Source of the DNA: Acidithiobacillus ferrooxidans ATCC 23270 | GTDB lineage: Bacteria; Pseudomonadota; Gammaproteobacteria; Acidithiobacillales; Acidithiobacillaceae | DNA length: 64,000 nt | Direction of reading: 5' to 3' | Assembly (NCBI RefSeq): GCF_000021485.1 | Contig: NC_011761.1 | Coordinates: 836,001 to 900,000 of the forward strand | Shown here: piece by piece, positions 1-64,000 of the stretch | Layout: each line of letters opens with the position of its first letter | How positions within the stretch are numbered: the first letter of the stretch is position 1 | Made by a program: the position numbers and the translations under genes | The notes under the pieces: generated by a model | What the model was told of the DNA's origin: nothing | The model's database searches: none | The model's input: the letters and a program-made list of their open reading frames with translations, nothing else

Positions 1-2
1 TT

Positions 3-1373
3 TTGGCGGCGATGGACCAGACCGTGGTCTCCACCGCCCTGCCGACCATCGCCCGCGATCTCCATGGCCTGGCCAAACTACCCTGGATCGTGACCGCTTA
101 TCTGCTGACCTCCACCGTCTGTTTGCCGGTATACGGTAAACTGGGGGATCTTCTGGGGCGCAAGTATCTCCTGCAATCGGCAGTGTTGCTGTTTTTGGCA
201 GGATCGGTTTTGTCCGGCCAGGCGCAAACCATTGACGAGCTGATGGTGTTCCGGGCCTTGCAGGGGATTGGCGGTGGCGGTTTGCTGGTGACCGCCATCG
301 CCTCCATCTCGGACTTCATTCCCATCACCCAGCGCAGCCGTTATCAGGGGCTGGTGGGCGCCGCTTTTGGTCTCGCGACCTTGGTCGGGCCCTTTCTCGG
401 TGGCTTTATCGTGGAGACCATGGGCTGGCGTTGGATATTCTATATCAATGTGCCCATCGGTATATTTTCCTTTTTCGTCATCGGCTTCGCCTTTCCCAGA
501 CCGAAAACGGCCGAAAAGGTGCGGATGGATGTACCGGGAACGGTCCTGCTGACCACCAGCCTGAGCGCCCTGGTGTTATTTGCCAGCGTGTCCGGGACGG
601 TGTTGCCCTGGGATTCCGCCGGACCATGGCTTCTTCTCGCCGCGGGGCTGAGCGCGTTCGGCGGATTTATACGGATCGAGCGGCATCATCCGGAACCTCT
701 GTTGCCGCTCGCTTTTTTTCGTTTCAGAACTTTTTCGCTGAGTGTAATCATCTCTTTTTTTGTCGGGGTGGCGATGCTCGGTTCCGTCAGCTTTCTGCCC
801 ATTTATTTGCAGGATGTGCGTGGTTTCTCGCCGACTGCCTCCGGTCTGGAACTGCTATTTTTGCTCCTGGGCATGTTGGCAATGTCGGTGCTGACCGGGC
901 GCCGGATCAGCCGGACTCAGCGTTATCGGGAGTTTCCCATCGCCGGCGCCCTGCTCATCACCCTAGCGCTTGGGCTGCTTTCCATGCTCGGGCAGCATAC
1001 GCCCATGTGGCGCATCGACGCGGTACTGGTGCTGCTGGGACTGGGGCTGGGCACGACCATGCAGGTCTTGGTGCTCTCTGCCCAGCTTGCGGTGCCGCAC
1101 CGCCACCTGGGGGTGGCGACGTCAACCGTCACCCTGTTCCGTTCCATGGGCGGCACTCTGGGGGTTGCGGCTTTCGGCGCGGTGTTTTCTGCCTTTTTGG
1201 CGGGGGGATCTCACGGTTATGCCCAGGAGGGGGCGCCTGCCCTGATCGTCCAGACGCTGCATGCGGACTTTTTGATCGCAGCGCTGTTCAGCTTTGCCGC
1301 ATCGGTCTGTGCGTGGTTTTTGGAGGATATGCACGTGCTCGTCAAGCGCCGGGATGCCCTCGATCGAGGGTGA
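3..1373 (+). CDS. MFS drug exporter, DHA2 (EmrB/QacA-like) family, 5' end cut off
   Basis: Proton-driven multidrug or acid-stress exporter of the inner membrane. The reading frame is open at the window edge and starts inside helix 1, at the DQTVVSTALPTI signature typical of 14-helix DHA2 transporters, so the true start lies outside the window. Visible family marks are motif A (GKLGDLLGRK, helix 2-3 loop) and a motif C-like GLATLVGPFLGG in helix 5. About 13 hydrophobic segments follow across 456 residues, which is close to full length. The stop codon directly abuts the stop of the convergent hflD gene. The substrate cannot be told from sequence. Confidence 0.9.
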   Translation: MAAMDQTVVSTALPTIARDLHGLAKLPWIVTAYLLTSTVCLPVYGKLGDLLGRKYLLQSAVLLFLAGSVLSGQAQTIDELMVFRALQGIGGGGLLVTAIASISDFIPITQRSRYQGLVGAAFGLATLVGPFLGGFIVETMGWRWIFYINVPIGIFSFFVIGFAFPRPKTAEKVRMDVPGTVLLTTSLSALVLFASVSGTVLPWDSAGPWLLLAAGLSAFGGFIRIERHHPEPLLPLAFFRFRTFSLSVIISFFVGVAMLGSVSFLPIYLQDVRGFSPTASGLELLFLLLGMLAMSVLTGRRISRTQRYREFPIAGALLITLALGLLSMLGQHTPMWRIDAVLVLLGLGLGTTMQVLVLSAQLAVPHRHLGVATSTVTLFRSMGGTLGVAAFGAVFSAFLAGGSHGYAQEGAPALIVQTLHADFLIAALFSFAASVCAWFLEDMHVLVKRRDALDRG

Positions 1374-2039
1374 TCATCGAGTAAGCTGAGGATGGGTGGC
1401 GAGTAATTCTTCCGCTTCCTGACAGAGCGCGCGTCGCTCGAGAATGGTGGCGGGCAGACGGCCGCCCGCCTGCCGCCACAGAACGGCCGCACGGATGCCG
1501 CTGAGGAGGAGGGTGCGGATGCGTGCGGCATCGTCCGGGTCGCTCAGGAAACGGCTCTCTCCGCTGACGATGATGCGCGGGCGGAGAATGCCGATGGCCT
1601 CGGTGTACGTCTGGGCGAGCCCGGCAACGATGCTGCGCTGCATCGGATCAGCAAAGTGGGCGATCTGGCGTTGGGCCTGCTCGACGCCTTCCTGGACGCG
1701 CCGGGTGGCCGAGGCGTTTTTGAGGAGGCGCTTGCCGAGGGTGGTCAGCGCCATGCTGTAGCGCAGCAGTTCGGCCTCCCGGGCGTTGCCGGGGCCGCGT
1801 TGCAGCAGCGGGCAGAGCAGCGCCAGAGAGTGACGCAGGCTGTCGATATCGCCCAGGGCACGCAGGCTGTCCTTGCTGTCCAGCGCCAGAACGCTCCTGA
1901 TGCAGGTCTGCAGCAGGTCTCCGGGTTGTGCGCCATTACGCGCGATGTCTTGCACCAGCAGGGCGCTGCGCAGGACACCGGCGAGGCCCAGGGCGCGGTC
2001 GCGCCGCCGCCGGGCGTCAGGGAGAAGGAATGACCACAT
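1374..2039 (-). CDS. hflD: HflD homolog (lysogenization regulator family)
   Basis: 221 residues, the normal HflD length (about 205-215). In E. coli this peripheral inner-membrane protein binds phage lambda CII; its housekeeping role is unclear. The C-terminal half carries the family blocks PRIIVSGESRFL and LLLSGIRAAVLWRQAGG, and the N-terminal block LAGVLRSALLVQDIAR also fits. The rest is helical, with no signal peptide. In many gammaproteobacteria it follows mnmA; here it lies 40 bases downstream of glnD on the same strand, so it may be read through from glnD. No good Shine-Dalgarno sequence is seen before the ATG. Confidence 0.85.
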   Translation of the reverse strand: MWSFLLPDARRRRDRALGLAGVLRSALLVQDIARNGAQPGDLLQTCIRSVLALDSKDSLRALGDIDSLRHSLALLCPLLQRGPGNAREAELLRYSMALTTLGKRLLKNASATRRVQEGVEQAQRQIAHFADPMQRSIVAGLAQTYTEAIGILRPRIIVSGESRFLSDPDDAARIRTLLLSGIRAAVLWRQAGGRLPATILERRALCQEAEELLATHPQLTR

Positions 2040-2079
2040 GGGTTTGCGCCTGTCGTAGGAGAAGGGGGCAATTCATCGT

Positions 2080-4668
2080 TTAAGCGGGTTCACCATTCAA
2101 AATGTCGCTCAAGGCATGAATCAGCGCGCCGACCTGGGTTTCGGTCAGTTTGCGCCCCCGTTCGTTGAGAATGAAAAAGGTGTCTTCCACTCGTTCACCG
2201 AAGGTGGAGACTTTGGCGCCGTGGATGTTGAGCTGCAATGCGCGGAGCGTCTCGCCGACCTGATAGAGCAGGCCGAGGTGATCTGCAGCGCGGACTTCCA
2301 GCAGGGTGTAGCGGGGCAGGACGCCATTGTCCACGCGGATCTCGGCGGGAACGTGTGCAAAGAACCGGTGGCGCGGATCGCAATGGCGCAACCCAAAACG
2401 TGGTTTGCGCACGGCTTCCCCTTCAAGAACCGCGCGGAGTTCGGCAGCCAGATCGGCATGGGCCTGGGCGCTGTGGGCGAAGGCGTGGCTGTTGTCGATG
2501 ACCAGGAAGGTGTCGATGGCGCGACCATCCTCGCTGGTATCGATCCGGGCGTCGATGATGTTCAGGGATTGCCGATCGAGGGCACCGGTAATCTGCTGGA
2601 AAAGTCCCGGTCGGTCCGGGCCGTAAATCAGGACTTCACTGCCCTCGGGCGCGTGGGGCCGCACCGCGACCAATGCTTTCCGGCTTTTGTGGGCAAGTAT
2701 CTCCCGGCAATGCCAGAGTAGTTCGTCTGCTGTGTAACGCAGAAAATACGGGCCCGAAAGCTGCTGCCAGAGGGTGTGTACACGTGAGTGGTCGGTACTG
2801 GCGATTTTCTGCAGAACAGCCTGCTGTTTATCGGAGATGATCTGCGGAAGATCCCGGGTCTGGCGGTCTTCCCGCTGAAGTTCCGTGGCCGTCGCCCGAT
2901 ATAGTGTACTGAGCAGCAGTCCCTTCCAGTCATTCCAGAGTTCCGGGTTGGTGGCACGCATGTCGGCCACGGTGAGGAGCAGCAGATAGGCAAGATGGCG
3001 TTCATCCCCGACCAGATGGGCAAAGTCGCGGATGACCTGAGGGTCTTCGAGGTCGCGGCGCTGGGAAACGGCGGACATTCGCAGATGTTGTTCCACCAGC
3101 CAGACGACCAGGTCTGTATCGCAGGGCGACAATCGTAGACGCCGGGCAAAACGCCGGGCTTCCTGAGCACCGATTTTGGAGTGATCGCCGCCGCGGCCTT
3201 TGCCGATATCGTGGAAGAGACCGGCCAGCACCAGTAACTCCGGTTTTTCCACCTGCCGCCGGGCGGCCTCGGCGACGGGCAGGAGTGGTGCCTCGCCAGT
3301 CCAGATCTGTCCGAGGTTGCGGAGCAGAAAAAGAGTATGCTGGTCGACGGTATACGCATGGAAGAGATCGTGCTGAATACGTCCGGTGATACGTCCAAAG
3401 GCGGGGAGTATGCGTGCCAGCAGGCCACATTGCTGCATCATGGCGAGGCTGCGATAGGCGCCGTCGGGCTGGGCGAGAATGGCGAGAAGCTGCTCCTGCG
3501 CGACGGGATCATGGTCCAGATCCCGCGGGTGAACGGCGTTCCGCAAGGCGTACAGATGGCGTTGCGTCTGTGCGTCGAGGGTGCGCCGCCGCGGGTCTTC
3601 CACCAGGCTACGGAACAGGCCCAGAATGTGCCGGAGCAGTTGTATATCATCGCGATGCAGCGTGGGCCGGGACAGGGTGGCCCGCTGGTCGGTAACCTCC
3701 AGCGCTGGGGTGCGTGCGGCCAGATGCTGCGCGATGTTCTCCTGGGCAATGGCGGCGATACGCAGAATATCGGCGAAGGCGCGATAGAGTTTCTGCATCA
3801 ATTGTTCGACGGCGGTACGTCCCGGTCGGTCGGTGTAGCCCAGTTGCCGTGCCAGAGGTACCTGCAGATCGAGGCGCAGACGGTCTTCGTGGCGTCCGGT
3901 GGCGAGGTGCAGGGCGATCCGCAGGCGGGAGAGCAGGGCCTGGGCGCGCAGGAGCTGACGATATTCCTCGCCGGTAATGATGTCCTCATCGCGCAGGCGA
4001 CGCAGACTGCCCTCCCCGAAAACACTGGCCGCGAGCCATTGCAGGTGATGGATATTGCGTAGCGCACCGGGACCTTCCTTGAGGTTGGGTTCGAGGTGAA
4101 AAGCAGTGTCGCTGCAGCGGGCGTGACGGTTTTCCTGCTCCGCCAGTTTGGCGGCGAAAAAAAGCGGGGAAGGCCAGGGGGGATTTTCCCGTAACGCGTC
4201 GCTCAGTTGTTGCAATAATGGGTGCGATCCGGCCAGATAACGGGATTCCAGCAGGGTGGTGGCGATACCCAGATCCTGACGCGCCTCCTGCAGGCATTCG
4301 TCCACGCTGCGGACACTGTGCCCCACCTGCATCTGCAGGTCCCAGAGGCTGGTCAGGAAGCCTTCGATGAAGCCCTTTTGTACCGTCGTGAGCGTCGGCG
4401 GGGTCAGAATCAGGAGGTCGATGTCGGAGTGGGGGAAGAGGGTGCCGCGCCCGTAACCGCCTACGGCCGCCAGGGTGAGTTCTTGCGCCGTCGCCGCATC
4501 TGCACCCGATGTGCTCTGCCAGAGCCTGCGCAGGGTACTGTCCACCGCGCGGCTGCGCTGGTGGAGCAGAGCGCTGGCACTCTGCTGTGGCGAAGTGGCG
4601 GCTGGCGAAGACCCCCGAACTTCGCCCAACGCAGCAGGCGTCCGGGACTGCGCGGGGTGGATCGTCAT
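2080..4668 (-). CDS. glnD: [Protein-PII] uridylyltransferase / uridylyl-removing enzyme
   Basis: Nitrogen sensor that adds UMP to PII (GlnB/GlnK) when glutamine is low and removes it when glutamine is high. 862 residues (E. coli 890). Domains in order: nucleotidyltransferase with GGYGRGTLFPHSDIDLL near residue 70, where the usual GRGEL is GRGTL; linker; HD hydrolase domain with GLFHDIGKGRGGDHS in the middle; and two ACT domains at the C terminus (GPDRPGLFQQITGAL and ADHLGLLYQVGETL). It starts 2 bases after the map stop, as in the common map-glnD order, so the two are probably cotranscribed. Two sigma-54 promoters elsewhere in the window are consistent with a nitrogen/RpoN network, but no direct link is shown. 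Confidence 0.97.
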   Translation of the reverse strand: MTIHPAQSRTPAALGEVRGSSPAATSPQQSASALLHQRSRAVDSTLRRLWQSTSGADAATAQELTLAAVGGYGRGTLFPHSDIDLLILTPPTLTTVQKGFIEGFLTSLWDLQMQVGHSVRSVDECLQEARQDLGIATTLLESRYLAGSHPLLQQLSDALRENPPWPSPLFFAAKLAEQENRHARCSDTAFHLEPNLKEGPGALRNIHHLQWLAASVFGEGSLRRLRDEDIITGEEYRQLLRAQALLSRLRIALHLATGRHEDRLRLDLQVPLARQLGYTDRPGRTAVEQLMQKLYRAFADILRIAAIAQENIAQHLAARTPALEVTDQRATLSRPTLHRDDIQLLRHILGLFRSLVEDPRRRTLDAQTQRHLYALRNAVHPRDLDHDPVAQEQLLAILAQPDGAYRSLAMMQQCGLLARILPAFGRITGRIQHDLFHAYTVDQHTLFLLRNLGQIWTGEAPLLPVAEAARRQVEKPELLVLAGLFHDIGKGRGGDHSKIGAQEARRFARRLRLSPCDTDLVVWLVEQHLRMSAVSQRRDLEDPQVIRDFAHLVGDERHLAYLLLLTVADMRATNPELWNDWKGLLLSTLYRATATELQREDRQTRDLPQIISDKQQAVLQKIASTDHSRVHTLWQQLSGPYFLRYTADELLWHCREILAHKSRKALVAVRPHAPEGSEVLIYGPDRPGLFQQITGALDRQSLNIIDARIDTSEDGRAIDTFLVIDNSHAFAHSAQAHADLAAELRAVLEGEAVRKPRFGLRHCDPRHRFFAHVPAEIRVDNGVLPRYTLLEVRAADHLGLLYQVGETLRALQLNIHGAKVSTFGERVEDTFFILNERGRKLTETQVGALIHALSDILNGEPA

Positions 4669-4670
4669 GC

Positions 4671-5480
4671 TCAGACGGGGTCGCCGGGCAGTTGGGTCAG
4701 TATTTCGTAACCATCATCGGTGACCAGAATGGTATGCTCCCACTGGGCGGAAGCACTGTGATCCTTGGTAACGATGGTCCAGCCGTCGGGCAGGGCCTTG
4801 ATGTAGCGTTTGCCGGCATTGACCATGGGTTCGATGGTAAAGGTCATGCCCGGCACCAGTTCAATGCCTTCACCGGGATTGCCATAATGCAGCACCTGCG
4901 GCTCATCGTGGAATTTGCGGCCGATGCCGTGCCCGCAGAACTCCCGGACGATGGAACAGTGCTGCGCCTCGGCGTAGGACTGTATGGCATGGCCGATATC
5001 GCCCAGGGTTGCGCCGGGCCGCACCTGCTGAATGCCACGCACCATGGCTTCATGAGCCACTTCCATCACCCGACGCGAACGCAACGGCACCTCTCCGACG
5101 GTGAACATTTTGCTGCTGTCTCCGTGATAGCCATCCTTGATAACCGTGACGTCGATGTTGAGCATGTCGCCATCCCTGATGACGCGCTCGCCGGGAATGC
5201 CGTGACAGATCACATGGTTGAGAGAGATGCAGACGGATTTGGGAAAGGGCGGATATTCCGGGCTGGGCTGATAGTGGAGCGGTGCGGGAATGCCCTGCAG
5301 ATCGTTGACGATATAGTCGTGGCAGATGCGGTCCAGTTCATCGGTGGTAACGCCGGCTTTGACGTGGGGACCGATCATCTTCAGCACCATGGCCGTGAGC
5401 CGGCCCGCCACCCGCATTTTTTCCACTTCTTCTGCGGTCTTGATGCTGCCCTGGGGGGACGTTTTGCTGCGTTGTAACAT
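4671..5480 (-). CDS. map: Methionine aminopeptidase type I
   Basis: Cytosolic metalloenzyme that removes the N-terminal Met from nascent proteins. 269 residues, slightly longer than E. coli (264), with a short N-terminal extension before the SIKTAEEVEKMRVAGRL start of the fold. The metal ligands are visible in order: D in NIDVTVIKDGYHGDSSKMF (two Asp), H in CGHGIGRKFHDEP, E in FTIEPM and E in WEHTILV. CHGIP marks the substrate His region. The ATG is preceded by an AGGAG on the minus strand. It is the first gene of the map-glnD-hflD run. Confidence 0.97.
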   Translation of the reverse strand: MLQRSKTSPQGSIKTAEEVEKMRVAGRLTAMVLKMIGPHVKAGVTTDELDRICHDYIVNDLQGIPAPLHYQPSPEYPPFPKSVCISLNHVICHGIPGERVIRDGDMLNIDVTVIKDGYHGDSSKMFTVGEVPLRSRRVMEVAHEAMVRGIQQVRPGATLGDIGHAIQSYAEAQHCSIVREFCGHGIGRKFHDEPQVLHYGNPGEGIELVPGMTFTIEPMVNAGKRYIKALPDGWTIVTKDHSASAQWEHTILVTDDGYEILTQLPGDPV

Positions 5481-5498
5481 GCTGTTCTCCTGATGCGG

Positions 5499-6197
5499 CT
5501 AAAAGAGAAGCGGTTCCGCCACACTGAGGCTTATTTTATCAGGACTGAGGCGGGTCCGGTAGGCCAGAATTTCCACACCGTCGGTGCGTGCCCGGCGCAG
5601 TGCCTTCCCATAGGCCGGATCAATGGCGTCTGCGGGCGCAAAACCCCGACCGTCTTCCCGGCCGATCAGGAAAAGCATCACCGCGCGCCCGCCGCCGCGG
5701 ACCACCTCCGTCAATGCCCCCAGATGACGCAGGGCGCGGCTGCTGACGGCATCGGGGAAGCGGATCACACCGTCTTCCTCCAGCAGGGTGCAGGATTTTA
5801 CCTCTACGTAGCAGGGCGGCCGGCCTTCGGAACTGAGCAGGACATCCACCCGCTCATGACTGCCGTAAGGCACTTCGCGGCGCAGTTGTGCATAATTTTG
5901 TAAGGCGGGTATATCGCCCGCAGCGATGGCCTCGGCGACTACGGCATTGGGGTGCTGCGTGTTGATGCAGACCCAGCTGGCGCCGCTCCAGTAGAGTTCC
6001 CAGGTCCAGGGAAGTTTGCGTTTAGGGTTGCCGCTCTGGGAGATCAGAATGGGCTGACCGGGTTCGGCGCAACTGCGCATGCTCCCGGAATTAGGGCAGT
6101 GCACGGTGATGATCTCGCCGCTGGCCAATGCGCAGTCGGCAAGAAAGCGCTTGTAGCGACGGATCAGGGTGGCAGGGGTGAGGGGCGGCAGGTTCAT
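5499..6197 (-). CDS. sfsA: SfsA-family protein (sugar fermentation stimulation homolog)
   Basis: 232 residues from the ATG at 6197. The frame stays open further upstream, but the longer start would overlap gluQ and add a low-complexity extension. SfsA in E. coli is a DNA-binding, nuclease-fold protein affecting maltose genes; the biochemical role is unsettled. Family blocks seen: RYKRFLADC, a CPNSGSM motif, NPKRKLPWTWEL, NTQHPN, then ERVDVLL, YVEVKSCTL and FPDAVSSRALRHL, which hold the PD-(D/E)xK-like acidic and Lys residues. It follows gluQ with an 11-base gap on the same strand, a neighbourhood also known in enterobacteria. Confidence 0.92.
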   Translation of the reverse strand: MNLPPLTPATLIRRYKRFLADCALASGEIITVHCPNSGSMRSCAEPGQPILISQSGNPKRKLPWTWELYWSGASWVCINTQHPNAVVAEAIAAGDIPALQNYAQLRREVPYGSHERVDVLLSSEGRPPCYVEVKSCTLLEEDGVIRFPDAVSSRALRHLGALTEVVRGGGRAVMLFLIGREDGRGFAPADAIDPAYGKALRRARTDGVEILAYRTRLSPDKISLSVAEPLLF

Positions 6198-6207
6198 GAC
6201 GCTCAGC

Positions 6208-7098
6208 CTAACGCTGTTCGGCGGCGGCGGCCAGTGGGGTAATGCGATAAAGAAGTTGCCCCTCGGCCATCCGGCTGAGCGCCCAGTCGCGCCACTCTGC
6301 GGCAGGGGCGCCACGCAGTCCGGCGGGCGTCATCCAGCCGAGCAGTCGCAAGGTCTCCTCCCAGGCTTGGCTGGGTTCGCCCGCCCAGGCGGGGCTGCCG
6401 AGGCTTTTGGACAGCTTGCGACCGTCGGCGTTACAGAGGAGGGGCAGGTGCCCGTATTGCGGGTAGGGCAGGCCCAGGGCGCTTTGCAGATAACGCTGCG
6501 CACCAGTGAGGGCGCGCAGATCGCCGCCGCGGATCACTTCGCTGATGCCCTGCTCTCCGTCGTCCACGACAGAGGCCAGGATATAGGCGAAGTATTTGTC
6601 GGCACGCAGCAGGATGGGGTCACCCTGTGGTGCGGGCGTATCTTGCCAGCCGTGGAAACGATCCTCCCAGATGGGCAAGGGGTCCGGCACCCGCAGGCGC
6701 CAGGAGCGGGTCTGCCGTCCGGATGCCAGACCCTGCCGGCAGACGCCCGGATAGCGTTCGCCGAAGCCGCGGATTTCCCGACGGGTGCAGGCACAGGGGT
6801 AGGCCATGTCCTTGGTTTGCAAAGCCGTCAGCGCTTCCTGATAGATCGCCTTGCGCGGAGACTGGGACAGCACTGGCCCGTCCCAGTCCAGGGCCATGGC
6901 CTCCAGTTGCCGAAGAATGGCGTCGGCGGCACCGGCACGCGTGCGGCCCTCATCCACATCCTCCAGGCGCAGTCGCCAGCACCCACCCTGACTGCGGGCG
7001 CTGAGATAACTGCCGACGGCGGCAATGAGTGATCCCGCATGGAGCGGGCCGCTGGGGGAGGGGGCAAAGCGTCCGGTGACGGTGGGAGTACTGGGCAT
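6208..7098 (-). CDS. gluQ: Glutamyl-Q tRNA(Asp) synthetase
   Basis: Paralog of the GluRS catalytic core that attaches glutamate to queuosine in the anticodon of tRNA(Asp). 296 residues, the usual length, with no anticodon-binding domain. It has FAPSPSGPLHAGSL (HIGH-like signature), a zinc site with a CAC pair and a later Cys in ERYPGVCRQG, and a KLSKS signature in GRKLSKSLGSPAWAG. The ATG has an AAGGA upstream. It is divergent from thiL, with about 60 bases between them for both promoters. Confidence 0.95.
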   Translation of the reverse strand: MPSTPTVTGRFAPSPSGPLHAGSLIAAVGSYLSARSQGGCWRLRLEDVDEGRTRAGAADAILRQLEAMALDWDGPVLSQSPRKAIYQEALTALQTKDMAYPCACTRREIRGFGERYPGVCRQGLASGRQTRSWRLRVPDPLPIWEDRFHGWQDTPAPQGDPILLRADKYFAYILASVVDDGEQGISEVIRGGDLRALTGAQRYLQSALGLPYPQYGHLPLLCNADGRKLSKSLGSPAWAGEPSQAWEETLRLLGWMTPAGLRGAPAAEWRDWALSRMAEGQLLYRITPLAAAAEQR

Positions 7099-7159
7099 GG
7101 CTTCCTTCAGGTGGTGGCCTTGCTATAGTAGCGCAAGCGATGGCCAAGACGGAGTGAAC

Positions 7160-8182
7160 ATGGCGGGCGGAGAGTTTGCGTTCATCGAGCAGTTGCGGTG
7201 CCGGCTGGGCAAGATGGCCAGTGATGTGCGGCTGGGTATCGGTGATGACGCCGCCTGGCTGGACCCGGCGGGTCGGCAACTGGTGGCGACCATGGATACC
7301 CTGGTTGCCGGTCGTCACTTTTTCCCCGAAGTCAGCCCGGAAGACCTTGCCTGGAAAGCCCTTGCGGTGAATCTCAGCGACTTGGCCGCCATGGGTGCGG
7401 AAGCGCGCTGGTGTCTGCTCAGCCTGGCCCTGCCGTGGCGGGCGGAAGGCTATGGGGAGTGGTTGGAAGCATTCGCAACGGGTTGGAGCGCACTCGCCGA
7501 CCGGCATGACGTTACCCTTGTCGGCGGCGATACCGTGGCTACGGATGGGCCGCTGACCCTCTCCATAACCGCATTGGGACTTTCTGGCCATGGGGTGATG
7601 CGCCGTGAGGCGGCGCGGCCGGGAGACGTGATCTGGGTCACCGGCACTCTTGGCGACGCGGCCGCCGCCCTGGACCTGGCCTTGGTGGAGCGCGGCCAGG
7701 AGAGGCGGGCAGTTCCCTGTTCAGCACCACGGCGGGACGCATTGGAGGCACGACGGCTGCGTCCCACGCCCCGTCTCGAATTCGGCGCGGCGGCGCTGGC
7801 GGGTGGTGTACTTTGTGCCGTGGATTGTTCCGACGGCTTTCTGGCCGACCTTGGCCATATTCTGAAAGCTTCGGGCGTCCATGCGCAGGTCGCCCTGGAT
7901 GCGCTACCCTTGAGCCCGGACCTCGCGGATCTGGCGCGGACCGACCCGGAACGCCTGCAACGCTGGCCCCTCACCGGTGGTGATGATTATGAACTGATCC
8001 TCTGTGCCGCTCCCGCCTTATCGACGGCATTGCAGGAGGCCGCCCGGTCGCTCTCCCTGCGTTTGACGGCGGTGGGCAGCATCCTGCCAGCGACCCCCGA
8101 TGCCCGGGCCGCGGTCACTTTGACCTGGCGGGATGAGTCGCTGTCGCTGCCCTTTTCCTGGGGGCATGTCCATGCACTCTAG
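7160..8182 (+). CDS. thiL: Thiamine-monophosphate kinase
   Basis: ATP-dependent last step of thiamine diphosphate synthesis. 340 residues from the ATG at 7160, which has GGAG 5 bases upstream; a longer in-frame start is possible but would overlap gluQ. PurM/ThiL-fold blocks: GIGDDAAWLD near the N terminus, TMDTLVAGRHF, AVNLSDLAAMGAEARW, GGDTV, VTGTLGDAAAAL, DCSDGFLADLGHI and TGGDDYELILCA. The 3' end overlaps pgpA, the common thiL-pgpA pairing. It is functionally linked to thiC at 28.4 kb. Confidence 0.97.
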   Translation: MAGGEFAFIEQLRCRLGKMASDVRLGIGDDAAWLDPAGRQLVATMDTLVAGRHFFPEVSPEDLAWKALAVNLSDLAAMGAEARWCLLSLALPWRAEGYGEWLEAFATGWSALADRHDVTLVGGDTVATDGPLTLSITALGLSGHGVMRREAARPGDVIWVTGTLGDAAAALDLALVERGQERRAVPCSAPRRDALEARRLRPTPRLEFGAAALAGGVLCAVDCSDGFLADLGHILKASGVHAQVALDALPLSPDLADLARTDPERLQRWPLTGGDDYELILCAAPALSTALQEAARSLSLRLTAVGSILPATPDARAAVTLTWRDESLSLPFSWGHVHAL

Positions 8183-8660
8183 GCCCTGGTATCACTGGCT
8201 GGCGTTGGGCGGCGGCAGCGGTCTGTCGCCCGTTCTGCCCGGCACCATGGGCACCATCGCTGCCATTCCCTTGTATCTGTTGTTGGCCCTCGTGGTGCAG
8301 AACAATGTGGTTTATACGTTGGTGTTGGTGGCGATCATCGCCGTAGGGCCGTGGCTCTGCGGGCAGACCGCGCGGGAGATGCAAAATAGCGGTAGCGGCA
8401 TGCGGGCCCTGGACCCGCCGGCCATCGTCTGGGATGAATGGGCGGGTCTGCTGCTCACCCTCTGGCTGGTGCCTTTCGGATGGTGGACGCTGCTCGTCGG
8501 GTTCCTGCTCTTCCGCTTTTTTGACATGCTCAAACCTTGGCCGATTTCCTGGCTGGATAAACATATTCATGGAGGCACGGGAATCATGCTCGACGATATC
8601 GCTGCGGCGATCCCGGCATTGATTCTTCTGCGGCTGATGCTGTGGGCAGGCTGGTTATGA
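8166..8660 (+). CDS. pgpA: Phosphatidylglycerophosphatase A
   Basis: Inner-membrane phosphatase converting phosphatidylglycerophosphate to phosphatidylglycerol. 164 residues. Conserved blocks: SGLSPVLPGTMGTIAAIP, DPPAIVWDEWAG, FRFFDMLKPWPI and GGTGIMLDDIAA, with acidic and Arg residues matching the PgpA family. Three to four hydrophobic segments. ATG codons at 8166 and 8172 are both possible; a GGGGG run 7 bases before 8172 slightly favours the second. It overlaps the end of thiL and ends in an ATGA overlap with the next gene. Confidence 0.94.
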   Translation: MSMHSRPWYHWLALGGGSGLSPVLPGTMGTIAAIPLYLLLALVVQNNVVYTLVLVAIIAVGPWLCGQTAREMQNSGSGMRALDPPAIVWDEWAGLLLTLWLVPFGWWTLLVGFLLFRFFDMLKPWPISWLDKHIHGGTGIMLDDIAAAIPALILLRLMLWAGWL

Positions 8661-9502
8661 CGGATAACCCTACGGACCGTCTGCGGATATTCTTGCCCAT
8701 GCGCCCCGCGGCCTTGCCCGACGCTCAGCGTCTGGCGGCTTGGGCTACGCGGGCCGGGATAGAGGTTCGGGTGGAACTCGTCGCCACATTGCCCGATTGT
8801 TCCGCCACGGCGCTGGCCATTGGCGAGTTTGCGAACGCCGCGGGCTGGATAACAGCATCATGCCGCACCCATCTGCCGGCCGACGACTGGGCCTCGTTGC
8901 GTGATTGGGCCAGCGCGTACCTGCCCGTTTGCGACGTGCCTTTGAGCCTTTTCAACGATAACGGCACCACGCCGGAAGTTTTGCCGGGCGAGTATTGGGT
9001 CGAGGCCGGAACGCCGTGCGCCATGTCGCTGCACATGGCGCCGCCGGAATGGTCCTTACTCCAGCGCGCCCGTGCGCGGGACGCCCGACTCGCCTTGGCG
9101 GAGTCTTGTACCGGCGGTGATCTGGCCGCGCGGATCACCGCCCTGCCAGGCTCCTCGGCGCTGCTGCGCCACGGGTTTGTCACCTACAGCAATGAAGCGA
9201 AAATTCAGTTGCTGAAGGTGCAGGAAGCGACCCTCTCGCGGGTCGGGGCCGTAGCGGAGGAGACCGCCCTGGAAATGCTCGCCGGCGCATTGCACGAAGC
9301 GGACATCGCCGCAGCTATCACCGGCATCGCCGGGCCGGGGGGCGCCGTGCCCGGCAAGCCGGTGGGTACCGTCTGTATTGCCTGGGGCGCACGGGGCATG
9401 GAACCGCAGGTGCGGACCTGTCATTTTCACGGAGACCGTTGGTCGGTGCAGTATGCGGCGGGTTCGGTAGCCTTGGGCGGATTGCTGGGGTTGTTGCGGT
9501 AA
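8657..9502 (+). CDS. pncC: CinA C-terminal (nicotinamide-nucleotide amidase, PncC-like) protein with extra N-terminal domain
   Basis: 281 residues from the ATG that overlaps the pgpA stop (ATGA). The last 150 residues or so are a CinA C-terminal domain: LALAESCTGGDLAARI, the LLRHGFVTYSNEAK block, AEETALEMLAGAL, AITGIAGPGG and KPVGTVCIAW. In PncC this domain deamidates NMN. The first 130 residues are not the MoCF-type domain of full CinA and I do not recognise them. The position just upstream of recA matches the ygaD-recA order of enterobacteria and pseudomonads. The TAA stop lies in the first copy of a 15-bp tandem repeat. Confidence 0.85.
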   Translation: MTDNPTDRLRIFLPMRPAALPDAQRLAAWATRAGIEVRVELVATLPDCSATALAIGEFANAAGWITASCRTHLPADDWASLRDWASAYLPVCDVPLSLFNDNGTTPEVLPGEYWVEAGTPCAMSLHMAPPEWSLLQRARARDARLALAESCTGGDLAARITALPGSSALLRHGFVTYSNEAKIQLLKVQEATLSRVGAVAEETALEMLAGALHEADIAAAITGIAGPGGAVPGKPVGTVCIAWGARGMEPQVRTCHFHGDRWSVQYAAGSVALGGLLGLLR

Positions 9503-9528
9503 CCATCGGCCGTGTAACCATCGGCCGT
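9499..9528 (+). repeat. Exact tandem duplication of a 15-bp unit
   Basis: Two identical copies of GTAACCATCGGCCGT stand head to tail at 9499-9513 and 9514-9528. The first copy contains the stop codon of the cinA-like gene; the second ends at the candidate recA -35 region. Confidence 0.95.
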
Positions 9529-9556
9529 TTGCCCCGCCCGCCCGCTCAGGTAGAAT
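9529..9556 (+). promoter_or_regulatory. Candidate sigma-70 promoter of recA
   Basis: TTGCCC (9529-9534) and TAGAAT (9551-9556) are 16 bases apart, matching 4/6 and 5/6 of the consensus. They lie about 120 bases before the recA ATG. No E. coli-type LexA box (CTG-N10-CAG) was seen between here and the gene. Confidence 0.45.
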
Positions 9557-9675
9557 GCCGGAAAAGGTTGTTCCGCTAAGCCGCGGTGTCGGTTCAGCGG
9601 GTCCTGCCGCGCGCCACTACAACATGGTGTTTTGCAAGGATGGGTTACCCCTCGATTCTGGAGAAGGAAAATATT

Positions 9676-10713
9676 ATGGATGAACAGCGCAGCAAGGCCC
9701 TTTCGGCGGCCCTGTCACAGATTGACAAACAGTTTGGTAAAGGCGCCGTCATGCGTCTCGGTGATCATAACGCCATCAAGGACATCGAGGTCTACTCCAC
9801 CGGCTCGCTGGGTCTGGATCTGGCGCTGGGTGTTGGCGGACTGCCCCGGGGCCGGGTGGTAGAGATCTACGGGCCGGAATCTTCCGGTAAAACGACTCTC
9901 ACCCTGCATGCCATAGCCAGTTGTCAGGCTGCAGGCGGCACCGCCGCCTTTATCGATGCCGAGCACGCGCTCGACCCAGGCTATGCCCACAAGCTCGGCG
10001 TCGATCTGGAAAACCTCCTGATCTCCCAGCCTGATACCGGCGAGCAGGCCCTGGAAATCGCCGACATGCTGGTGCGCTCCGGTGCCGTGGACCTCATCGT
10101 CATCGACTCCGTGGCCGCTCTGACCCCCAAAGCGGAAATCGAAGGCGACATGGGCGATTCCCACGTCGGTCTGCAGGCGCGTCTGATGAGTCAGGCGTTG
10201 CGCAAGCTCACCGCCAATATCTCCCGGACCAACACCCTGGTCATTTTCATCAACCAGATTCGCATGAAAATCGGGGTGATGTATGGCAGTCCGGAAACCA
10301 CCACCGGTGGTAATGCCCTTAAATTCTACGCTTCCGTGCGCCTTGATATCCGCCGCATCGGCGCGATCAAAAAGAGCGACGAAGTGGTAGGTAACGATAC
10401 CCGCGTCAAGGTGGTCAAGAATAAGGTCGCACCACCTTTCCGCGAAGCCGAATTTGCCATCTATTACGGTGAAGGCATCTCCCGACTGTCCGAACTGGTG
10501 GACCTCGGTGTGAAGTTCGACATCGTCGAAAAAAGCGGCGCCTGGTACAGTTACCAGGGCGAGCGTATTGGTCAGGGCAAGGACAATGCCCGCCAGTACC
10601 TCAAGGAGCATCCGGAACTGGCGGCCAATATCGAGCAGCGGATACGGGCAGCGGCAGCAGGACACCCCCTGGCCTTTGCCGAAGAGGTGGCAGAGCCCGC
10701 AGCGGTCGGCTAG
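9676..10713 (+). CDS. recA: Recombinase A
   Basis: ATP-dependent strand-exchange protein and SOS co-protease. 345 residues from the ATG at 9676, with GGAGAAGG upstream; longer in-frame starts are rejected because RecA begins at this MDEQRSKAL segment. Walker [10 protein letters not shown] near residue 70, [10 protein letters not shown] Walker B, loop L1 ([14 protein letters not shown]) and loop L2 ([20 protein letters not shown]). The C-terminal tail is less acidic than in E. coli. The stop codon TAG is immediately followed by the recX TTG start. Confidence 0.99.
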
Positions 10714-11166
10714 TTGACGACAGAACGCAGCGATCCCACCGCGCTGGCGCTACGGTTGCTGGCGCGCCGGGAGTATGGGCGCCGGGAGTTGGGTGACAAA
10801 CTGCTCCGTGCGGGATGTGACGCAGGGGACGTGGCGCTGGCGCTGGATGCGCTCGCCGCCGCCGGTTATCAGGATGACGCGCGTTATGTGGAAATGCTCA
10901 CCCGTACCCGTGTGCGTCAGGGGCACGGGCCCTTGCGCTTGCGTCAGGACTTGCAGCGGGCGGGGATCGAGGTTGGCGCAGACCCCGAGATTGACTGGTT
11001 GCAGCAAGCGCAAGCCGTCTGTCGGAAGCGTTTCGGCAACACGCCGCCGGCGGACGCCAGAGATTATGCCCGGCGCGCCCGTTTCCTGGCGGGGCGGGGA
11101 TTTACCGGAGAGACGATTCGCCAGGTGCTGGGCGCCGGCAGAGAAAGGGATTTCGCTGCCGATTGA
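10714..11166 (+). CDS. recX: RecX regulatory protein
   Basis: Small helical-repeat protein that binds RecA filaments and limits their extension. 150 residues, with typical RecX blocks: ALRLLARREYGRRELGDKLLRAG, LAAAGYQDDARYVEMLTRTRVRQGHGPLRL split over two repeats, and a C-terminal ARRARFLAGRGFTGETIRQVL. It begins at TTG directly after the recA TAG with no intergenic base and no Shine-Dalgarno of its own outside recA, so translation is probably coupled to recA and kept low. Confidence 0.95.
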   Translation: MTTERSDPTALALRLLARREYGRRELGDKLLRAGCDAGDVALALDALAAAGYQDDARYVEMLTRTRVRQGHGPLRLRQDLQRAGIEVGADPEIDWLQQAQAVCRKRFGNTPPADARDYARRARFLAGRGFTGETIRQVLGAGRERDFAAD

Positions 11167-11235
11167 CAGCGGGTGAGGGGGCGGAGAAACCCCGCCCGGA
11201 GACAAAAACACTTTATCTTTAACAACGGAAGACCG

Positions 11236-13869
11236 ATGCAAGCGCAAGCCATTCGCCAAGCTTTTCTGGAGTATTTTGTGGAACAGGGGCATCAGATCGT
11301 GCCCTCCAGCCCCCTGATCCCTCGTAACGATCCGACCCTGCTGTTTACCAATGCCGGTATGGTGCCCTTCAAGGACGTGTTTCTTGGCCTGGAAACCCGT
11401 CCCTACCGGCGCGCCGTTTCCTCGCAGCGTTGCATGCGCGCGGGTGGCAAACACAACGATCTGGAAAATGTCGGCTACACAGCGCGGCACCATACCTTCT
11501 TCGAGATGCTGGGCAACTTCTCTTTTGGCGACTATTTCAAGCGTGAAGTGATCGGCTTTGCCTGGCGTTTCCTCACCGAACGTCTGGGCCTGCCGCCGGA
11601 AAAGCTCTGGATTACGGTTTACGAGGAGGATGATGAGGCGGCCGACATCTGGATGAACGAGATCGGTATCGATCCCGCGCGCCTCTCCCGCTGCGGCGAA
11701 AAGGACAACTTCTGGAGCATGGGCGACACCGGCCCCTGCGGCCCCTGTTCGGAGATTTTCTATGACCACGGCCCCCATATTCCCGGAGGCCCTCCGGGCA
11801 GTCCGGAGGAAGACGGCGATCGCTATATCGAAATCTGGAATCTGGTCTTCATGCAGTTTGACCGGGACAGCAGCGGCACCCTGACCCCTCTGCCAAAACC
11901 CTCCGTCGATACCGGCATGGGTCTGGAGCGTCTCGCGGCCGTGCTCCAGGGCGTACATAACAACTATGACACCGATCTCTTCAAGCCGCTGATTGCCGCA
12001 GCAGCCACCATCAGCGGCAAAACATATGGGAGCGATGCGGCGACGGACATCAGTTTGCGGGTGCTGGCGGATCACATCCGTGCCTGCAGCTTTCTCATCA
12101 CCGATGGCGTCCTGCCCGCCAACGAAGGCCGCGGCTATGTGCTGCGCCGCATCATCCGCCGCGCCGTGCGTCATGGCCGCAAGCTGGGCATGGAGACGGT
12201 ATTTTTCCATCAACTGGTGGCGCCGCTGGTGGCGGAGATGGGCAGTGCCTTTCCCGAACTCACGCGGGCACAGCGCGAAGTGGAGCGCGCTCTGGAGCGT
12301 GAGGAAACCCGTTTCCGGGAAACGCTGGAGCGCGGACTCAGTCTGCTGGAGGAGGCCATTGCGGATCTTGCAGCGGGTGCCGCCATTCCCGGCGAGATCA
12401 TTTTCCGGCTCGCAGATACCTTTGGTTTCCCCGTCGATCTAACCGCTGATATCGCCCGCGAGCGCGATCTGATCATGGATATGGAGGGCTACGAGGCGGC
12501 TATGGCGGAGCAGCGCAGCCGCTCCCGTGCCGCCTGGGCGGGCAGCGGTGAGGTCAAGACCGAGCGGGTGTACCACGATCTGGCCATGCGGCTGCCGGTT
12601 ACCGAGTTCACCGGCTATTCGACCTGTGCCGATGAGGGGAAGGTGGTGGCGCTGATCCGCGATGGTGAAGAGGTGGCCTTCCTCGAAGCGGGGGACATGG
12701 GAGTGGTTATTCTCGATCGGACGCCCTTTTACGGGGAGTCCGGCGGGCAGGCGGGAGACCGTGGCGAGCTCCAGTCGGATGATGCCCTGTTTGCCGTGAC
12801 GGACACCCAAAAGCCCATGGGTCACCTGCATGTGCATTTGGGGCGCATGGAATCCGGGCGCCTGCGGGTCGGCGATATGGTGGTTGCCAGCATCGACGAA
12901 GTGGCCAGACGGGCGACGGCCGCACATCACTCCGCGACCCACCTGCTCCATGCCGCCTTGCGCAACATTCTCGGCAGTCATGTGCAGCAGAAGGGTTCGC
13001 TGGTCAACCCGGAGCGGCTGCGTTTCGACTTCAGTCAGCCGGAGCCGGTGACGGCCGCACAGTTGCGGGAAATCGAGCGCGTGGTCAACGCCGCTATCCG
13101 TAATAATGTCGGCGCCGAAACCCGGATCCTGCCTGTCGCCGAGGCACAGGCCCTGGGTGCCATGGCGCTCTTCGGCGAGAAGTACGGAGACGAGGTGCGG
13201 GTGGTGCGCATGGGTGACTTCTCCATGGAACTCTGTGGCGGCACCCATGTGGAGGCGCTGGGCGATATAGGTGTTTTCAAGATCCTCAGCGAAAGCGGCG
13301 TGGCAGCGGGTATCCGGCGTATCGAAGCAGTCACCGGCGCGGTGGCGCTGGAGGCTATTCAGCGTGATGAAGAACGCCTGCAAGCGGCGGCCGGACTGTT
13401 GAAAGTTGCCCCTGCAGAACTGGACCAACGTCTGGCGCAAACCCTGGAACGCCTGCGCCAGTTAGAAAAAGAGCTGGAAAAGGTCAAGCGGGATGAAGCC
13501 GCCAGAGCGGGTGCCGATCTTGCCGCAGAGGCCGAGGATGTGGGCGGAGTACCGGTATTGATCAGGCGCCTGGAGGGGATGGATGGCAAAGCCTTGCGCG
13601 ATGCCCTGGATCGCCTGCGCAGTCAGTTACCTGACGGCGTCATCGTCCTTGCGGGCGTGGAAAGGGAGAAAGTGGCGTTGATTGCCGGAGTCGGTAAAGG
13701 ATTGACTGGACGGGTTCACGCCGGAGAACTGGTGAACACCGTGGCACAACCGTTGGGCGGCAAGGGGGGTGGGCGTCCGGAACTGGCGCAGGCCGGGGCC
13801 GGCAATCCGGCGGCCTTGGATGCCGCCCTCGCCGCCGCCCGCGACTGGGTCAAAGGCAAACTCGGCTAG
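11236..13869 (+). CDS. alaS: Alanyl-tRNA synthetase
   Basis: Class II synthetase, 877 residues (E. coli 876). Catalytic core at the N terminus with motif 1-2 segments ([53 protein letters not shown]) and motif 3 [10 protein letters not shown]. Editing domain with the zinc ligands HHSATHLLH and CGGTHV. C-terminal coiled coil ([20 protein letters not shown]) and a final DHHA1/C-Ala domain with [14 protein letters not shown]. The start at 11236 was chosen to match the [15 protein letters not shown] terminus. It follows recX by 69 bases, the classical recA-recX-alaS order. Confidence 0.98.
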
Positions 13870-13880
13870 TTTCGACCCTG

Positions 13881-13908
13881 CCACGATCCTTGTCAGTGAG
13901 GACCGTGG
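13881..13908. terminator. Hairpin between convergent alaS and the hydrogenase operon
   Basis: Interrupted inverted repeat: CCACG-A-TCCT pairs with AGGA-C-CGTGG around an 8-base loop, 11 bases after the alaS stop and covering the end of the convergent gene. There is no clear U-tract, so its role as a terminator is weakly supported. Confidence 0.3.
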
Positions 13909-14471
13909 CCTTGGTCATGGCCGTCATGTCCCCGACCAGGTCCACCACGATCCTCCGGTCGCTGCGCAGGTCCGTGGCCTTCCGGCCCCCGAAAGGCGCC
14001 GGGGCCCCGCTGCTCCGGTCCACGATACTGTGGTTGCGGACGTTCCGCCGGACGGAAATGGCGCCACTGTGGGTCGCGATAATGGCGCCGGGCATCGCGC
14101 TGGACGTTTTGCCAGTCGCGGTAATTCCAGTGACGGAGCGCGGGTGGCGGCGCGGCGATGGGGCGCCATGGTCCGCGATAGCCCGGCCCGGCCCACCAGC
14201 GGTTACCGTAATAGTAATAGTAGCTTGAGCCCAGATAGAAAATGGGCTGAGGCACGCCATAGGCGGCGTAAACTCCGAGGTTGCTCAACCAGATCATCAG
14301 GGGTGGCGTGGCGATCGCCATCGGCGGATAGCCCGGTGCCGCATAGATGGGTGGTGCCCCGACATTCAACTGTATGTCTACGGGGGATGCGCTGGCCCCG
14401 GTGACTGCCGTTCCGGCGCACAGGACGGCGCCGGATACCAACCAGGCGATGTGACGCTGTTTCCCGTTCAT
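13893..14471 (-). CDS. Exported Tyr/Trp/Gly- and His-rich protein of unknown function
   Basis: 192 residues from the ATG at 14471. The N terminus is a clear Sec signal peptide (a KQR-positive start, a hydrophobic stretch to about residue 24, and ASA-type cleavage). The mature part starts with hydrophobic Pro-rich sequence, then an aromatic patch SSYYYYYGNRWWAGPGYRGP, similar in style to WXXGXW-repeat periplasmic proteins, then an Arg-rich segment and a His/Gly/Pro tail ending GHDGHDQGHGPH. The start overlaps the stop of the hydrogenase protease by ATGA and has a strong GGAGGAG, so it is the last gene of the hydrogenase operon. I do not recognise a function; metal binding by the His tail is only a guess. 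Confidence 0.75.
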   Translation of the reverse strand: MNGKQRHIAWLVSGAVLCAGTAVTGASASPVDIQLNVGAPPIYAAPGYPPMAIATPPLMIWLSNLGVYAAYGVPQPIFYLGSSYYYYYGNRWWAGPGYRGPWRPIAAPPPALRHWNYRDWQNVQRDARRHYRDPQWRHFRPAERPQPQYRGPEQRGPGAFRGPEGHGPAQRPEDRGGPGRGHDGHDQGHGPH

Positions 14472-14986
14472 AAGGATGCTCCTCCAGACTTTTGTTTGGA
14501 CTCCATCGCTAAAGGTACCACCCCGGGTTCCTTCATGCACACCCGGATATCGTCGATGATCGCCGGCCAAAGAATGGCCACCAGGTCGCTGAGTGGCGGA
14601 GGGGGAGGTGCCCGGCCCGTCTCGATCCCGTAAATAAGCACCCGGGGCGGCAGATCCTCCAGGGCGCGGCCCAGGGCCAGGGCCTCGGCCACACCGAAGC
14701 CATGGCTCGACAGCAGCCCAGTGCCGTCGTCCAGTTCCAGCATATCCAGGCGCCGCACTGTGCCGGGCAGCGCGCCGCTACGCATGGCATCCAGGAGAAT
14801 GGCCAGACGCGCGCCGCGCATGGCCGGGAGCAGGAGGCTGCCGGGGCGATCGCAGAGCGTGACGTGGACCATTCCCGCGGGGAAATACCTGGGCAGACCC
14901 GCCTGTTCCAGGGCCTCCGCGAGCCGCCAACCCAGATCGTCGCCCGCGACGGGCGAACCGATGCCAAGGATGCGGACCGGGTTCAC
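14468..14986 (-). CDS. [NiFe]-hydrogenase maturation endopeptidase (M52-like)
   Basis: 172 residues from a GTG that overlaps the TGA of the hydrogenase large subunit (GTGA); the longer open frame upstream lies inside that gene. The family start VRILGIGSPVAGDDLGWRL matches the GIGN-x-L-x-GDDG signature of HyaD/HycI-type proteases, whose acidic residues bind the nickel of the precursor. Later blocks are LAILLDAMRSGALPGTVRRL and SSHGFGVAEALALGRAL, with the conserved Asp and His. It would clip the short C-terminal tail of the alpha subunit encoded directly upstream. Confidence 0.9.
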   Translation of the reverse strand: MNPVRILGIGSPVAGDDLGWRLAEALEQAGLPRYFPAGMVHVTLCDRPGSLLLPAMRGARLAILLDAMRSGALPGTVRRLDMLELDDGTGLLSSHGFGVAEALALGRALEDLPPRVLIYGIETGRAPPPPPLSDLVAILWPAIIDDIRVCMKEPGVVPLAMESKQKSGGASL

Positions 14987-16281
14987 CGCCGTTCCAGCCG
15001 AACCTTCAGGAAATGGGTGGCGCAAGAGATGCAGGGATCGTAGTTGCGGATCACCATTTCGGCTTGCTGGCGCAGGGTCTCGCCGTCCCGGTCCAGACCC
15101 AGGGTCTCCAGGGAGTGACGCAGGTCCGCCTCCATACGCGCCTGATTCTGGCTGGTGGGCGGGACGATGCGGGCGTGCAGCACCTGACCTGCGGCATCCA
15201 GATCGTAGCGGTGCCAGAGTAGGCCGCGGGGGGCCTCCGTGCACCCGTAACCGATGCCGACGCGCGGTACGGCGGGGACGAAGGGTGCCTCTGGCTCGGT
15301 GTAATCTTCCAGCAGGCGGCTGGTCTCCAGAAGGGCATAATGGATCTCTGCCGCCCGCGCGACAATGCTGTGGAACATGTTGCGGCTGGGAAAAGCGATG
15401 CCGGTACGCCCCAGGGCCTCCCGGACGGGCATATGCAGGCGATCCAGATTGAGGTTGAGCCGCGCAAGGGGACCCACCAGGTAGGGGCGTCCGTCCAGCG
15501 CCGCATAGAGGGCGGTGGAGTGGGGTTCCTGATGCTCCCGGAAATGGCTTTCGTAGTCGGCGATGGGAATGTCCAGGCCGTCACTGGAGACGATGCGCCC
15601 CTCGTTCATGGGGTACTCATCCGGGTGGCGCAGGGCGACACTGACAAAGTCCTGAGGGTCGTCGGGCAGGTTCAGCGCGGCGGTCCAGGCCACCAGGGCT
15701 TCGGCCCCCGGCAGGGCAGCCCGCACCTGCTCCCGGAGTACCGCCGCCTCCGCCCGGCTGGGCGCACGGTGAAAGCCCCCCACCCGGGCACCCACGGGAT
15801 GCACCGAGCGACCGCCGAAAAAGCGGATGATCTCATTGCCCAATGCCTGGAGGGCGAGCCCCCGGCGCACGATGTCGGGATGCGCGCGCGCCATCTCGGA
15901 GGCGCTGCTGTAACCCAGGAAATCGGGCGCTGCCAGCAGATGGATGTGCAGGCTGTGGCTCTGTATCCACTCGCCGCAGTAGAACACGCGGCGCATGGCC
16001 CGCACCCAGGGACCGGGTGCCTGGCCGAAGATACCCTCGATGGCATGCACGGCGCTCATCTGATAGGCCACCGGGCAGATGCCGCAGATGCGTGCCACCA
16101 TGTCCGGGATCTCCTGGTATTCCCGGCCTTCCAGGAACTTCTCGAAGAGTCGAGGCGGCTCGAAAATGCGCAGGCGCAGGGTTTGAATGCGCCCGTCATG
16201 CACTTCCAGATCCAGGGCGCCTTCCCCCTCCACCCGCGCCAGGACCGGCACGCAAAGGCTGATCTCACGGCTTTGGGTCAT
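14983..16281 (-). CDS. hydA: Group 3b [NiFe]-hydrogenase, alpha (large, catalytic) subunit
   Basis: 432 residues; the ATG at 16281 overlaps the end of the small-subunit gene. It holds the NiFe(CN)2CO site. The L1 motif is RICGICPVAYQMSA, with Tyr where many hydrogenases have His (RxCGxCxxxH). The L2 motif near the C terminus is DPCISCATH, followed by a nine-residue tail (FLKVRLERR) that the downstream protease should remove. Early LARVEGEG and the RSVHPVGARVGGFHRAP block are typical of cytosolic group 3 enzymes. With the three upstream genes it forms a soluble NAD(P)H-linked, reversible hydrogenase (sulfhydrogenase type). Confidence 0.95.
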   Translation of the reverse strand: MTQSREISLCVPVLARVEGEGALDLEVHDGRIQTLRLRIFEPPRLFEKFLEGREYQEIPDMVARICGICPVAYQMSAVHAIEGIFGQAPGPWVRAMRRVFYCGEWIQSHSLHIHLLAAPDFLGYSSASEMARAHPDIVRRGLALQALGNEIIRFFGGRSVHPVGARVGGFHRAPSRAEAAVLREQVRAALPGAEALVAWTAALNLPDDPQDFVSVALRHPDEYPMNEGRIVSSDGLDIPIADYESHFREHQEPHSTALYAALDGRPYLVGPLARLNLNLDRLHMPVREALGRTGIAFPSRNMFHSIVARAAEIHYALLETSRLLEDYTEPEAPFVPAVPRVGIGYGCTEAPRGLLWHRYDLDAAGQVLHARIVPPTSQNQARMEADLRHSLETLGLDRDGETLRQQAEMVIRNYDPCISCATHFLKVRLERR

Positions 16282-17062
16282 GGACCTGCTCCCGCCAATG
16301 GCGGCCAGCCTCGGCAAAGGCCGGGGCGCCGCTGTTGATGAAGAGGAATCGCCGCGCGACGGCCTCCGGCACCAGGCCGAGTCCCTCCAACCGTCGCCCC
16401 AATGCCGTGGCGTTGGGATTTTCCGCCGGCCCATAGCAGGCGTAGCAATCGCGTCCGAAACGGGGGCACAGCGCCCCGCAGCCGGTGAGCGTCACCGGGC
16501 CCATGCATGGCAGTCCCTTGGCCACCAGTACGCAGACCGCTTGATGGCGTTTACACTCCAGGCACACCTTGTCCTTTTCGAGCGCTGGCACGACCTCGAA
16601 GAGGAGGGCGCGCACCGCCCCCAGGACCTGGCGCCCGTTCACCGGACAGCCCCACAGTTCCAGATCCACCGGGACATGGGCGGCGATGGGGGTGGAGGTG
16701 GCCAGGCTATGGATGTGTTCGGGCTGGGCGTAGATCTCCGCAATCCAGCCGGGGCCGTCGGCCAAGTTGCGCAAGGCCTGGAGGCCGCCAGCGGTGGCAC
16801 AGGCGCCGATGCTGATAAGGTGGCGGCTGTTTTTACGGATTTTCTGGATGCGCTCCTCGTCTTCGGGCGTGGAGACACTCCCCTCCACGAAGGCGATGTC
16901 CACGACGGCATCCGGGTCCACGGGGCCGGCCTCGGCGAAGTGAACGATCTCCACCAGCTCGGCAAGCCGCAGCAGGTCTTCCCCCAGATTCAGGAAGGCC
17001 AATTGACAACCGTCGCAAGAACTGAACTTGTGCACCGCAAGGCGTGGTTTGGCAGCGGCCAT
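16265..17062 (-). CDS. hydD: Group 3b [NiFe]-hydrogenase, delta (small, Fe-S) subunit
   Basis: 265 residues from the ATG at 17062. It carries the electron-transfer Fe-S clusters of the hydrogenase module. Proximal cluster ligands: SSCDGCQLAFLN (residues about 13-24), IGACATAGG and WGCPVNG. Later Cys groups CLECKR and LTGCGALCPRFGRDCYACYG bind the other clusters. There is no twin-arginine signal, in line with a cytoplasmic enzyme. It lies 4 bases after the gamma gene and overlaps the alpha gene by 17 bases. Confidence 0.95.
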   Translation of the reverse strand: MAAAKPRLAVHKFSSCDGCQLAFLNLGEDLLRLAELVEIVHFAEAGPVDPDAVVDIAFVEGSVSTPEDEERIQKIRKNSRHLISIGACATAGGLQALRNLADGPGWIAEIYAQPEHIHSLATSTPIAAHVPVDLELWGCPVNGRQVLGAVRALLFEVVPALEKDKVCLECKRHQAVCVLVAKGLPCMGPVTLTGCGALCPRFGRDCYACYGPAENPNATALGRRLEGLGLVPEAVARRFLFINSGAPAFAEAGRHWREQVHDPKP

Positions 17063-17066
17063 GACG

Positions 17067-17897
17067 TCAAAATCCTCGCTCGCCCAGCAGGGCCTGGATC
17101 TCCGGGTAGGGGAAGACCGGGCCATCCCGGCAGACGAAGTGCCCCCCCATCTGACAATGGCCGCAATGACCGATGGCGCAGTGCATGCTGCGCTCCATGC
17201 CGAGCCACAAATCCTCCTCCGCCACGCCGCGCCGCAGCAGCTCCTGCACGGCCGCCCGCATCATGGGCTCGGGGCCGCACATCATCATCAGCGCACCGGG
17301 ATCGAACTGCACGCGGTCGAAGAGGACCGTTACCGGCCCCACCTGTCCGAACCAGCCGGGGCTGCCCACGTCCGCCGCCAGCCCCACCTGCACATCGGGC
17401 AGCCGACTCCAGGCTTCATACTGGGCGCGCCAGATGAGGTCGTCGGTATGCTTGACCCCTTGCAGGATGGTGAGCCGCCCGAAGCGTTCCCGCCGCCGCA
17501 GGATGTAGTGGATGACCGAAACCACCGGCGCGCAGCCCAGCCCCCCGGTGAGGAGCACGATGTCCCTGCCTTCGGCCAGTTTCAGAGGCCAGCCCCGGCC
17601 GTAAGGTCCGCGCAGGCCCAGGCGGGCGCCCTTCCCCAGGCGCGCCAGCCCCTGGGTGACCCGGCCCACGGCACGGATGGTATGATCGATGAGGTGCTCA
17701 TCTTCTGGGTCGGAGACGATGGAAATGGGCACCTCGCCCACCCCATAAAGATAAATCATGTTGAACTGGCCCGGCTGAAAGCGATAGCGGGCCTGCATTT
17801 CCGGCTCGGTGAAGGCGAGGCGCAGGGTGAAGATGGTGGGGGATTCCTGAACGCGCTCCAGGACCTCGACCTCGTGGGGAAGGTAAGGATCAGACAT
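17067..17897 (-). CDS. hydG: Group 3b [NiFe]-hydrogenase, gamma subunit (FAD/NAD(P)-binding)
   Basis: 276 residues from the ATG at 17897, with GGAGGG 4 bases upstream; a GTG 4 codons earlier is the alternative. It is a ferredoxin-NADP reductase-like module exchanging electrons with NAD(P)H. FAD part with YRFQPGQFNMIYLYGVGEVP and ISIVSD; NAD(P) part with LLTGGLGCAPVVSVIHYIL; C-terminal [2Fe-2S] site with C-x4-C-x2-C-x7-C in MHCAIGHCGHCQMGGHFVC. It overlaps the beta gene stop by 8 bases. Confidence 0.94.
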   Translation of the reverse strand: MSDPYLPHEVEVLERVQESPTIFTLRLAFTEPEMQARYRFQPGQFNMIYLYGVGEVPISIVSDPEDEHLIDHTIRAVGRVTQGLARLGKGARLGLRGPYGRGWPLKLAEGRDIVLLTGGLGCAPVVSVIHYILRRRERFGRLTILQGVKHTDDLIWRAQYEAWSRLPDVQVGLAADVGSPGWFGQVGPVTVLFDRVQFDPGALMMMCGPEPMMRAAVQELLRRGVAEEDLWLGMERSMHCAIGHCGHCQMGGHFVCRDGPVFPYPEIQALLGERGF

Positions 17898-18996
17898 GAT
17901 TCCCTCCACAGACGGCCGCCGCTTCCGCGGTGATATCGATGCCAGCCGGGCACCACGCGATGCAGCGTCCGCAGCCCACGCACCCGGAGCGGCCGTACTG
18001 GTCGTGCCAGCTCCCGAGCTTGTGGGTCAGCCATTGGCGATAGCGCTGGCGGGTGTCAGCGCGGATGACGATGCCGTGGATAGCGCTGTGGCCTTCGGTG
18101 AAACAGGAGTCCCATTGCCGGTAATGGGTACTGTTCAGGCCGTTCAGGGCGGGTTCCTCCATCTCGGCGTGGCAGAAACAGGTGGGGCAGACGGAGCTGC
18201 AGTTGGTGCAGGACAGGCAGCGCTGGGCCACATCGTCCCAATGGGGGTGGTGAAGGTTGGCAAAGAGGCCATCACGCAGGTTGCGGGACGGCAGGGCGCG
18301 TTGCTGCGCCTGGGCGGCAGCAACGATCTCCCCGTCGGCGGCGGCCTGCTGGGCGGGATCCAAGGCTTCGATGGGTAGTTGCCCAAGCAGTGCCTCGCCC
18401 TTGGGACTCCCCACCGTCACCATGAACCCCTCGTCCAGTTCCGCCAGGGCCAGGTCGAAACCCGACGCGGCCCGCGGCCCGTCGCCGGTAGAGGCGCAGA
18501 AACAGGTGGCCGCAGGTTGGGTGCAATGCACCGCCACCAAAAAAAGGTTTCTGCGCCGGGCGCCATAATGGGGATCCGGGAAAGGCCCTTCCAGGAAGTG
18601 CTGGTCTTGCAGACGCAGGGCCGCCAGATCGCAGGCGCGCACCCCGATGACGGCGGTGGGCGGGGCTTCCGGTATCTCGGGGTGAAAGGTGATGCCCCCG
18701 TCACTCCCCGCAGCGCTGGTCCAGAGGGCCTCCCGGGGGGCGAAGAGCAGCGGCTTGAGGGCCTGGGGACCGTTGGCCCAAGAGAAACAGCGCGGGCTCT
18801 CGTCGCGGTGGAGCCGATACGCGCCCGGCTGCTGATGATCGTGGACCCCCCGCGGCAGATCGTCGGCGCTGCCCAACTCTTCGTAGACAATGGCGCCATC
18901 CCGCACCTTGGGACCCAGACAGCAGTAGCCTGCCGCAGTCAAGGCAGTCAGCAGATGCTGTAAGCAGGGGCGAGGAAGAAAACCGGGTGCGGTCAT
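17890..18996 (-). CDS. hydB: Group 3b [NiFe]-hydrogenase, beta subunit (4Fe-4S ferredoxin-like)
   Basis: 368 residues from the ATG at 18996; the open frame runs further upstream but only this start gives the family N terminus. An N-terminal alpha/beta part includes [17 protein letters not shown]. Two [4Fe-4S] motifs follow at the C terminus: [16 protein letters not shown] and [16 protein letters not shown]. It passes electrons between the gamma and delta subunits. It is the first gene of the beta-gamma-delta-alpha order known from Pyrococcus sulfhydrogenase I. The gap to slt on the same strand is only 76 bases; a TACTAT -10-like hexamer is present there but no firm -35. Confidence 0.93.
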
Positions 18997-19072
18997 GGTG
19001 ATGCAGAGTCCCTGACGCCTGTGGATAACAACATAGTATAGACGGAGTGCGTCGCATGAACTGCCAAGCAGA

Positions 19073-21049
19073 TTACGGGTTGGTGCCGAGGCGCCACTCG
19101 GGCCATATGGTTTGCGGCTTGCGGTCGAGAATGGCGGCGTAGACAACCGTGTTGGTCAGCACGCTCTGCACATAGTGGCGGGTTTGCCGAAAGGGGATAT
19201 TCGCGGTGAAAATCGGACCCGCCCATGGGCCTGGCGGCGGTGTCCAACGACCCAGCCAGCGTTGCGGTGCGCCGGGCCCGGCGTTGTAGGCCGCCGCAGC
19301 CAGCAGCTCGGAGCCACCAAAATGCTGTTGCTGAAGACTCAGATAGTGCGAACCCAGGGTCAGGTTGCCGTCGACGCTGTGCAGATCGGCGGTGGCGGCG
19401 CCGGCGACATGGGTTTGCAGCCACCGGGCGGTGGCGGGCATCACCTGCATCAGGCCTTGCGCGCCGACGTCGGACTGGATGCCGAACGCAAAACCAGATT
19501 CCTGCCGGATCAGGCCGGCAAGAAAGGCGCGTCGCAAGCCGGTTTGGGCTGCGGCGGCACTGATTTCCTGCGCATAGGGAAGCACGTAGCCTTGTCGCCA
19601 GTCTTTCCCACCGCGAATCAGGCTGCTGGCATGGATGCCCAGCAGCCACGCCTCATGCTGAAAGGCCGTCCGGGCTGCGGCCTCGATTTCCGCTGGGCCG
19701 TTCAACCCCTTCAAAAACTGGTCCCATTCGGCAAGGGCGTCGAAATAGAGTCCGAGATGATAAAGTGTGATCGCGGTCCGCCCGGGAGCATTATTCACGG
19801 GAGTGGCACTCACTTCGATGGGTGCGGGCGGGTCGCCGGACTTCAGGATCAGTGGTCTGTTCAGCGTCGCCATGGCCAGTTGCCCGTAATAAGTCCACGG
19901 AGATTCCAGAGCCGCGAGCGCGGTATAGGCGGCCTGCGTCTGCCCAAGCTGGAGTTGTGCGATCGCGGACCAGAATTGCCATTGCCGCTGCTGCCGTTGA
20001 ACGGCACCCATCTGCCGGGTGGCCAGCTCCACCATGTTCCAGTCACCGTCGCGCAATGCTGTACGGACCATCCAGGCCAGCAGTCGGGGCCGTGGGTGGA
20101 ACTGCGGATCGGCCGCGTAGGCCTGGGCATACCAGTGTCCGGATTCGGAACAAAAGGATAGCGTGGCATGGTAGGCAGCGTTGTACAGCAGCAGAGATTT
20201 ATCGGCAGCATCCAGGGCATCCAGGGTTTGCACAAATCGTGCGGCGTCTGCAGGATGGATGGCAGCGAGGCGCAGGAGGGCGAGCACCAGCAAATGGGCC
20301 TGACCGGCTGGCCAGTTGCCGGTGCCGTATTGCTGAATCTGCTGAGAGATCCATGTGGCCGGTGCCGTTACCGTCTGCGCAAGCTGGCCGGATTGCGGCG
20401 GAGGCAAAAACGGGGCAAAGCGCAGCGCGGCGCTGAAGGCCGAGGCCTCGTACATTTGCTGCAGGCGATGCCACAGCTCGGACGTCTTGATTTGCCCCTG
20501 TGCCAGATAGACGCGCGCCATGGCGTTGCAGGCCTGATCGTTCGCCGGAGCACTGCTCCAGAGGAAAAAGGGGGCAACTACCAGACTGGTGCGCAGCAGT
20601 GGGTCGCGCGCCGCATCGCAGCGTAAGGAGATCAAATCAGGAGGGCTGCCATCCTGATACACTTGGGTGAAGTCCGGCCAGTCCTTGCGGCGCGCGAGTT
20701 CCAGCAGCCATTGCCGGCGCAGCAGATGATGCGCCACTCCGCCCGGATAGTGCAGGGTATAGCGCTGGTATTGGCGCTGGGTCATGATGTTGAGGCGGGG
20801 TTGCAGAGACCAGTACCCTACCCATGGTCCCATGTAGGTGTTTTCCAATTCAGGCAGTGCATCGGCGGCGGGGCGATAATCACCCTGAGCGAAAGCGGTT
20901 GCTGCCGAGTTCAAAAGTTGTTCCTGAGCGGCACTGAGGATGCCGGCCGTCGCTACGGATGTTCCACAACCCATCCACAGCACCAGCGACACCAGCACCG
21001 CCGCGGGACGGGAGGAGCGTACTCTCAAGATTGCCTTAAAGGCGGCCAT
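19073..21049 (-). CDS. slt: Soluble lytic murein transglycosylase
   Basis: 658 residues from the ATG at 21049 (E. coli Slt70 645). Sec signal peptide (about residues 1-33: RSSRPAAVLVSLVLWMG then TSVATA). A long helical superhelix domain follows, then a goose-type SLT domain in the last 150 residues, with the catalytic Glu in IRQESGFAFGIQSDVGAQG (about residue 515), LMQVMPATARWL, and LLAAAAYNAGPGAPQRWL. It cleaves peptidoglycan between MurNAc and GlcNAc in the periplasm, forming 1,6-anhydro ends. The longer upstream open frame lacks a signal peptide and was rejected. Confidence 0.95.
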   Translation of the reverse strand: MAAFKAILRVRSSRPAAVLVSLVLWMGCGTSVATAGILSAAQEQLLNSAATAFAQGDYRPAADALPELENTYMGPWVGYWSLQPRLNIMTQRQYQRYTLHYPGGVAHHLLRRQWLLELARRKDWPDFTQVYQDGSPPDLISLRCDAARDPLLRTSLVVAPFFLWSSAPANDQACNAMARVYLAQGQIKTSELWHRLQQMYEASAFSAALRFAPFLPPPQSGQLAQTVTAPATWISQQIQQYGTGNWPAGQAHLLVLALLRLAAIHPADAARFVQTLDALDAADKSLLLYNAAYHATLSFCSESGHWYAQAYAADPQFHPRPRLLAWMVRTALRDGDWNMVELATRQMGAVQRQQRQWQFWSAIAQLQLGQTQAAYTALAALESPWTYYGQLAMATLNRPLILKSGDPPAPIEVSATPVNNAPGRTAITLYHLGLYFDALAEWDQFLKGLNGPAEIEAAARTAFQHEAWLLGIHASSLIRGGKDWRQGYVLPYAQEISAAAAQTGLRRAFLAGLIRQESGFAFGIQSDVGAQGLMQVMPATARWLQTHVAGAATADLHSVDGNLTLGSHYLSLQQQHFGGSELLAAAAYNAGPGAPQRWLGRWTPPPGPWAGPIFTANIPFRQTRHYVQSVLTNTVVYAAILDRKPQTIWPEWRLGTNP

Positions 21050-21209
21050 CGGCGCTGCTGCCTGATGAACGGCGCAGGGCACCCCCGACGATGAAATGGT
21101 GCCATCGGTCCGCTGTCTGTGCTGCCTGCATACGCCTTGACCCCCCGGAGATTGCTGAAGAACATCATGCCACCAAGTGTGCCGTTCAGGAAGCACTGCG
21201 GCTCCTGCG

Positions 21210-24200
21210 TCAGCGCAAGACTTCCGGTAGCGGCGCGAGCAGGGAGGCCAGGTCGTCGGGGCCGAAACGGAGCTTTTCTTTTTGCGTTTTCTCCAGCACA
21301 CCTGCGGCGAGAATGGCCTTTTTCTCCTGCAGGGCCAGGATTTTTTCTTCAATGCTCCCGGCAACAATCAGCTTGTAAACAAAAACCTGACGTTTCTGGC
21401 CGATGCGGTGGGCGCGATCAGTGGCCTGATTTTCGGCGGCGGGGTTCCACCACGGGTCATAGTGAATCACGGTGTCTGCCGCCGTGAGGTTGAGGCCGAC
21501 GCCGCCCGCCTTGAGGCTGATCAGGAAGAGTGGCACTTCACCGCGCTGAAAGCGGTCGATGGGCGTCTTGCGATCCTGGGTGCTGCCAGTGAGCAGCACG
21601 TAAGGGATATGCATCTTGTCGAGGCGTGCACTGATCAGGGCGAGCATCTCGGTGAATTGCGAAAACAGCAGAATCTGGCGACCTTCCGCCAGCAACTCCG
21701 GAATCATCTCCATGAGCAGGGCGAGTTTGGCGCTGTCCTGTACCTTTCGCGCCTTTTCACTCTTGAGCAGGCGCGGGTCACAGCAGACTTGGCGGAGTTT
21801 GAGCATCGCGTCCAGGATGACGATCTGGCTGCGCTGAAAACCCTTGGCGGCGATTTCCTGGCGGATCCGTTCATCCATGGCGCTGCGTACCGTTTCATAA
21901 AGATCGCGCTGCGCCCCTTCGATATCCATGGGGCGGATAATGATGGTCTTCTCGGGGAGTTCCTTGGCGACATCCTCCTTGCGCCGACGCAGAATGAAGG
22001 GGCGCACCCGACGGGCCAACAAATCCAGACGCTCAGCATCTCCGTGGCGCTCGATGGGGCCGCGCCAGACCCGTTGGAAACTGCGCTGGTCGCCGAGAAA
22101 GCCGGGCAGGAAGAAGTCGAATTGTGCCCAGAGTTCGCCGAGATGATTTTCAAGGGGGGTGCCGGTGAGGGCAAGCCGATGCCGGGTAGGAATCTCACGG
22201 ATGGCTTCGGCGGCGCGGCCCCGCGCGTTCTTGACCATCTGTGCCTCATCGAGAATCAGCAGATGAAAGTGCTGATTTCTGAGCGTTTCGACGTCCCGCC
22301 AGATCAGCGGATAGGTGGTAAGAATCAGGTCATGGTCAGGTATCTGGGCGAAACGGCTGCTGCGCTCTTTGCCGTGCAGGGAGAGCACCCGCAGGTCGGG
22401 AGTGAAGCGTGCCGCCTCTTCTCGCCAGTTGTGAATCAGAGAGGTGGGCATGATGATCAGGGCGGGATCCGTGAGGCGGCCACTTTCTTTTTCCAGCAGC
22501 AGATGGGCGAGGGTCTGGGCGGTTTTGCCGAGACCCATATCGTCCGCGAGAATGCCGCCCAAATGATGCTCGCGCAGGAATTGCAGCCAGGCAAGCCCAT
22601 CCTGTTGATAGCTGCGCAGGGGGAGGGCAAAACCTGCGGGCAGTGGGACGGAGGGGATCTCTCCGTTTTGAGGCAAAGATCTAGCCAGAGCACGCACGGC
22701 ATCCATCCCTTCACTACGCCACTGGTTGCCGTCCACCAGCCGGGCGATGCGGGGCGCGTCAAAGGCGGACATCCGCAAAGGCCCCCCGGCGTCCAGGCTG
22801 AACAGATCGATGAGGGTTCCGACCAGAGGTTTCAGGCGATCCGCCGTGGTCTGGATCGGCACGCCCGCCGGGGTGTGCAGGTGGATATGCTCACCATCGG
22901 GAATGGTACCGAGACCGCCTGGATTCAGCCAGCGCGGGTCGCGGGCGAAGAGGGCGCCGAGCAGGGGGGGCAGCGCCAGCCGCTTGCCGTCCACCACGAT
23001 ACCGACATCGAGACCCAGCCACCCCTCCTCGGCACCATCTACCTGCATATCCCATTCATCCACCTGTAGGAAGTAGTGACGAAAGCCATCGGGCCAGCGC
23101 ACCTCCCAACCCTGCTCGCGGAGGGTCTCGACGCTCGTTGACATGAACCCGTCCCAGTCGGCTTCGCTGGCTAGCCCGTAGATGGGATGAGGCAGCGGCG
23201 ACAGACTGTGGAAAAGGCCGGCACTGACAGCTTTCAGACCTGTTTTTCCGAGTGCCTGCAGTGCCTGTTTTTCGGCTGTCCTGTCGCGTTTTATCCGAAC
23301 CATCTCACCATTGTTGAGGGTCTGGATGGCACTGTCGTCGTCCACGGCAATGCGTGCGGGACCATACACAAATGTGGGCTGCGCATAATCGAAGCGACAG
23401 GTAGGACTCCATTGGCCGGCATAGTTGCGGTGTGCCTGAATACCGAGGAGGGCCAGAGTGTCGCACCAGAGCAGGGCTTGCAGAGGCGCTTCGATTTCCC
23501 GTAAGCCCTGTCCGGGATCGGCCACGGGCGCGGGGAGACCGGGCACCGATTGCTCCAGCATCTCGCGCAAAAGAATGGCTTCTTGCGCATTGAGGGGCGG
23601 GGCTTGCAGCAGATCGCGCAGGACCGTGGTCGGCAGGTCCGTCTCGATCGGGCCGATTTCCCCAGTCTTCCCATCCAGGTACCAGGTCGCATCCAGGGGC
23701 AGGAAGCTGGTAGCGGGTGGCGTGGTTTCCAGTGCCGGATATTGTTCCCCGCCCTTGCTGACCTTCCAGACCAGTGTGCCAGGCCGGTGATCACCGAGTC
23801 GCAGGGACGGGTTGGCTGGCGAATTGGCGAAGAGGCGTCCGGTACCGGCGAGTATGGTGAGAGCTGCGGCACCGTGGCGGGGGCCGAGATCGAATTCGCC
23901 CGTCTGGCTGGCATAGGGGTCTTCCAGCAGCAGACGGCGCAGAGCACGCTGGTCCGCGTCGTCGATGAAGCTCGGCGGGCGGCGCTGGGCGCCTTCAAAA
24001 TTGTACCAGGGGGTGAGACCGGTACATTCTCCGCTTTTGTTCAGGCGGGCCTTACGACAACTGAGAACCGGCCCCTGATGACGTCGGCTGTTCAGTTCCA
24101 GCAGCCAGTACAGGGTATGAGTGGCAGTCGGCGGCTTGGGTTTGGGCGGATCCAGATGCGAACGCAGTTCGCTCAGCCATTGCATCACATGCGGACGCAA

Positions 24201-24551
24201 AGCCGGGGCCGGCGTCGGCGCAGCGTGGCTACGACCGGCCAGCAGAGCGAGGAGCACCGCGGTGACGTGTTTGCAGCGACTGCCTACCGGGCAGGTACAC
24301 AGGGTTACCAGATGCCCTTGGCTGAGGTGGATGTCTACCCGGTATGGCGTATGTGCCGTGCCCTGCACCAGGGCACTGAGGTCGGTGCTGCCACGCTGCT
24401 CCAGATGGCTGATGGACTTCTGGTAAGGTTGGGCTTTGCGAATTTCCAGATCGCCCACCCATTTGCGGATATCTTCGTAACCGTACGTCCCCAGCGTGGG
24501 CATTGCACTGGCATCGCGGTGCCAGTTCATCCAGTCATTATTGGTAGGCAT
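21210..24551 (-). CDS. SWIM zinc-finger SNF2/RapA-like helicase
   Basis: About 1113 residues. Near residue 90 there is a SWIM finger (CTCPVGSRCKHVTAVLLALL, a CxCx5CxH pattern). A long middle region of unclear fold follows, then a C-terminal SNF2 ATPase: Walker A DDMGLGKTAQTLAHLLL near residue 670, DEAQ box LLILDEAQMVKN near 770, LTGTPLEN, and helicase_C with SLKAGGVGLNLTAADTVIHY and DRAHRIGQKRQVFVYKLI near 1045. Likely a DNA translocase that remodels protein-DNA complexes; the target is unknown. The start is uncertain: no clear Shine-Dalgarno, and ATGs at 24617 and 24530 are alternatives. It is divergent from the phosphohexomutase gene. Confidence 0.9.
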   Translation of the reverse strand: MPTNNDWMNWHRDASAMPTLGTYGYEDIRKWVGDLEIRKAQPYQKSISHLEQRGSTDLSALVQGTAHTPYRVDIHLSQGHLVTLCTCPVGSRCKHVTAVLLALLAGRSHAAPTPAPALRPHVMQWLSELRSHLDPPKPKPPTATHTLYWLLELNSRRHQGPVLSCRKARLNKSGECTGLTPWYNFEGAQRRPPSFIDDADQRALRRLLLEDPYASQTGEFDLGPRHGAAALTILAGTGRLFANSPANPSLRLGDHRPGTLVWKVSKGGEQYPALETTPPATSFLPLDATWYLDGKTGEIGPIETDLPTTVLRDLLQAPPLNAQEAILLREMLEQSVPGLPAPVADPGQGLREIEAPLQALLWCDTLALLGIQAHRNYAGQWSPTCRFDYAQPTFVYGPARIAVDDDSAIQTLNNGEMVRIKRDRTAEKQALQALGKTGLKAVSAGLFHSLSPLPHPIYGLASEADWDGFMSTSVETLREQGWEVRWPDGFRHYFLQVDEWDMQVDGAEEGWLGLDVGIVVDGKRLALPPLLGALFARDPRWLNPGGLGTIPDGEHIHLHTPAGVPIQTTADRLKPLVGTLIDLFSLDAGGPLRMSAFDAPRIARLVDGNQWRSEGMDAVRALARSLPQNGEIPSVPLPAGFALPLRSYQQDGLAWLQFLREHHLGGILADDMGLGKTAQTLAHLLLEKESGRLTDPALIIMPTSLIHNWREEAARFTPDLRVLSLHGKERSSRFAQIPDHDLILTTYPLIWRDVETLRNQHFHLLILDEAQMVKNARGRAAEAIREIPTRHRLALTGTPLENHLGELWAQFDFFLPGFLGDQRSFQRVWRGPIERHGDAERLDLLARRVRPFILRRRKEDVAKELPEKTIIIRPMDIEGAQRDLYETVRSAMDERIRQEIAAKGFQRSQIVILDAMLKLRQVCCDPRLLKSEKARKVQDSAKLALLMEMIPELLAEGRQILLFSQFTEMLALISARLDKMHIPYVLLTGSTQDRKTPIDRFQRGEVPLFLISLKAGGVGLNLTAADTVIHYDPWWNPAAENQATDRAHRIGQKRQVFVYKLIVAGSIEEKILALQEKKAILAAGVLEKTQKEKLRFGPDDLASLLAPLPEVLR

Positions 24552-24727
24552 GGGTGTGCTCGGTGGTTTGATGATATCGGGAAATGCACCAGGACGATGC
24601 CGCCGTGCAAACAGCATATGGTACACAGTCGTGGGGTGGGAGGGGAAGCGGTTCGGGGTGGTCCGCCGGTATCGCCGCAAGCGCCTTGCCGTTATCATGA
24701 GCGGAACGGCACACACGGAGAGGGCAG

Positions 24728-26182
24728 ATGATGGTGGCTTTTGGGACGAGTGGGTTGCGGGGTCTGGTGGTGGATCTGTCGGATAAGGTCGTTTATGTAC
24801 ATACCCAGGCCTTTCTGCGGTATCTTGCGGAAATCGGCGAGTTTCACGCCGGGGATGCGGTGATACTGGGCGGCGACCTGCGTCCCAGCACGCCGCGGAT
24901 GCTGGCCGCGGCCTGGGCCGCGGTCCTCGCGGGGGGCGGGCAGCCTCGTTTCGCCGGATACCTTCCCTCGCCGGCGTTGGCTTTTGCGGGATTGACGGCG
25001 GGAGTCCCGTCCCTGATGGTCACCGGCAGTCATATTCCGTTTGATCGCAACGGCATCAAATTCAACCTGCCTCGTGGAGAACTGCTCAAAGCGGATGAGG
25101 CCGGGATCCTGCGTCAGGATATGACGGTGGATACGGCCCTTTTCGACGACGCGGGCGCGCTGCGCAAGCCACCCGTTTTGCCCGCTGCTGACCCGCACTG
25201 GCTGGCGCTCTATCAGCAGCGTTACCGGGACTTTTTTGGCATGGACAGTCTTGCCGGATGGCGACTGGGCGTCTACCAGCACTCCGGCGTCGCCCGTGAT
25301 CTGCTGGTGACACTGCTGGAGTCGCTGGGTGCGGAGGTGCTGCCCCTGGGCCGCTCCGCGGATTTTGTGGCCCTGGATACCGAGGCCCTGCGCCCCGAAG
25401 ACACGGTTCTGGCGCAGCGCGCAGTGGCTGAGCACCATCTCGATGCGCTCCTGACTACGGACGGCGACGCCGACCGTCCCATGATTGCCGACCATGAGGG
25501 CCGCTGGTGGCGTGGCGACGTGCTGGGGATACTGACTGCCCATGCCTTGGGCGCCCATACGGTAGTCACACCGGTAAGTAGCAACACGGCGCTGGAGTTG
25601 TCCGGCTTTTTTCCGGAAATCCTGCGCACCCGGATCGGCTCCCCCTATGTCATCGAGGCGATGCAGGCCGCCTTGCAGGAGGGATTGAAGCCCGTCTGCG
25701 GGTATGAGGCCAACGGGGGTTTTCTGCTGGGCAGCCCGCTTACCCGTGATGGCCACACCCTGGCGCCCCTTCCCACCCGCGACGCCATCCTGCCCATGCT
25801 GACGGTGCTTGCGGCGGCGCAGAATCGTGGCGTCCCTCTGGCAGCCTTGCTGGCCGATCTGCCACCCCGTCATACCGCCAGTGACCGTTTGCAGAACTTT
25901 CCAACGGCGCTGAGCCAGCGCCACCTGGATACCTTTCGCGGTGAGGACGAGGCGGCCAACTTCGTGGCTTTCAATACGGCTTTTGGAGAAATTGCGGGTG
26001 CCGCGCAGCGCATGGATCTGACGGACGGCATCCGGGTGACCCTCACGTCGGGCGGCATCGTTCATCTGCGGCCTTCCGGCAATGCGCCGGAACTGCGCTG
26101 CTATACGGAGGCCGATAGCCCGGAGCAAGCCGAGACCATGCTGCGGAAGGCCTTACAGGTCATGAATGGCTGGCGGGCCTGA
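24728..26182 (+). CDS. Phosphomannomutase/phosphoglucomutase family protein
   Basis: 484 residues. Alpha-D-phosphohexomutase with the four usual blocks: GTSGLRG at the N terminus, phosphoserine loop TGSHIPFDRNGIKF (about residue 100; most relatives have TASHNP), metal loop TTDGDADRP, sugar loop GYEANGGF, and phosphate loop RPSGNAPELR at the C terminus. It interconverts hexose 1- and 6-phosphates, probably for nucleotide sugars; the exact sugar cannot be told. Two consecutive ATGs (24728, 24731) are possible starts. A small membrane-protein gene follows within 8 bases. Confidence 0.9.
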   Translation: MMVAFGTSGLRGLVVDLSDKVVYVHTQAFLRYLAEIGEFHAGDAVILGGDLRPSTPRMLAAAWAAVLAGGGQPRFAGYLPSPALAFAGLTAGVPSLMVTGSHIPFDRNGIKFNLPRGELLKADEAGILRQDMTVDTALFDDAGALRKPPVLPAADPHWLALYQQRYRDFFGMDSLAGWRLGVYQHSGVARDLLVTLLESLGAEVLPLGRSADFVALDTEALRPEDTVLAQRAVAEHHLDALLTTDGDADRPMIADHEGRWWRGDVLGILTAHALGAHTVVTPVSSNTALELSGFFPEILRTRIGSPYVIEAMQAALQEGLKPVCGYEANGGFLLGSPLTRDGHTLAPLPTRDAILPMLTVLAAAQNRGVPLAALLADLPPRHTASDRLQNFPTALSQRHLDTFRGEDEAANFVAFNTAFGEIAGAAQRMDLTDGIRVTLTSGGIVHLRPSGNAPELRCYTEADSPEQAETMLRKALQVMNGWRA

Positions 26183-26189
26183 GCGGCGG

Positions 26190-26474
26190 ATGCGGCGCAT
26201 CTTTTTTCCGCGCATCTGGTGGGTGTACATCGGCACCGGACTGCTTATTGCGGATCTGCTGCTGATGGTGTTGCGCTATCTGGGCGTGGTGTTCAAAACC
26301 AATGCCGTGGCGGAACTGGCGGTCCACCACGGCACCGATGCCCAGGCGCAAAGTCTGCTGCGTCTGGCAGACGTGCTGAATGCGGTTCACTGGAAATGGA
26401 TCGGCGAAATTTTTCTGGTCGGCATTGTTTTGCTGTTTATCGGTATGTGGAAACCCTTTTACCGGAAAAAATGA
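26190..26474 (+). CDS. Small membrane protein of unknown function
   Basis: 94 residues from the ATG at 26190; an ATG at 26166 inside the upstream gene is the alternative. Two hydrophobic helices: IWWVYIGTGLLIADLLLMVL near the N terminus and EIFLVGIVLLFIGMW near the C terminus, separated by a soluble loop (AELAVHHGTDAQAQSLLRLADVL) and ended by basic residues. It lies 7 bases after the phosphohexomutase stop, so it is probably cotranscribed. I do not recognise the family. Confidence 0.65.
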   Translation: MRRIFFPRIWWVYIGTGLLIADLLLMVLRYLGVVFKTNAVAELAVHHGTDAQAQSLLRLADVLNAVHWKWIGEIFLVGIVLLFIGMWKPFYRKK

Positions 26475-26486
26475 ACCCGCCGATCT

Positions 26487-28079
26487 TCACCCCATGCCCT
26501 GGCTGCGCAGATAATCCTCATAGGTGCCCTTGAAGTCCTGGATGCCCCGCGGGGTGAATTCGATGATGCGAGTGGCCAGGGAAGACACAAACGCTCGGTC
26601 ATGGCTGACAAAAAGCAAGGTTCCGTCGTATTTCTCCAGGGCCGAATTGAGAGACTCGATGGATTCCATATCCAGGTGGTTGGTCGGCTCATCGAGAATC
26701 AACACGTTGGGTTTCTGCAGGGTGAGCTTGCCGAAGAGCATCCGGCCCTTTTCGCCACCGGAGAGCACCTTGACCGAACGATTGACCTGGTCCTGCCCGA
26801 AGAGCAGGCGGCCCAGCACGCCGCGGATCACCTGGTCATCATCGCGCTCACCGCGCCACTGGCACATCCAGTCGAAAAGCGTCATATCCTCGGCAAATTC
26901 CGGGGCATAATCCTGGGCGAAATAACCGATACGCGCATTCTCCGCCCATTTTATTTCGCCGGCATCGGTGGTCAATTCGCCCATCAGGCAACGCAACAAG
27001 GTAGTTTTGCCCAGACCATTGGAGCCGATAATTGCAATGCGTTCGCCGGCCTCGACATGCAAACGCATTTTATGAAACAGGCGCAGATCGCCAAAGGATT
27101 TGCTCAGGTCCTTCCCATCCAGGGCATTGCGATAGAGTTTGCGTTCCTGATTGAAGACCAGATAGGGATTTTGCCGGCTGGAAGGCTTCACCTCTGCGAG
27201 CTGGATTTTCTCCAACTGACGGGCGCGGGAAGTCGCCTGCTTGGCCTTGGAGGCATTGGCGGAGAAGCGACTCACAAAGCCCTGCAACTCGGCCATCTTC
27301 TCCTTTTTCTTGTCATTGTCGGCGAGCAATTGATCCCGCACCAGGGTTGAAGCCTGCATATATTCATCATAATTACCGGGATAAATGCGTAACTCGCCAT
27401 AATCCAGGTCCGCCATGTGGGTACAGACGCTATTCAGGAAATGACGGTCATGGGAGATGATGATGACGGTACTGTTGAGGTTGCTGATGAGTTCTTCCAG
27501 CCACTGGATGGTATGAATGTCGAGGTTATTGGTCGGCTCGTCCAGCAGCAGAATATCGGGGTCAGCGAAAAGCGCCTGCGCCAGCAATACCCGCAGTTTC
27601 CAGCCGGGTGACACCGCCGACATCAATCCGCTGTGCTGCTCCAGCGGAATACCCACACCACTCAGCAACTCCCCAGCCCGGGACTCGGCCGCATAGCCGC
27701 CCAACTCGGCAAACTCCACCTCCACATGCGCCACCGCCATCCCTTCTTCGTCGGTCATCTCCGGCAGGGCATAGAGGCGATCGCGTTCCTGCTTGACGCG
27801 CCAGAGTTCGGCGTGGCCCATGATCACCGTGTCCAGCACGGTGCACTCCTCAAAGGCAAACTGATCCTGCCGCAGCTTGCCGAGACGCTCACCGCTGCTC
27901 AGGCTGACGTGTCCGGAGCTGGGCTCCAGATCACCACCAAGAATCTTCATCAGCGTCGTCTTGCCGCTGCCGTTGGCACCGATAAGGCCATAGCGGTTGC
28001 CATTGCCGAACTCGACGGAGACGTTTTCAAAGAGGGCCTTGGCCCCGAATTGCATGGTGAGGTTGGTGGTGCTGAGCAA
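26487..28079 (-). CDS. ybiT: ABC-F family ATPase YbiT
   Basis: Soluble ribosome-associated ABC-F protein with two ATPase domains and no membrane part. Walker [10 protein letters not shown] and GSNGLGKTT; signature-like [19 protein letters not shown] and [14 protein letters not shown]; two LDEPTN boxes ([14 protein letters not shown]). The linker [19 protein letters not shown] is close to YbiT rather than EttA or Uup. I place the start at TTG 28079, which has a GGAG 6 bases upstream and gives 530 residues, exactly the E. coli YbiT length. An ATG 57 bases further upstream would add a 19-residue extension with no counterpart. Divergent from thiC. Confidence 0.93.
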
Positions 28080-28186
28080 GATGGACTCCGAAAGGGCGGC
28101 AAACAAGGGCTGAATGGACGGGCGCGATGATAGCACTGATTCGCTTTGCGCGTCCCACCCTTCGTGGCATAAGGTGGTGGACTAAC

Positions 28187-28216
28187 TTGACAGATTCACT
28201 CAGCTTCCCGTACCTT
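28187..28216 (+). promoter_or_regulatory. Candidate promoter of the thiC transcript
   Basis: A perfect -35 TTGACA (28187-28192) is followed after 18 bases by TACCTT (28211-28216), a weak -10. This would start RNA near 28223, just upstream of the riboswitch. The TATAAA at 28231 is too close to the riboswitch to be its -10. Confidence 0.4.
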
Positions 28217-28228
28217 GCTCAGTGAATC
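28193..28228. repeat. 12-bp inverted repeat in the ybiT-thiC intergenic region
   Basis: GATTCACTCAGC and GCTCAGTGAATC pair at 11 of 12 positions around a 12-base centre. The repeat starts right after the TTGACA -35 and spans the -10, so it looks like a repressor operator. The gap 28080-28397 holds this, the riboswitch and the thiC ribosome binding site. Confidence 0.6.
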
Positions 28229-28236
28229 GTTATAAA

Positions 28237-28311
28237 CGCTAGGGGCGTCCACGTCGTGGGCTGAGAGGTACCCTTGGAACCTGATCCGGGTCATGCCGGC
28301 GTAGGGAAGCG
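28237..28311 (+). ncRNA. TPP riboswitch (THI element)
   Basis: The conserved TPP aptamer core is present in order: GGGG near 28242, GGCTGAGAGGTACCC (28259-28273), GAACCTGATCCGGGTCATGCC and GCGTAGGGAAGC. P1 is closed by CGCT (28237-28240) and AGCG (28308-28311). Thiamine diphosphate binding would shut off the downstream gene. No intrinsic terminator is seen between it and thiC, so control is more likely at translation: AGGAGG at 28384-28389, 8 bases before the ATG. Confidence 0.95.
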
Positions 28312-28394
28312 CGACTGCAGCATGCCTGTCCGCATCTTCCGCCCGCATCCTGATTTTGTTCCGCAGCAATCGGATAAATTTTTAGGAGGAATGA

Positions 28395-30281
<1,887 letters not shown>

Positions 30282-30306
30282 CCAACCGCGTCGGGTTCAA
30301 GGGTTG

Positions 30307-30771
30307 TCAGCCAAATATTCCCCATACTCCCGCCAGGATGGTGGGGATGGCCAGCGCCAGATTGATACCCGAAACCAGCCTGATCTGCCCGGCGGCCCGG
30401 GCGGCCATAGGCCAGTCGCCAGCGGCAATGGCCCGCCCCATGCGCAGGAACGGCACGAAGAATACAAGCAAGGCCAGCATCACCATCAGGGTGCCGAGTG
30501 TCACCATGATCCGCATCGCCGTAGGGAGCGCGGTAAATCCGCCGTATACGTACACCATCCAGTAACCGGTAATCACCAGTACCGCGCCAGCCACCCATAC
30601 CCAGGCAAAGAAGGGGCGAAAAATCTGGTAGAGTAATTTGCTGCGTTCTGCCTCGCTGGCTATGTTACGGCGCAGAACCGGAACGATAAAAATATCGAGC
30701 AGAAAAATTCCTCCAATCCAGGAAACCACTGCGGTGATATGGAAAAACTGCAATACCGTAAGTGCGCTCAT
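30307..30771 (-). CDS. CopD-like four-helix membrane protein
   Basis: 154 residues, four hydrophobic helices: LTVLQFFHITAVVSWIGGIF, a second around VWVAGAVLVITGYWMVYVYG, a third IMVTLGTLMVMLALLVFFVP and a fourth near NLALAIPTILAGVWG. The HITAVVSWIGG segment and the spacing resemble CopD/DUF2269-type integral membrane proteins that may bind haem or copper through His. It starts 4 bases after the GMC oxidoreductase stop, so it is the last gene of that operon. The function is not known; a redox partner for the oxidoreductase is a guess. Confidence 0.6.
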   Translation of the reverse strand: MSALTVLQFFHITAVVSWIGGIFLLDIFIVPVLRRNIASEAERSKLLYQIFRPFFAWVWVAGAVLVITGYWMVYVYGGFTALPTAMRIMVTLGTLMVMLALLVFFVPFLRMGRAIAAGDWPMAARAAGQIRLVSGINLALAIPTILAGVWGIFG

Positions 30772-30775
30772 TCAT

Positions 30776-32023
30776 TCACCCAAGTAATATGCGGCCCAAA
30801 TACTTCGCCAGGGATAATACCGTCAGCGTCGGGGGTAAACCCCAGGGTTCGGGGATCACCGACGCATCGCAGACATGGAGATTGGGGGTGCAACAGGATA
30901 GCCGCTCATCCAGCAGTTCGCCCAGACGCACGCTGCCGCCGGGGTGCGCGGCCAGCCAGGGCGAGAAGAATATCCGTCTACCGCCCGCCGCCCGGAGGAT
31001 GTCGGCAGCCAGTCCCATGCCGTTGCGCATGCGATTTTTTTCGGCTGCGGAAAAGTGTCGCCAGACGCGTCCGTTGGCATTCACTTCACCGCTGATTTCA
31101 TCGCGGATTTTCACCATGATCATCATACTATGCCGGTAATGCGCAAGCATGTCGACTCTGCCGGCTGCCCACGCAAAAGCGCGATAAAAATTGGGCGGAA
31201 CAGTCATATCCGTCAGCATGTAACCGGCTTCCCGATCTACGAATCCCGCTGTCATGGGCATTTCTGCCTCCTGGAGCCCATTTCCCCGACCGATTGCCAC
31301 ACCAACGCGCAAGGGATCGCAAAAAAATCCCCGCCCCGCCTCGCGGATCCCACTGCGCTGTAAAATTACGGGACTTGCCACACCACCCGCTGACAGAATG
31401 ACCGTCCCTCCCATGAACCGGCGTAGCTGCCCCTTCTGAAGGGCCTCCACACCCACCGCACGCCCATTCTGAAAAAGCACCCTGTTCACCTGGATGCCGG
31501 TTTCCAGTTCGGCGCCCAGTTGCATTGCTTGCGCCAGCAGCGACGCCGCAGACCAGAAAGCTGCAGGTGGGCAGTCCCCATGGCCGCAGAGTTCCTGATC
31601 AATCATTTTCGGCAACGTCTGCCAGGGCAGCCCTAAAGAGCGCGCCGCGTCGATGATGCGTTGCGCAGTGGGACCCAGAAGTGGCGCCTGCAGGGGTTGG
31701 TGCGGTAGTTCTGCAAGAACAGCCGCCAAATCCTGCGCCATTTCCACGCCATGGTGGGAAAACATCTCCAGGGGAGGAGATATGGCCGTGTGGTAGAAAA
31801 CGGTGGAACCACCTCCAACCCGTGTGCCACGGAGCAGGGCAACCCCCGGCGCCACATGTAATGCCTCCTTGCGGCGCCAGAGCTTCCATAAATTCGGCGC
31901 TGACGCCGGGGTTTCCCCGCCCCGTTCCAGAATCCGCACGCTAGCCCCGGCGCGCGTCAGGTCTCTGGCCAGCATGGCGCCAGCAGGTCCGGAACCGGCA
32001 ATGATCACATCGGATGCGGGCAT
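30776..32023 (-). CDS. GMC-family FAD-dependent oxidoreductase
   Basis: 415 residues from the ATG at 32023. An N-terminal dinucleotide fold (DVIIAGSGPAGAMLARDL, then ILERGGE) binds FAD. GTRVGGGSTVFYHTA corresponds to the GMC signature 1 region and TVILSAGGVASPVIL to signature 2. The C-terminal active-site His lies in AAHPGGSVRLGELLD, followed by VCDASVIPEPWGLPPTLTVL. Such enzymes oxidise alcohols or sugars, passing electrons to quinone, cytochrome or oxygen. It lies between an aldehyde dehydrogenase and a CopD-like membrane protein, suggesting an alcohol-to-acid route. The substrate is unknown. Confidence 0.82.
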   Translation of the reverse strand: MPASDVIIAGSGPAGAMLARDLTRAGASVRILERGGETPASAPNLWKLWRRKEALHVAPGVALLRGTRVGGGSTVFYHTAISPPLEMFSHHGVEMAQDLAAVLAELPHQPLQAPLLGPTAQRIIDAARSLGLPWQTLPKMIDQELCGHGDCPPAAFWSAASLLAQAMQLGAELETGIQVNRVLFQNGRAVGVEALQKGQLRRFMGGTVILSAGGVASPVILQRSGIREAGRGFFCDPLRVGVAIGRGNGLQEAEMPMTAGFVDREAGYMLTDMTVPPNFYRAFAWAAGRVDMLAHYRHSMMIMVKIRDEISGEVNANGRVWRHFSAAEKNRMRNGMGLAADILRAAGGRRIFFSPWLAAHPGGSVRLGELLDERLSCCTPNLHVCDASVIPEPWGLPPTLTVLSLAKYLGRILLG

Positions 32024-32052
32024 TTTGGTGGGTATTCTCCAAGGATGAAGCG

Positions 32053-33459
32053 TTAACCCCAGCGTGACAGCCAGGCGATGAGCAGCCGCGTCCAGCGTCC
32101 GTAAGGGGGGCGAACCCATTCGCAGGCGCTCAGACGATTCTGCCTGAAGACGCCCTGGTAGTGCGAGAGGCGTTGAAACCCATAAATACCGCGATACTGG
32201 CCTATGCCGCTCAGGCCGATACCGCCGAAAGGAATGCCTGGTTGTGCGACATGGAAAATGGTGTCATTGATGGTGACGCCTCCCGCGGCAATTCCCTTAC
32301 AGTGCCGCAGGGCGCGCCGCTGATCCCGGTCGAAATAATACAGCGCCAGAGGCGCTGGGTGATCGCGCACATAATCCAGTGCCTCCTGGATGTCATCGTA
32401 GGTCAGAACCACCAAGATCGGCCCGAAGGTTTCTTCTTCCAGGATTTTCATGCCAGGCTGCACATCCCAGAGCAGGGTGGGCGGGAAGGGCCGCTGTGCG
32501 CCATCGGCCAGTGCTGGTGCTGGCGAGGGCTGCCATAATATCGCTCCTTTCCTCTGGGCATCCTGCAGCAGGCCCTCCAGACGTTCCCACAGCAGCACAT
32601 TGGGGATGCTGGTATAGTCCGGGTTGTCTGCCCAGTGGGGATAGAGCGACAAAGCGGCCGACTTCGCCAGCGCGATGAAATCGTCGCGCTGATCCGCCGC
32701 CACCAGACAATAATCGGGGGCGATGCAGGTCTGCCCGGCATTCACCAGTTTGCCCGCCATGATGGATCGGGCCGCCGTGGCCAGGGGATAATCACACTGG
32801 ATGATGGCCGGGCTCTTGCCACTCATGGACAGTGTCACGGGCACCAGATTCCGCGCAGCGGCACGGGCGATCACCCGTCCGGTACGGGTGGCTCCCGAAA
32901 AAATCAGATGATCGAAAGGCAGTCCGGGAAACGCGTGATCCACATCAGGTGATCCCTGAACCAGCGCAATGGTATCCTCAGATGTCACATCGCGCAGGTA
33001 TTGCGCCAATAACGTCATGGTCTGAGGCGCCAGACGCGGCCCTTTGATAATCGCCCGGTTGCCTGCGGCGATGGCGGAGATCAACGGCAGCAGGGTCAGG
33101 AGCAGGGGATAATTCCAGGCGCCGATAATGCCGACGACACCCACGGGTTGCGGAGTGATCTGACTGCGGGCCGGCAGGAATGGCCAGCGGGTATGCACGG
33201 CGCGAGGCCGCGTCCAGTTCCTGAGATGGCTGAGCACATAGGCGATTTCCGCCTGCAAGGGATAGATTTCATAGATTTCCGTTTCGCGGGGGTGGCGTCT
33301 GCCGAAATCCCGGGCGATGGCTTCGCTGAATGCCCTGCCGTGTTGCCGCAGCATCTGCGCAAGATCCCGCAGCAGCGTCCTACGTTGCCTGTAGTCGATG
33401 GCGCCGTTTTCCCGGAGCGCAGATTTTTGCACCGCCAGCAATTCGTCCACAGTGCGCAA
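32053..33459 (-). CDS. Aldehyde dehydrogenase family protein lacking the usual catalytic Glu
   Basis: 468 residues, class 3 / coniferyl-aldehyde-dehydrogenase-like, with a TTG start preceded by AAGGA. It keeps the NAD fold (GIIGAWNYP, KGPRLAP with K139), the nucleophile Cys245 in NAGQTCIAPDY and the EEETFGPIL block. The motif that normally reads LELGGKSP is LSMSGKSP, so the general base Glu is Ser211. It may have lost hydrolysis of the thioester or use another base. It is the first gene of a run with the GMC oxidoreductase (29-base gap) and is separated from the cyd operon by a terminator. Confidence 0.85.
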   Translation of the reverse strand: MRTVDELLAVQKSALRENGAIDYRQRRTLLRDLAQMLRQHGRAFSEAIARDFGRRHPRETEIYEIYPLQAEIAYVLSHLRNWTRPRAVHTRWPFLPARSQITPQPVGVVGIIGAWNYPLLLTLLPLISAIAAGNRAIIKGPRLAPQTMTLLAQYLRDVTSEDTIALVQGSPDVDHAFPGLPFDHLIFSGATRTGRVIARAAARNLVPVTLSMSGKSPAIIQCDYPLATAARSIMAGKLVNAGQTCIAPDYCLVAADQRDDFIALAKSAALSLYPHWADNPDYTSIPNVLLWERLEGLLQDAQRKGAILWQPSPAPALADGAQRPFPPTLLWDVQPGMKILEEETFGPILVVLTYDDIQEALDYVRDHPAPLALYYFDRDQRRALRHCKGIAAGGVTINDTIFHVAQPGIPFGGIGLSGIGQYRGIYGFQRLSHYQGVFRQNRLSACEWVRPPYGRWTRLLIAWLSRWG

Positions 33460-33473
33460 TGGAATTCCTTATG

Positions 33474-33498
33474 AACAAAAAGGGGCCCGAAGGCCCCC
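33474..33498 (-). terminator. Intrinsic terminator of the cydAB operon (UUCG loop)
   Basis: Read on the minus strand: GGGGCC-TTCG-GGCCCC followed by TTTTTGTT. A perfect 6-bp GC stem with a UUCG tetraloop and a U-tract lies 16 bases after the stop of the 33-residue ORF, just before the aldehyde dehydrogenase start. Confidence 0.9.
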
Positions 33499-33513
33499 GT
33501 GACGGTACCGCGT

Positions 33514-33615
33514 TTAGCGGAATCGTTTTCTGGTGTACAGATAAGCGAAGCCTGCCAGACTAAAATAAATAAACGGTATGAAGAAGATGAGGTCTTCCAG
33601 ATCTACATATTGCAT
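33514..33615 (-). CDS. 33-residue single-helix membrane peptide at the end of the cyd operon
   Basis: Short open frame: start ATG at 33615 with an AGGAG 6 bases upstream, stop TAA. The peptide begins MQYVDLEDLIFFIPF, continues as one hydrophobic helix (residues about 9-27) and ends with a basic YTRKRFR tail, giving a probable inward C terminus. It lies 17 bases after the CydX-like gene and before the operon terminator. Small accessory peptides such as CydX and CydH/CydY (YnhF) stabilise cytochrome bd in E. coli; position and size suggest a similar role here, but no clear sequence match is seen. Confidence 0.6.
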   Translation of the reverse strand: MQYVDLEDLIFFIPFIYFSLAGFAYLYTRKRFR

Positions 33616-33632
33616 AGACAGCTCCTTGTTTC

Positions 33633-33836
33633 CTAATGAGTGGAACCCTGCTTTCGCTGCTGTTCTTCATCCTGTCTGTCAAACATGATAGCACCTGCAG
33701 CAGAGATAAGGACAATCATGGTGGTACCCACCAGCCAGGCGAAGTACCAGGGGCCATAGTCGCCGGTAATCACCGCCAGAAAAAGGGACAACACCATGAC
33801 CGCCGCCAACCCGATAAATGTGAGCAAATTTTTCAT
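33633..33836 (-). CDS. cydX: CydX-like cytochrome bd accessory subunit with extra N-terminal helix
   Basis: 67 residues. The second half, PWYFAWLVGTTMIVLISAAG (residues 29-48) followed by an acidic tail, closely follows E. coli CydX (WYFAWILGT then a helix and acidic residues). CydX is 37 residues; this one has an additional N-terminal hydrophobic helix (residues 3-23). It lies 12 bases after cydB, the normal cydX position. It probably sits beside CydA and stabilises the haem b595/d site. Confidence 0.8.
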   Translation of the reverse strand: MKNLLTFIGLAAVMVLSLFLAVITGDYGPWYFAWLVGTTMIVLISAAGAIMFDRQDEEQQRKQGSTH

Positions 33837-33848
33837 GTCCGCCTCCTT

Positions 33849-34982
33849 TTAATACGCGTGGTCGTCTTGCGTGTCGGGTGCCGCCACCTTGCCGCGCATC
33901 ACCCGGAAACACCAGGTGGTGTAACTGATGATGATGGGTAGGAAGATCAGACCAAAGATGGTCATCCAGACCAGATTGTACTCGCTACCGGTGCCATTCC
34001 AGACCGTGAGGCTCTGGTCCGGGTTGTCCGTGGAAGGCATCAGGAAGGGGAACATGGAGGTGCCCACCGCACCGATCACGCCGATCCATGCCACCGCACC
34101 CATCCACCAGCCGAGGGTGGGCTTGTTGGCGCGCAGTGCGAGTACACCCAAAACCATGCCGGCCAAACCCAGCAAGGGCACCAGCCAGAGAATGGGGTGG
34201 GCGGAATAGTTGGCCATCCACGCCCCGTTCGCGAGTGTGACCGTCTGGCCGCTGACCGGATTCGCGGGCATGCCCGGATCACCACTGACCAGTTGGAAAC
34301 CCTTCATGCCGGACACCATGAAGCCACCGATGATGAAGATCACCAGCGCCGCGATGCCGCCGACGCTGGCGTAATTCCGTGCCCGGTCATACAGCGCACC
34401 GCTACCGCGTATCATGAGCATGGTGCCGCCCTGATAGATGGCCAGGCTCAGCGACAGCACGCCGCAGAGAATCGCGAAAGGATTCAGCAGATACCAGATG
34501 AAGGATTCGGTCTGATAATACTGGCCGTCCCAGCCGAAGTGAAAGCCGACGCCCTCCAGAATATTCCCCATGGCAGCCCCGTAAACAATCATGGGCAGGG
34601 CGCCGGAAATGAGAAAGACCCAGTCCCAGGAATCGCGCCAGCGATGACTGGGCACCTTGGAACGGTATTCAAAGGCGACAGGGCGCATGATCATGCTGAA
34701 CAGCAGGAGAATCATGACGATGTAGAAGACCGAAAAAGACGTCGCATAGAGGCTTGGAAAGGCCGCGAAAATCGCGCCACCGCCAAGAATGAACCACACC
34801 TGGTTACCGTCCCAGTGCGGGCCAACGATGTTCAGCGCTTCGCGGCGTTCGCCGTCGGTTTTGCCGACAAAGCGCATCAGAGTGCCAACGCCCATATCCA
34901 TACCGACCATGATAGCGAGGCCCATCAACAGGATTCCCAGAATCAGGAACCAGAATATCTTTAAATATACGTAAGCATCCAT
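33849..34982 (-). CDS. cydB: Cytochrome bd quinol oxidase subunit II
   Basis: 377 residues (E. coli 379), about nine membrane helices. Family blocks at the N terminus: FWFLILGILLMGLAIMVGMDMGVG and ALNIVGPHWDGNQVWFILGGGAIFAAFP, then FEYRSK. It holds no haem itself but forms the heterodimer with CydA and, in E. coli, the oxygen/quinone access path. Start ATG with a GGAG upstream, 59 bases after cydA. Part of the sigma-54-driven operon with cydA and the two small peptides. Confidence 0.96.
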   Translation of the reverse strand: MDAYVYLKIFWFLILGILLMGLAIMVGMDMGVGTLMRFVGKTDGERREALNIVGPHWDGNQVWFILGGGAIFAAFPSLYATSFSVFYIVMILLLFSMIMRPVAFEYRSKVPSHRWRDSWDWVFLISGALPMIVYGAAMGNILEGVGFHFGWDGQYYQTESFIWYLLNPFAILCGVLSLSLAIYQGGTMLMIRGSGALYDRARNYASVGGIAALVIFIIGGFMVSGMKGFQLVSGDPGMPANPVSGQTVTLANGAWMANYSAHPILWLVPLLGLAGMVLGVLALRANKPTLGWWMGAVAWIGVIGAVGTSMFPFLMPSTDNPDQSLTVWNGTGSEYNLVWMTIFGLIFLPIIISYTTWCFRVMRGKVAAPDTQDDHAY

Positions 34983-35041
34983 CTTGTGCTCTCCATTCAG
35001 TCGGGGGGTAAATCAACCCCCCTTGATTCATCACGCAGGCG

Positions 35042-36676
35042 TTACTTGCGATCCATGCTGGGTTTGGCAAACACCGGCTGACCCGCCATGCCGCCACCCG
35101 CAGGTGCAGAACCGTGACCATGATGGTCATCCTGCGGACCCAGACGGGCATATTTGAACATCAGGTAGAGCTCCGCCGCGATGAAAGAGCTGTACAGCAG
35201 GGTGAACCCGATAAGCGAGAACACCATGTAGCCGACGCTGTGGGTGGAGGCGGAGACGAAGGTGGGCAGCCAGCCGAATACCGTCCACGGCTGACGACCA
35301 TTTTCGGCGGTGATCCAACCGAACTCACAGGCTACCCAAGGCAAGGGAATACTCCACATCGCCAGTTTCAGCAGGGTGGGGTGTTTCTCGATTTCGTTCT
35401 TCAGGCTGAAATAAGCCGCGAAAGCGAAGAGGACCAGCATGAAGAAGCCCATGGCGACCATCAGGCGGAAGGCCCAGAACTCTACCCAGACATTGGGGAT
35501 GGTGTCCTTCGCGGTCTTGTCCAGAATGCTGGGCAGATTGGTGGCGTCGATCTTCTTGAGGTCCTGATCAGGCGCAAACTGCATGGCCAGGAAACCGTAA
35601 CCCATGTCATTTTCATACTGCTTGAAGGTGGCCAGTGCCTGGGTATTGCTATGATCCAGGTTGTACTCCTTCAGCGCGATCATCGCCTTGATGCCATTGG
35701 CAATCTTTGGCTTGGCTTCCTGCTCCAGCTGGATGATGCCGGGAATGACCGTCGTTTCGGAGTGGGTCAGCAGCGGTGTAAGGATATACGGGATGGAAAC
35801 CTCGAAGAGATTCTTCTGTTCGCTACGGCTGGGGATGGCGATGAGGTTCCAGGACGCGGACACCGTGTTGTAATCCGTGTTCCAGATGGCTTCCATGGCC
35901 GCCAGCTTGGTGGGTTGTTTCTGACCATCAATGTAGCCCAGGGCGTCACCCAGGGTAATGACGCCGATGCTGGAAATCACGCCGAAGAGCGTGGCGATCC
36001 GGAAGGAACGCAACGCCATATCTTTCCGCTTGTTGGTCAGCATGTAATAAGCGCTGACGCCCATGACAAACATGGAGCCGGTTACGAAACCCGCGATGGA
36101 GGTATGCACAAACTTGGCCTGCGCATCCGGATTGAAGATCAGGTCGATAAAGCTGGAAAATTGCATCCGCATGGTATTGGGATCAAAAGTGCCGCCCCGC
36201 GGGTCCTGCATGAAGCCGTTGGCAATGAGAATCCACAATGCAGAAAGGTTGGAACCGAGAGCAACCAGATAGGTGACCACGAGGTGCGCCTTGCGGCTCA
36301 TGCGGTCCCAGCCGAAGAACATCACACCGACAAAGGTGGATTCCATGAAGAAGGCCATCAGCCCCTCAATGGCCAGCGGGGTACCGAAAATATCGCCCAC
36401 GAAGTGGGAGTACATGGACCAGTTGGTCCCGAATTCAAACTCCATGGTCAGGCCGGTAGCGACACCCAGGGCAAAGTTGATGCCGAAGAGCTTGCCCCAG
36501 AACTGAGTCATTTCTTTATATATCTGTTTGCCGGTGATGACATACACCGTTTCCATGGTGGCCAGAATAAAGGTCATACCCAGGGTGAGTGGTACAAATA
36601 AGAAGTGGTAGAGAGCGGTCAGCGCGAACTGTAGGCGCGATAGCTCCACCACCGTGGGATTGATCAACATGTCCAT
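35042..36676 (-). CDS. cydA: Cytochrome bd quinol oxidase subunit I
   Basis: 544 residues (E. coli 522), about nine helices. It binds haems b558, b595 and d and reduces oxygen to water with quinol, a high-affinity oxidase for low oxygen or stress. Haem ligand His at residue 23 in LQFALTALYHFLFVP; second His in KFVHTSIAGFVTGSM; the EFGTNWSMYSHFVGDIFG and AFFMESTFVG blocks; quinol-loop signature GRQPWTVFGWLPT near residue 460. The start ATG is preceded by GGAGG at 6 bases. It lies 10 bases after the ETHE1-like gene, so both are in one operon. Confidence 0.97.
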   Translation of the reverse strand: MDMLINPTVVELSRLQFALTALYHFLFVPLTLGMTFILATMETVYVITGKQIYKEMTQFWGKLFGINFALGVATGLTMEFEFGTNWSMYSHFVGDIFGTPLAIEGLMAFFMESTFVGVMFFGWDRMSRKAHLVVTYLVALGSNLSALWILIANGFMQDPRGGTFDPNTMRMQFSSFIDLIFNPDAQAKFVHTSIAGFVTGSMFVMGVSAYYMLTNKRKDMALRSFRIATLFGVISSIGVITLGDALGYIDGQKQPTKLAAMEAIWNTDYNTVSASWNLIAIPSRSEQKNLFEVSIPYILTPLLTHSETTVIPGIIQLEQEAKPKIANGIKAMIALKEYNLDHSNTQALATFKQYENDMGYGFLAMQFAPDQDLKKIDATNLPSILDKTAKDTIPNVWVEFWAFRLMVAMGFFMLVLFAFAAYFSLKNEIEKHPTLLKLAMWSIPLPWVACEFGWITAENGRQPWTVFGWLPTFVSASTHSVGYMVFSLIGFTLLYSSFIAAELYLMFKYARLGPQDDHHGHGSAPAGGGMAGQPVFAKPSMDRK

Positions 36677-36686
36677 GAATTACCTC

Positions 36687-37421
36687 CTACAAAGAAGCCG
36701 GAATATTCCGACCGGGCATGTAATGGTGCACATCTTCCTCCTGTGCCCCTATTTTGTTTACATCACTTTTACGGGTTACTTCTACTGAAGACTTCTCCGG
36801 CAACAAGAGCGCACAACTGCGTAAGAACGCGCCTTTGCCCCGTTGATTGTTGAACCAGTTGTCCTTGCGGCGGAGTTCCTCGATGCTGGTGAGGCGCCGG
36901 CCTTTGCTTTCCAGACCCGGATAGATCAGGGTTTCCCCAGGGAAACTGAGCAAACTTTGGGTGATGCTGTGATACAGGGTTTGCGGATCGCTCTGGCTGG
37001 TACAGGGTGCCGCACCGGTGGCCAGCAGGGTCATCCCGGTGAACAGACGATCTTCCCACCAATAGGTGACCGCGCAGGGGCTGAGCCCCGGCGTGTGCAG
37101 CACCCGCAGACTTTCCTCTCCGAAATAGAGGACATCACCATGCCGCATGCGCAGGTCGATATGCTCATCGGTGACGCTCTCGTGGGCGACAATCCGGGCG
37201 CCGCTGTGTTCCTTCAATACGGTAGCCGCGGCGATATGGACGGGTTCATGGTGGGTCTGCAGTATATACCGCAGATCGAGGCCACGCTCGATCATGAACG
37301 CCTCCAGCGTGTCGACGTGTGTCGGCATGGGGTCGATGATGACGGTCTCGCGGGTGACGGGGTCACCCAGCAGATAGCTCAGGTGGCCGCCCTTGGGGGT
37401 GCATAGTTGTCTGAAAATCAT
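36687..37421 (-). CDS. ETHE1-like metallo-beta-lactamase-fold protein with degenerate metal site
   Basis: 244 residues from the ATG at 37421. The fold follows persulfide dioxygenases: MIFRQL at the start, YLLGDPVTRETVIIDPMPTHVD, then HTPG, LFTG and QTLYHSITQSLLSFPG. The metal motif THxHxDH reads THHEPVH (residues 56-62), so its second His and Asp are gone. The bridging Asp after LFTG is Met130. First His57 and His109 remain. It is therefore probably not a normal iron persulfide dioxygenase; it may bind sulfur species or haem, or serve as a sensor or scaffold. First gene of the cydAB operon. A start at 37451 would sit on the predicted RNA start and is the alternative. Confidence 0.8.
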   Translation of the reverse strand: MIFRQLCTPKGGHLSYLLGDPVTRETVIIDPMPTHVDTLEAFMIERGLDLRYILQTHHEPVHIAAATVLKEHSGARIVAHESVTDEHIDLRMRHGDVLYFGEESLRVLHTPGLSPCAVTYWWEDRLFTGMTLLATGAAPCTSQSDPQTLYHSITQSLLSFPGETLIYPGLESKGRRLTSIEELRRKDNWFNNQRGKGAFLRSCALLLPEKSSVEVTRKSDVNKIGAQEEDVHHYMPGRNIPASL

Positions 37422-37460
37422 ATCGCCCGTCCCTGTCGAGTATTTGGACATCAGAGTATT

Positions 37461-37476
37461 AGCAATCTCTGTGCCA
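37461..37476 (-). promoter_or_regulatory. Sigma-54 promoter of the ETHE1-like/cydAB operon
   Basis: Minus strand: TGGCAC-AGAGA-TTGCT, a full match to the -24/-12 consensus TGGCAC-N5-TTGCW. The predicted RNA start is about 37450, 29 bases before the ATG used here. The sigma-54 activator gene is divergent and adjacent. Confidence 0.85.
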
Positions 37477-37482
37477 TTATTT

Positions 37483-37499
37483 GATAATAGTCTATTATC
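37483..37499. promoter_or_regulatory. Palindrome next to the sigma-54 promoter
   Basis: GATAATAG-T-CTATTATC, a perfect 8-bp inverted repeat with one central base, 7 bases upstream of the -24 element. It is too close for a normal enhancer; it may be a repressor or co-regulator site. The intergenic region 37422-37726 holds this, the sigma-54 promoter, a second palindrome and the regulator's own promoter. Confidence 0.55.
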
Positions 37500-37602
37500 C
37501 TGGCGTCCTTTGAAAGGATAATGATAAACAGGTCGTTGTATTTTATTTGTAGGGCTGTTCATGTGCTATACAGCCGCTGTCGTGGCTTATACCTCAGCCC
37601 AG

Positions 37603-37618
37603 CTGCCAAAAATGGCAG
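37603..37618. promoter_or_regulatory. Palindrome, candidate activator binding site (UAS)
   Basis: CTGCCA-AAAA-TGGCAG, a perfect 6-bp inverted repeat, 127 bases upstream of the sigma-54 promoter (typical enhancer distance) and directly before the -35 region of the regulator gene, so it could serve both activation and autoregulation. Confidence 0.5.
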
Positions 37619-37645
37619 TTGCGGATTGGCAGGTGCTGCTATAAT
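37619..37645 (+). promoter_or_regulatory. Candidate sigma-70 promoter of the regulator gene
   Basis: Perfect -10 TATAAT (37640-37645) with a weak -35 TTGCGG (37619-37624), spacer 15 bases; about 80 bases upstream of the regulator ATG. Confidence 0.4.
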
Positions 37646-37726
37646 TGACATGCGCGCGGTGAGGGGTGAGGATGTGCCCGTTGCACCGATCTCGAGTCCG
37701 TGTGCGGAGGGTGTGGAGGAGGGGGT

Positions 37727-39082
37727 ATGACGGATTTGCTCAGGCAGTTGCGGGCGGAAATGACATCGTTGCTGGACTGTTTCAGCGCCCCGGCCGTGCT
37801 GCTGTGTGCAGATTACTCCGTTCTCGCCGCCAACCAGGCTTATCGGCGGGTCTTCGGCGACGGCAAGCCCCTGCAGGGGCGGCGCTGTTACGAAATCATG
37901 GAGGACGCCGGCTACGCCTGTCGTCAGGGAGGCAATCATTGCCCACTCGACGCCTGCCAAAGCTCCGGTACCGGCCAGCATGTGGTGCACAGCAATACCT
38001 CCGGAAACGCGCAGATCGATCTCTACCCTATCCGTAATGATAGCGCTAAAGTTGTCTACTTTCTTGAACTGCTGACCCTGGCGCCGCAATTGACGGCGTT
38101 GCCCGCCCCCGCCATGGTCGGCAACTCCCCCGCCTGGCGGGACGTGGCCAGGCTTATCCGCCGGGCGGCGCCCAGTGATGCCGCCGTATTGCTGCTCGGT
38201 GAGTCCGGTACGGGTAAGGAACTGGCCGCTGCGGCCGTACATCAGGCCAGTCACTGTCGGAACGGGCCTTTTGTAGCGGTGGATTGTTCCGGGTTGTCGG
38301 AAACCCTCTTTGAGAGCGAGCTCTTCGGTCATGAAAAAGGGGCATTTACGGGCGCGCATTCGCGCAAAACCGGTCTGGTGGAGGCGGCCGATGGGGGCAC
38401 CCTTTTTCTCGACGAAGTCGGTGATATTCCGCTCAGTCTACAGGTGAAACTTCTGCGCCTGCTGGAAACGGGGCATTTCCGGCGGGTAGGGGGCGTGGAG
38501 CCGATCCGTTCGCAGTTCCGCCTGGTCTCGGCTACTCACCGTCCGCTTGAAAAAATGGTCGCGGAGGAGCGTTTCCGGCAGGATCTGTATTACCGTCTGA
38601 ATACATTTCCGATCATGCTGCCCGCGCTGCGGGAGCGCCTGGAGGATGTGCCCTTGCTGGCGGAAGTCATCCTGCAACGGCTGCCGGTGGCCAGGGGGCT
38701 GCACCTTCACGCCGATACGCTGGAACTGCTGCGCCGTTATAACTACCCCGGCAACATTCGTGAACTGCGCAACATTCTCGAGCGTGCGGCGCTACTGGCC
38801 GACGATGTCTGGATTCTTCCGGAACACCTGCCTACAAACCTTCAGTATTTGTCGGTGCAAGAATCCGGCCCGGCTTCGTCTTTGACGGGCCGGCAGCCCA
38901 TACCCGGTGTTGGCGAAATCATTCCATTGGCGGATCTGGAAGCACAATACCTGCGCTGGGCGCGGGGAAATTATGGTGGCGATCGCCGCGGCCTGGCGCA
39001 GCGCCTGGGGGTAAGCGAGCGAACCTTGTACCGCAAGCTGGACGCACTGAGGAGTAATACTGGGCATGCCGTTGAATCCTGA
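37727..39082 (+). CDS. Sigma-54-dependent activator with cysteine-rich PAS-like sensor domain
   Basis: 451 residues from the ATG at 37727, with GGAGG upstream. N-terminal PAS-like domain (residues about 10-115) with six Cys: C18, C27, C54, C65, C72 and C77; the last four form a RRCYE..C..C..C cluster like PAS domains suspected of metal or redox sensing. AAA+ domain: Walker A GESGTGKE (158-165), GAFTGA (205-210, the sigma-54 contact loop), [13 protein letters not shown] Walker B and the R-finger region. The C-terminal Fis-type [20 protein letters not shown] binds DNA. No receiver domain, so it is a one-component regulator. It is divergent from the sigma-54 promoter of the cyd operon and probably controls it. 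Confidence 0.9.
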
Positions 39083-39722
39083 CATCTGGCCGGAGGGTCT
39101 GTTGACACGCCCCGGTTGCCAAGCGGGAGCGCCTTGCATTGTGCTCCTGCACGGTCTTGGTGCCTCCATGGAAGACCTCGCCGGGATGGCGGATATGGTG
39201 GACCCGGAGAGCCGATTCCGCTGGTTGTTTCCCAATGCGCCGGTGCGCCCGGTGCATGTCAACGGAGACCGGCCGATGCGGGCCTGGTATGACGTTTATG
39301 GTTTCGACGGGCAGTCTGCCGAAGACACCGAGGGATTACAGGACATGGCGTCGCGGCTCGGCGCACTGCTGGATCACGAGGCTGGCAGCGGACCGGCCGT
39401 CATTCTGGGTGGATTCTCCCAGGGGGGCGCCATGTCGCTCTATACCGCGCTACACGCAGGCTACGCGGCCCGCGCGGTGCTGGCCCTCAGTGCCTACCTG
39501 CCGTTGCGTGCCCGCGTGCCGGCGGCGACGCCCGAGTCGCCGCCGGTATTCTGGGCGCACGGGCAGCAAGACGCCGTCCTGCCCATTTCCTATATGGAGA
39601 TCGCCCGGCAGCTACTGGCCGCGTCGGGCTATGCGGTCAGTACTCACCGCTACCCCATGGGCCACACCCTTTGTGAAGACGAACTGCTGGATTTGCGTAG
39701 CTTTCTGTATACCCTCGATTAA
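39066..39722 (+). CDS. Carboxylesterase/phospholipase family alpha/beta hydrolase
   Basis: 218 residues, the length of the small cytosolic esterases of the phospholipase/carboxylesterase family. IVLLHGLGASMEDL forms the oxyanion-hole block, the nucleophile Ser118 is in GGFSQGG, Asp is in GQQDAVLP and His in MGHTLCEDE. RWLFPNAPVRPV and AWYDVYG are family signatures. Substrates are usually short-chain esters or thioesters. The 5' end overlaps the regulator gene by 17 bases, so it is likely cotranscribed, but a functional tie is not evident. Confidence 0.92.
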   Translation: MPLNPDIWPEGLLTRPGCQAGAPCIVLLHGLGASMEDLAGMADMVDPESRFRWLFPNAPVRPVHVNGDRPMRAWYDVYGFDGQSAEDTEGLQDMASRLGALLDHEAGSGPAVILGGFSQGGAMSLYTALHAGYAARAVLALSAYLPLRARVPAATPESPPVFWAHGQQDAVLPISYMEIARQLLAASGYAVSTHRYPMGHTLCEDELLDLRSFLYTLD

Positions 39723-41137
39723 TCGGAGGGCCCAAAGATCTGTTCTTCGAGACCCCAACGCGCCGCCAGTGTTTCGGTGGCGTTTACCAGTTCTTCTGCG
39801 CGGGAAGGGTGGTTGGTGCGAGTTTCGACGATCCTGCGCAGCATCCCGTCGTGGTCGCCGCCATTGGCAAGCAAATGAATCAATTCGCCGGCATCCCGCC
39901 CGACGATTTCACCGCCAAGCAGTTCGCCGCTGTCCATGTCAGCCAGAAGGCGGACAAAGCCAACGCCGTCGTCCTGCCCCAGTGCGCGTGGTGAAGTCTC
40001 AAAAGCCGCAAAACCGACCGCGGGTTCAAAACCTGCGTCCTCGGCCGCTTCGTCATCCATACCGATACGCGCGAGTTCCACTGCGGAATACACCAGTTCC
40101 GGCACCCAGAGCGGGTCGCGTTCCTGCTTTTCGGTGCTGAGCAGGTTGTGGATGACTATCCGGGCGTCGTTGAGAGCCTGGTTGGCATTCATGATCGGTC
40201 CGACAGCGTCGCCAATGGCATAGATGCCGGGCTCGCCGGTCTCCAGGGCGGCGTCGGTCTGCACAAATCCATGATCGTCCAGGGTGATACGAGTGTTTTC
40301 CAGACCCAATCCCTCGGTGTAGGCATGGCGTCCGGTGGCGAGCAGTACCCAATCGCCATGGATCGGCTTCCCCTGGTCGTCGAAGACGGTCACGCCCTCG
40401 GTCGTCGTCTCCATGCGGTGGATCCTGAACCCGGACTGTGGATGGATACCCAATCCGGCCAGCGCCGCATGGAGTATATCCCTGGCCTGCGGCGAATAGC
40501 GGGTGTGGGCGAGAGGCGTGGAGTGCACCAGCCATTCCACCTGTTTGCCGAGCTGGGTAAAAATATACGCAAACTCGGTGCCGATAACCCCTCCACCCAC
40601 CAGGATCACCCGATCTCCGTGCGGGACGCCGTTGTCATAGAGCATGTCGCTGGTCAGCACTTTGCCGGCTGCCGGAACGATTCCCCGGGGCAGGGATGGC
40701 GCCGATCCGGTGGCGATGATGCTGGTTTCCGTATGGATTTCCACCAGTCCGCCGACCCCTTCAACGGCGATGCGCCGGGCGTCCAGGAAGCTGCCCGTGC
40801 CATCGTAAAGATGTATCCCGAGGCGCTTGAGGTAGTCAAGATAGCTGCCACGGACAGTCTCCACCACATCGTGCTGATGCTGCCAGGCTTGCGCCATATT
40901 TCCCCTCAGCACCGGACCTATCACCCCCCGCTTTTGGAAATGACGGCTTTGCTCTATCCATTTTGCCGTTTCATGCCAGTCCTTTTTAGGGACACAGCCC
41001 CGATTGAGACAGGTTCCTCCCCAGGTCTTTCTCTCGATAATCGCGGTTCTTTTGCCGCGCAGAGCCGCCAGAACTGCCGCACGATAACCGCCGGGGCCAC
41101 TGCCGATAATGGTGACATCATAGTTGTCCGTACTCAT
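39719..41137 (-). CDS. lpd: Dihydrolipoyl dehydrogenase (or closely related disulfide reductase)
   Basis: 472 residues. FAD fold TIIGSGPGGYRAAVLAA; redox disulfide Cys43/Cys48 in GGTCLNRGCVPKK; NAD fold RVILVGGGVIGTEFAYIF; second FAD block GIYAIGDAVGP. The dimerisation domain ends with TNHPSRAEE in place of the usual HxHPTxxE; the catalytic His and Glu are kept. It stands alone, with no E1/E2 genes nearby, so it may serve the glycine cleavage system coded at 59.6 kb and other lipoyl complexes. Start ATG with AGGAAGG upstream. Converges with the esterase gene, overlapping its stop by 4 bases. Confidence 0.88.
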   Translation of the reverse strand: MSTDNYDVTIIGSGPGGYRAAVLAALRGKRTAIIERKTWGGTCLNRGCVPKKDWHETAKWIEQSRHFQKRGVIGPVLRGNMAQAWQHQHDVVETVRGSYLDYLKRLGIHLYDGTGSFLDARRIAVEGVGGLVEIHTETSIIATGSAPSLPRGIVPAAGKVLTSDMLYDNGVPHGDRVILVGGGVIGTEFAYIFTQLGKQVEWLVHSTPLAHTRYSPQARDILHAALAGLGIHPQSGFRIHRMETTTEGVTVFDDQGKPIHGDWVLLATGRHAYTEGLGLENTRITLDDHGFVQTDAALETGEPGIYAIGDAVGPIMNANQALNDARIVIHNLLSTEKQERDPLWVPELVYSAVELARIGMDDEAAEDAGFEPAVGFAAFETSPRALGQDDGVGFVRLLADMDSGELLGGEIVGRDAGELIHLLANGGDHDGMLRRIVETRTNHPSRAEELVNATETLAARWGLEEQIFGPSD

Positions 41138-41540
41138 AAAACCTTCCTAGTCAATATGATAGAAGTCATTCGTAAGGTTGTTGATCATGTTGGTGGCCGC
41201 GCGTTGTTGCGTCGGTGATTAAATTCCATGGTGGAGCGAGTGCAGGTTCATGAATTATTTTGTTGTTTATCAGCGACTATTACCCCTAGCCATTTTTATA
41301 GTTGAAAGGCGTCATTTATAGAACTCGTCTATGGGTGTCTGACGATACTATAATACTTTCAGTGCGCTATGAAGTCTGTCTTGAATGCGTCCGCGAGAGA
41401 TGCGGTTCGGCGCGGTGGATTCTCTGGTCATCTTTCCGATGACGTCGGGCACAAGCGACAAAAGCAAGCCTCAAAAAATAAATAAACATTAAAAATTAGT
41501 ATGTTGCACCTATGGCACAGGTATTGCTTCCTGTTCTGTC
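41138..41540. other. Intergenic region between lpd and opgG
   Basis: 403 bases without a convincing gene, clearly more AT-rich than its surroundings, especially 41470-41510 (A-rich, a possible IHF-type bending site). It holds a TATAAT hexamer at 41349 without a good -35, a CCGATGACGTCGG partial palindrome near 41437, and a sigma-54 promoter at its end. Confidence 0.6.
41513..41528 (+). promoter_or_regulatory. Sigma-54 promoter of opgG
   Basis: TGGCAC-AGGTA-TTGCT, a full match to TGGCAC-N5-TTGCW. The -12 C is at 41527, placing the RNA start at about 41539, only two bases before the opgG ATG. No ribosome binding site is present in between. Confidence 0.85.
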
Positions 41541-43085
41541 ATGAATATTTATCGTCGTCGTCATCATCTGTCACTGAAGCCGCTTTCTGCCGTCCTGCTT
41601 GGGCTGGCCGCATTGACGGCAACGCTGCCCGCATACGCCGCCGAGTTCGGCATGGCTACGGTGGAGGCCAAGGCCAAATTGCTGGTGGACCGCACCTACA
41701 ACCCGAAGCCCTTGCCTATCCCGGCTTTTCTCAAAGATCTCACGCCCGACCAGTATGCCGAGATTCAGGATGTTTCACCGCTCTGGAGAGGCGACCACTT
41801 GCCGTACGAGGCACAGTTTTATCTTCCTGGCTCCTGGTTTCACCGCCCAGTGGTTATTCGCAGCGTTGTGGACGGTGCGGTACGGCCAGTGCCCTTTACG
41901 CTGGAGCACTTCAGTTTCGGCAAACTGAACGTACCCAAAAATATACCCAGCGCACTCGGCTATGCAGGTTTCCGTCTGCTCGCGCCGCTCGACAATCCAC
42001 CGCATCACAACGAGTTCATCTCCTTTCTCGGTGCGACCTATTTTCGCGCTGTCGGCAAAGGTGCCATCTACGGGACCTCGGCCCGTGGGCTCGGGATCGA
42101 CACGGCTCAGCCTTCCGGCGAAATCTTCCCCTACTTCAAAGAATTCTGGCTGGTGCGCCCCAAACCCGATGCGACCTCGATGGTGGTCTATGCGCTGATG
42201 GACAGCTCCGTCGCGACGGGGGCCTATCGCTTCACCATCCAGCAGGGGGATAGCACCACGGTGCATGTGGAGGCCACCATCTACCTGCGCAAGCCGGTAC
42301 AGGTACTGGAACTGGCGCCCTTGACCAGCATGTACTGGCACGGCCATGGACGCGGCGCCATCGCAGGTGACTGGCACCCGGCCCAGCACGATTCCAGCGA
42401 CTTGGTCATGGCCAACGGTAATGGTGAATGGACGACCAGGCCCATCAACAACCCGCTGTACGCCCAGACCACGACCTACGCGATGGATCATCCAGTCGGG
42501 TTTGGCCTGATTCAGCAGGATCGCCGGTTCTCCGCTTACCAGGGTATCGAAACCCAGTACCAACGGCGCCCCAGCGTCTGGGTTCAGCCCGACGGTGATT
42601 GGGGCAAGGGGCAGCTACGTCTGGTGGAGTTGCCCACCAACAATCGGGATATGGATAATATTGTCGCGTTCTGGGTGCCGGAACATGAACCTGCACCCAA
42701 AACGCCCCTGCACTTCGCCTATACCCTGCGCTTTTTCCTCGATAATCACGGTCTGATCCCGCTGCCCCATCCGGTGGGCACCTATCTGGGCGACGATCCA
42801 AAAGTGCCCGGCGCACGGAAGGTGGTAATCGATTTCGGGGGCGGGGCACTCTCCAAACTGCAGGAAACCGCGCCCGTGCAGGTCCATCTTGAGGCTGCGG
42901 ACGGTGCGAAAATTCTCAGCCAGAAACTGGAATGGGAAAAGGATGGTCATTTCTGGCGAGTGATCGCCGTCATTCAGCCGCAACCGGGTTCGCCCAGTAA
43001 TGTACGGTGTTTTTTAACCCTGAACCATCAGGTGATGAGCAATACCTGGACATATCTTTTACACGCGGCAAAGGAGCAGATGTAA
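41541..43085 (+). CDS. opgG: Glucan biosynthesis protein G (periplasmic OpgG/MdoG)
   Basis: 514 residues (E. coli 511). Sec signal peptide (basic NIYRRRHH start, hydrophobic core, cleavage near PAYAAEF). OpgG family blocks: VRSVVDGAVRPVPF-like segment, FISFLGATYFRAVGKG, YGTSARGLGIDTA, PYFKEFWLVRP, and TSMYWHGHGRG. It helps build and branch osmoregulated periplasmic beta-glucans. No alternative in-frame start is available and there is no Shine-Dalgarno, so translation from a nearly leaderless mRNA is likely. Its stop overlaps the next start (TAATG). Confidence 0.93.
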   Translation: MNIYRRRHHLSLKPLSAVLLGLAALTATLPAYAAEFGMATVEAKAKLLVDRTYNPKPLPIPAFLKDLTPDQYAEIQDVSPLWRGDHLPYEAQFYLPGSWFHRPVVIRSVVDGAVRPVPFTLEHFSFGKLNVPKNIPSALGYAGFRLLAPLDNPPHHNEFISFLGATYFRAVGKGAIYGTSARGLGIDTAQPSGEIFPYFKEFWLVRPKPDATSMVVYALMDSSVATGAYRFTIQQGDSTTVHVEATIYLRKPVQVLELAPLTSMYWHGHGRGAIAGDWHPAQHDSSDLVMANGNGEWTTRPINNPLYAQTTTYAMDHPVGFGLIQQDRRFSAYQGIETQYQRRPSVWVQPDGDWGKGQLRLVELPTNNRDMDNIVAFWVPEHEPAPKTPLHFAYTLRFFLDNHGLIPLPHPVGTYLGDDPKVPGARKVVIDFGGGALSKLQETAPVQVHLEAADGAKILSQKLEWEKDGHFWRVIAVIQPQPGSPSNVRCFLTLNHQVMSNTWTYLLHAAKEQM

Positions 43086-43588
43086 TGTTTAAGGATGAAT
43101 CAAGCTACAGTGTCAATCCTGCGGGTGATCTGCTGGCGGGTTGGACAGCGGAGGCCATGGTCGTCGCAAACAACGCCCCGGTGCTGGCCCGTGTGGAGCA
43201 GTACATGGCTCGCCTGTCATTGACGGATGCCCAGCGGTTGTGGGTTCGCGGACAGGTAGTGGCGCAACTGCGCGGCGCGAATATGGAAGGTGAGGCGCTT
43301 TATGCCCGGGCCTTCGCGGGCCTACAGTTGGCTCTGGCGACGCTGGGGAACGGCGACGAGCTGGATGCGCGACTCGATCTTTCCCTCCATCTGCCCGTGG
43401 GCGACGCCCATGATGGCAAGTCCTGTCGCTGGTTGCAGCATCAGGTAGGACCGGCCATCGTGCGTTCCAGCATGGCCTCGCGGCCCTTGAACCGGTCCTG
43501 GGGCGCAGCCCTGATGCGCCTCGCCCAGTCCCTGCTCAACCACCACACGATCCGCGCGCATCCGCGCGTACTGCCCGGAGAAGCCTGA
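43085..43588 (+). CDS. Unknown 167-residue protein between opgG and opgH
   Basis: Starts at ATG 43085, overlapping the opgG TAA by one base, and stops 2 bases before opgH, so it is translated with both. Soluble, mostly helical, no signal peptide or membrane helix. Residues 1-110 are acidic to neutral (DLLAGWTAEAMVVANNAPVL, ARLSLTDAQRLWVRGQVVAQ); the C-terminal part is Arg/His-rich. I do not recognise the family. Because OpgH here lacks the long cytosolic N-terminal region of the E. coli enzyme, this protein may take over part of that role; this is only an inference from position. Confidence 0.7.
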   Translation: MFKDESSYSVNPAGDLLAGWTAEAMVVANNAPVLARVEQYMARLSLTDAQRLWVRGQVVAQLRGANMEGEALYARAFAGLQLALATLGNGDELDARLDLSLHLPVGDAHDGKSCRWLQHQVGPAIVRSSMASRPLNRSWGAALMRLAQSLLNHHTIRAHPRVLPGEA

Positions 43589-43590
43589 AT

Positions 43591-45669
43591 ATGGGCCGTG
43601 GCGGCGCCCGGCCATGGGAAGCCATCGGCCGGTACCGGCGCTACTGGCTCAGCACTTTTATCGTTCTTCCGGCATGCGGCGCTGGCCTGACACTGGACCA
43701 GGTATTGACAGACCGCCTGCCTTTCTGGTTGGAACTGCCGACGCTGCTCATCTTTGTATTGCTGTTCGCCTGGATATCCGCAGGATTCTGGACGGCGCTG
43801 GTAGGGTTCGTTCTGCTCATGCGTGGACGCACCGATACCACACCGGGCAGCCCCGAACTGCACCTGGCTGAGCCGCGTCTGCAGAGTCGGGTGGCGGTAC
43901 TCATGCCGATTTACAACGAAGAGATAGAACGGGTCGCCGCGGGCCTCCAAGCCACTTATAAATCCATACAGAAGACCGGCGCGCTCGCCCATTTCGAGTT
44001 TTTCCTGTTGAGCGATACCCGCGACCCCGCCATCTGGCTGCGCGAAGAGCTGGTGTGGTCGGCGCTTTGCGAGTCTTTGGACGCTTTTGGGCGCATCCAT
44101 TACCGGCGGCGGCCCATCAATAACAAGGCCAAGAGCGGGAATGTAGCAGATTTCTGCCGCCGCTGGGGTAAGGGTTACGAATACATGGTGGTACTCGACG
44201 CCGACAGTGTGATGAACGGCGAAACGCTGTACCGGATGCTGGAGATGATGGAGGGTAATCCTCAGGTCGGCATCATTCAGACCCAGCCGGTGGCGGTCAA
44301 TCGCGAAACCCTGTATGCGCGCCTGCAACAGTTCGCGCAGCATCTGTACGGCCCGATTTTCAGCGTCGGCCTGCGCTTCTGGCAGTTGGGCGACGGCCAT
44401 TATATCGGCCATAACGCCATGCTTCGAATCGCTCCCTTCTCCCAATATTGCGCCCTGCCGGTATTGCCGGGGCGGGCCCCTCTCGGCGGCCCGCTACTGA
44501 GCCACGATTTCGTCGAGGCTGCGCTCATGGCCAAAAGCGGCTGGGAAGTCTGGTTTGTGCCCAGCCTGTCCGGGAGTTATGAGGAAGTGCCTCCGACCCT
44601 GATCGACGATCTCAAACGCGACCGCCGCTGGGCGCAGGGTAATCTTCAACATCTGCGCCTGCTGGCAGGGGAGGGGCTGCGCCCGGCGCATCGTTTTCTT
44701 TTTGTCAACGGTGCCATGTCTTTTTTGGCGGCGCCCTTGTGGGGCCTGTTTTTGATCCTGGGTGCCCTGGGCTCGCTCCACTGGGCCAATACAGCCAGTG
44801 ACGGCAGCGTCATCACCCCCCTCGACTGGGACTGGCTGGTCAGTCCCATGCCCTTCTGGCTGTTTGGGGTGACGGCGATTTTACTGCTGTCGCCAAAATT
44901 CATGGCGGTGCTCTGGGTATTGCGTCAGCACGGCCGAAAAGAGCATTTCGGCGGCGCCTTCCATCTGGTGCTCAGTATGTTTTTGGAGAGTATATTTTCG
45001 ATACTCATGGCGCCGATCCGTATGGCCTTTCACAGCCAGTTCGTGATTCAGACCCTGATGGGGCGCGGCGTGAGCTGGGGCGCGCAAGTCCGTGGCGATC
45101 AGGAGACGTCCTGGCGGGATGCACTACGCTATTTTGGGTGGTGCTCGGCGCTGGGTTTGATTCTGGCAGGGATACTCTATCCCTTTCTGGGGGCGTGGCA
45201 CTTTGCCTGGCTGGTCCCCATACTCGGGGGGCTGGCGTCAGCGGTGCCCCTGGCGGCCTGGACGAGTCGCCCCGCGCTGGGGCGCTGGACCCAGCGGCAT
45301 CATCTTTTTGTCATCCCCGAAGAAGTACATGTCCCGCAGGAATTGCAATCGCTCGGCGCGGATAGGATGGCCTATATGCCCCACATAGAGGGGGATCCCT
45401 TTGTTCAGGTGGTGGTGGACCCCCGTTTCAACGCAATACATACGGCCTTGCAGCGTAACCGTACCGCCGCCTGGCCCCGTGCGGCGAAACTCTGCCACAA
45501 GGCGCTGGAACAGGGTCCGCAAGGGCTCAGCAACCGTGAGCGCAACATACTGCTGACCGATCGCAACTCCATGCTCGCGCTGCATCGTGCGGTCTGGTCC
45601 ACGGCCGATCGGACGCGTCTGGCGGCCTGGGGGTTGCAGAGCGAGGCGCAGGTGTTGTCCGACGCGTGA
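43591..45669 (+). CDS. opgH: Glucans biosynthesis glucosyltransferase H (OpgH/MdoH), short N terminus
   Basis: Inner-membrane GT2 family enzyme that polymerises beta-1,2-glucan from UDP-glucose. 692 residues against 847 in E. coli; about 110-130 N-terminal cytosolic residues are missing and the protein starts just before the first helix (RRYWLSTFIVLP). GT2 blocks: VAVLMPIYNEEIERV, SGNVADFCRRWG, MVVLDADSVMNG, GHNAMLRI, LSHDFVEAALM, SGSYEEVPPTL and the processive RDRRWAQGN. Several C-terminal helices follow (LVLSMFLESIFSILMAPIRM). Last gene of the sigma-54-linked opg operon. Confidence 0.94.
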   Translation: MGRGGARPWEAIGRYRRYWLSTFIVLPACGAGLTLDQVLTDRLPFWLELPTLLIFVLLFAWISAGFWTALVGFVLLMRGRTDTTPGSPELHLAEPRLQSRVAVLMPIYNEEIERVAAGLQATYKSIQKTGALAHFEFFLLSDTRDPAIWLREELVWSALCESLDAFGRIHYRRRPINNKAKSGNVADFCRRWGKGYEYMVVLDADSVMNGETLYRMLEMMEGNPQVGIIQTQPVAVNRETLYARLQQFAQHLYGPIFSVGLRFWQLGDGHYIGHNAMLRIAPFSQYCALPVLPGRAPLGGPLLSHDFVEAALMAKSGWEVWFVPSLSGSYEEVPPTLIDDLKRDRRWAQGNLQHLRLLAGEGLRPAHRFLFVNGAMSFLAAPLWGLFLILGALGSLHWANTASDGSVITPLDWDWLVSPMPFWLFGVTAILLLSPKFMAVLWVLRQHGRKEHFGGAFHLVLSMFLESIFSILMAPIRMAFHSQFVIQTLMGRGVSWGAQVRGDQETSWRDALRYFGWCSALGLILAGILYPFLGAWHFAWLVPILGGLASAVPLAAWTSRPALGRWTQRHHLFVIPEEVHVPQELQSLGADRMAYMPHIEGDPFVQVVVDPRFNAIHTALQRNRTAAWPRAAKLCHKALEQGPQGLSNRERNILLTDRNSMLALHRAVWSTADRTRLAAWGLQSEAQVLSDA

Positions 45670-45687
45670 TCCCGATCCGGCCGAGGC

Positions 45688-46704
45688 TCAGGAACGCCGG
45701 TTGCGGATTTCCGCCAGACGCTCCGCGCGGGCACCTTTCCCGCCCAGGTAGCCGGGTACGATACTCTCGACAGAGGTGGCCTCTATCTGAAAACTCTCGG
45801 CCAGATCATTTCTGGTACAGACGCTGTCGATAGACAGGGAGAGCAGGTTATCGCGGGTGAGTACCTTGCCCGGCAGCCTTTCCATGATGCTGGCCTGAAG
45901 ATTGCCGGCGAAGTCACCGAGGGGCACGATGACGCGACGGGTGCCGATCAGACTCTGGGTATAGGCCACCAGTTCACCGAGGGTATAGACTTTCGGACCA
46001 CACAGATCATAGGCTTGACCGTAGGTTTTTTCGTCATCCATGGATTGCACGTAGGCGCTGACCACATCTTCAATCCAGACCGGCTGCATTCTGGCTTTCG
46101 ACCGGGCCAGCGGAATGAAAAAGGGAATGCGGCGCAATAGCCCGGCGAAGCGGTTGAAAAAGCTGTCACCCTCACCAAAAATCACCGCTGGGCGAAAAGA
46201 AGTGGTTTTGAGCCCATGGCTCCAGAGTGGCATGGGTTCTTCCAGATCATCAAAGCGTCCCATTTCCGCCCTATTCCCGTTCGACTGACGGACGATCTCC
46301 TCACCCGTCCCCTTGGAGCGCAGGTAGGCGCTGGGACCGGTGGGGCTGGCTCCCAATGCGCTCATGTGAAGTAGACGGGGGATGCCCAGATCATTGCAGG
46401 CGCCGACTACCAGGCGCGGGAGTTCGACGTGGTTCCTGTCGAAATCGCCTTGATGGCGTTCATTGAGGATTCCCACGAGATTGATGACGACATCTCGTCC
46501 TGCAAGCTGTTTTTTTAACGCGACGGGGTCATGGACATTGGCCTCGATCAACTCCACACCGGGGAGTACCAGCAGATTTTCACGGTGACGTTCGCGGTTG
46601 CGCGTCAGGATGCGCACGGCGTGTCCTTTCTGGCTCAACCGCTCTGCCAGGTGCCGCCCCACGAAGCCCGTGCCCCCCAGAATACAAATTTTGTGAAGTG
46701 TCAT
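45688..46704 (-). CDS. NAD(P)-binding atypical SDR / NDUFA9-like protein
   Basis: 338 residues from the ATG at 46704; a longer open frame upstream has no family support. Rossmann start KICILGGTGFVGRHLAERL, then VINLVGILNER, LLHMSALGASPTGPSAYLRSK (SDR Ser and YxxxK equivalent) and FRPAVIFGEGDSFFNRFAGL. This matches the complex I 39-kDa (NDUFA9)-type proteins found near quinone biosynthesis or respiratory genes in proteobacteria. No membrane helix. It is convergent with opgH and divergent from the DUF423 gene. The exact role is unknown. Confidence 0.85.
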   Translation of the reverse strand: MTLHKICILGGTGFVGRHLAERLSQKGHAVRILTRNRERHRENLLVLPGVELIEANVHDPVALKKQLAGRDVVINLVGILNERHQGDFDRNHVELPRLVVGACNDLGIPRLLHMSALGASPTGPSAYLRSKGTGEEIVRQSNGNRAEMGRFDDLEEPMPLWSHGLKTTSFRPAVIFGEGDSFFNRFAGLLRRIPFFIPLARSKARMQPVWIEDVVSAYVQSMDDEKTYGQAYDLCGPKVYTLGELVAYTQSLIGTRRVIVPLGDFAGNLQASIMERLPGKVLTRDNLLSLSIDSVCTRNDLAESFQIEATSVESIVPGYLGGKGARAERLAEIRNRRS

Positions 46705-46830
46705 GACTCCTCCAGGATGATACCTGCCAGCATAGCACAGGCTTATGAACGGTGGGGGCGGATGGGCCGTATTTGTTCGAGGCCCTCCATATGGGCTATA
46801 AACCGGGATGGTATTCGAGGGAGGAATGAC

Positions 46831-47280
46831 ATGGCGGGACATTCGGCAGGACGGAAATGCGGGATACAGGCCGGAGCATATTTTGCCATGCTCGGGGCGC
46901 TGGTGATGGCCCTGGCGGTGATCGCCGGTGCGGCAGGGGATCATCTGGTGGCGGGGAGGGTGGGTGACCGTGCGCTGCATATTTACGATATTGCGAATCG
47001 CTTTCAGATTTATCACGGGCTTGGGCTGCTGCTCATCGGTGTGTTGATCCGCCAGTACGGCAGGCGGCGCCTGCTCTGCGCGGCGGGACTGCTGATGGCC
47101 CTGGGCGTTCTGCTGTTTTGCGGCGGACTCTATCTGCTGGTGCTGACCGGCTATTCGTTCTGGGCATTTTTCGCCCCCATGGGCGGGACGGCGCTGATTT
47201 TTTCCTGGCTGCTACTGGCGCTAGGTATCTGGCGTGCCTCCAAAACGCAGGGGAATGGTGATGCTGATTGCAACGGGTAA
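46831..47280 (+). CDS. DUF423 family membrane protein (YgdD-like)
   Basis: 149 residues from the ATG at 46831, with GGGAGG 6 bases upstream. Four hydrophobic helices with DUF423 marks: GAAGDHLVAGRVGDRALHIY, FQIYHGLGLLLIGVL, FCGGLYLLVLTG and FAPMGGTALIFSWLLLALG. The family has no proven function. The C-terminal tail is slightly longer than usual and overlaps the start of the next gene. Confidence 0.88.
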   Translation: MAGHSAGRKCGIQAGAYFAMLGALVMALAVIAGAAGDHLVAGRVGDRALHIYDIANRFQIYHGLGLLLIGVLIRQYGRRRLLCAAGLLMALGVLLFCGGLYLLVLTGYSFWAFFAPMGGTALIFSWLLLALGIWRASKTQGNGDADCNG

Positions 47281-47668
47281 TGCATACGGAAGATATCTGG
47301 ATTTTGCCGATGCCGAAGTGGGGGACAGGTTCTGGGTTGTGGAGCATGTGCCCTATAGCGGGACGATAAAATCCGTGCGGCCCTATAGCGTGACGGAGAT
47401 CAACTCAAAAACCGTGCTGTGCCATGCCGAAGAAGGCAAGTCGCTCAAATTGAAACGCGCTTTGCCTCAGGAAAACTGCTATCTGGATACCGATCCATAT
47501 TTCCAGAATATTGCCCGCACCGTGCAGATATCTACGCAGGTACAGGTGGTGAAAAAACTGGTAAAAGAACATGAAACCATGGACTTTGACCAGGAAGTCA
47601 TCGATGCGATCATGGCGTGGCAGAAGAGGGTGTCGGCGCGGAAGATCGCAGCTGGCACGCAGCCATGA
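47261..47668 (+). CDS. Hypothetical protein, 135 residues
   Basis: Start ATG at 47261 with AGGGG 7 bases upstream, overlapping the DUF423 gene by 20 bases, so translation is probably coupled. Soluble, no signal peptide; beta-rich N-terminal half (GDRFWVVEHVPYSGTIKSVR, SKTVLCHAEEGKSLKL) and a helical C terminus (QVVKKLVKEHETMDFDQEVI). Two Cys, no known motif. I do not recognise it. The codon use and frame look genuine. Confidence 0.6.
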   Translation: MLIATGNAYGRYLDFADAEVGDRFWVVEHVPYSGTIKSVRPYSVTEINSKTVLCHAEEGKSLKLKRALPQENCYLDTDPYFQNIARTVQISTQVQVVKKLVKEHETMDFDQEVIDAIMAWQKRVSARKIAAGTQP

Positions 47669-47706
47669 AGTCCATAACGATGAGAAAGGTTCAGAGGCAT
47701 GTGGAA

Positions 47707-49059
47707 TTATAAAATGTTACGCTCCACCACAACCTCGGAATAGGGGTCTCCCATAGCCATGCAACGCGTTTGTCTGGCCCAGAATCCGGCTTTGGAACGG
47801 TTCACCTGATAGTAAAATTCCAAAGTGAGGTCCGGCCTTGTGGTAATGTCTGCCGTATAGAGCAGGTTCATCAGAGAGGAGCCAATGCCCGTCATCAAAT
47901 AATCAATGGGGTGGTCTGCCGGCCCAAAAGCACGCAGATGTCCAAGAGACTCGTAGGGATACCAGGCACGCAGTATCAGGCGCTCGTTAGGAATGATTTC
48001 CTGAATACGCCATACGCCCCAACCGAGCGCATTGATGCAGGCAATGATGCCGGATAACCAGTCTTCACGGCATTGCAGTTGAGGCACAATCAGCTGATAC
48101 CAGGGATCCGAGCGCATGATGCCGCCCATGGTGTTGAACCCGCATATATGGCCCGCTTCCATCAACAAGGTTCTGGCGAGTGCCTGGCCCTGAAGATGCT
48201 CGAATTTCTCCTTATAATAAAACAGGGTAGGGTACTCGTACCACAGCATCTCCCCCAAATAACGATGCGTGTTGAGCGCTTCCTGAAGAGCACGTTCAAA
48301 GCGAAAAGACACCAGATTGTAGTAGTCCGCATAGTGCCGCGTCAGATAGACGCCAAAAGCAGGAATCAATCCGTCGGGATCCCCGGTCAATGGCAAGGTG
48401 CCCACCGCAGTCATAATGGCGTCTTCATCTATATGCAGACCGATATGTCGCGGGGGAACCTGATCGGCACCCTGAGGCAGAACTGCCTGGGGGATATCCG
48501 GTATGTCCAAGGGGAATCGATCCCCACTGTTGCGAAGATGCAGATGAAATCGGGTGGTCTCTGCCCCCGTGGAGAGGGCAGTTGCATCGATTTTCCCCCC
48601 ATAAGGTTGTCCATAAATGGCCGATAGGGCACCTATGGCGTAGCCAAGATCGAAATGCTCGCCAGGCCAGCGCCGCTTACCATAATTCAGGCGCAGTGCC
48701 GTCCCATAATGGGAGTGATTTTCGACGAGAACAAACTCTGGTTCGGCTGAATGGGGCAGCGCGCCCAATGGTAGATCTCCAAATCCGCAAAAGCGATACA
48801 TGGATTCTGCATACTTGAGGCGATTTGCAACGGACCATTCTGGGTGTTCCCGAAAGGCCGTCCGCAGTTGTCGGAAGCTGACTTCGGTCGCAGAGCCTAC
48901 CAGAATTGGTTCGCGGTCAATGTAATGGCAGTCTTCGATCACCAATTGAAGAAAGCGATTGTAGTGGTTGCAGTGAAAGACGACCGGCTCACGCGATATG
49001 GTCATTATGCCGGTGCCGGATAAGGCTTCTGGATGGATTACTTCTTCTGCTTGCTTCAA
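47707..49059 (-). CDS. Unknown protein, possibly two V4R-like (hydrocarbon-binding) domains
   Basis: 450 residues from a TTG; an ATG at 49005 is the other choice, and neither has a good ribosome binding site. Soluble. The protein seems to be built of two similar halves: each has a helical stretch ending in a segment such as GYAIGALSAIYGQ or TGIGSSLMNLLYT, then a beta strand pair; the second ends RCMAMGDPYSEVVVE, like the C-terminal C-x-x-GD-P-x-C of V4R domains that bind small hydrophobic ligands. It lies downstream of pilY1 on the same strand after 280 bases. Assignment is tentative and the function unknown. Confidence 0.55.
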   Translation of the reverse strand: MKQAEEVIHPEALSGTGIMTISREPVVFHCNHYNRFLQLVIEDCHYIDREPILVGSATEVSFRQLRTAFREHPEWSVANRLKYAESMYRFCGFGDLPLGALPHSAEPEFVLVENHSHYGTALRLNYGKRRWPGEHFDLGYAIGALSAIYGQPYGGKIDATALSTGAETTRFHLHLRNSGDRFPLDIPDIPQAVLPQGADQVPPRHIGLHIDEDAIMTAVGTLPLTGDPDGLIPAFGVYLTRHYADYYNLVSFRFERALQEALNTHRYLGEMLWYEYPTLFYYKEKFEHLQGQALARTLLMEAGHICGFNTMGGIMRSDPWYQLIVPQLQCREDWLSGIIACINALGWGVWRIQEIIPNERLILRAWYPYESLGHLRAFGPADHPIDYLMTGIGSSLMNLLYTADITTRPDLTLEFYYQVNRSKAGFWARQTRCMAMGDPYSEVVVERNIL

Positions 49060-49339
49060 TTTATCATACCATTAGACATAAGATACCCTTGTGTTTCATG
49101 TTCGTGTTGCCAAAAGGCTCCCATCATATGGTTTCCGAGAGGTTTCCGCTTGCGGCTAGGCATCAGACAAAACAAAGAAATTCTCCATTGTTCTAGTTCA
49201 TAGGCGAACGGAGCTATTTTAGCCAACTCCTATGTCTCTTTCCAGTCTATTGAAGCCATCCCCATGGCTGCAGTGAATATCTGCTCCCAACAAATCCACC
49301 ATTTTACCCTTGTATTCACTCAACCTGTCGAGGAACCTC
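49060..49339. other. Intergenic region between pilY1 and the V4R-like gene
   Basis: 280 AT-richer bases. On the minus strand a 43-codon open frame ends at 49219 and begins within the last bases of pilY1. It reads ERFLDRLSEYKGKMVDLLG and then GADIHCSHGDGFNRLERDIG. It has no clear start signal and may be a gene remnant. CATAGG/CCTATG repeats flank 49199-49234. No terminator was recognised. Confidence 0.35.
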
Positions 49340-52300
49340 TCAATTAGCAAGTTTCCACCCCGTAGGGCCACCTAATGGCAGTCCAGCACCAAAGCCCGTG
49401 GGGAATGTTTTTGACGGTCCGGTATTACTAGCTGCGCCCTGCAACAAGGTACGGCCATTGAAGCTGGTGACGGTGGGCGTGAAGGCCGTTCCGTAACCAA
49501 CGAAAAGTGCGTTGGTAATGGCTGTCCCGGTACTGTCGGTGAAGGTGCCGCTGGGGAAAATGCCGTTGTTGAGGGCATAGAGGTAATAGTAAGCATCGCC
49601 ATTTCCACAGGAGTTTGCGGATGGTGGCACGGTCACGGGCAGAATGACGGCACCGCTATTGATCAACGCGGGTGCGGAAACGACGGACCCTGATGGCAGT
49701 GCAGTAACAGGCGGATTAGTACCAGAGGTCTGCGTAGTAAAGGCCCCGCTGCTCCAGGTGCCAGCGCCGCCAGCGTAGGCGGTCCATACTGGTGACCAAG
49801 TGCCATTTAGCTGAGAAAAAATAGTGATACCATTGGGTCCTTGTACACGCAGATAGTTTTTACCTTGATAGTAACTGCCACCGATATACTGCACTTCACC
49901 CGGATTGCTGCCACTGAGGCTCCCAGACCATGCCGACGAATAATTGCCAACGGCGGTTTTATTCACAAAATCCTTAGCAAACGTGAGGGTTGCGGCGCCG
50001 GGCGTCAGTAAGCCTGGCAATGTAGCCGAGGATATTTCGTATATGTTACCGGTATTGTCGCCCAGATAAAGATTTCCTGATGCGTCGATGTAGGGGGTGG
50101 CGGTGTTATTAAAAGGGAGGGCATCCTGAAAGCTTTGCCCTGTGCCCACATTGACCCCTATCAGATAACTGGTGCTGCTGGTAGCGCTGATGGCCTGGTT
50201 TACGGCCCATAGTGCCCAGGTTTGGCCAAAGTTCTTGGTTCCCGGCGTCTGATATTGATAAAAGACCGGATTACTAGGCTGCGGTTGGCTATAATTGCCG
50301 CCCAGGTCATCTTCCCATATCGTGCTCTGCAGGTTGGGGGCGGTCGTCCCTGTCAATTGAATGTCATAGAGAATGCTACCGTTACTGGCGCTTCCCGCCA
50401 CATAGGTATGCCAGGTGTGCGGTTGGGTCGGCGCGACTGTGGCATCAATCGTCTGGAAGCCACCTTGCATATTCGTGCCTTGCCAAAAGGTGTTGTAATT
50501 CTGGAGTTGCGGCAGCAGGCCCTGAGGCATCCATCCCCAAAGGAGCGTCGGGCTGCCAGTATTGTTGTAGCCCATCGCGTACAGGAAGCCATCATTATCG
50601 CTGAAGAGGACCGCATTCTGGCGGTTGGCATGATTGCTGGCGAAGGTCAGGTAACTGTTGGTAGTGCCACCTGCACCCAGCAGTTGTCCGTTGTTGGGCG
50701 CAGTGAGCACCTGCGGCGGCGTGGAGGTGGGTAACCCCATATACCAGCCACTTTGACGCCCGCCGAGATAGGCGCCGCTACTGTCAGACGGATTTATGGT
50801 GTAGGCGGCAATGGTGCTTGCAGTCAAGCTTGTGGGCAGGGTGCCGAATGCGCTGGGCGTGTTCTTGGCGACACCGCTCAGCAAGATATCTATTCCTGCC
50901 CCATTCGTGCCGCCGGGCGTGGTGGTATAGAGGGCACTGGAGCGATTGCTCATGAAGCTGTTAGCGTCCCAGGACGCGCTGGTGCTTGGCGTACCGCTGC
51001 TCTGTAACGCATAGGCGTAGAGGTCGCCTTGTCCGGTGATCGGATTGACATTTTTGAGCAAAAACTCCAAAGACCCCACGGTTGCGGAAGGCGGTGCGCC
51101 ATAGGATGCAGAAACGCTTTTGCCGAGAATGTTGGCGATGATGCTGTTCATGGCGGACTGTACATCGGAGGCAGACGTTGCCGCATAGAAGTTGCTAGTG
51201 CCACCCGCCTGAGCCATGGCGGTGAGCACGGCCTGACCCTGCAGAGCTTCCGCCTGATCGGCAGCACTTGCACCTGGCACATTGGGGTTGACGGCGGAAC
51301 CGACCCCTAAAACATAGGTCTTGATGCCCTTTTGCGCGAGTGCCTGGATTTCATTAATGGTTTCTACCACCGCGTTGTTGTTGGTCGAACTCCAAGTGCT
51401 GGCGGTGATGGAGGTGACACCGAACATTTGCGCCGAAGCACTGCCCAAAGGCGGGTATACATATCCATGTTCCATACCTTGGGTGGGCTGCCCATCGGTG
51501 ATGAAAATGACGTATTTGCTGCCGCAGGTCGCCGGCGGCGGGTTTGGCAGGCTTCCCTCGTAATAGCTTAGTGCCGTACTGAAGGCGCCAGCCGTGGGGG
51601 AATAGCCGGCGGAGGCGGTTATCGGCCCCTCTGCAGCGTAATTAATGGATTTGTCGGTTCGGAAAACCTCCGGGAGAATGGCGTTGGCGATATTGGTCGC
51701 ATTGGCGCTGTTTGTCGCGGATATGGGACTGACAATATTGCCCTTATTGTAGGAAGTGTTTGCATTGAAGGCATAACCGCGTTGAGACTCCCACACTTGC
51801 TGAGATAGAGGGAAATAACCGGCACTGGTGGGAGTCATGCCGGACACCAATCCGTTTGAATAGTTGCTAAAATTGACGCCAGAATTACCCGTCATGTAAC
51901 TTTGCAGATTTAATCCGTATGGATTTGGCCCCCAACCGACTGCATTGGTGGCATCTGGTTGCCATTGAGCGGCGATGGCGTAAAGCACGTCATTGATTAC
52001 TGGGGCATCACTGCTGGCTTGAACATACAAGTACGGATCGCTAATGCTTCCATTACCTTGGCCAAATATGTTTTGCTGCAAATTAATACATGAATTACTG
52101 CCTGATTGGTAACAGGGATTTGCCACGGTTACATCTCCAGATGGGGCTCCCGTGGCACTGGTACCAAAGGAGAAACCATTATTATCGCTCATATAATATG
52201 CCCAAGTATTATAAAGCGATACCCTGCCAGACAAAGCATAATCCATCAACCCGAACTGCATATTGTTGTTATATTCCGGTGTATTGATAATCGTGCCGAT

Positions 52301-52753
52301 GGCCTGTTCCGCCACGTTGAGCATGGATTGTGAGTTGTCGATATAGGCGCTGGAGGCCCCGGAGGCCCCCACGGAGGCACAGGCGCTTTGGGCAGCGGCG
52401 GTAATGCCGGACGTATTGCAGGGGACGGAGTAAGGCACACTGGTTCCGGGCGAACCCAGCGCGGGAGGCGTGAAGCCGCTGGCGGTATAGTTTACGGGTG
52501 AGGACGAATTGGCATTTTCCGGCACGGTGCCGGAGCCGGTCATAATGGCGCCGGAGAGACCGGTGGGGCCTTGCAGGACGCCCGCCATGCCCTGTGAGTT
52601 ATCCAGCAATATCATCACCTGCGGCTGGTTGGCAGGCAGGATATTGATGGTATTGTTGGCCTGGGCGAAGCTGCTCCAGCTCGCTAGCGGAGCGGCGGTC
52701 ATGGACAGGCAGAGCACACTGACAATGAATTTCTGATGCGGATTTTTATTCAT
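49340..52753 (-). CDS. pilY1: PilY1-like type IV pilus tip/adhesin protein
   Basis: 1137 residues, exported (signal peptide of about 31 residues ending SSFAQA). The N-terminal half is a von Willebrand A-like domain: MILLDNSQGM at residue 51, where MIDAS normally reads DxSxS and the second Ser is Gly, and FITDGQPTQG, IKTYVLGVGS later. The C-terminal half is a beta-propeller-like PilY1 domain rich in short Gly/Asn/Thr strands (SDNDGFLYAMGYN, WMPQGLLPQL). I see no clear Dx[DN]xDxxxD calcium loop. It is needed with minor pilins for pilus assembly and surface attachment. It overlaps pilX by ATGA. Base composition is visibly less GC-rich than the flanks. Confidence 0.9.
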   Translation of the reverse strand: MNKNPHQKFIVSVLCLSMTAAPLASWSSFAQANNTINILPANQPQVMILLDNSQGMAGVLQGPTGLSGAIMTGSGTVPENANSSSPVNYTASGFTPPALGSPGTSVPYSVPCNTSGITAAAQSACASVGASGASSAYIDNSQSMLNVAEQAIGTIINTPEYNNNMQFGLMDYALSGRVSLYNTWAYYMSDNNGFSFGTSATGAPSGDVTVANPCYQSGSNSCINLQQNIFGQGNGSISDPYLYVQASSDAPVINDVLYAIAAQWQPDATNAVGWGPNPYGLNLQSYMTGNSGVNFSNYSNGLVSGMTPTSAGYFPLSQQVWESQRGYAFNANTSYNKGNIVSPISATNSANATNIANAILPEVFRTDKSINYAAEGPITASAGYSPTAGAFSTALSYYEGSLPNPPPATCGSKYVIFITDGQPTQGMEHGYVYPPLGSASAQMFGVTSITASTWSSTNNNAVVETINEIQALAQKGIKTYVLGVGSAVNPNVPGASAADQAEALQGQAVLTAMAQAGGTSNFYAATSASDVQSAMNSIIANILGKSVSASYGAPPSATVGSLEFLLKNVNPITGQGDLYAYALQSSGTPSTSASWDANSFMSNRSSALYTTTPGGTNGAGIDILLSGVAKNTPSAFGTLPTSLTASTIAAYTINPSDSSGAYLGGRQSGWYMGLPTSTPPQVLTAPNNGQLLGAGGTTNSYLTFASNHANRQNAVLFSDNDGFLYAMGYNNTGSPTLLWGWMPQGLLPQLQNYNTFWQGTNMQGGFQTIDATVAPTQPHTWHTYVAGSASNGSILYDIQLTGTTAPNLQSTIWEDDLGGNYSQPQPSNPVFYQYQTPGTKNFGQTWALWAVNQAISATSSTSYLIGVNVGTGQSFQDALPFNNTATPYIDASGNLYLGDNTGNIYEISSATLPGLLTPGAATLTFAKDFVNKTAVGNYSSAWSGSLSGSNPGEVQYIGGSYYQGKNYLRVQGPNGITIFSQLNGTWSPVWTAYAGGAGTWSSGAFTTQTSGTNPPVTALPSGSVVSAPALINSGAVILPVTVPPSANSCGNGDAYYYLYALNNGIFPSGTFTDSTGTAITNALFVGYGTAFTPTVTSFNGRTLLQGAASNTGPSKTFPTGFGAGLPLGGPTGWKLAN

Positions 52754-53337
52754 TGCACTTTCCTCAAAATGGCCTGCACGGTGACGCCGAGGCCACCACC
52801 ATTGGCTCTGGATGTATGCACATAGACGACGTAATAACGAATGCTTTGCACGCCAGGCCCAGTGCCGGTCTGGTTTTGTTCATTGCCACCAACCTGGGTG
52901 GCGAGGGCGCCAGCGGGATACATCACGTACTGCACGTTGAAATTAAAGCTGCCGTATTGGATAGGAATGGAGGCGCAGGTCGTTCCGGTGCAACTGGACC
53001 AAAAACTTGCGGGCGGCACTGTGGGCCGGGTGGGTCCATTAGCGTTGGTGGGTAACGGGAGATACCAAGAGCCTGGGGAGGTGATTTCCGGCCAGTCTGG
53101 CAAGGCCTGCAAGCTGGCATTCGCAGCCGTCACGCCCTGATCCGTCGCTTCCTGCGCAGCACTCTGCACCGCCATATTGGAAGAAATGAGGACATCGTTA
53201 TGGGTTAGGTACATGAGCGCGAGGACAGCGACGGTGATGACCAAAACCAGAACTAGCGTGATCACCAAGATCGCCCCACTTTCTTTGTCGAGGTTGGTTT
53301 TTGGGGTAGATAATCCATGTTTCATTGGTTCAATCAT
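52750..53337 (-). CDS. pilX: PilX-like minor pilin
   Basis: 195 residues. A prepilin-like N terminus (leader up to about residue 21 ending DKESG, then the hydrophobic AILVITLVLVLVITVAVLAL) matches the PilX N-terminal domain, which lacks Glu at position 5. The soluble part holds one close Cys pair (SSCTGTTCAS). It forms part of the pilus tip initiation complex with PilV, PilW and PilY1. Its start overlaps pilW, and its stop overlaps pilY1, both by ATGA. Confidence 0.88.
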   Translation of the reverse strand: MIEPMKHGLSTPKTNLDKESGAILVITLVLVLVITVAVLALMYLTHNDVLISSNMAVQSAAQEATDQGVTAANASLQALPDWPEITSPGSWYLPLPTNANGPTRPTVPPASFWSSCTGTTCASIPIQYGSFNFNVQYVMYPAGALATQVGGNEQNQTGTGPGVQSIRYYVVYVHTSRANGGGLGVTVQAILRKVQ

Positions 53338-54467
53338 GGTCCACCCCAGATATTATTTCGAACCGGCACCACGCTTTCGAAAAGATGGTAGGCATAGTGA
53401 CGACAATCACCTTGCAGGCAGCCTGGGCCATTGGATGTCGGAACGGTATAGCTTAGATTTTGGTGAGGTAACATAATGAAGCTGGCCGGGCTGGTTTCAT
53501 TGGGCATGTAGCGGGTACTACGTGCAAGCATGGCTATCCGAACGGCAAGAATTTGCTGTGTAGCCGACGGCGTGTAATTTGCAGGAAGAACCCATTGTGT
53601 TATGGCGCCATTAATGCCGAGACCATATTCTAATTGTAGATCTACGACACCACGCGCTAGGGCCTGACGAGTAGATGTGGTGGTCTGGTTGGCGGTATAT
53701 TGGGTTAGGTAGAGGGTCGGTGTCGCGGTGCCGCCGCTGTCACCAATGGTGAATTGATTGATGGTGAAGTTATTGCTGCCCAAGTCGATGAAGTTGGCAC
53801 CGACAAAGGCGGTGCTGCTAAGGCCAGGATAAATAGCCCCCGCTAATGTCTGAAAACCCCCAGAAGGATTGTAATTGGACAGTCCAGAATTATGAACAAC
53901 GCCAATCCCGTTGCCTTGAGTAAGCAGGTTGGTCACCTGTGCCATCAGGCAGGCCTGTCCGGGAATTTGTACAATAAACATATCCCCAGAATTGATGAAT
54001 GCTGTCGCCGTCAAAAACACCCGCTGCGAGGCCATACTCGGAATGGAGCTGATCTGCGCTGCCGGAGCGTTGCCAAATGATGCGCCCCCCGCCACGGTCA
54101 TCAATGAATACGTATTGATATTGCTGGTGTTTGTGGGGTCATAGGTGCCACTGCTTTGCACGGAGGCGGTGATAGCCGTCAAAGAAAAAGGCGAAGCAGT
54201 CTGATTGCTGTTATAAGCGGCAATCCCATTAGGGCAATCAGAAATCTGTGGTAACCCAAACCCCGCCGACTCCACCGCCTGGCGCACTAACGCCAGCGCG
54301 TTACGTCCCCGCTGCCACATATCCGTAGTGCTGCTCTGGTTGGTGATGATCTGGCTGCTGTTCAGAAAGAACGTGAACACGGCAGTCGCCAGCAAGGTGC
54401 CGATCACCAGGGCTACCAGCAGTTCGGTGAGGGTAAAACCCGTTTCTGAGCCGTCAGCATGGCGCAT
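53334..54467 (-). CDS. pilW: PilW-like minor pilin
   Basis: 377 residues from the ATG at 54467; the open frame upstream is a read-through of pilV and was rejected. Type IV prepilin start: leader ending SETG, then FTLTELLVALVIGTLLATAV with the Glu at position 5 of the mature protein. A large C-terminal domain with few Cys follows, typical of PilW. Cleaved by a prepilin peptidase coded elsewhere. It lies 2 bases after pilV. Confidence 0.9.
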   Translation of the reverse strand: MRHADGSETGFTLTELLVALVIGTLLATAVFTFFLNSSQIITNQSSTTDMWQRGRNALALVRQAVESAGFGLPQISDCPNGIAAYNSNQTASPFSLTAITASVQSSGTYDPTNTSNINTYSLMTVAGGASFGNAPAAQISSIPSMASQRVFLTATAFINSGDMFIVQIPGQACLMAQVTNLLTQGNGIGVVHNSGLSNYNPSGGFQTLAGAIYPGLSSTAFVGANFIDLGSNNFTINQFTIGDSGGTATPTLYLTQYTANQTTTSTRQALARGVVDLQLEYGLGINGAITQWVLPANYTPSATQQILAVRIAMLARSTRYMPNETSPASFIMLPHQNLSYTVPTSNGPGCLQGDCRHYAYHLFESVVPVRNNIWGGP

Positions 54468-54469
54468 GG

Positions 54470-54958
54470 TCAGTATCCCACGATGGTTTGCACGGAGTAG
54501 GTCTCCGGAGTGCCGTTCAGTAGCCAGGAAACGGAAACGGTAGCTGTGCAGGGGCACATCCCGTTGCCTTGCTGGGAAAGGACCGTGATGCTGCCAGAGG
54601 CGGAGGGGAAAGCGGGAGGGAGACCCGGAGGATACAGCATGTTTCTCCAGGAGCTGATCGCTTGTGCGACCACTGTGTTGGCACTGCCGGGAACGGTGAT
54701 GGTGCCGGTGTTCGATACTGCGGCGCCATTGAATTGCAGGGCATTGCTGCCATTGGCGCGGATCAGGCCAACGGCGTTTTGAGCAATCTGATAGCCGCCG
54801 GTGAGGTTGTTGCCCTCGGCGCTGGTGCTGAAACCGGTCATGAGAATGGCCAGGATACCCAGCGAGCCAATGGCAAAAATCGCCAGGGCGATCATGGTCT
54901 CGATGAGGGTGAAGCCCTGCTCCGGCTGCTGTGGTGAGTGCATGGCGAGGCGCCTCAT
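54470..54958 (-). CDS. pilV: PilV-like minor pilin
   Basis: 162 residues from the ATG at 54958, which overlaps the fimT stop (ATGA); an internal ATG at 54943 gives a tighter leader MHSPQQPEQG. The mature start FTLIETMIALAIFAIGSLGI has the Glu5 and the GSLG-type helix of PilV. A Cys pair (MCPC) lies near the C terminus. Minor pilin of the tip complex. Confidence 0.9.
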   Translation of the reverse strand: MRRLAMHSPQQPEQGFTLIETMIALAIFAIGSLGILAILMTGFSTSAEGNNLTGGYQIAQNAVGLIRANGSNALQFNGAAVSNTGTITVPGSANTVVAQAISSWRNMLYPPGLPPAFPSASGSITVLSQQGNGMCPCTATVSVSWLLNGTPETYSVQTIVGY

Positions 54959-55521
54959 TGTAGATTGCACACCGTGCTGGTGGCGGAAGCCGTGGCACAG
55001 GAACGCACATCACCGGCGCCCCCTACCTGAATGAGCCAGTAGCCGTACTCTGCCGGATTATTGCCACCCGCCTGGAACTCTATGTTCGCACTGGTAATGG
55101 TGCCTGCTGGATTCTGCACCATTCCGGTAGGGGTGACGCTAAATGTGCCACCAGTCAGAACGGTGCAAGGTATATTTTGGTACTGACTGGCATATTGCAC
55201 GGGGGTCATGCCGGGCACGTTTTGCAATACCCCAGTGGCTGTAGGTGATATGGTCCATGCACAGGCGCTCCCACCGCCACCCTGAACGCTTACATTCACC
55301 GGATAACCGCTGCGGATGGCGTAGCCCTTGGCCCAGTTAATGTCTTGCTGAAGTTTTCCGGCGGCGGCCTGTATGCGCGCCCGCACCATCCAGATGGAGA
55401 CATCCGGGATGGCGACGGCGAGGATAATGGCGGCCACCGCAATGGTGATCATCAGTTCGATCAGGGTGAAACCGACTGCGTCCGTCAGAGGGAGGTCGCG
55501 CTCGCCCCACTCACCCCCCAT
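54955..55521 (-). CDS. fimT: FimT/FimU-like (GspH-type) minor pilin
   Basis: 188 residues. Leader of 17 residues ending DAVG, then FTLIELMITIAVAAIILAVAIPD, the GspH/FimT helix with Glu5, followed by RIQAAAGKLQQDINWAKGYAIRSG (family block) and a beta-rich C terminus with Cys residues. Its start overlaps the end of pilC by 11 bases. Confidence 0.9.
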   Translation of the reverse strand: MGGEWGERDLPLTDAVGFTLIELMITIAVAAIILAVAIPDVSIWMVRARIQAAAGKLQQDINWAKGYAIRSGYPVNVSVQGGGGSACAWTISPTATGVLQNVPGMTPVQYASQYQNIPCTVLTGGTFSVTPTGMVQNPAGTITSANIEFQAGGNNPAEYGYWLIQVGGAGDVRSCATASATSTVCNLQ

Positions 55522-56770
55522 GCGTCACCACCGCGCCCATCTTGAAGATCGGCAGGTACATGGCGACGACCAGGGTGCCGACGATGATGCCGAGCACCAC
55601 CATGATCATGGGCTCCATGAGGGTGGAGAGGCGACTGACCGCTTCTTCGACCTCGTTCTCGTAAAAGTCGGCGACTTTGCCGGACATGACTTCGATGGCG
55701 CCGGTTTCCTCACCGATGGCGAGCATCTGGGTGGCCATGATGGGAAAGACGCCGTCGGCTTTCAGTTGGGTGGTGATGCGCCCGCCGGTGGCGACGTCGT
55801 CACGGGCAGCCAGGACGCTGCGTTCGATGATGACGTTACCGGACACTTTGGAAAGTGTTCCCAGGGCTTCCATGATGGGCACGCCTGCCCCCTGCATGGT
55901 GGACAGGGTACGCATGAAGCGCGCCACGGCACCCTTCAGCAGGATATCGCCGAGCACCGGGATTTTCAGGGAGAAGCGGTCTATGACGGTTTTGAAGGAC
56001 AGGTTGCGCTTGTAGGCGTAGATAAAGAGCCATACCGAGGCGATAGGTACGAGCACCACGATGTACCAGTGACTTTTCATCCAGTCGGAGATGTTGATGA
56101 CGACCTGCGTCAGCAGCGGCAGAGTGGCACCAAAACTGCTGAAGAGCTGTGAGAATACCGGGATGACGAAAATCATCAGGATCACCACGACCACGACCAT
56201 GACGGTGATGATGGCGGCCGGGTAGAACATGGCCGACTTGACCTTTTTGTTCAGCGCCAGGGTCTTTTCGCGATATTCGGCCAGGCGCAGGAGGATGGTG
56301 TCGAGGATGCCCCCCTGCTCACCGGCGGCGACCAGGGATACGAAAAGGCGGTCGAAATATTTGGGGAAGTGGGCCATGGCCTGCGACAGAGATTCACCTT
56401 CTTTCAGGTGCTTGAGAATCCCCTTGAGCAGTTTTTTCATGCCCGCGCCGGAGGTGGCGGATACCAGCAGTTCGAAAGACTGCACGATGGGCACACCGGC
56501 GTTGATCATGGTGGAGAGCTGGCGGACCATCACCACTAGTTGCGCTTCCTTGACCCCTTTTTCACCGAAGAGAGGCTGCGGCGCTTTGCGCACTACGGTC
56601 GGCATCAGTCCCATGCGGCGCAGGTTGGAGCGCACGGCGTTGGCGGAGACGGCGTTCATCTCGCCCTTTTTCTTTTCGCTCCCGCCGGGCGCGGTCGCCT
56701 CCCACGTAAAGTCGTAGGTTTTTGCCTCGCGGAGTGCGGATTTCTTGTCTTTGCCCAAGGCTGTCGCCAT
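55511..56770 (-). CDS. pilC: Type IV pilus inner-membrane platform protein PilC
   Basis: 419 residues, GspF/PilC family. Two repeated GspF domains, each helical, with membrane helices near residues 180-210 (AAIITVMVVVVVILMIF), 235-255 and 385-410. Marks: VVMVRQLSTMINAGVPIVQSFELL, AGEQGGILDTILLRLAEY, RFMRTLSTMQGAGVPIMEAL and IGEETGAIEVM. It links the ATPase PilB to the growing pilus. The N-terminal YDFTWEATAPGG is typical. No pilB or pilD lies beside it; it heads the minor-pilin operon. Confidence 0.96.
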   Translation of the reverse strand: MATALGKDKKSALREAKTYDFTWEATAPGGSEKKKGEMNAVSANAVRSNLRRMGLMPTVVRKAPQPLFGEKGVKEAQLVVMVRQLSTMINAGVPIVQSFELLVSATSGAGMKKLLKGILKHLKEGESLSQAMAHFPKYFDRLFVSLVAAGEQGGILDTILLRLAEYREKTLALNKKVKSAMFYPAAIITVMVVVVVILMIFVIPVFSQLFSSFGATLPLLTQVVINISDWMKSHWYIVVLVPIASVWLFIYAYKRNLSFKTVIDRFSLKIPVLGDILLKGAVARFMRTLSTMQGAGVPIMEALGTLSKVSGNVIIERSVLAARDDVATGGRITTQLKADGVFPIMATQMLAIGEETGAIEVMSGKVADFYENEVEEAVSRLSTLMEPMIMVVLGIIVGTLVVAMYLPIFKMGAVVTHGG

Positions 56771-56876
56771 GCGTTCATCCCGTCCCAGTCGTTACTACCC
56801 ACCCATATAGAACAGTCTGGTCAATTTGCAATGGGCGTTGTGCTGCCGCGGAGCGGCGGGACTGGAACGAGGTATT

Positions 56877-57881
56877 TCAGGAGATGGGCGGCTGCCAGAG
56901 TTTGTCCCAGCTTTGCTGGGCAGCGAGACCGAGGCGTTGGGGGAGTGTCTTTTGGCGCTGATAATGGAGGGCGAGCACTTTGCCCTGTCGCACCGCTTCC
57001 AGGATGATCTCGTCGCTGGTGGCGAGATCATCCACCAATCCGAGTTGGCGGGCCTTGTTGCCCAGCCAGGCTTCGCCAGTGGCGACTTGTTCCAAATCCA
57101 GTTGCGGACGGTATTGCTGGACGAAGTCGCGGAATTGGGCGTGGGTTTCTTCCAGTTCTTCGCGCAGCTTGGCGCGGCCGGTTTCGGTGTTCTCGCCGAA
57201 CAAGGTGACGGTGCGCTTGAATTTGCCGGCGGTGAACTGTTCCCAGTCGATGTTGCGATCCTGCAGCCAGCGGTGGAAGTTGGGAATCTGGGCGACGACG
57301 CCGATGGAGCCGATGAGGGCGAAGGGGCTGGCGACGATACGGTCAGCCGTGACCGCCATCATGTAGCCGCCACTGGCGGCGACGGCGTCGACCAGCACCG
57401 TGAGATGAATCTTGGCGGCACGCAGACGTAATAACTGGGCCGAGGCGAGACCATAGGTGTTGACCATGCCGCCGCCGCTTTCCAGGCGCAGCAGGACGGT
57501 GTCGCCGGGTTTTGCGGCCTGGATGATGGCGGAGATTTCTTCGCGCAGGGCACTGACGGCAGAGGCGCGGATATCGCCCTTGAAGTCGAGCAGATAGGTG
57601 CAGCTTTCGGCAAGAGGGTCGTTGGCCCTGTCTTTGCGGTCTTTCTTGAGGGTCTTCCGATGGATTTTCAGGGCTTTTTTGTCCAGCCGGTATTGCTGGA
57701 CGTTTTCGCCCGATTGTTCTAATTGCTTGCGCAGGTCGGTGACCTGCACCTGTCCGGACGCGGGGCTTTTGCGTTTGTTCAGGGCGATGGCGGCGATGCC
57801 GCCCACGACGACGAGCAGGGCGACCACGATGGTGGCGGTGTCGGCAAGGAAGAGCAGGTAATGACTGAAGAAGGTTTCCAT
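56877..57881 (-). CDS. sohB: SohB-like S49 family inner-membrane peptidase
   Basis: 334 residues (E. coli SohB 349). One N-terminal membrane helix (TATIVVALLVVVGGIAAIAL), a basic linker, then the S49 protease core: LLRLESGGGMVNTYGLA, nucleophile Ser in VDAVAASGGYMMAV, and SPFALIGSIGVVAQIPNFHRWL, with the Lys of the Ser/Lys dyad expected in FTAGKFKRT. It degrades membrane or signal peptides. Separate from pilC by about 100 bases on the same strand; no promoter was identified there. Confidence 0.93.
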   Translation of the reverse strand: METFFSHYLLFLADTATIVVALLVVVGGIAAIALNKRKSPASGQVQVTDLRKQLEQSGENVQQYRLDKKALKIHRKTLKKDRKDRANDPLAESCTYLLDFKGDIRASAVSALREEISAIIQAAKPGDTVLLRLESGGGMVNTYGLASAQLLRLRAAKIHLTVLVDAVAASGGYMMAVTADRIVASPFALIGSIGVVAQIPNFHRWLQDRNIDWEQFTAGKFKRTVTLFGENTETGRAKLREELEETHAQFRDFVQQYRPQLDLEQVATGEAWLGNKARQLGLVDDLATSDEIILEAVRQGKVLALHYQRQKTLPQRLGLAAQQSWDKLWQPPIS

Positions 57882-57988
57882 GGCGCCAAGATAGGCGGAA
57901 AGGCGATAGCTGTAAAGATTCCGGGAATGGTTGAACCCTGGGTGCTGGGGGCGTTATCATTTTAACTCTTGCCGAGGTGCTTCCTTTC

Positions 57989-58231
57989 ATGATCCATGTG
58001 AAGTTTTTTGCCAGCGTGCGCGAGCGTGTCGGGATCGGGGAAATGTCTCTGCCGATGCCTGAAGGTGGTGCCACCGTGGCGGATATCCTGGCGCTGGCGG
58101 AGGGTGAAGCCGGCGTGGTGCTGCAGGGCGCTCATCTGCTGGCGGCGGTCAACCTACGGCACGTGCCTTTCTCCGATGTGGTTCGCGACGGCGACGAGGT
58201 GGCGTTTTTCCCACCGGTAACCGGTGGTTAG
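57989..58231 (+). CDS. moaD: Molybdopterin synthase small subunit
   Basis: 80 residues from the ATG at 57989; a GTG 4 codons upstream is in frame. Ubiquitin-like fold, beginning MIHVKFFASVRERVG and ending with the essential C-terminal Gly-Gly in FPPVTGG, which carries the thiocarboxylate. It transfers sulfur to cyclic pyranopterin with MoaE coded directly downstream. Confidence 0.94.
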   Translation: MIHVKFFASVRERVGIGEMSLPMPEGGATVADILALAEGEAGVVLQGAHLLAAVNLRHVPFSDVVRDGDEVAFFPPVTGG

Positions 58232-58233
58232 CT

Positions 58234-58728
58234 GTGCTCGTTAAAGTTCAGCGGGAAGACTTTGATCCGATGGCGGAGATGGCGGCCTTTCCGGCGGATG
58301 CCATCGCCGGAGCGGGCAGCTCGGTCACCTTTATCGGGACGGTGCGTGATTATAGCGAGGCGACGGATATCCTGGCCATGGAGATCGAGCACTATCCGGG
58401 GATGACGGAGCGCGAGCTGGAACGTATCAGCGCGGAGGCCGCGCAGCGCTACGATATCCTCGACAGCCTGATCATGCATCGTTACGGGCGTCTGGCGCCA
58501 CAGGACAATATCGTGATGGTGGCGGTCTGGTCGCGGCACCGGGCGGCGGCCTTTGACGCCTGTCGCTTCCTGATCGATGTATTGAAAACCAGCGCGCCCT
58601 TCTGGAAAAAAGAGATCACCCCGGAGGGGGTGCGCTGGGTGACCGATTGTCCCGGCTGCCGGGCCGGGAGCCGCGAGGGGCATACCCATGCGCCCCATGT
58701 TTCCCATTCCCATACACAGGTGAAGTGA
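58234..58728 (+). CDS. moaE: Molybdopterin synthase catalytic subunit with His-rich tail
   Basis: 164 residues from a GTG 2 bases after the moaD stop. MoaE blocks: VTFIGTVRDYSE, LAMEIEHYPGMTERELE, MHRYGRLAPQDNIVMVAVWS, RHRAAAFDACRFLIDVLK, and APFWKKEITPEGVRWV with the catalytic Lys residues. E. coli MoaE is 150 residues; here a C-terminal tail follows the core, with a CPGCRAG pair and GHTHAPHVSHSHTQVK, which could bind metal. Confidence 0.94.
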   Translation: MLVKVQREDFDPMAEMAAFPADAIAGAGSSVTFIGTVRDYSEATDILAMEIEHYPGMTERELERISAEAAQRYDILDSLIMHRYGRLAPQDNIVMVAVWSRHRAAAFDACRFLIDVLKTSAPFWKKEITPEGVRWVTDCPGCRAGSREGHTHAPHVSHSHTQVK

Positions 58729-58734
58729 GATTTT

Positions 58735-59220
58735 ATGCCGAGTTTTGATGTGGTATCCGAAGTGGATATGCAGGAAGTGGATAATGCCCTGCATACAACG
58801 GTGAAGGAAATCACCACCCGTTATGATTTCAAGGGCAGCAAGGCGTCGATGGAGCGGAAGGAAAAGGAGATCATCCTCGTTGCCGAGGACGAGTATAAGC
58901 TGGGGCAGATGATCGACCTGCTCTCGGCGCGTCTGGTAAAGCGCGGGGTAGATTTGAAGGCCCTGGAGGTGGGTAAGGTGGCCGCCGCGGCGGGCGGGAT
59001 GGAGCGGCAGGTGCTGAGCCTGAAAGTGGGTCTGGAAACCGAAGTGTCCAAGCGCATGATCAAATTTCTGAAAGACGGAAAGTTCAAGGCCCAGGGCAGT
59101 ATCCAGGGGGATCAGTTGCGGGTGTCGGGCAAGAGCCGGGACGAGTTGCAGGCGGCCATTGCCGCGCTGCGCGGTCACGATTTTGGTTTGCCGGTGCAGT
59201 TTACGAACTTTCGGGATTGA
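58735..59220 (+). CDS. yajQ: YajQ family nucleotide-binding protein
   Basis: 161 residues, the usual size. N-terminal [32 protein letters not shown], then [16 protein letters not shown], a [20 protein letters not shown] block and the C-terminal [18 protein letters not shown]. Some family members bind cyclic di-GMP (e.g. in Xanthomonas) and act as effectors; which nucleotide this one binds is unknown. It lies 6 bases after moaE. Confidence 0.95.
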
Positions 59221-59237
59221 GGTTTGACGGGGGAAAC

Positions 59238-59567
59238 ATGGACAAGGTGGAATTTGCGGCACTGGTTGCCGGGATGACAGGGGTAAGTGCGGCGGCGGTG
59301 ATCAGCCGTGACGGGATTCCTTTACAGGTGGAAGGGATGTCCGAAGACGTGGCGGATACGGTGGCGGCGCTGGCGTCTGGCATGTGCGCACTGGCTAAAC
59401 GTATGAACGAGGAAGGTAATGGTGTGCGCCATGTCCATGTGGTGCTGGCTGACCACGATATGGTGTTGCTGCCGACCATGTCAGGAGCGGTACTGGTGGT
59501 GATGCGGCCGGGGCGGAACGACGAGTCGGGGATCGATGTATTGCGGACTGCCGCGGTGGCTTTATGA
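59238..59567 (+). CDS. Roadblock/LC7 domain protein
   Basis: 109 residues from the ATG at 59238. A single Roadblock/LC7 fold: FAALVAGMTGVSAAAVISRD, GIPLQVEGMSEDVADTVAAL, ASGMCALAKRMNEE and LPTMSGAVLVVMRPG. In bacteria such proteins (MglB-like) bind small GTPases of the MglA type or act in motility and cell polarity. No GTPase gene is next to it. It overlaps gcvT by ATGA, so it is cotranslated with the glycine cleavage genes, which is unexpected. Confidence 0.75.
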   Translation: MDKVEFAALVAGMTGVSAAAVISRDGIPLQVEGMSEDVADTVAALASGMCALAKRMNEEGNGVRHVHVVLADHDMVLLPTMSGAVLVVMRPGRNDESGIDVLRTAAVAL

Positions 59568-60691
59568 CGAAGGTGTCGGCACAACATACGGCACTTCACG
59601 ACTGGCATGTGGCCCACGGCGCACGTATGGTGGATTTTGCCGGCTGGGAGATGCCTCTGAACTACGGCTCGCAACTGGCCGAGCATGAGGCGGTGCGGCG
59701 GGCGGCGGGACTGTTTGATGTCTCGCACATGCGGCCTCTGGATTTGAGCGGGCCAGATGCGCGGGTGCTGCTTCGGTATGCGCTGGCGAACGATGTGGCA
59801 AAGCTGGACGCTGCGCCGGGCAAGGCGCTGTACAGCACGATGTTGCAGGGCGATGGCGGGATTATCGACGATCTGATCGTCTACCATCGCGGCGGAGGCC
59901 GGTATCGGATCGTGCTGAATGCGGGGGGTGCGGAGGCGGATACGGCGCACCTGCAGGCCCTTGCGGATGCCCATGGCTGGCGCGTGATCCTGCAGAAGCG
60001 GCCAGATCTGGGGATTCTCGCCGTTCAGGGCCCGACAGCGCGGGCGCTGGCGGCGACGGTACTGGCGATTCCCGCGTTGGCGGATCTGGGCGTTTTTCAC
60101 GCATTGGAACAGGGAGATTTTTTTGTCGGGCGAACCGGCTATACCGGCGAGGATGGCGTCGAAATCGTCGCCGCTAACGGGCTGTTAACGGACCTGGCAG
60201 ACCGGCTGCTGGTGGCGGGTGTGCGCCCTGCGGGTCTGGCGGCGCGGGATAGTCTGCGTCTGGAGGCGGGGCTGGGTCTGTACGGTCAGGATATGACAAC
60301 GGCGGTTTCGCCTTATGCCAGTAATCTGGGCTGGACCGTGGACTTGCGGGCCGCAGACCGGAATTTTCTGGGCCGGGCGGCACTGGAGGCGGAGTTGGCG
60401 GCTGGTGACGGTGCCCGGCTCGTCGGTCTGGCCATGCGCGATGGGATTCCCCGCCATGGCTATGTCGTCGAAAATGCCGCTGGACAGCCTTGCGGGGTGG
60501 TCACCAGCGGTATTTTTTCGCCCAGTTTGCAGTGCGGTATTGCCCTGGCCCGGGTGGATGCGGTGCTGGCGCCGGGAGCGCTATCTGCGGTGCTGGTGCG
60601 TGGGGTGCGGCGTCCGGCGCTGGTGATAAAACCGCCCTTCTGGCGCAACGGGGCGGCAACCTTTTCCTTTCCTGAGGAGCATGAAATATGA
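59564..60691 (+). CDS. gcvT: Aminomethyltransferase (glycine cleavage T protein)
   Basis: 375 residues. Folate-dependent release of ammonia and transfer of the methylene group from GcvH to THF. Blocks: MVDFAGWEMPLNYGSQLAEHEAVR, GLFDVSHMRPLDLSGPDA, DLIVYHRGGGRYRIVLNAG, LGILAVQGPTARAL, GYTGEDGVEI and GLAARDSLRLEAGLGLYGQD (folate site Asp). The Tyr/Lys substitution pattern looks normal. It overlaps gcvH by ATGA. Confidence 0.97.
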   Translation: MTKVSAQHTALHDWHVAHGARMVDFAGWEMPLNYGSQLAEHEAVRRAAGLFDVSHMRPLDLSGPDARVLLRYALANDVAKLDAAPGKALYSTMLQGDGGIIDDLIVYHRGGGRYRIVLNAGGAEADTAHLQALADAHGWRVILQKRPDLGILAVQGPTARALAATVLAIPALADLGVFHALEQGDFFVGRTGYTGEDGVEIVAANGLLTDLADRLLVAGVRPAGLAARDSLRLEAGLGLYGQDMTTAVSPYASNLGWTVDLRAADRNFLGRAALEAELAAGDGARLVGLAMRDGIPRHGYVVENAAGQPCGVVTSGIFSPSLQCGIALARVDAVLAPGALSAVLVRGVRRPALVIKPPFWRNGAATFSFPEEHEI

Positions 60692-61071
60692 GCAAAATTC
60701 CGGAGACCTTGCGTTACAGTGATACCCATGAGTGGGTGGAAGACCTGGGAGGCGGACGCTACCGGGTGGGAATTACCGATCACGCCCAGGAATTGCTGGG
60801 GGATCTGGTGTTCGTAGAGGCCCCGGAGACGGGTAAGACGATTCGCGGTGGTGCAGTCTGCGGTGTGCTGGAGTCGGTCAAGGCGGCGGCGGATTTGTAT
60901 GCGCCGCTCGACGGCACGGTGGTGGAGCGTAACGACGGGTTGGCGGATAACCCGCAGTGGCTCAATGAAGACCCTTATGGCCGGGGCTGGATCATGGTGG
61001 TGGAGGCGGATGCGTCCGCTGGTGACGGGCTGATGGATGCGGCGGCCTACGCCAAGATCGCGGAGGTCTGA
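60688..61071 (+). CDS. gcvH: Glycine cleavage H protein (lipoyl carrier)
   Basis: 127 residues. Lipoylated shuttle: LRYSDTHEWVED, VGITDHAQELLGDLVFVEAP, and the lipoyl Lys65 in GVLESVKAAADLYAPLDG. The rest, NPQWLNEDPYGRGWIMVVEA, is standard. It starts in an ATGA overlap with gcvT and lies 5 bases before gcvPA. Confidence 0.98.
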   Translation: MSKIPETLRYSDTHEWVEDLGGGRYRVGITDHAQELLGDLVFVEAPETGKTIRGGAVCGVLESVKAAADLYAPLDGTVVERNDGLADNPQWLNEDPYGRGWIMVVEADASAGDGLMDAAAYAKIAEV

Positions 61072-61076
61072 TCGTT

Positions 61077-62420
61077 ATGCCCTATATTCCCCACGATGCG
61101 GCGGAGACGGCGGCGATGTTGGCCGCCGTCGGCGTTGAGCGCCTCGACCAGCTTTTCGATGAAATTCCTCCAGTCCTGCAGGTGCAGGATATGGCCTTGC
61201 CGGAAGGGCTGTCGGAAATGGCGCTGCAGCGTGAGCTGGAGGGAAGGGCGCTGGCCAACGCGCCGCTACGCTGCTTTGCGGGGGGCGGGGCTTATGCCCA
61301 TCATATCCCGGCCATCGTCTGGGAAATTGCCGGGCGCGGCGAGTTCTATTCCGCTTATACGCCGTATCAGGCGGAAGCCAGCCAAGGTACACTGCAGATC
61401 ATTTATGAGTATCAGAGCTTCATCACCCGGCTGACCGGGCTGGAGGTGAGTAATGCCTCCCTCTATGATGGAGCCTCGGGGTTGGCCGAGGCCTGCCTGA
61501 TGGCGTTGCGTATTCAGGGCGGCGACAAATCCATCCTGGTGCCGGAGAACCTGCTGCCGGGCTGGCGGCGGGTGTTGGACAGCGTGCTTGGTTTGCAAAA
61601 CATCCGTTTGGTGAGCGTGCCTTATGACCGTGCCACGGGTACCCTGATATTGCCCGCAGATGCGGGGGATGCGGCGGCGCTGATCATTCCCCAGAGCAAC
61701 GCCCTGGGTCTGCTGGAGCCGGTGGATGCGCTGACCGACTGGGCCCATGCTCATGGCCTGCTCGCCATAGCCGTGGTCAATCCGCTGGCGCTGGCGTTGC
61801 TGAAGGCACCGGGGGTTTGGGGCACACAGGGCGCGGATATGGCGGTGGGGGAGGGGCAGCCGCTGGGAATTCCCCTGAGCGGCGGCGGGCCTTACTTTGG
61901 TTTTCTCGCCTGCCGCAAGGCCCACGTGCGCCAGTTGCCCGGGCGACTGGTCGCCAAGACCGTGGACGGGCAGGGCCGTGAGGGTTTTTGTCTGACCCTG
62001 CAGGCGCGGGAGCAGCATATTCGCCGCGGCAAGGCGACGAGCAACATCTGCACCAATCAGGGCCTGATGGTGACGGCGGCGACCATTCATATGGCGGCGC
62101 TGGGCGGATACGGCTTGCAGCAGACGGCGGTGCTGTGCCATGAGCGTGCCGTGCGGTTGCGGGAACTGTTGACGGGGGTGCCGGGGGTGAGCCTGCCTTA
62201 TGGCGGGGCCTTTTTCCATGAATTTGTCGTGCGCTTGCCTCATGCTGCCGTGGCGGTACGGGATACGCTGCTGGGCTATGGTTTGCTGGCGGGGCTCCCC
62301 CTCTCGGATTGGGGGATGGGCGAAGCGGGCGATCTGCTGGTATGCACCACGGAACTGTTGGAAGAGGCGGATCTGTTGGCGTATCGCGGTGCCCTGACCG
62401 CTGTGCTGGAGACTTTATGA
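61077..62420 (+). CDS. gcvPA: Glycine decarboxylase subunit 1 (P protein, N-terminal half)
   Basis: 447 residues. The two-gene form of the P protein: this half forms the heterotetramer but lacks the PLP Lys. MPYIPHDAAETAAMLAAVGV start, FAGGGAYAHHIPAIVWEI, FYSAYTPYQAEASQGTLQII, TGLEVSNASLYDGASGLAEA, GGPYFGFLACRKAHVRQLPG and SNICTNQGLMV blocks. GTG/ATG choice is not an issue (ATG). Overlaps gcvPB by ATGA. Confidence 0.97.
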   Translation: MPYIPHDAAETAAMLAAVGVERLDQLFDEIPPVLQVQDMALPEGLSEMALQRELEGRALANAPLRCFAGGGAYAHHIPAIVWEIAGRGEFYSAYTPYQAEASQGTLQIIYEYQSFITRLTGLEVSNASLYDGASGLAEACLMALRIQGGDKSILVPENLLPGWRRVLDSVLGLQNIRLVSVPYDRATGTLILPADAGDAAALIIPQSNALGLLEPVDALTDWAHAHGLLAIAVVNPLALALLKAPGVWGTQGADMAVGEGQPLGIPLSGGGPYFGFLACRKAHVRQLPGRLVAKTVDGQGREGFCLTLQAREQHIRRGKATSNICTNQGLMVTAATIHMAALGGYGLQQTAVLCHERAVRLRELLTGVPGVSLPYGGAFFHEFVVRLPHAAVAVRDTLLGYGLLAGLPLSDWGMGEAGDLLVCTTELLEEADLLAYRGALTAVLETL

Positions 62421-63868
62421 GCTTTATGAGCGATTCCATTTTCGATCACGATCATCATGTCCCGGCGGTAGCGTTGCCCTCCGATATTCCGGCGGCGCTG
62501 CTGCGGAAGACACCCCTGAATCTGCCCAATCCGTCTGAACTGGAGGTGCTGCGCCACTATACCCGGCTGTCCCAGAAGAATTTTTCCATCGATACCCAGT
62601 TTTATCCGCTGGGTTCCTGCACCATGAAATATAATCCGCGGATTGCCCATACCATGGCCGCGCTGCCGGGCTTCGCACGCCTGCATCCGGATACGCCGGC
62701 GCAGGGTATGCAGGGACTGTTGCAGGTGCTCTGGGAGTTGCAGGAATGGCTGGCGGCGACGACGGGCATGGCCGCGGTGAGCCTGACCCCGGCGGCGGGC
62801 GCCCAGGGCGAACTGGCCGGTGTCGCCATGATCCGCGCCTATCATGCGGCGCACGGCGACCACGGGCGACGGAAGATGCTGATTCCCACGGCAGCGCACG
62901 GTACCAATCCGGCCAGCGCCCAGATGGCGGGTTTTGACGTGGTGGAAATCCCTAATCTGGCCGACGGTGACCTGGATATGGCCTTTTTGGATCAGCATCT
63001 GGGGCCAGATATCGCAGGGATCATGTTGACCAATCCCTCCACCCTCGGGGTGTTTGAGCGTCGGATTACGGAAATTGCGGCACGTGTTCACGAGGCAGGG
63101 GGGCTGCTCTACTATGATGGCGCCAATCTCAATGCCATTCTCGGTCGGGTGCAGCCGGGGCAGATGGGTTTTGACGCGATGCATCTGAACCTGCACAAGA
63201 CTTTTGCCACGCCTCATGGCGGCGGCGGGCCGGGTGCGGGTGCGGTAGCGGTACAGGAACGCCTGCGTCCTTTTCTGCCCCTGCCAGTGGTCGCACGGGA
63301 AGCGGCAGGCGCGCTGCGCTGGCTGGACGAAGGGGATTTGCCCCGGAGCATTGGTCGGCTCAGCGCCCATGGCGGAAATATCGGCGTACTGCTGCGCGCC
63401 CATGCTTACCTGCGGCGCCTGGGGCGGGCGGGGGTGGGCCGGGTATCGGCTTATGCCGCGCTCAATGCCAATTATCTGCTCAGGGAGCTGCAGGGAGTGG
63501 GCTATCAGGCGGCCTTCCCGGAGCGGCGGGCCAGTCACGAGTTCATCCTGAGCGTCAGCGATCTGCAGAAGGCGACCGGTATACGGGCGCTGGATGTGGC
63601 CAAGCGCCTGCTGGATTTCGGGATTCACGCGCCGACCGTTTACTTTCCCCAACTGGTGCCGGAGTGCCTGCTGATCGAACCTACGGAGACCGAAAGCAAG
63701 GCGACCCTGGATCGTTTCGTGACGGTGATGGCGCAGATTCGCCGAGAGGCCTTGGAGCAGCCGGAGCTCTTGCGGGAAGCACCTCACCATCTCCCGGTGG
63801 GGCGTCTGGATGAAGCCTTGGCGGCGCGGCGTCTGGATGTCGCGGGAGGCTTTGTGACGACCGTCTGA
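62417..63868 (+). CDS. gcvPB: Glycine decarboxylase subunit 2 (P protein, PLP-binding half)
   Basis: 483 residues from the ATG that overlaps the gcvPA stop; a second ATG at 62426 is possible. YPLGSCTMKYNPRI and LTPAAGAQGELAGV blocks; PLP Lys in MHLNLHKTFATPHGGGGPGAG; HEFILSVSDLQKATGIRALD near the C terminus. Decarboxylates glycine and passes aminomethyl to GcvH. With gcvT, gcvH and an Lpd it completes the pathway giving 5,10-methylene-THF and CO2. Confidence 0.97.
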   Translation: MSFMSDSIFDHDHHVPAVALPSDIPAALLRKTPLNLPNPSELEVLRHYTRLSQKNFSIDTQFYPLGSCTMKYNPRIAHTMAALPGFARLHPDTPAQGMQGLLQVLWELQEWLAATTGMAAVSLTPAAGAQGELAGVAMIRAYHAAHGDHGRRKMLIPTAAHGTNPASAQMAGFDVVEIPNLADGDLDMAFLDQHLGPDIAGIMLTNPSTLGVFERRITEIAARVHEAGGLLYYDGANLNAILGRVQPGQMGFDAMHLNLHKTFATPHGGGGPGAGAVAVQERLRPFLPLPVVAREAAGALRWLDEGDLPRSIGRLSAHGGNIGVLLRAHAYLRRLGRAGVGRVSAYAALNANYLLRELQGVGYQAAFPERRASHEFILSVSDLQKATGIRALDVAKRLLDFGIHAPTVYFPQLVPECLLIEPTETESKATLDRFVTVMAQIRREALEQPELLREAPHHLPVGRLDEALAARRLDVAGGFVTTV

Positions 63869-63872
63869 ACCG

Positions 63873-64000
63873 CTATGCGGCCCCGTGCCCCTGGTCATCC
63901 GCCACGATCCGGCCGCGTTCGAGGCGGATGATCTGATCGGCGAGGCGGGTGGTGCGCGGACGGTGTGCGATGATGATGATGGTTTTGCGGCCGTGGAGAG
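63873..64000 (-). CDS. ABC exporter ATP-binding domain, C-terminal end (partial)
   Basis: Only the last 42 codons are in the window; the gene continues beyond the right edge. The visible part has the H-loop TIIIIAHRPRTTRLADQIIR and a typical exporter ending ERGRIVADDQGHGAA. This is the pattern of ATP-binding domains of half-size exporters (MsbA, HlyB and similar). It is convergent with gcvPB, 4 bases apart. Confidence 0.75.
   Translation of the reverse strand, partial: LHGRKTIIIIAHRPRTTRLADQIIRLERGRIVADDQGHGAA

Follow-up and report, generated by a model that had tools for sequence, protein, structure and literature searches.

An activator assigned from its sequence to the FisR family of sulfane-sulfur sensors, AFE_0957, lies divergently beside the cytochrome bd operon of Acidithiobacillus ferrooxidans ATCC 23270 and probably switches on that operon, whose first gene, AFE_0956, encodes a degenerate relative of the persulfide dioxygenases (PDOs). 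We consider it reasonably probable that AFE_0957 senses sulfane sulfur and drives cyd, with AFE_0956 (the companion) acting as a persulfide carrier or sensor for the oxidase. Cytochrome bd, a backup respiratory oxidase in these acidophilic sulfur bacteria, is a quinol oxidase that is sulfide-resistant in other organisms. The locus (AFE_0954-0957) occupies the following positions in the window, which is the whole 64,000-base stretch of DNA analyzed:

33481-33498, minus strand: UUCG-loop terminator at the operon end, 7-pair stem plus T tail
33514-33615, minus strand: 33-residue peptide, last gene, one hydrophobic stretch (open reading frame list)
33633-33836, minus strand: CydX-like small protein, 67 aa (Pfam YbgT_YccB and conserved position)
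33849-34982, minus strand: cydB, cytochrome bd quinol oxidase subunit II, AFE_0954 (Pfam, 309.4 bits)
35042-36676, minus strand: cydA, cytochrome bd quinol oxidase subunit I, AFE_0955 (Pfam, 544.5 bits)
36687-37421, minus strand: ETHE1-like companion, degenerate persulfide dioxygenase, AFE_0956 (Lactamase_B, 28.3 bits)
37461-37476, minus strand: sigma-54 promoter, perfect -24/-12, TGGCACAGAGATTGCT (pattern search and published 5′ RACE)
37604-37617, unstranded: proposed FisR operator 1, TGYCA-N4-TGRCA, scoring 10/10, with 147 bases between its centre and the -12 GC
37637-37650, unstranded: proposed FisR operator 2, scoring 9/10 and spaced 33 bases from operator 1; it overlaps a regulator-side TATAAT
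37727-39082, plus strand: FisR-family sigma-54 activator AFE_0957, Cys54/65/72 (+Cys77) (Pfam, homologue alignment)
38014-38078, minus strand: sequence printed for the second (sigma-70) cyd start, quoted in PMC5506826 and located here, antisense inside the regulator gene

The genes, promoter, terminator and divergent activator named in a preliminary description of this DNA were all recovered by gene calls, Pfam and pattern searches. CydA is of the E. coli bd-I type (E = 4.9e-171 to 6rko_A), with the GRQPW region of the Q-loop aligned and E. coli-like heme ligand regions at the positions that we take to be the ligands in this alignment, and CydB was identified by Pfam, its locus tag being taken from PMC2754497. 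The CydX-like protein falls below the curated Pfam cut-off (20.6 bits, E = 4.7e-4; cut-off 26.2), and its gene position is conserved across the family loci examined; the 33-residue peptide, for which the Pfam search returned no match, has a homologue 3′ of cydX in every examined locus in which that operon's cydB is complete. The terminator, GGGGGCC-TTCG-GGCCCC followed by a T tract (33498-33481, minus strand), folds at -16 kcal/mol (z -1.3), with equally good folds in 21 of 200 shuffles. The ATG of AFE_0956, which is named as the first gene of the cyd operon in PMC5506826, is at 37421, 3′ of the promoter; a longer reading frame from 37562 would span the promoter.

This promoter, with GG at -24 and GC at -12, is one of 12 perfect sites in the 2,982,397-base genome, compared with 1 for a reversed control pattern; another perfect site lies in the window at 41513. 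Published 5′ RACE for the cyd operon gives exactly TGGCACAGAGATTGCT at 37476-37461 (Moinier 2017, PMC5506826), so that the sigma-54 control put forward in the preliminary description, together with the RNA 5′-end by which it was to be checked, was already in print and is not presented here as new. Conservation in relatives, another check proposed there, was also borne out: the -24/-12 match is kept in 23/23 Acidithiobacillaceae loci, at 46-55 bases from the first base of the site to the ATG, these being companion loci with cyd itself next in 21. AFE_0957 was likewise proposed as the activator of cyd by Moinier 2017 (PMC5506826); it is not the sole input to the operon, because a sigma-70 start was mapped in addition to the sigma-54 start and the redox regulator RegA was found to bind the region (PMC5506826).

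AFE_0957 displays the architecture of FisR, namely a PAS-like N-domain, an AAA+ sigma-54 domain (Sigma54_activat, 224.5 bits, with AAA_lid_14 matched) and a Fis-type HTH, the first and last recognized only below the Pfam cut-offs (PAS_4, 16.3 bits; HTH_8, 19.1 bits). Its Cys54/65/72, with spacings of 11 and 7, are kept in 55/55 relatives, some of which adjoin PDO or SQR-like genes, and the spacing equals that of the FisR sensor cysteines, which we take to be C53/C64/C71. A relative in Cupriavidus metallidurans (49% identity across 95% of the length) is divergent from an intact PDO gene and an SQR-like gene, the latter judged by eye. Opposite AFE_0957, in place of pdo/sqr, stands the cyd operon with its degenerate PDO. 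The same genome encodes a paralogue of AFE_0957 that diverges from a gene likewise judged by eye to be SQR-like. The three conserved cysteines of FisR form di- and tetrasulfide links (PMC9774590). Of the redox or sulfur sensing that had been attributed to the cysteine cluster, the sulfur half has thus become plausible; a literature search found no published experiment on the response of AFE_0957 to sulfane sulfur or on its binding to the dyad described below.

The dyad TGYCA-N4-TGRCA is predicted to be the likely FisR operator. In 23/23 Acidithiobacillaceae loci, all of which have a -24/-12 site too, it scores 10/10; in a shuffle control on one locus the best score in 2000 shuffles was 9/10. 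Upstream of FisR relatives from other families it was found in 39/54 cases (3.0 expected) and in perfect form in 23/54 (0.09 expected); the score was below 9/10 in 15/54, including 3/14 cyd-linked relatives. Autoregulation is also suggested, since the TATAAT that operator 2 overlaps lies towards the regulator. Exact dyads number 27 genome-wide (reversed control, 8), and the one at cyd is alone in having either a tandem partner or, at 60-220 bases, a perfect -24/-12 site; the others were therefore rejected as a FisR1 regulon. Six of them have a looser -24/-12-like match nearby. The FisR2-sqr gap was similarly rejected as a target, its best score being 8/10.

AFE_0956 can, judging from its sequence, hardly burn sulfur, because it lacks the iron triad and has acquired a cysteine: the positions of H115, H169 and D188 read E, L and M, the 2-His-1-carboxylate triad is kept in 0/31 degenerate relatives, and Cys116 is present in 31/31 companions and 0/8 true dioxygenases, whereas all seven metal positions are kept in 8/8 canonical dioxygenases. 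The 31 companion proteins share no common metal-ligand set; two of the three iron ligands survive in A. sulfuriphilus, with Glu in place of Asp, and the p3 copies retain HxDH. (The p3 copies lie near petA in only 1/2 loci, and this link was not built upon.) The companions retain the dioxygenase fold and sequence family, form one clade separate from true PDOs (support 100/99) and are under purifying selection, since dN/dS is 0.08-0.37 in 14 pairs. An AlphaFold model (pLDDT 67) was too weak to place Cys116 and was dropped. The earlier label "ETHE1-like" accordingly holds for the family and fails for an active sulfur oxidizer, while the "sulfur-binding partner" stays a guess, better based on the gained Cys116 and short of an iron site.

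The likely orthologue A5904_1112 of A. caldus had no dioxygenase activity at pH 3-10 (PMC5584763). It likely corresponds to the companion of L299, a probable A. caldus that is among the 23 loci with the sigma-54 site and dyad: the printed protein has 243 aa and 27.0 kDa compared with 243 aa and 27.1 kDa in L299, and only H113 and H118 are left of its metal sites, as in AFE_0956 and L299, whereas the computed pI of L299 is 8.30 and the printed one 7.09 (PMC5584763).

The companion adjoins the regulator in 23/29 Acidithiobacillaceae genomes. Two metagenome bins (G012 and G014) keep the companion, promoter and dyads with cyd absent behind them and thiC immediately next, and G014 has no cydA anywhere in the bin; these bins argue against a role only with CydAB, although the loss of cyd may be recent. 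In a further genome the regulator is kept without cyd or p2-cyo and the dyad has decayed, and in A. concretivorus the companion gene is frameshifted with cydA intact. The paralogue ETHE1p2 precedes cyoABC (bo3 quinol oxidase) in 7/7 loci, all with two or three of the dyads ahead of them, and where it is present the FisR sensor probably targets cyo too. The cyo of ATCC 23270 has no companion in front and no dyad of at least 9/10; it was rejected as a target of the same dyad (best 8/10), and its published promoter is sigma-70 (PMC5506826). Sigma-54 control of bd oxidases was earlier described as rare, but a sigma-54-type regulator next to a bd oxidase is no lone oddity, and FisR-cyd pairing recurs in other Gammaproteobacteria: in another family, cydAB lies nearby on the divergent strand in 11/19 genomes having a close FisR. 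A single inheritance of the pair was rejected by AU tests of groupings chosen after the tree was seen (Acidithiobacillus + Pxia + L191 + L192 + L193, p 3e-6, L193 being a long branch; Acidithiobacillus + Pxia + L191 + L192 + L195, p 0.018).

In published expression data, both oxidase subunit genes are expressed more strongly on sulfur than with Fe(II), the log2 Fe/S values being -2.0 for cydA and -2.6 for cydB (PMC2754497). Aerobic growth on H2 raises CydA/CydB as well (PMC7735108); H2 is not a sulfur signal, and this counts against a sulfur switch. No simple sulfur pattern emerges from PMC12016491, in which cydA belongs to the genes with higher aerobic expression in the wild type, and cydB to those that increase anaerobically in SQR-overexpressing strains.

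In the model that we favor, sulfane sulfur (persulfide or polysulfide) formed during growth on sulfur would react with Cys54/65/72 of the PAS-like domain of AFE_0957, as in FisR; the activated protein would occupy the two dyads, ~33 bases apart and some 115-150 bases upstream, and DNA looping would open sigma-54 polymerase at the published -24/-12 promoter. The output would be cytochrome bd, two small proteins and AFE_0956, whose Cys116, in the old active-site loop, may carry or sense persulfide and influence the quinol oxidase or how it is assembled, a role suggested because in 7 genomes the paralogue, itself preceded by these dyads, fronts the bo3 genes. A broader, rather unlikely extension is that dioxygenase-fold proteins form a respiratory accessory class in Acidithiobacillaceae, in which iron was traded for Cys to give persulfide receptors serving bd and bo3, one FisR-type sensor inducing both oxidase and receptor; if true, sulfur load would set which oxidase runs, and how.

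Possible, at well under even chances, is a new catalytic or regulatory role of the companion that is not tied to an oxidase protein (persulfide transferase, other-metal hydrolase or FisR co-sensor), as the retained fold, the ligands left in A. sulfuriphilus and the p3 copies, the survival of the companion without cyd in two bins and the dyads before both companion types would suggest; the lack of a shared metal-ligand set in 31 proteins and the pairing with two unrelated quinol oxidases, which makes oxidases the common factor, argue against it. Cysteine clusters can sense many oxidants, and AFE_0957 might use these cysteines to respond to redox state, oxygen, NO or the quinone pool, its sulfur link being only ancestral; we regard this as unlikely, given that the triad is kept in 55/55 relatives, some beside PDO or SQR-like genes, and that sulfur gives more cyd expression than Fe(II) (PMC2754497), even though the rise on H2 (PMC7735108) and RegA binding (PMC5506826) favor it. 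About equally improbable is that the sigma-70 promoter and RegA mainly drive cyd, the sigma-54 promoter being minor: the literature gives two starts and RegA binding for this operon, but the sigma-54 site and dyad are kept in 23/23 loci, including L299, and A. caldus is said to lack RegBA (PMC5506826). That the ETHE1-like gene leads the operon by chance, being a passenger in decay, as the lost ligands, the frameshift in A. concretivorus and the inactive A. caldus protein (PMC5584763) might suggest, is very improbable in view of its dN/dS, the invariant Cys116, its place beside the regulator in 23/29 genomes, two of them without cyd behind, and the pairing of its paralogue with cyo.

Apart from the promoter, which was already known, three features seem to be undescribed: the sensor family, its likely binding site and a further oxidase operon that carries this site. 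Our literature search found no sulfur sensor directly tied to cydAB, though sulfide raises bd oxidase in several bacteria. A FisR-type sensor diverges from cyd in most of the Acidithiobacillaceae as well as in further lineages, and its likely site is searchable in any genome, which makes it testable whether persulfide directly chooses the terminal oxidase. The companion family indicates how the loss of metal ligands and the acquisition of a cysteine may turn an enzyme into a receptor, and it offers a lead on the purpose of inactive yet conserved dioxygenases of the A5904_1112 type.

Among known systems, FisR of Cupriavidus pinatubonensis shares the three-Cys sensor domain, the sigma-54 AAA+ domain with GAFTGA and a divergent target operon having a sigma-54 promoter, but its targets are pdo and sqr instead of cyd (and probably cyo). 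Persulfide dioxygenase/ETHE1 (4chl, 4ysb, 8zbd; AFE_0269 of A. ferrooxidans) has the fold and sequence family of AFE_0956, which differs in lacking the iron triad, carrying Cys116 and belonging to its own clade. For A5904_1112, which the available text of PMC5584763 describes as not adjoined by sulfur genes, the likely cyd, FisR and cyo-paralogue context is added here. The FisR of A. baumannii works without the conserved cysteines that AFE_0957 has (PMC7315123). Sulfide induces cydAB in A. baumannii, E. coli and M. tuberculosis, a likeness in a bd oxidase raised by sulfide, but the available text of PMC7315123 ties no FisR site or gene to cydAB there, whereas here the sensor is divergent from the operon. 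The sigma-54 cyd promoter mapped by 5′ RACE in Moinier 2017 (PMC5506826) is the same as that described here, to which the regulator family, the proposed operator and the nature of the companion are now added.

We judge that a FisR regulon has probably shifted its targets from enzymes of sulfide oxidation to quinol oxidases, accompanied by a cysteine-bearing former dioxygenase. In this proposal AFE_0957 (37727–39082, plus strand), a FisR-family sigma-54 activator, would sense sulfur and bind a dyad upstream of the divergent cytochrome bd (cyd) operon. The preliminary description had placed a minus-strand ETHE1-like gene, cydA, cydB, a CydX-like gene and a 33-residue peptide between a -24/-12 promoter and a UUCG terminator, with a divergent sigma-54 activator alongside; all of these parts were found where they had been described, including the perfect -24/-12 site (37476–37461). 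In the single contig of 2,982,397 bases, TGGCAC-N5-TTGCW has 12 matches and its reversed control 1. According to the accessible text of Moinier et al. (2017; PMC5506826), 5′ RACE mapped two starts of the cyd operon, one for sigma-54 and one for sigma-70, the ETHE1-like gene AFE_0956 (hereafter the companion) is the first gene of the operon, and AFE_0957 was suggested as its sigma-54-dependent inducer. The window contains both ATCC 23270 start-site sequences printed there. The second (sigma-70) sequence maps to 38014–38078 on the minus strand, antisense within the regulator gene, so that its transcript would cross the start of that gene in antisense. The same text reports RegA binding for the cyd operon, and this additional control by RegA and a sigma-70 promoter speaks against the proposal. 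The log2 Fe/S ratios of cydA (-2.0) and cydB (-2.6) given in the available part of Quatrini et al. (2009; PMC2754497) are negative and thus indicate higher expression of the operon on sulfur; the induction of cyd on H2 and the mixed picture in the accessible portion of PMC12016491 count against the proposal. The accessible portions of the open-access literature yielded no link of FisR to cydAB and no naming of AFE_0957 as FisR.

Conservation of the locus, named in the preliminary description as a check, was found in related genomes, with the companion beside the regulator in 23/29 genomes of the wider family, a count that excludes five further matches of 36–39% identity. Within the genus, the regulator is present in 17/17 genomes (in G007 as its first 41 residues, followed by the contig end) and is adjoined by the companion in 14; in G002, G004 and G005, no companion beside the regulator and no cydA match anywhere were found. 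For the other three family genomes lacking a neighbouring companion (G482, G486 and G487), the search gave nothing or a true dioxygenase only; completeness is 71% for G482 and 61% for G487. Among the named carriers are A. ferruginosus, A. sulfuriphilus, A. sulfurivorans, A. marinus, A. montserratensis, Ca. Igneacidithiobacillus taupoensis and A. concretivorus. When 84,980 species genomes were scanned with two companion peptide patterns, a search that could miss more distant relatives, 34 stretches matched and 20 loci were confirmed, all of them from records named Acidithiobacillus or Igneacidithiobacillus or from two proteobacterial bins. The gene for cydA follows the companion in 21/23 family loci; in the metagenome bins G012 and G014, the end of thiC comes only a few bases after the companion, and promoter and dyads are still perfect. 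No cydA match was found in G014, and G012 has a piece of cydA on a different contig.

Companion loci without cyd behind the companion
L079, 1–422: metagenome bin; runs into the end of thiC
L080, 8803–10581: metagenome bin; runs into the end of thiC

These two bins tell against the proposal, as does a frameshift that splits the companion in A. concretivorus ATCC 19703 (L216, 8001–8724), where cydA through the small peptide are at full length. The family genome G484 carries a second cydAB pair, only 23–34% similar (L306, 14176–15999), approximately 2.4 kb past the lpd-like gene that belongs to the conserved locus.

A -24/-12 match starts 46–55 bases before the companion ATG in 23/23 companion loci, and a perfect dyad TGYCA-N4-TGRCA (10/10), the proposed FisR operator, is likewise present in 23/23, centred 114–149 bases from the -12 GC; a second dyad of at least 8/10 lies 31–33 bases away on the regulator side in 22, the exception being G010. 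When 200 bases of the window locus were letter-shuffled 2000 times, the top dyad score was 9, reached 26 times, and never 10. Among FisR relatives of other families, dyads of at least 9/10 occur within 400 bases upstream in 39/54 loci, compared with 3.0 expected from dinucleotide shuffles and 121/1876 background windows, and perfect dyads in 23/54, compared with 0.09 and 7/1876, respectively. By neighbour class, dyads of at least 9/10 were found in 12/12 oxidoreductase-triad, 6/7 sqr or pdo, 11/14 cyd-linked, 4/4 other alteromonad-type and 6/17 remaining loci, the classes being assigned largely by eye and the loci being related, so that the counts are not independent events. Despite this kinship, the dyad is very likely the FisR-family site; AFE_0957 may bind it and loop the DNA, and may also regulate its own gene. 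The decayed dyad of G002, another genome with the regulator, argues against the proposal. In the 12 triad loci (among L161–L178, other Pseudomonadota), FisR-like regulators are divergent from a molybdopterin oxidoreductase/ferredoxin/NrfD-like triad (named by eye), with one or more dyads of at least 9/10 in between. An OpgG-like glucan gene (41541–43085; named by eye) has another perfect -24/-12 site of the window (41513–41528, plus strand) 12 bases ahead of its ATG, with no dyad of 9/10 within 300 bases upstream.

Sequence and fold searches (model pLDDT 67) group the companion with the persulfide dioxygenases (PDOs). All seven metal positions are present in 8/8 canonical dioxygenases; in AFE_0956, H113 and H118 remain and H115, D117, H169, D188 and H229 are gone (numbering of PMC5584763). 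The triad H115, H169 and D188 is kept in none of 31 degenerate proteins (22 of the cyd type, seven of the cyo type and two of a third type, excluding the frameshifted one), whereas a cysteine occupies position 116, three residues past a lost ligand, in all 31 and in 0/8 canonical enzymes; the companion might act through this Cys116. The 31 form a single clade (support 100/99). The A. sulfuriphilus companion is intermediate, keeping H115 and H169 with D188 replaced by Glu. Values of dN/dS (0.08–0.37 in 14 companion pairs; 0.02–0.10 in five cydA pairs) indicate that the degenerate proteins are under constraint. One gene of the third kind (L211, 8001–8702, A. ferrivorans DSM 22755) has a CysB-type LysR gene on one side and a cytochrome c–SDR–Rieske (bc1) group on the other; the neighbours of the other known locus, L210, differ.

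Second-type degenerate companions directly precede cyoA-cyoB-cyoC, which encode a bo3 quinol oxidase, in 7/7 loci (one identified via NCBIfam and Pfam, three named by tblastn and three by eye). Upstream, all seven have two or three dyads that score 9/10 or higher, spaced by 32 bases in six; 2000 letter shuffles per 300-base stretch gave two or more dyads 0, 0, 0, 0, 1, 0 and 1 times. GG at -24 is present in 7/7 and GC at -12 in 6/7, and the FisR1 gene, the counterpart of AFE_0957, is present in all seven genomes. This operon could account for the retention of the regulator in A. ferriphilus and A. ferrivorans (L218 and L215; G004 and G005), in which no cydA was found. The cyo operon of the window genome lacks both a companion of this kind and any dyad of 9/10, and is sigma-70-dependent according to the accessible text of PMC5506826.

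In the family of G031, Pseudoalteromonas-like by nearest named match, FisR was found at E ≤ 1e-100 in 19/79 genomes, 11 with cydAB nearby on the divergent strand (only 30–34% similar in two, and one or two genes away in some), four with PDO and four with neither. The strict -24/-12 pattern occurs in only two of the 11, and the cyd-linked regulators do not fall together in the tree.

Across the phylum, the regulator has matches at E ≤ 1e-75 in 37/398 genomes, and 40 of the 43 matches outside its own genome were retrieved. In an alignment of 59 rows (55 relatives and four other activators, L194 and L196–L198), Cys54, Cys65 and Cys72 are retained by 55/55 relatives. A second FisR copy of A. ferrooxidans, 44% identical, is divergent from SQR-like and DUF1641-like genes (named by eye), with an HdrB-like gene (also by eye) a few kb away.

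Second FisR-like regulator region (L092, own genome 2306283; names by eye)
8275–9663, minus strand
10696–12474, plus strand

The best match of AFE_0957 in the plasmid collection, a C. metallidurans gene (49% identity, 95% coverage), is divergent from an intact PDO with seven of seven metal positions and from an SQR-like gene, and a TauE-like gene lies nearby (the last two named by eye). In C. pinatubonensis, FisR senses sulfane sulfur through three cysteines that become joined by di- and tetrasulfide links, as described in the available parts of PMC9774590 and PMC8469610; the A. baumannii FisR, functional without the cysteines, weighs against the proposal. For the companion, a close known case is A. 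caldus A5904_1112, which has the same two residues left and which, according to the accessible text of Wu et al. (PMC5584763), was expressed and was inactive at pH 3–10. L299, its candidate orthologue, differs in pI (8.30 versus 7.09 printed) and agrees in length and mass (243 aa and 27.1 kDa versus 243 aa and 27.0 kDa printed).
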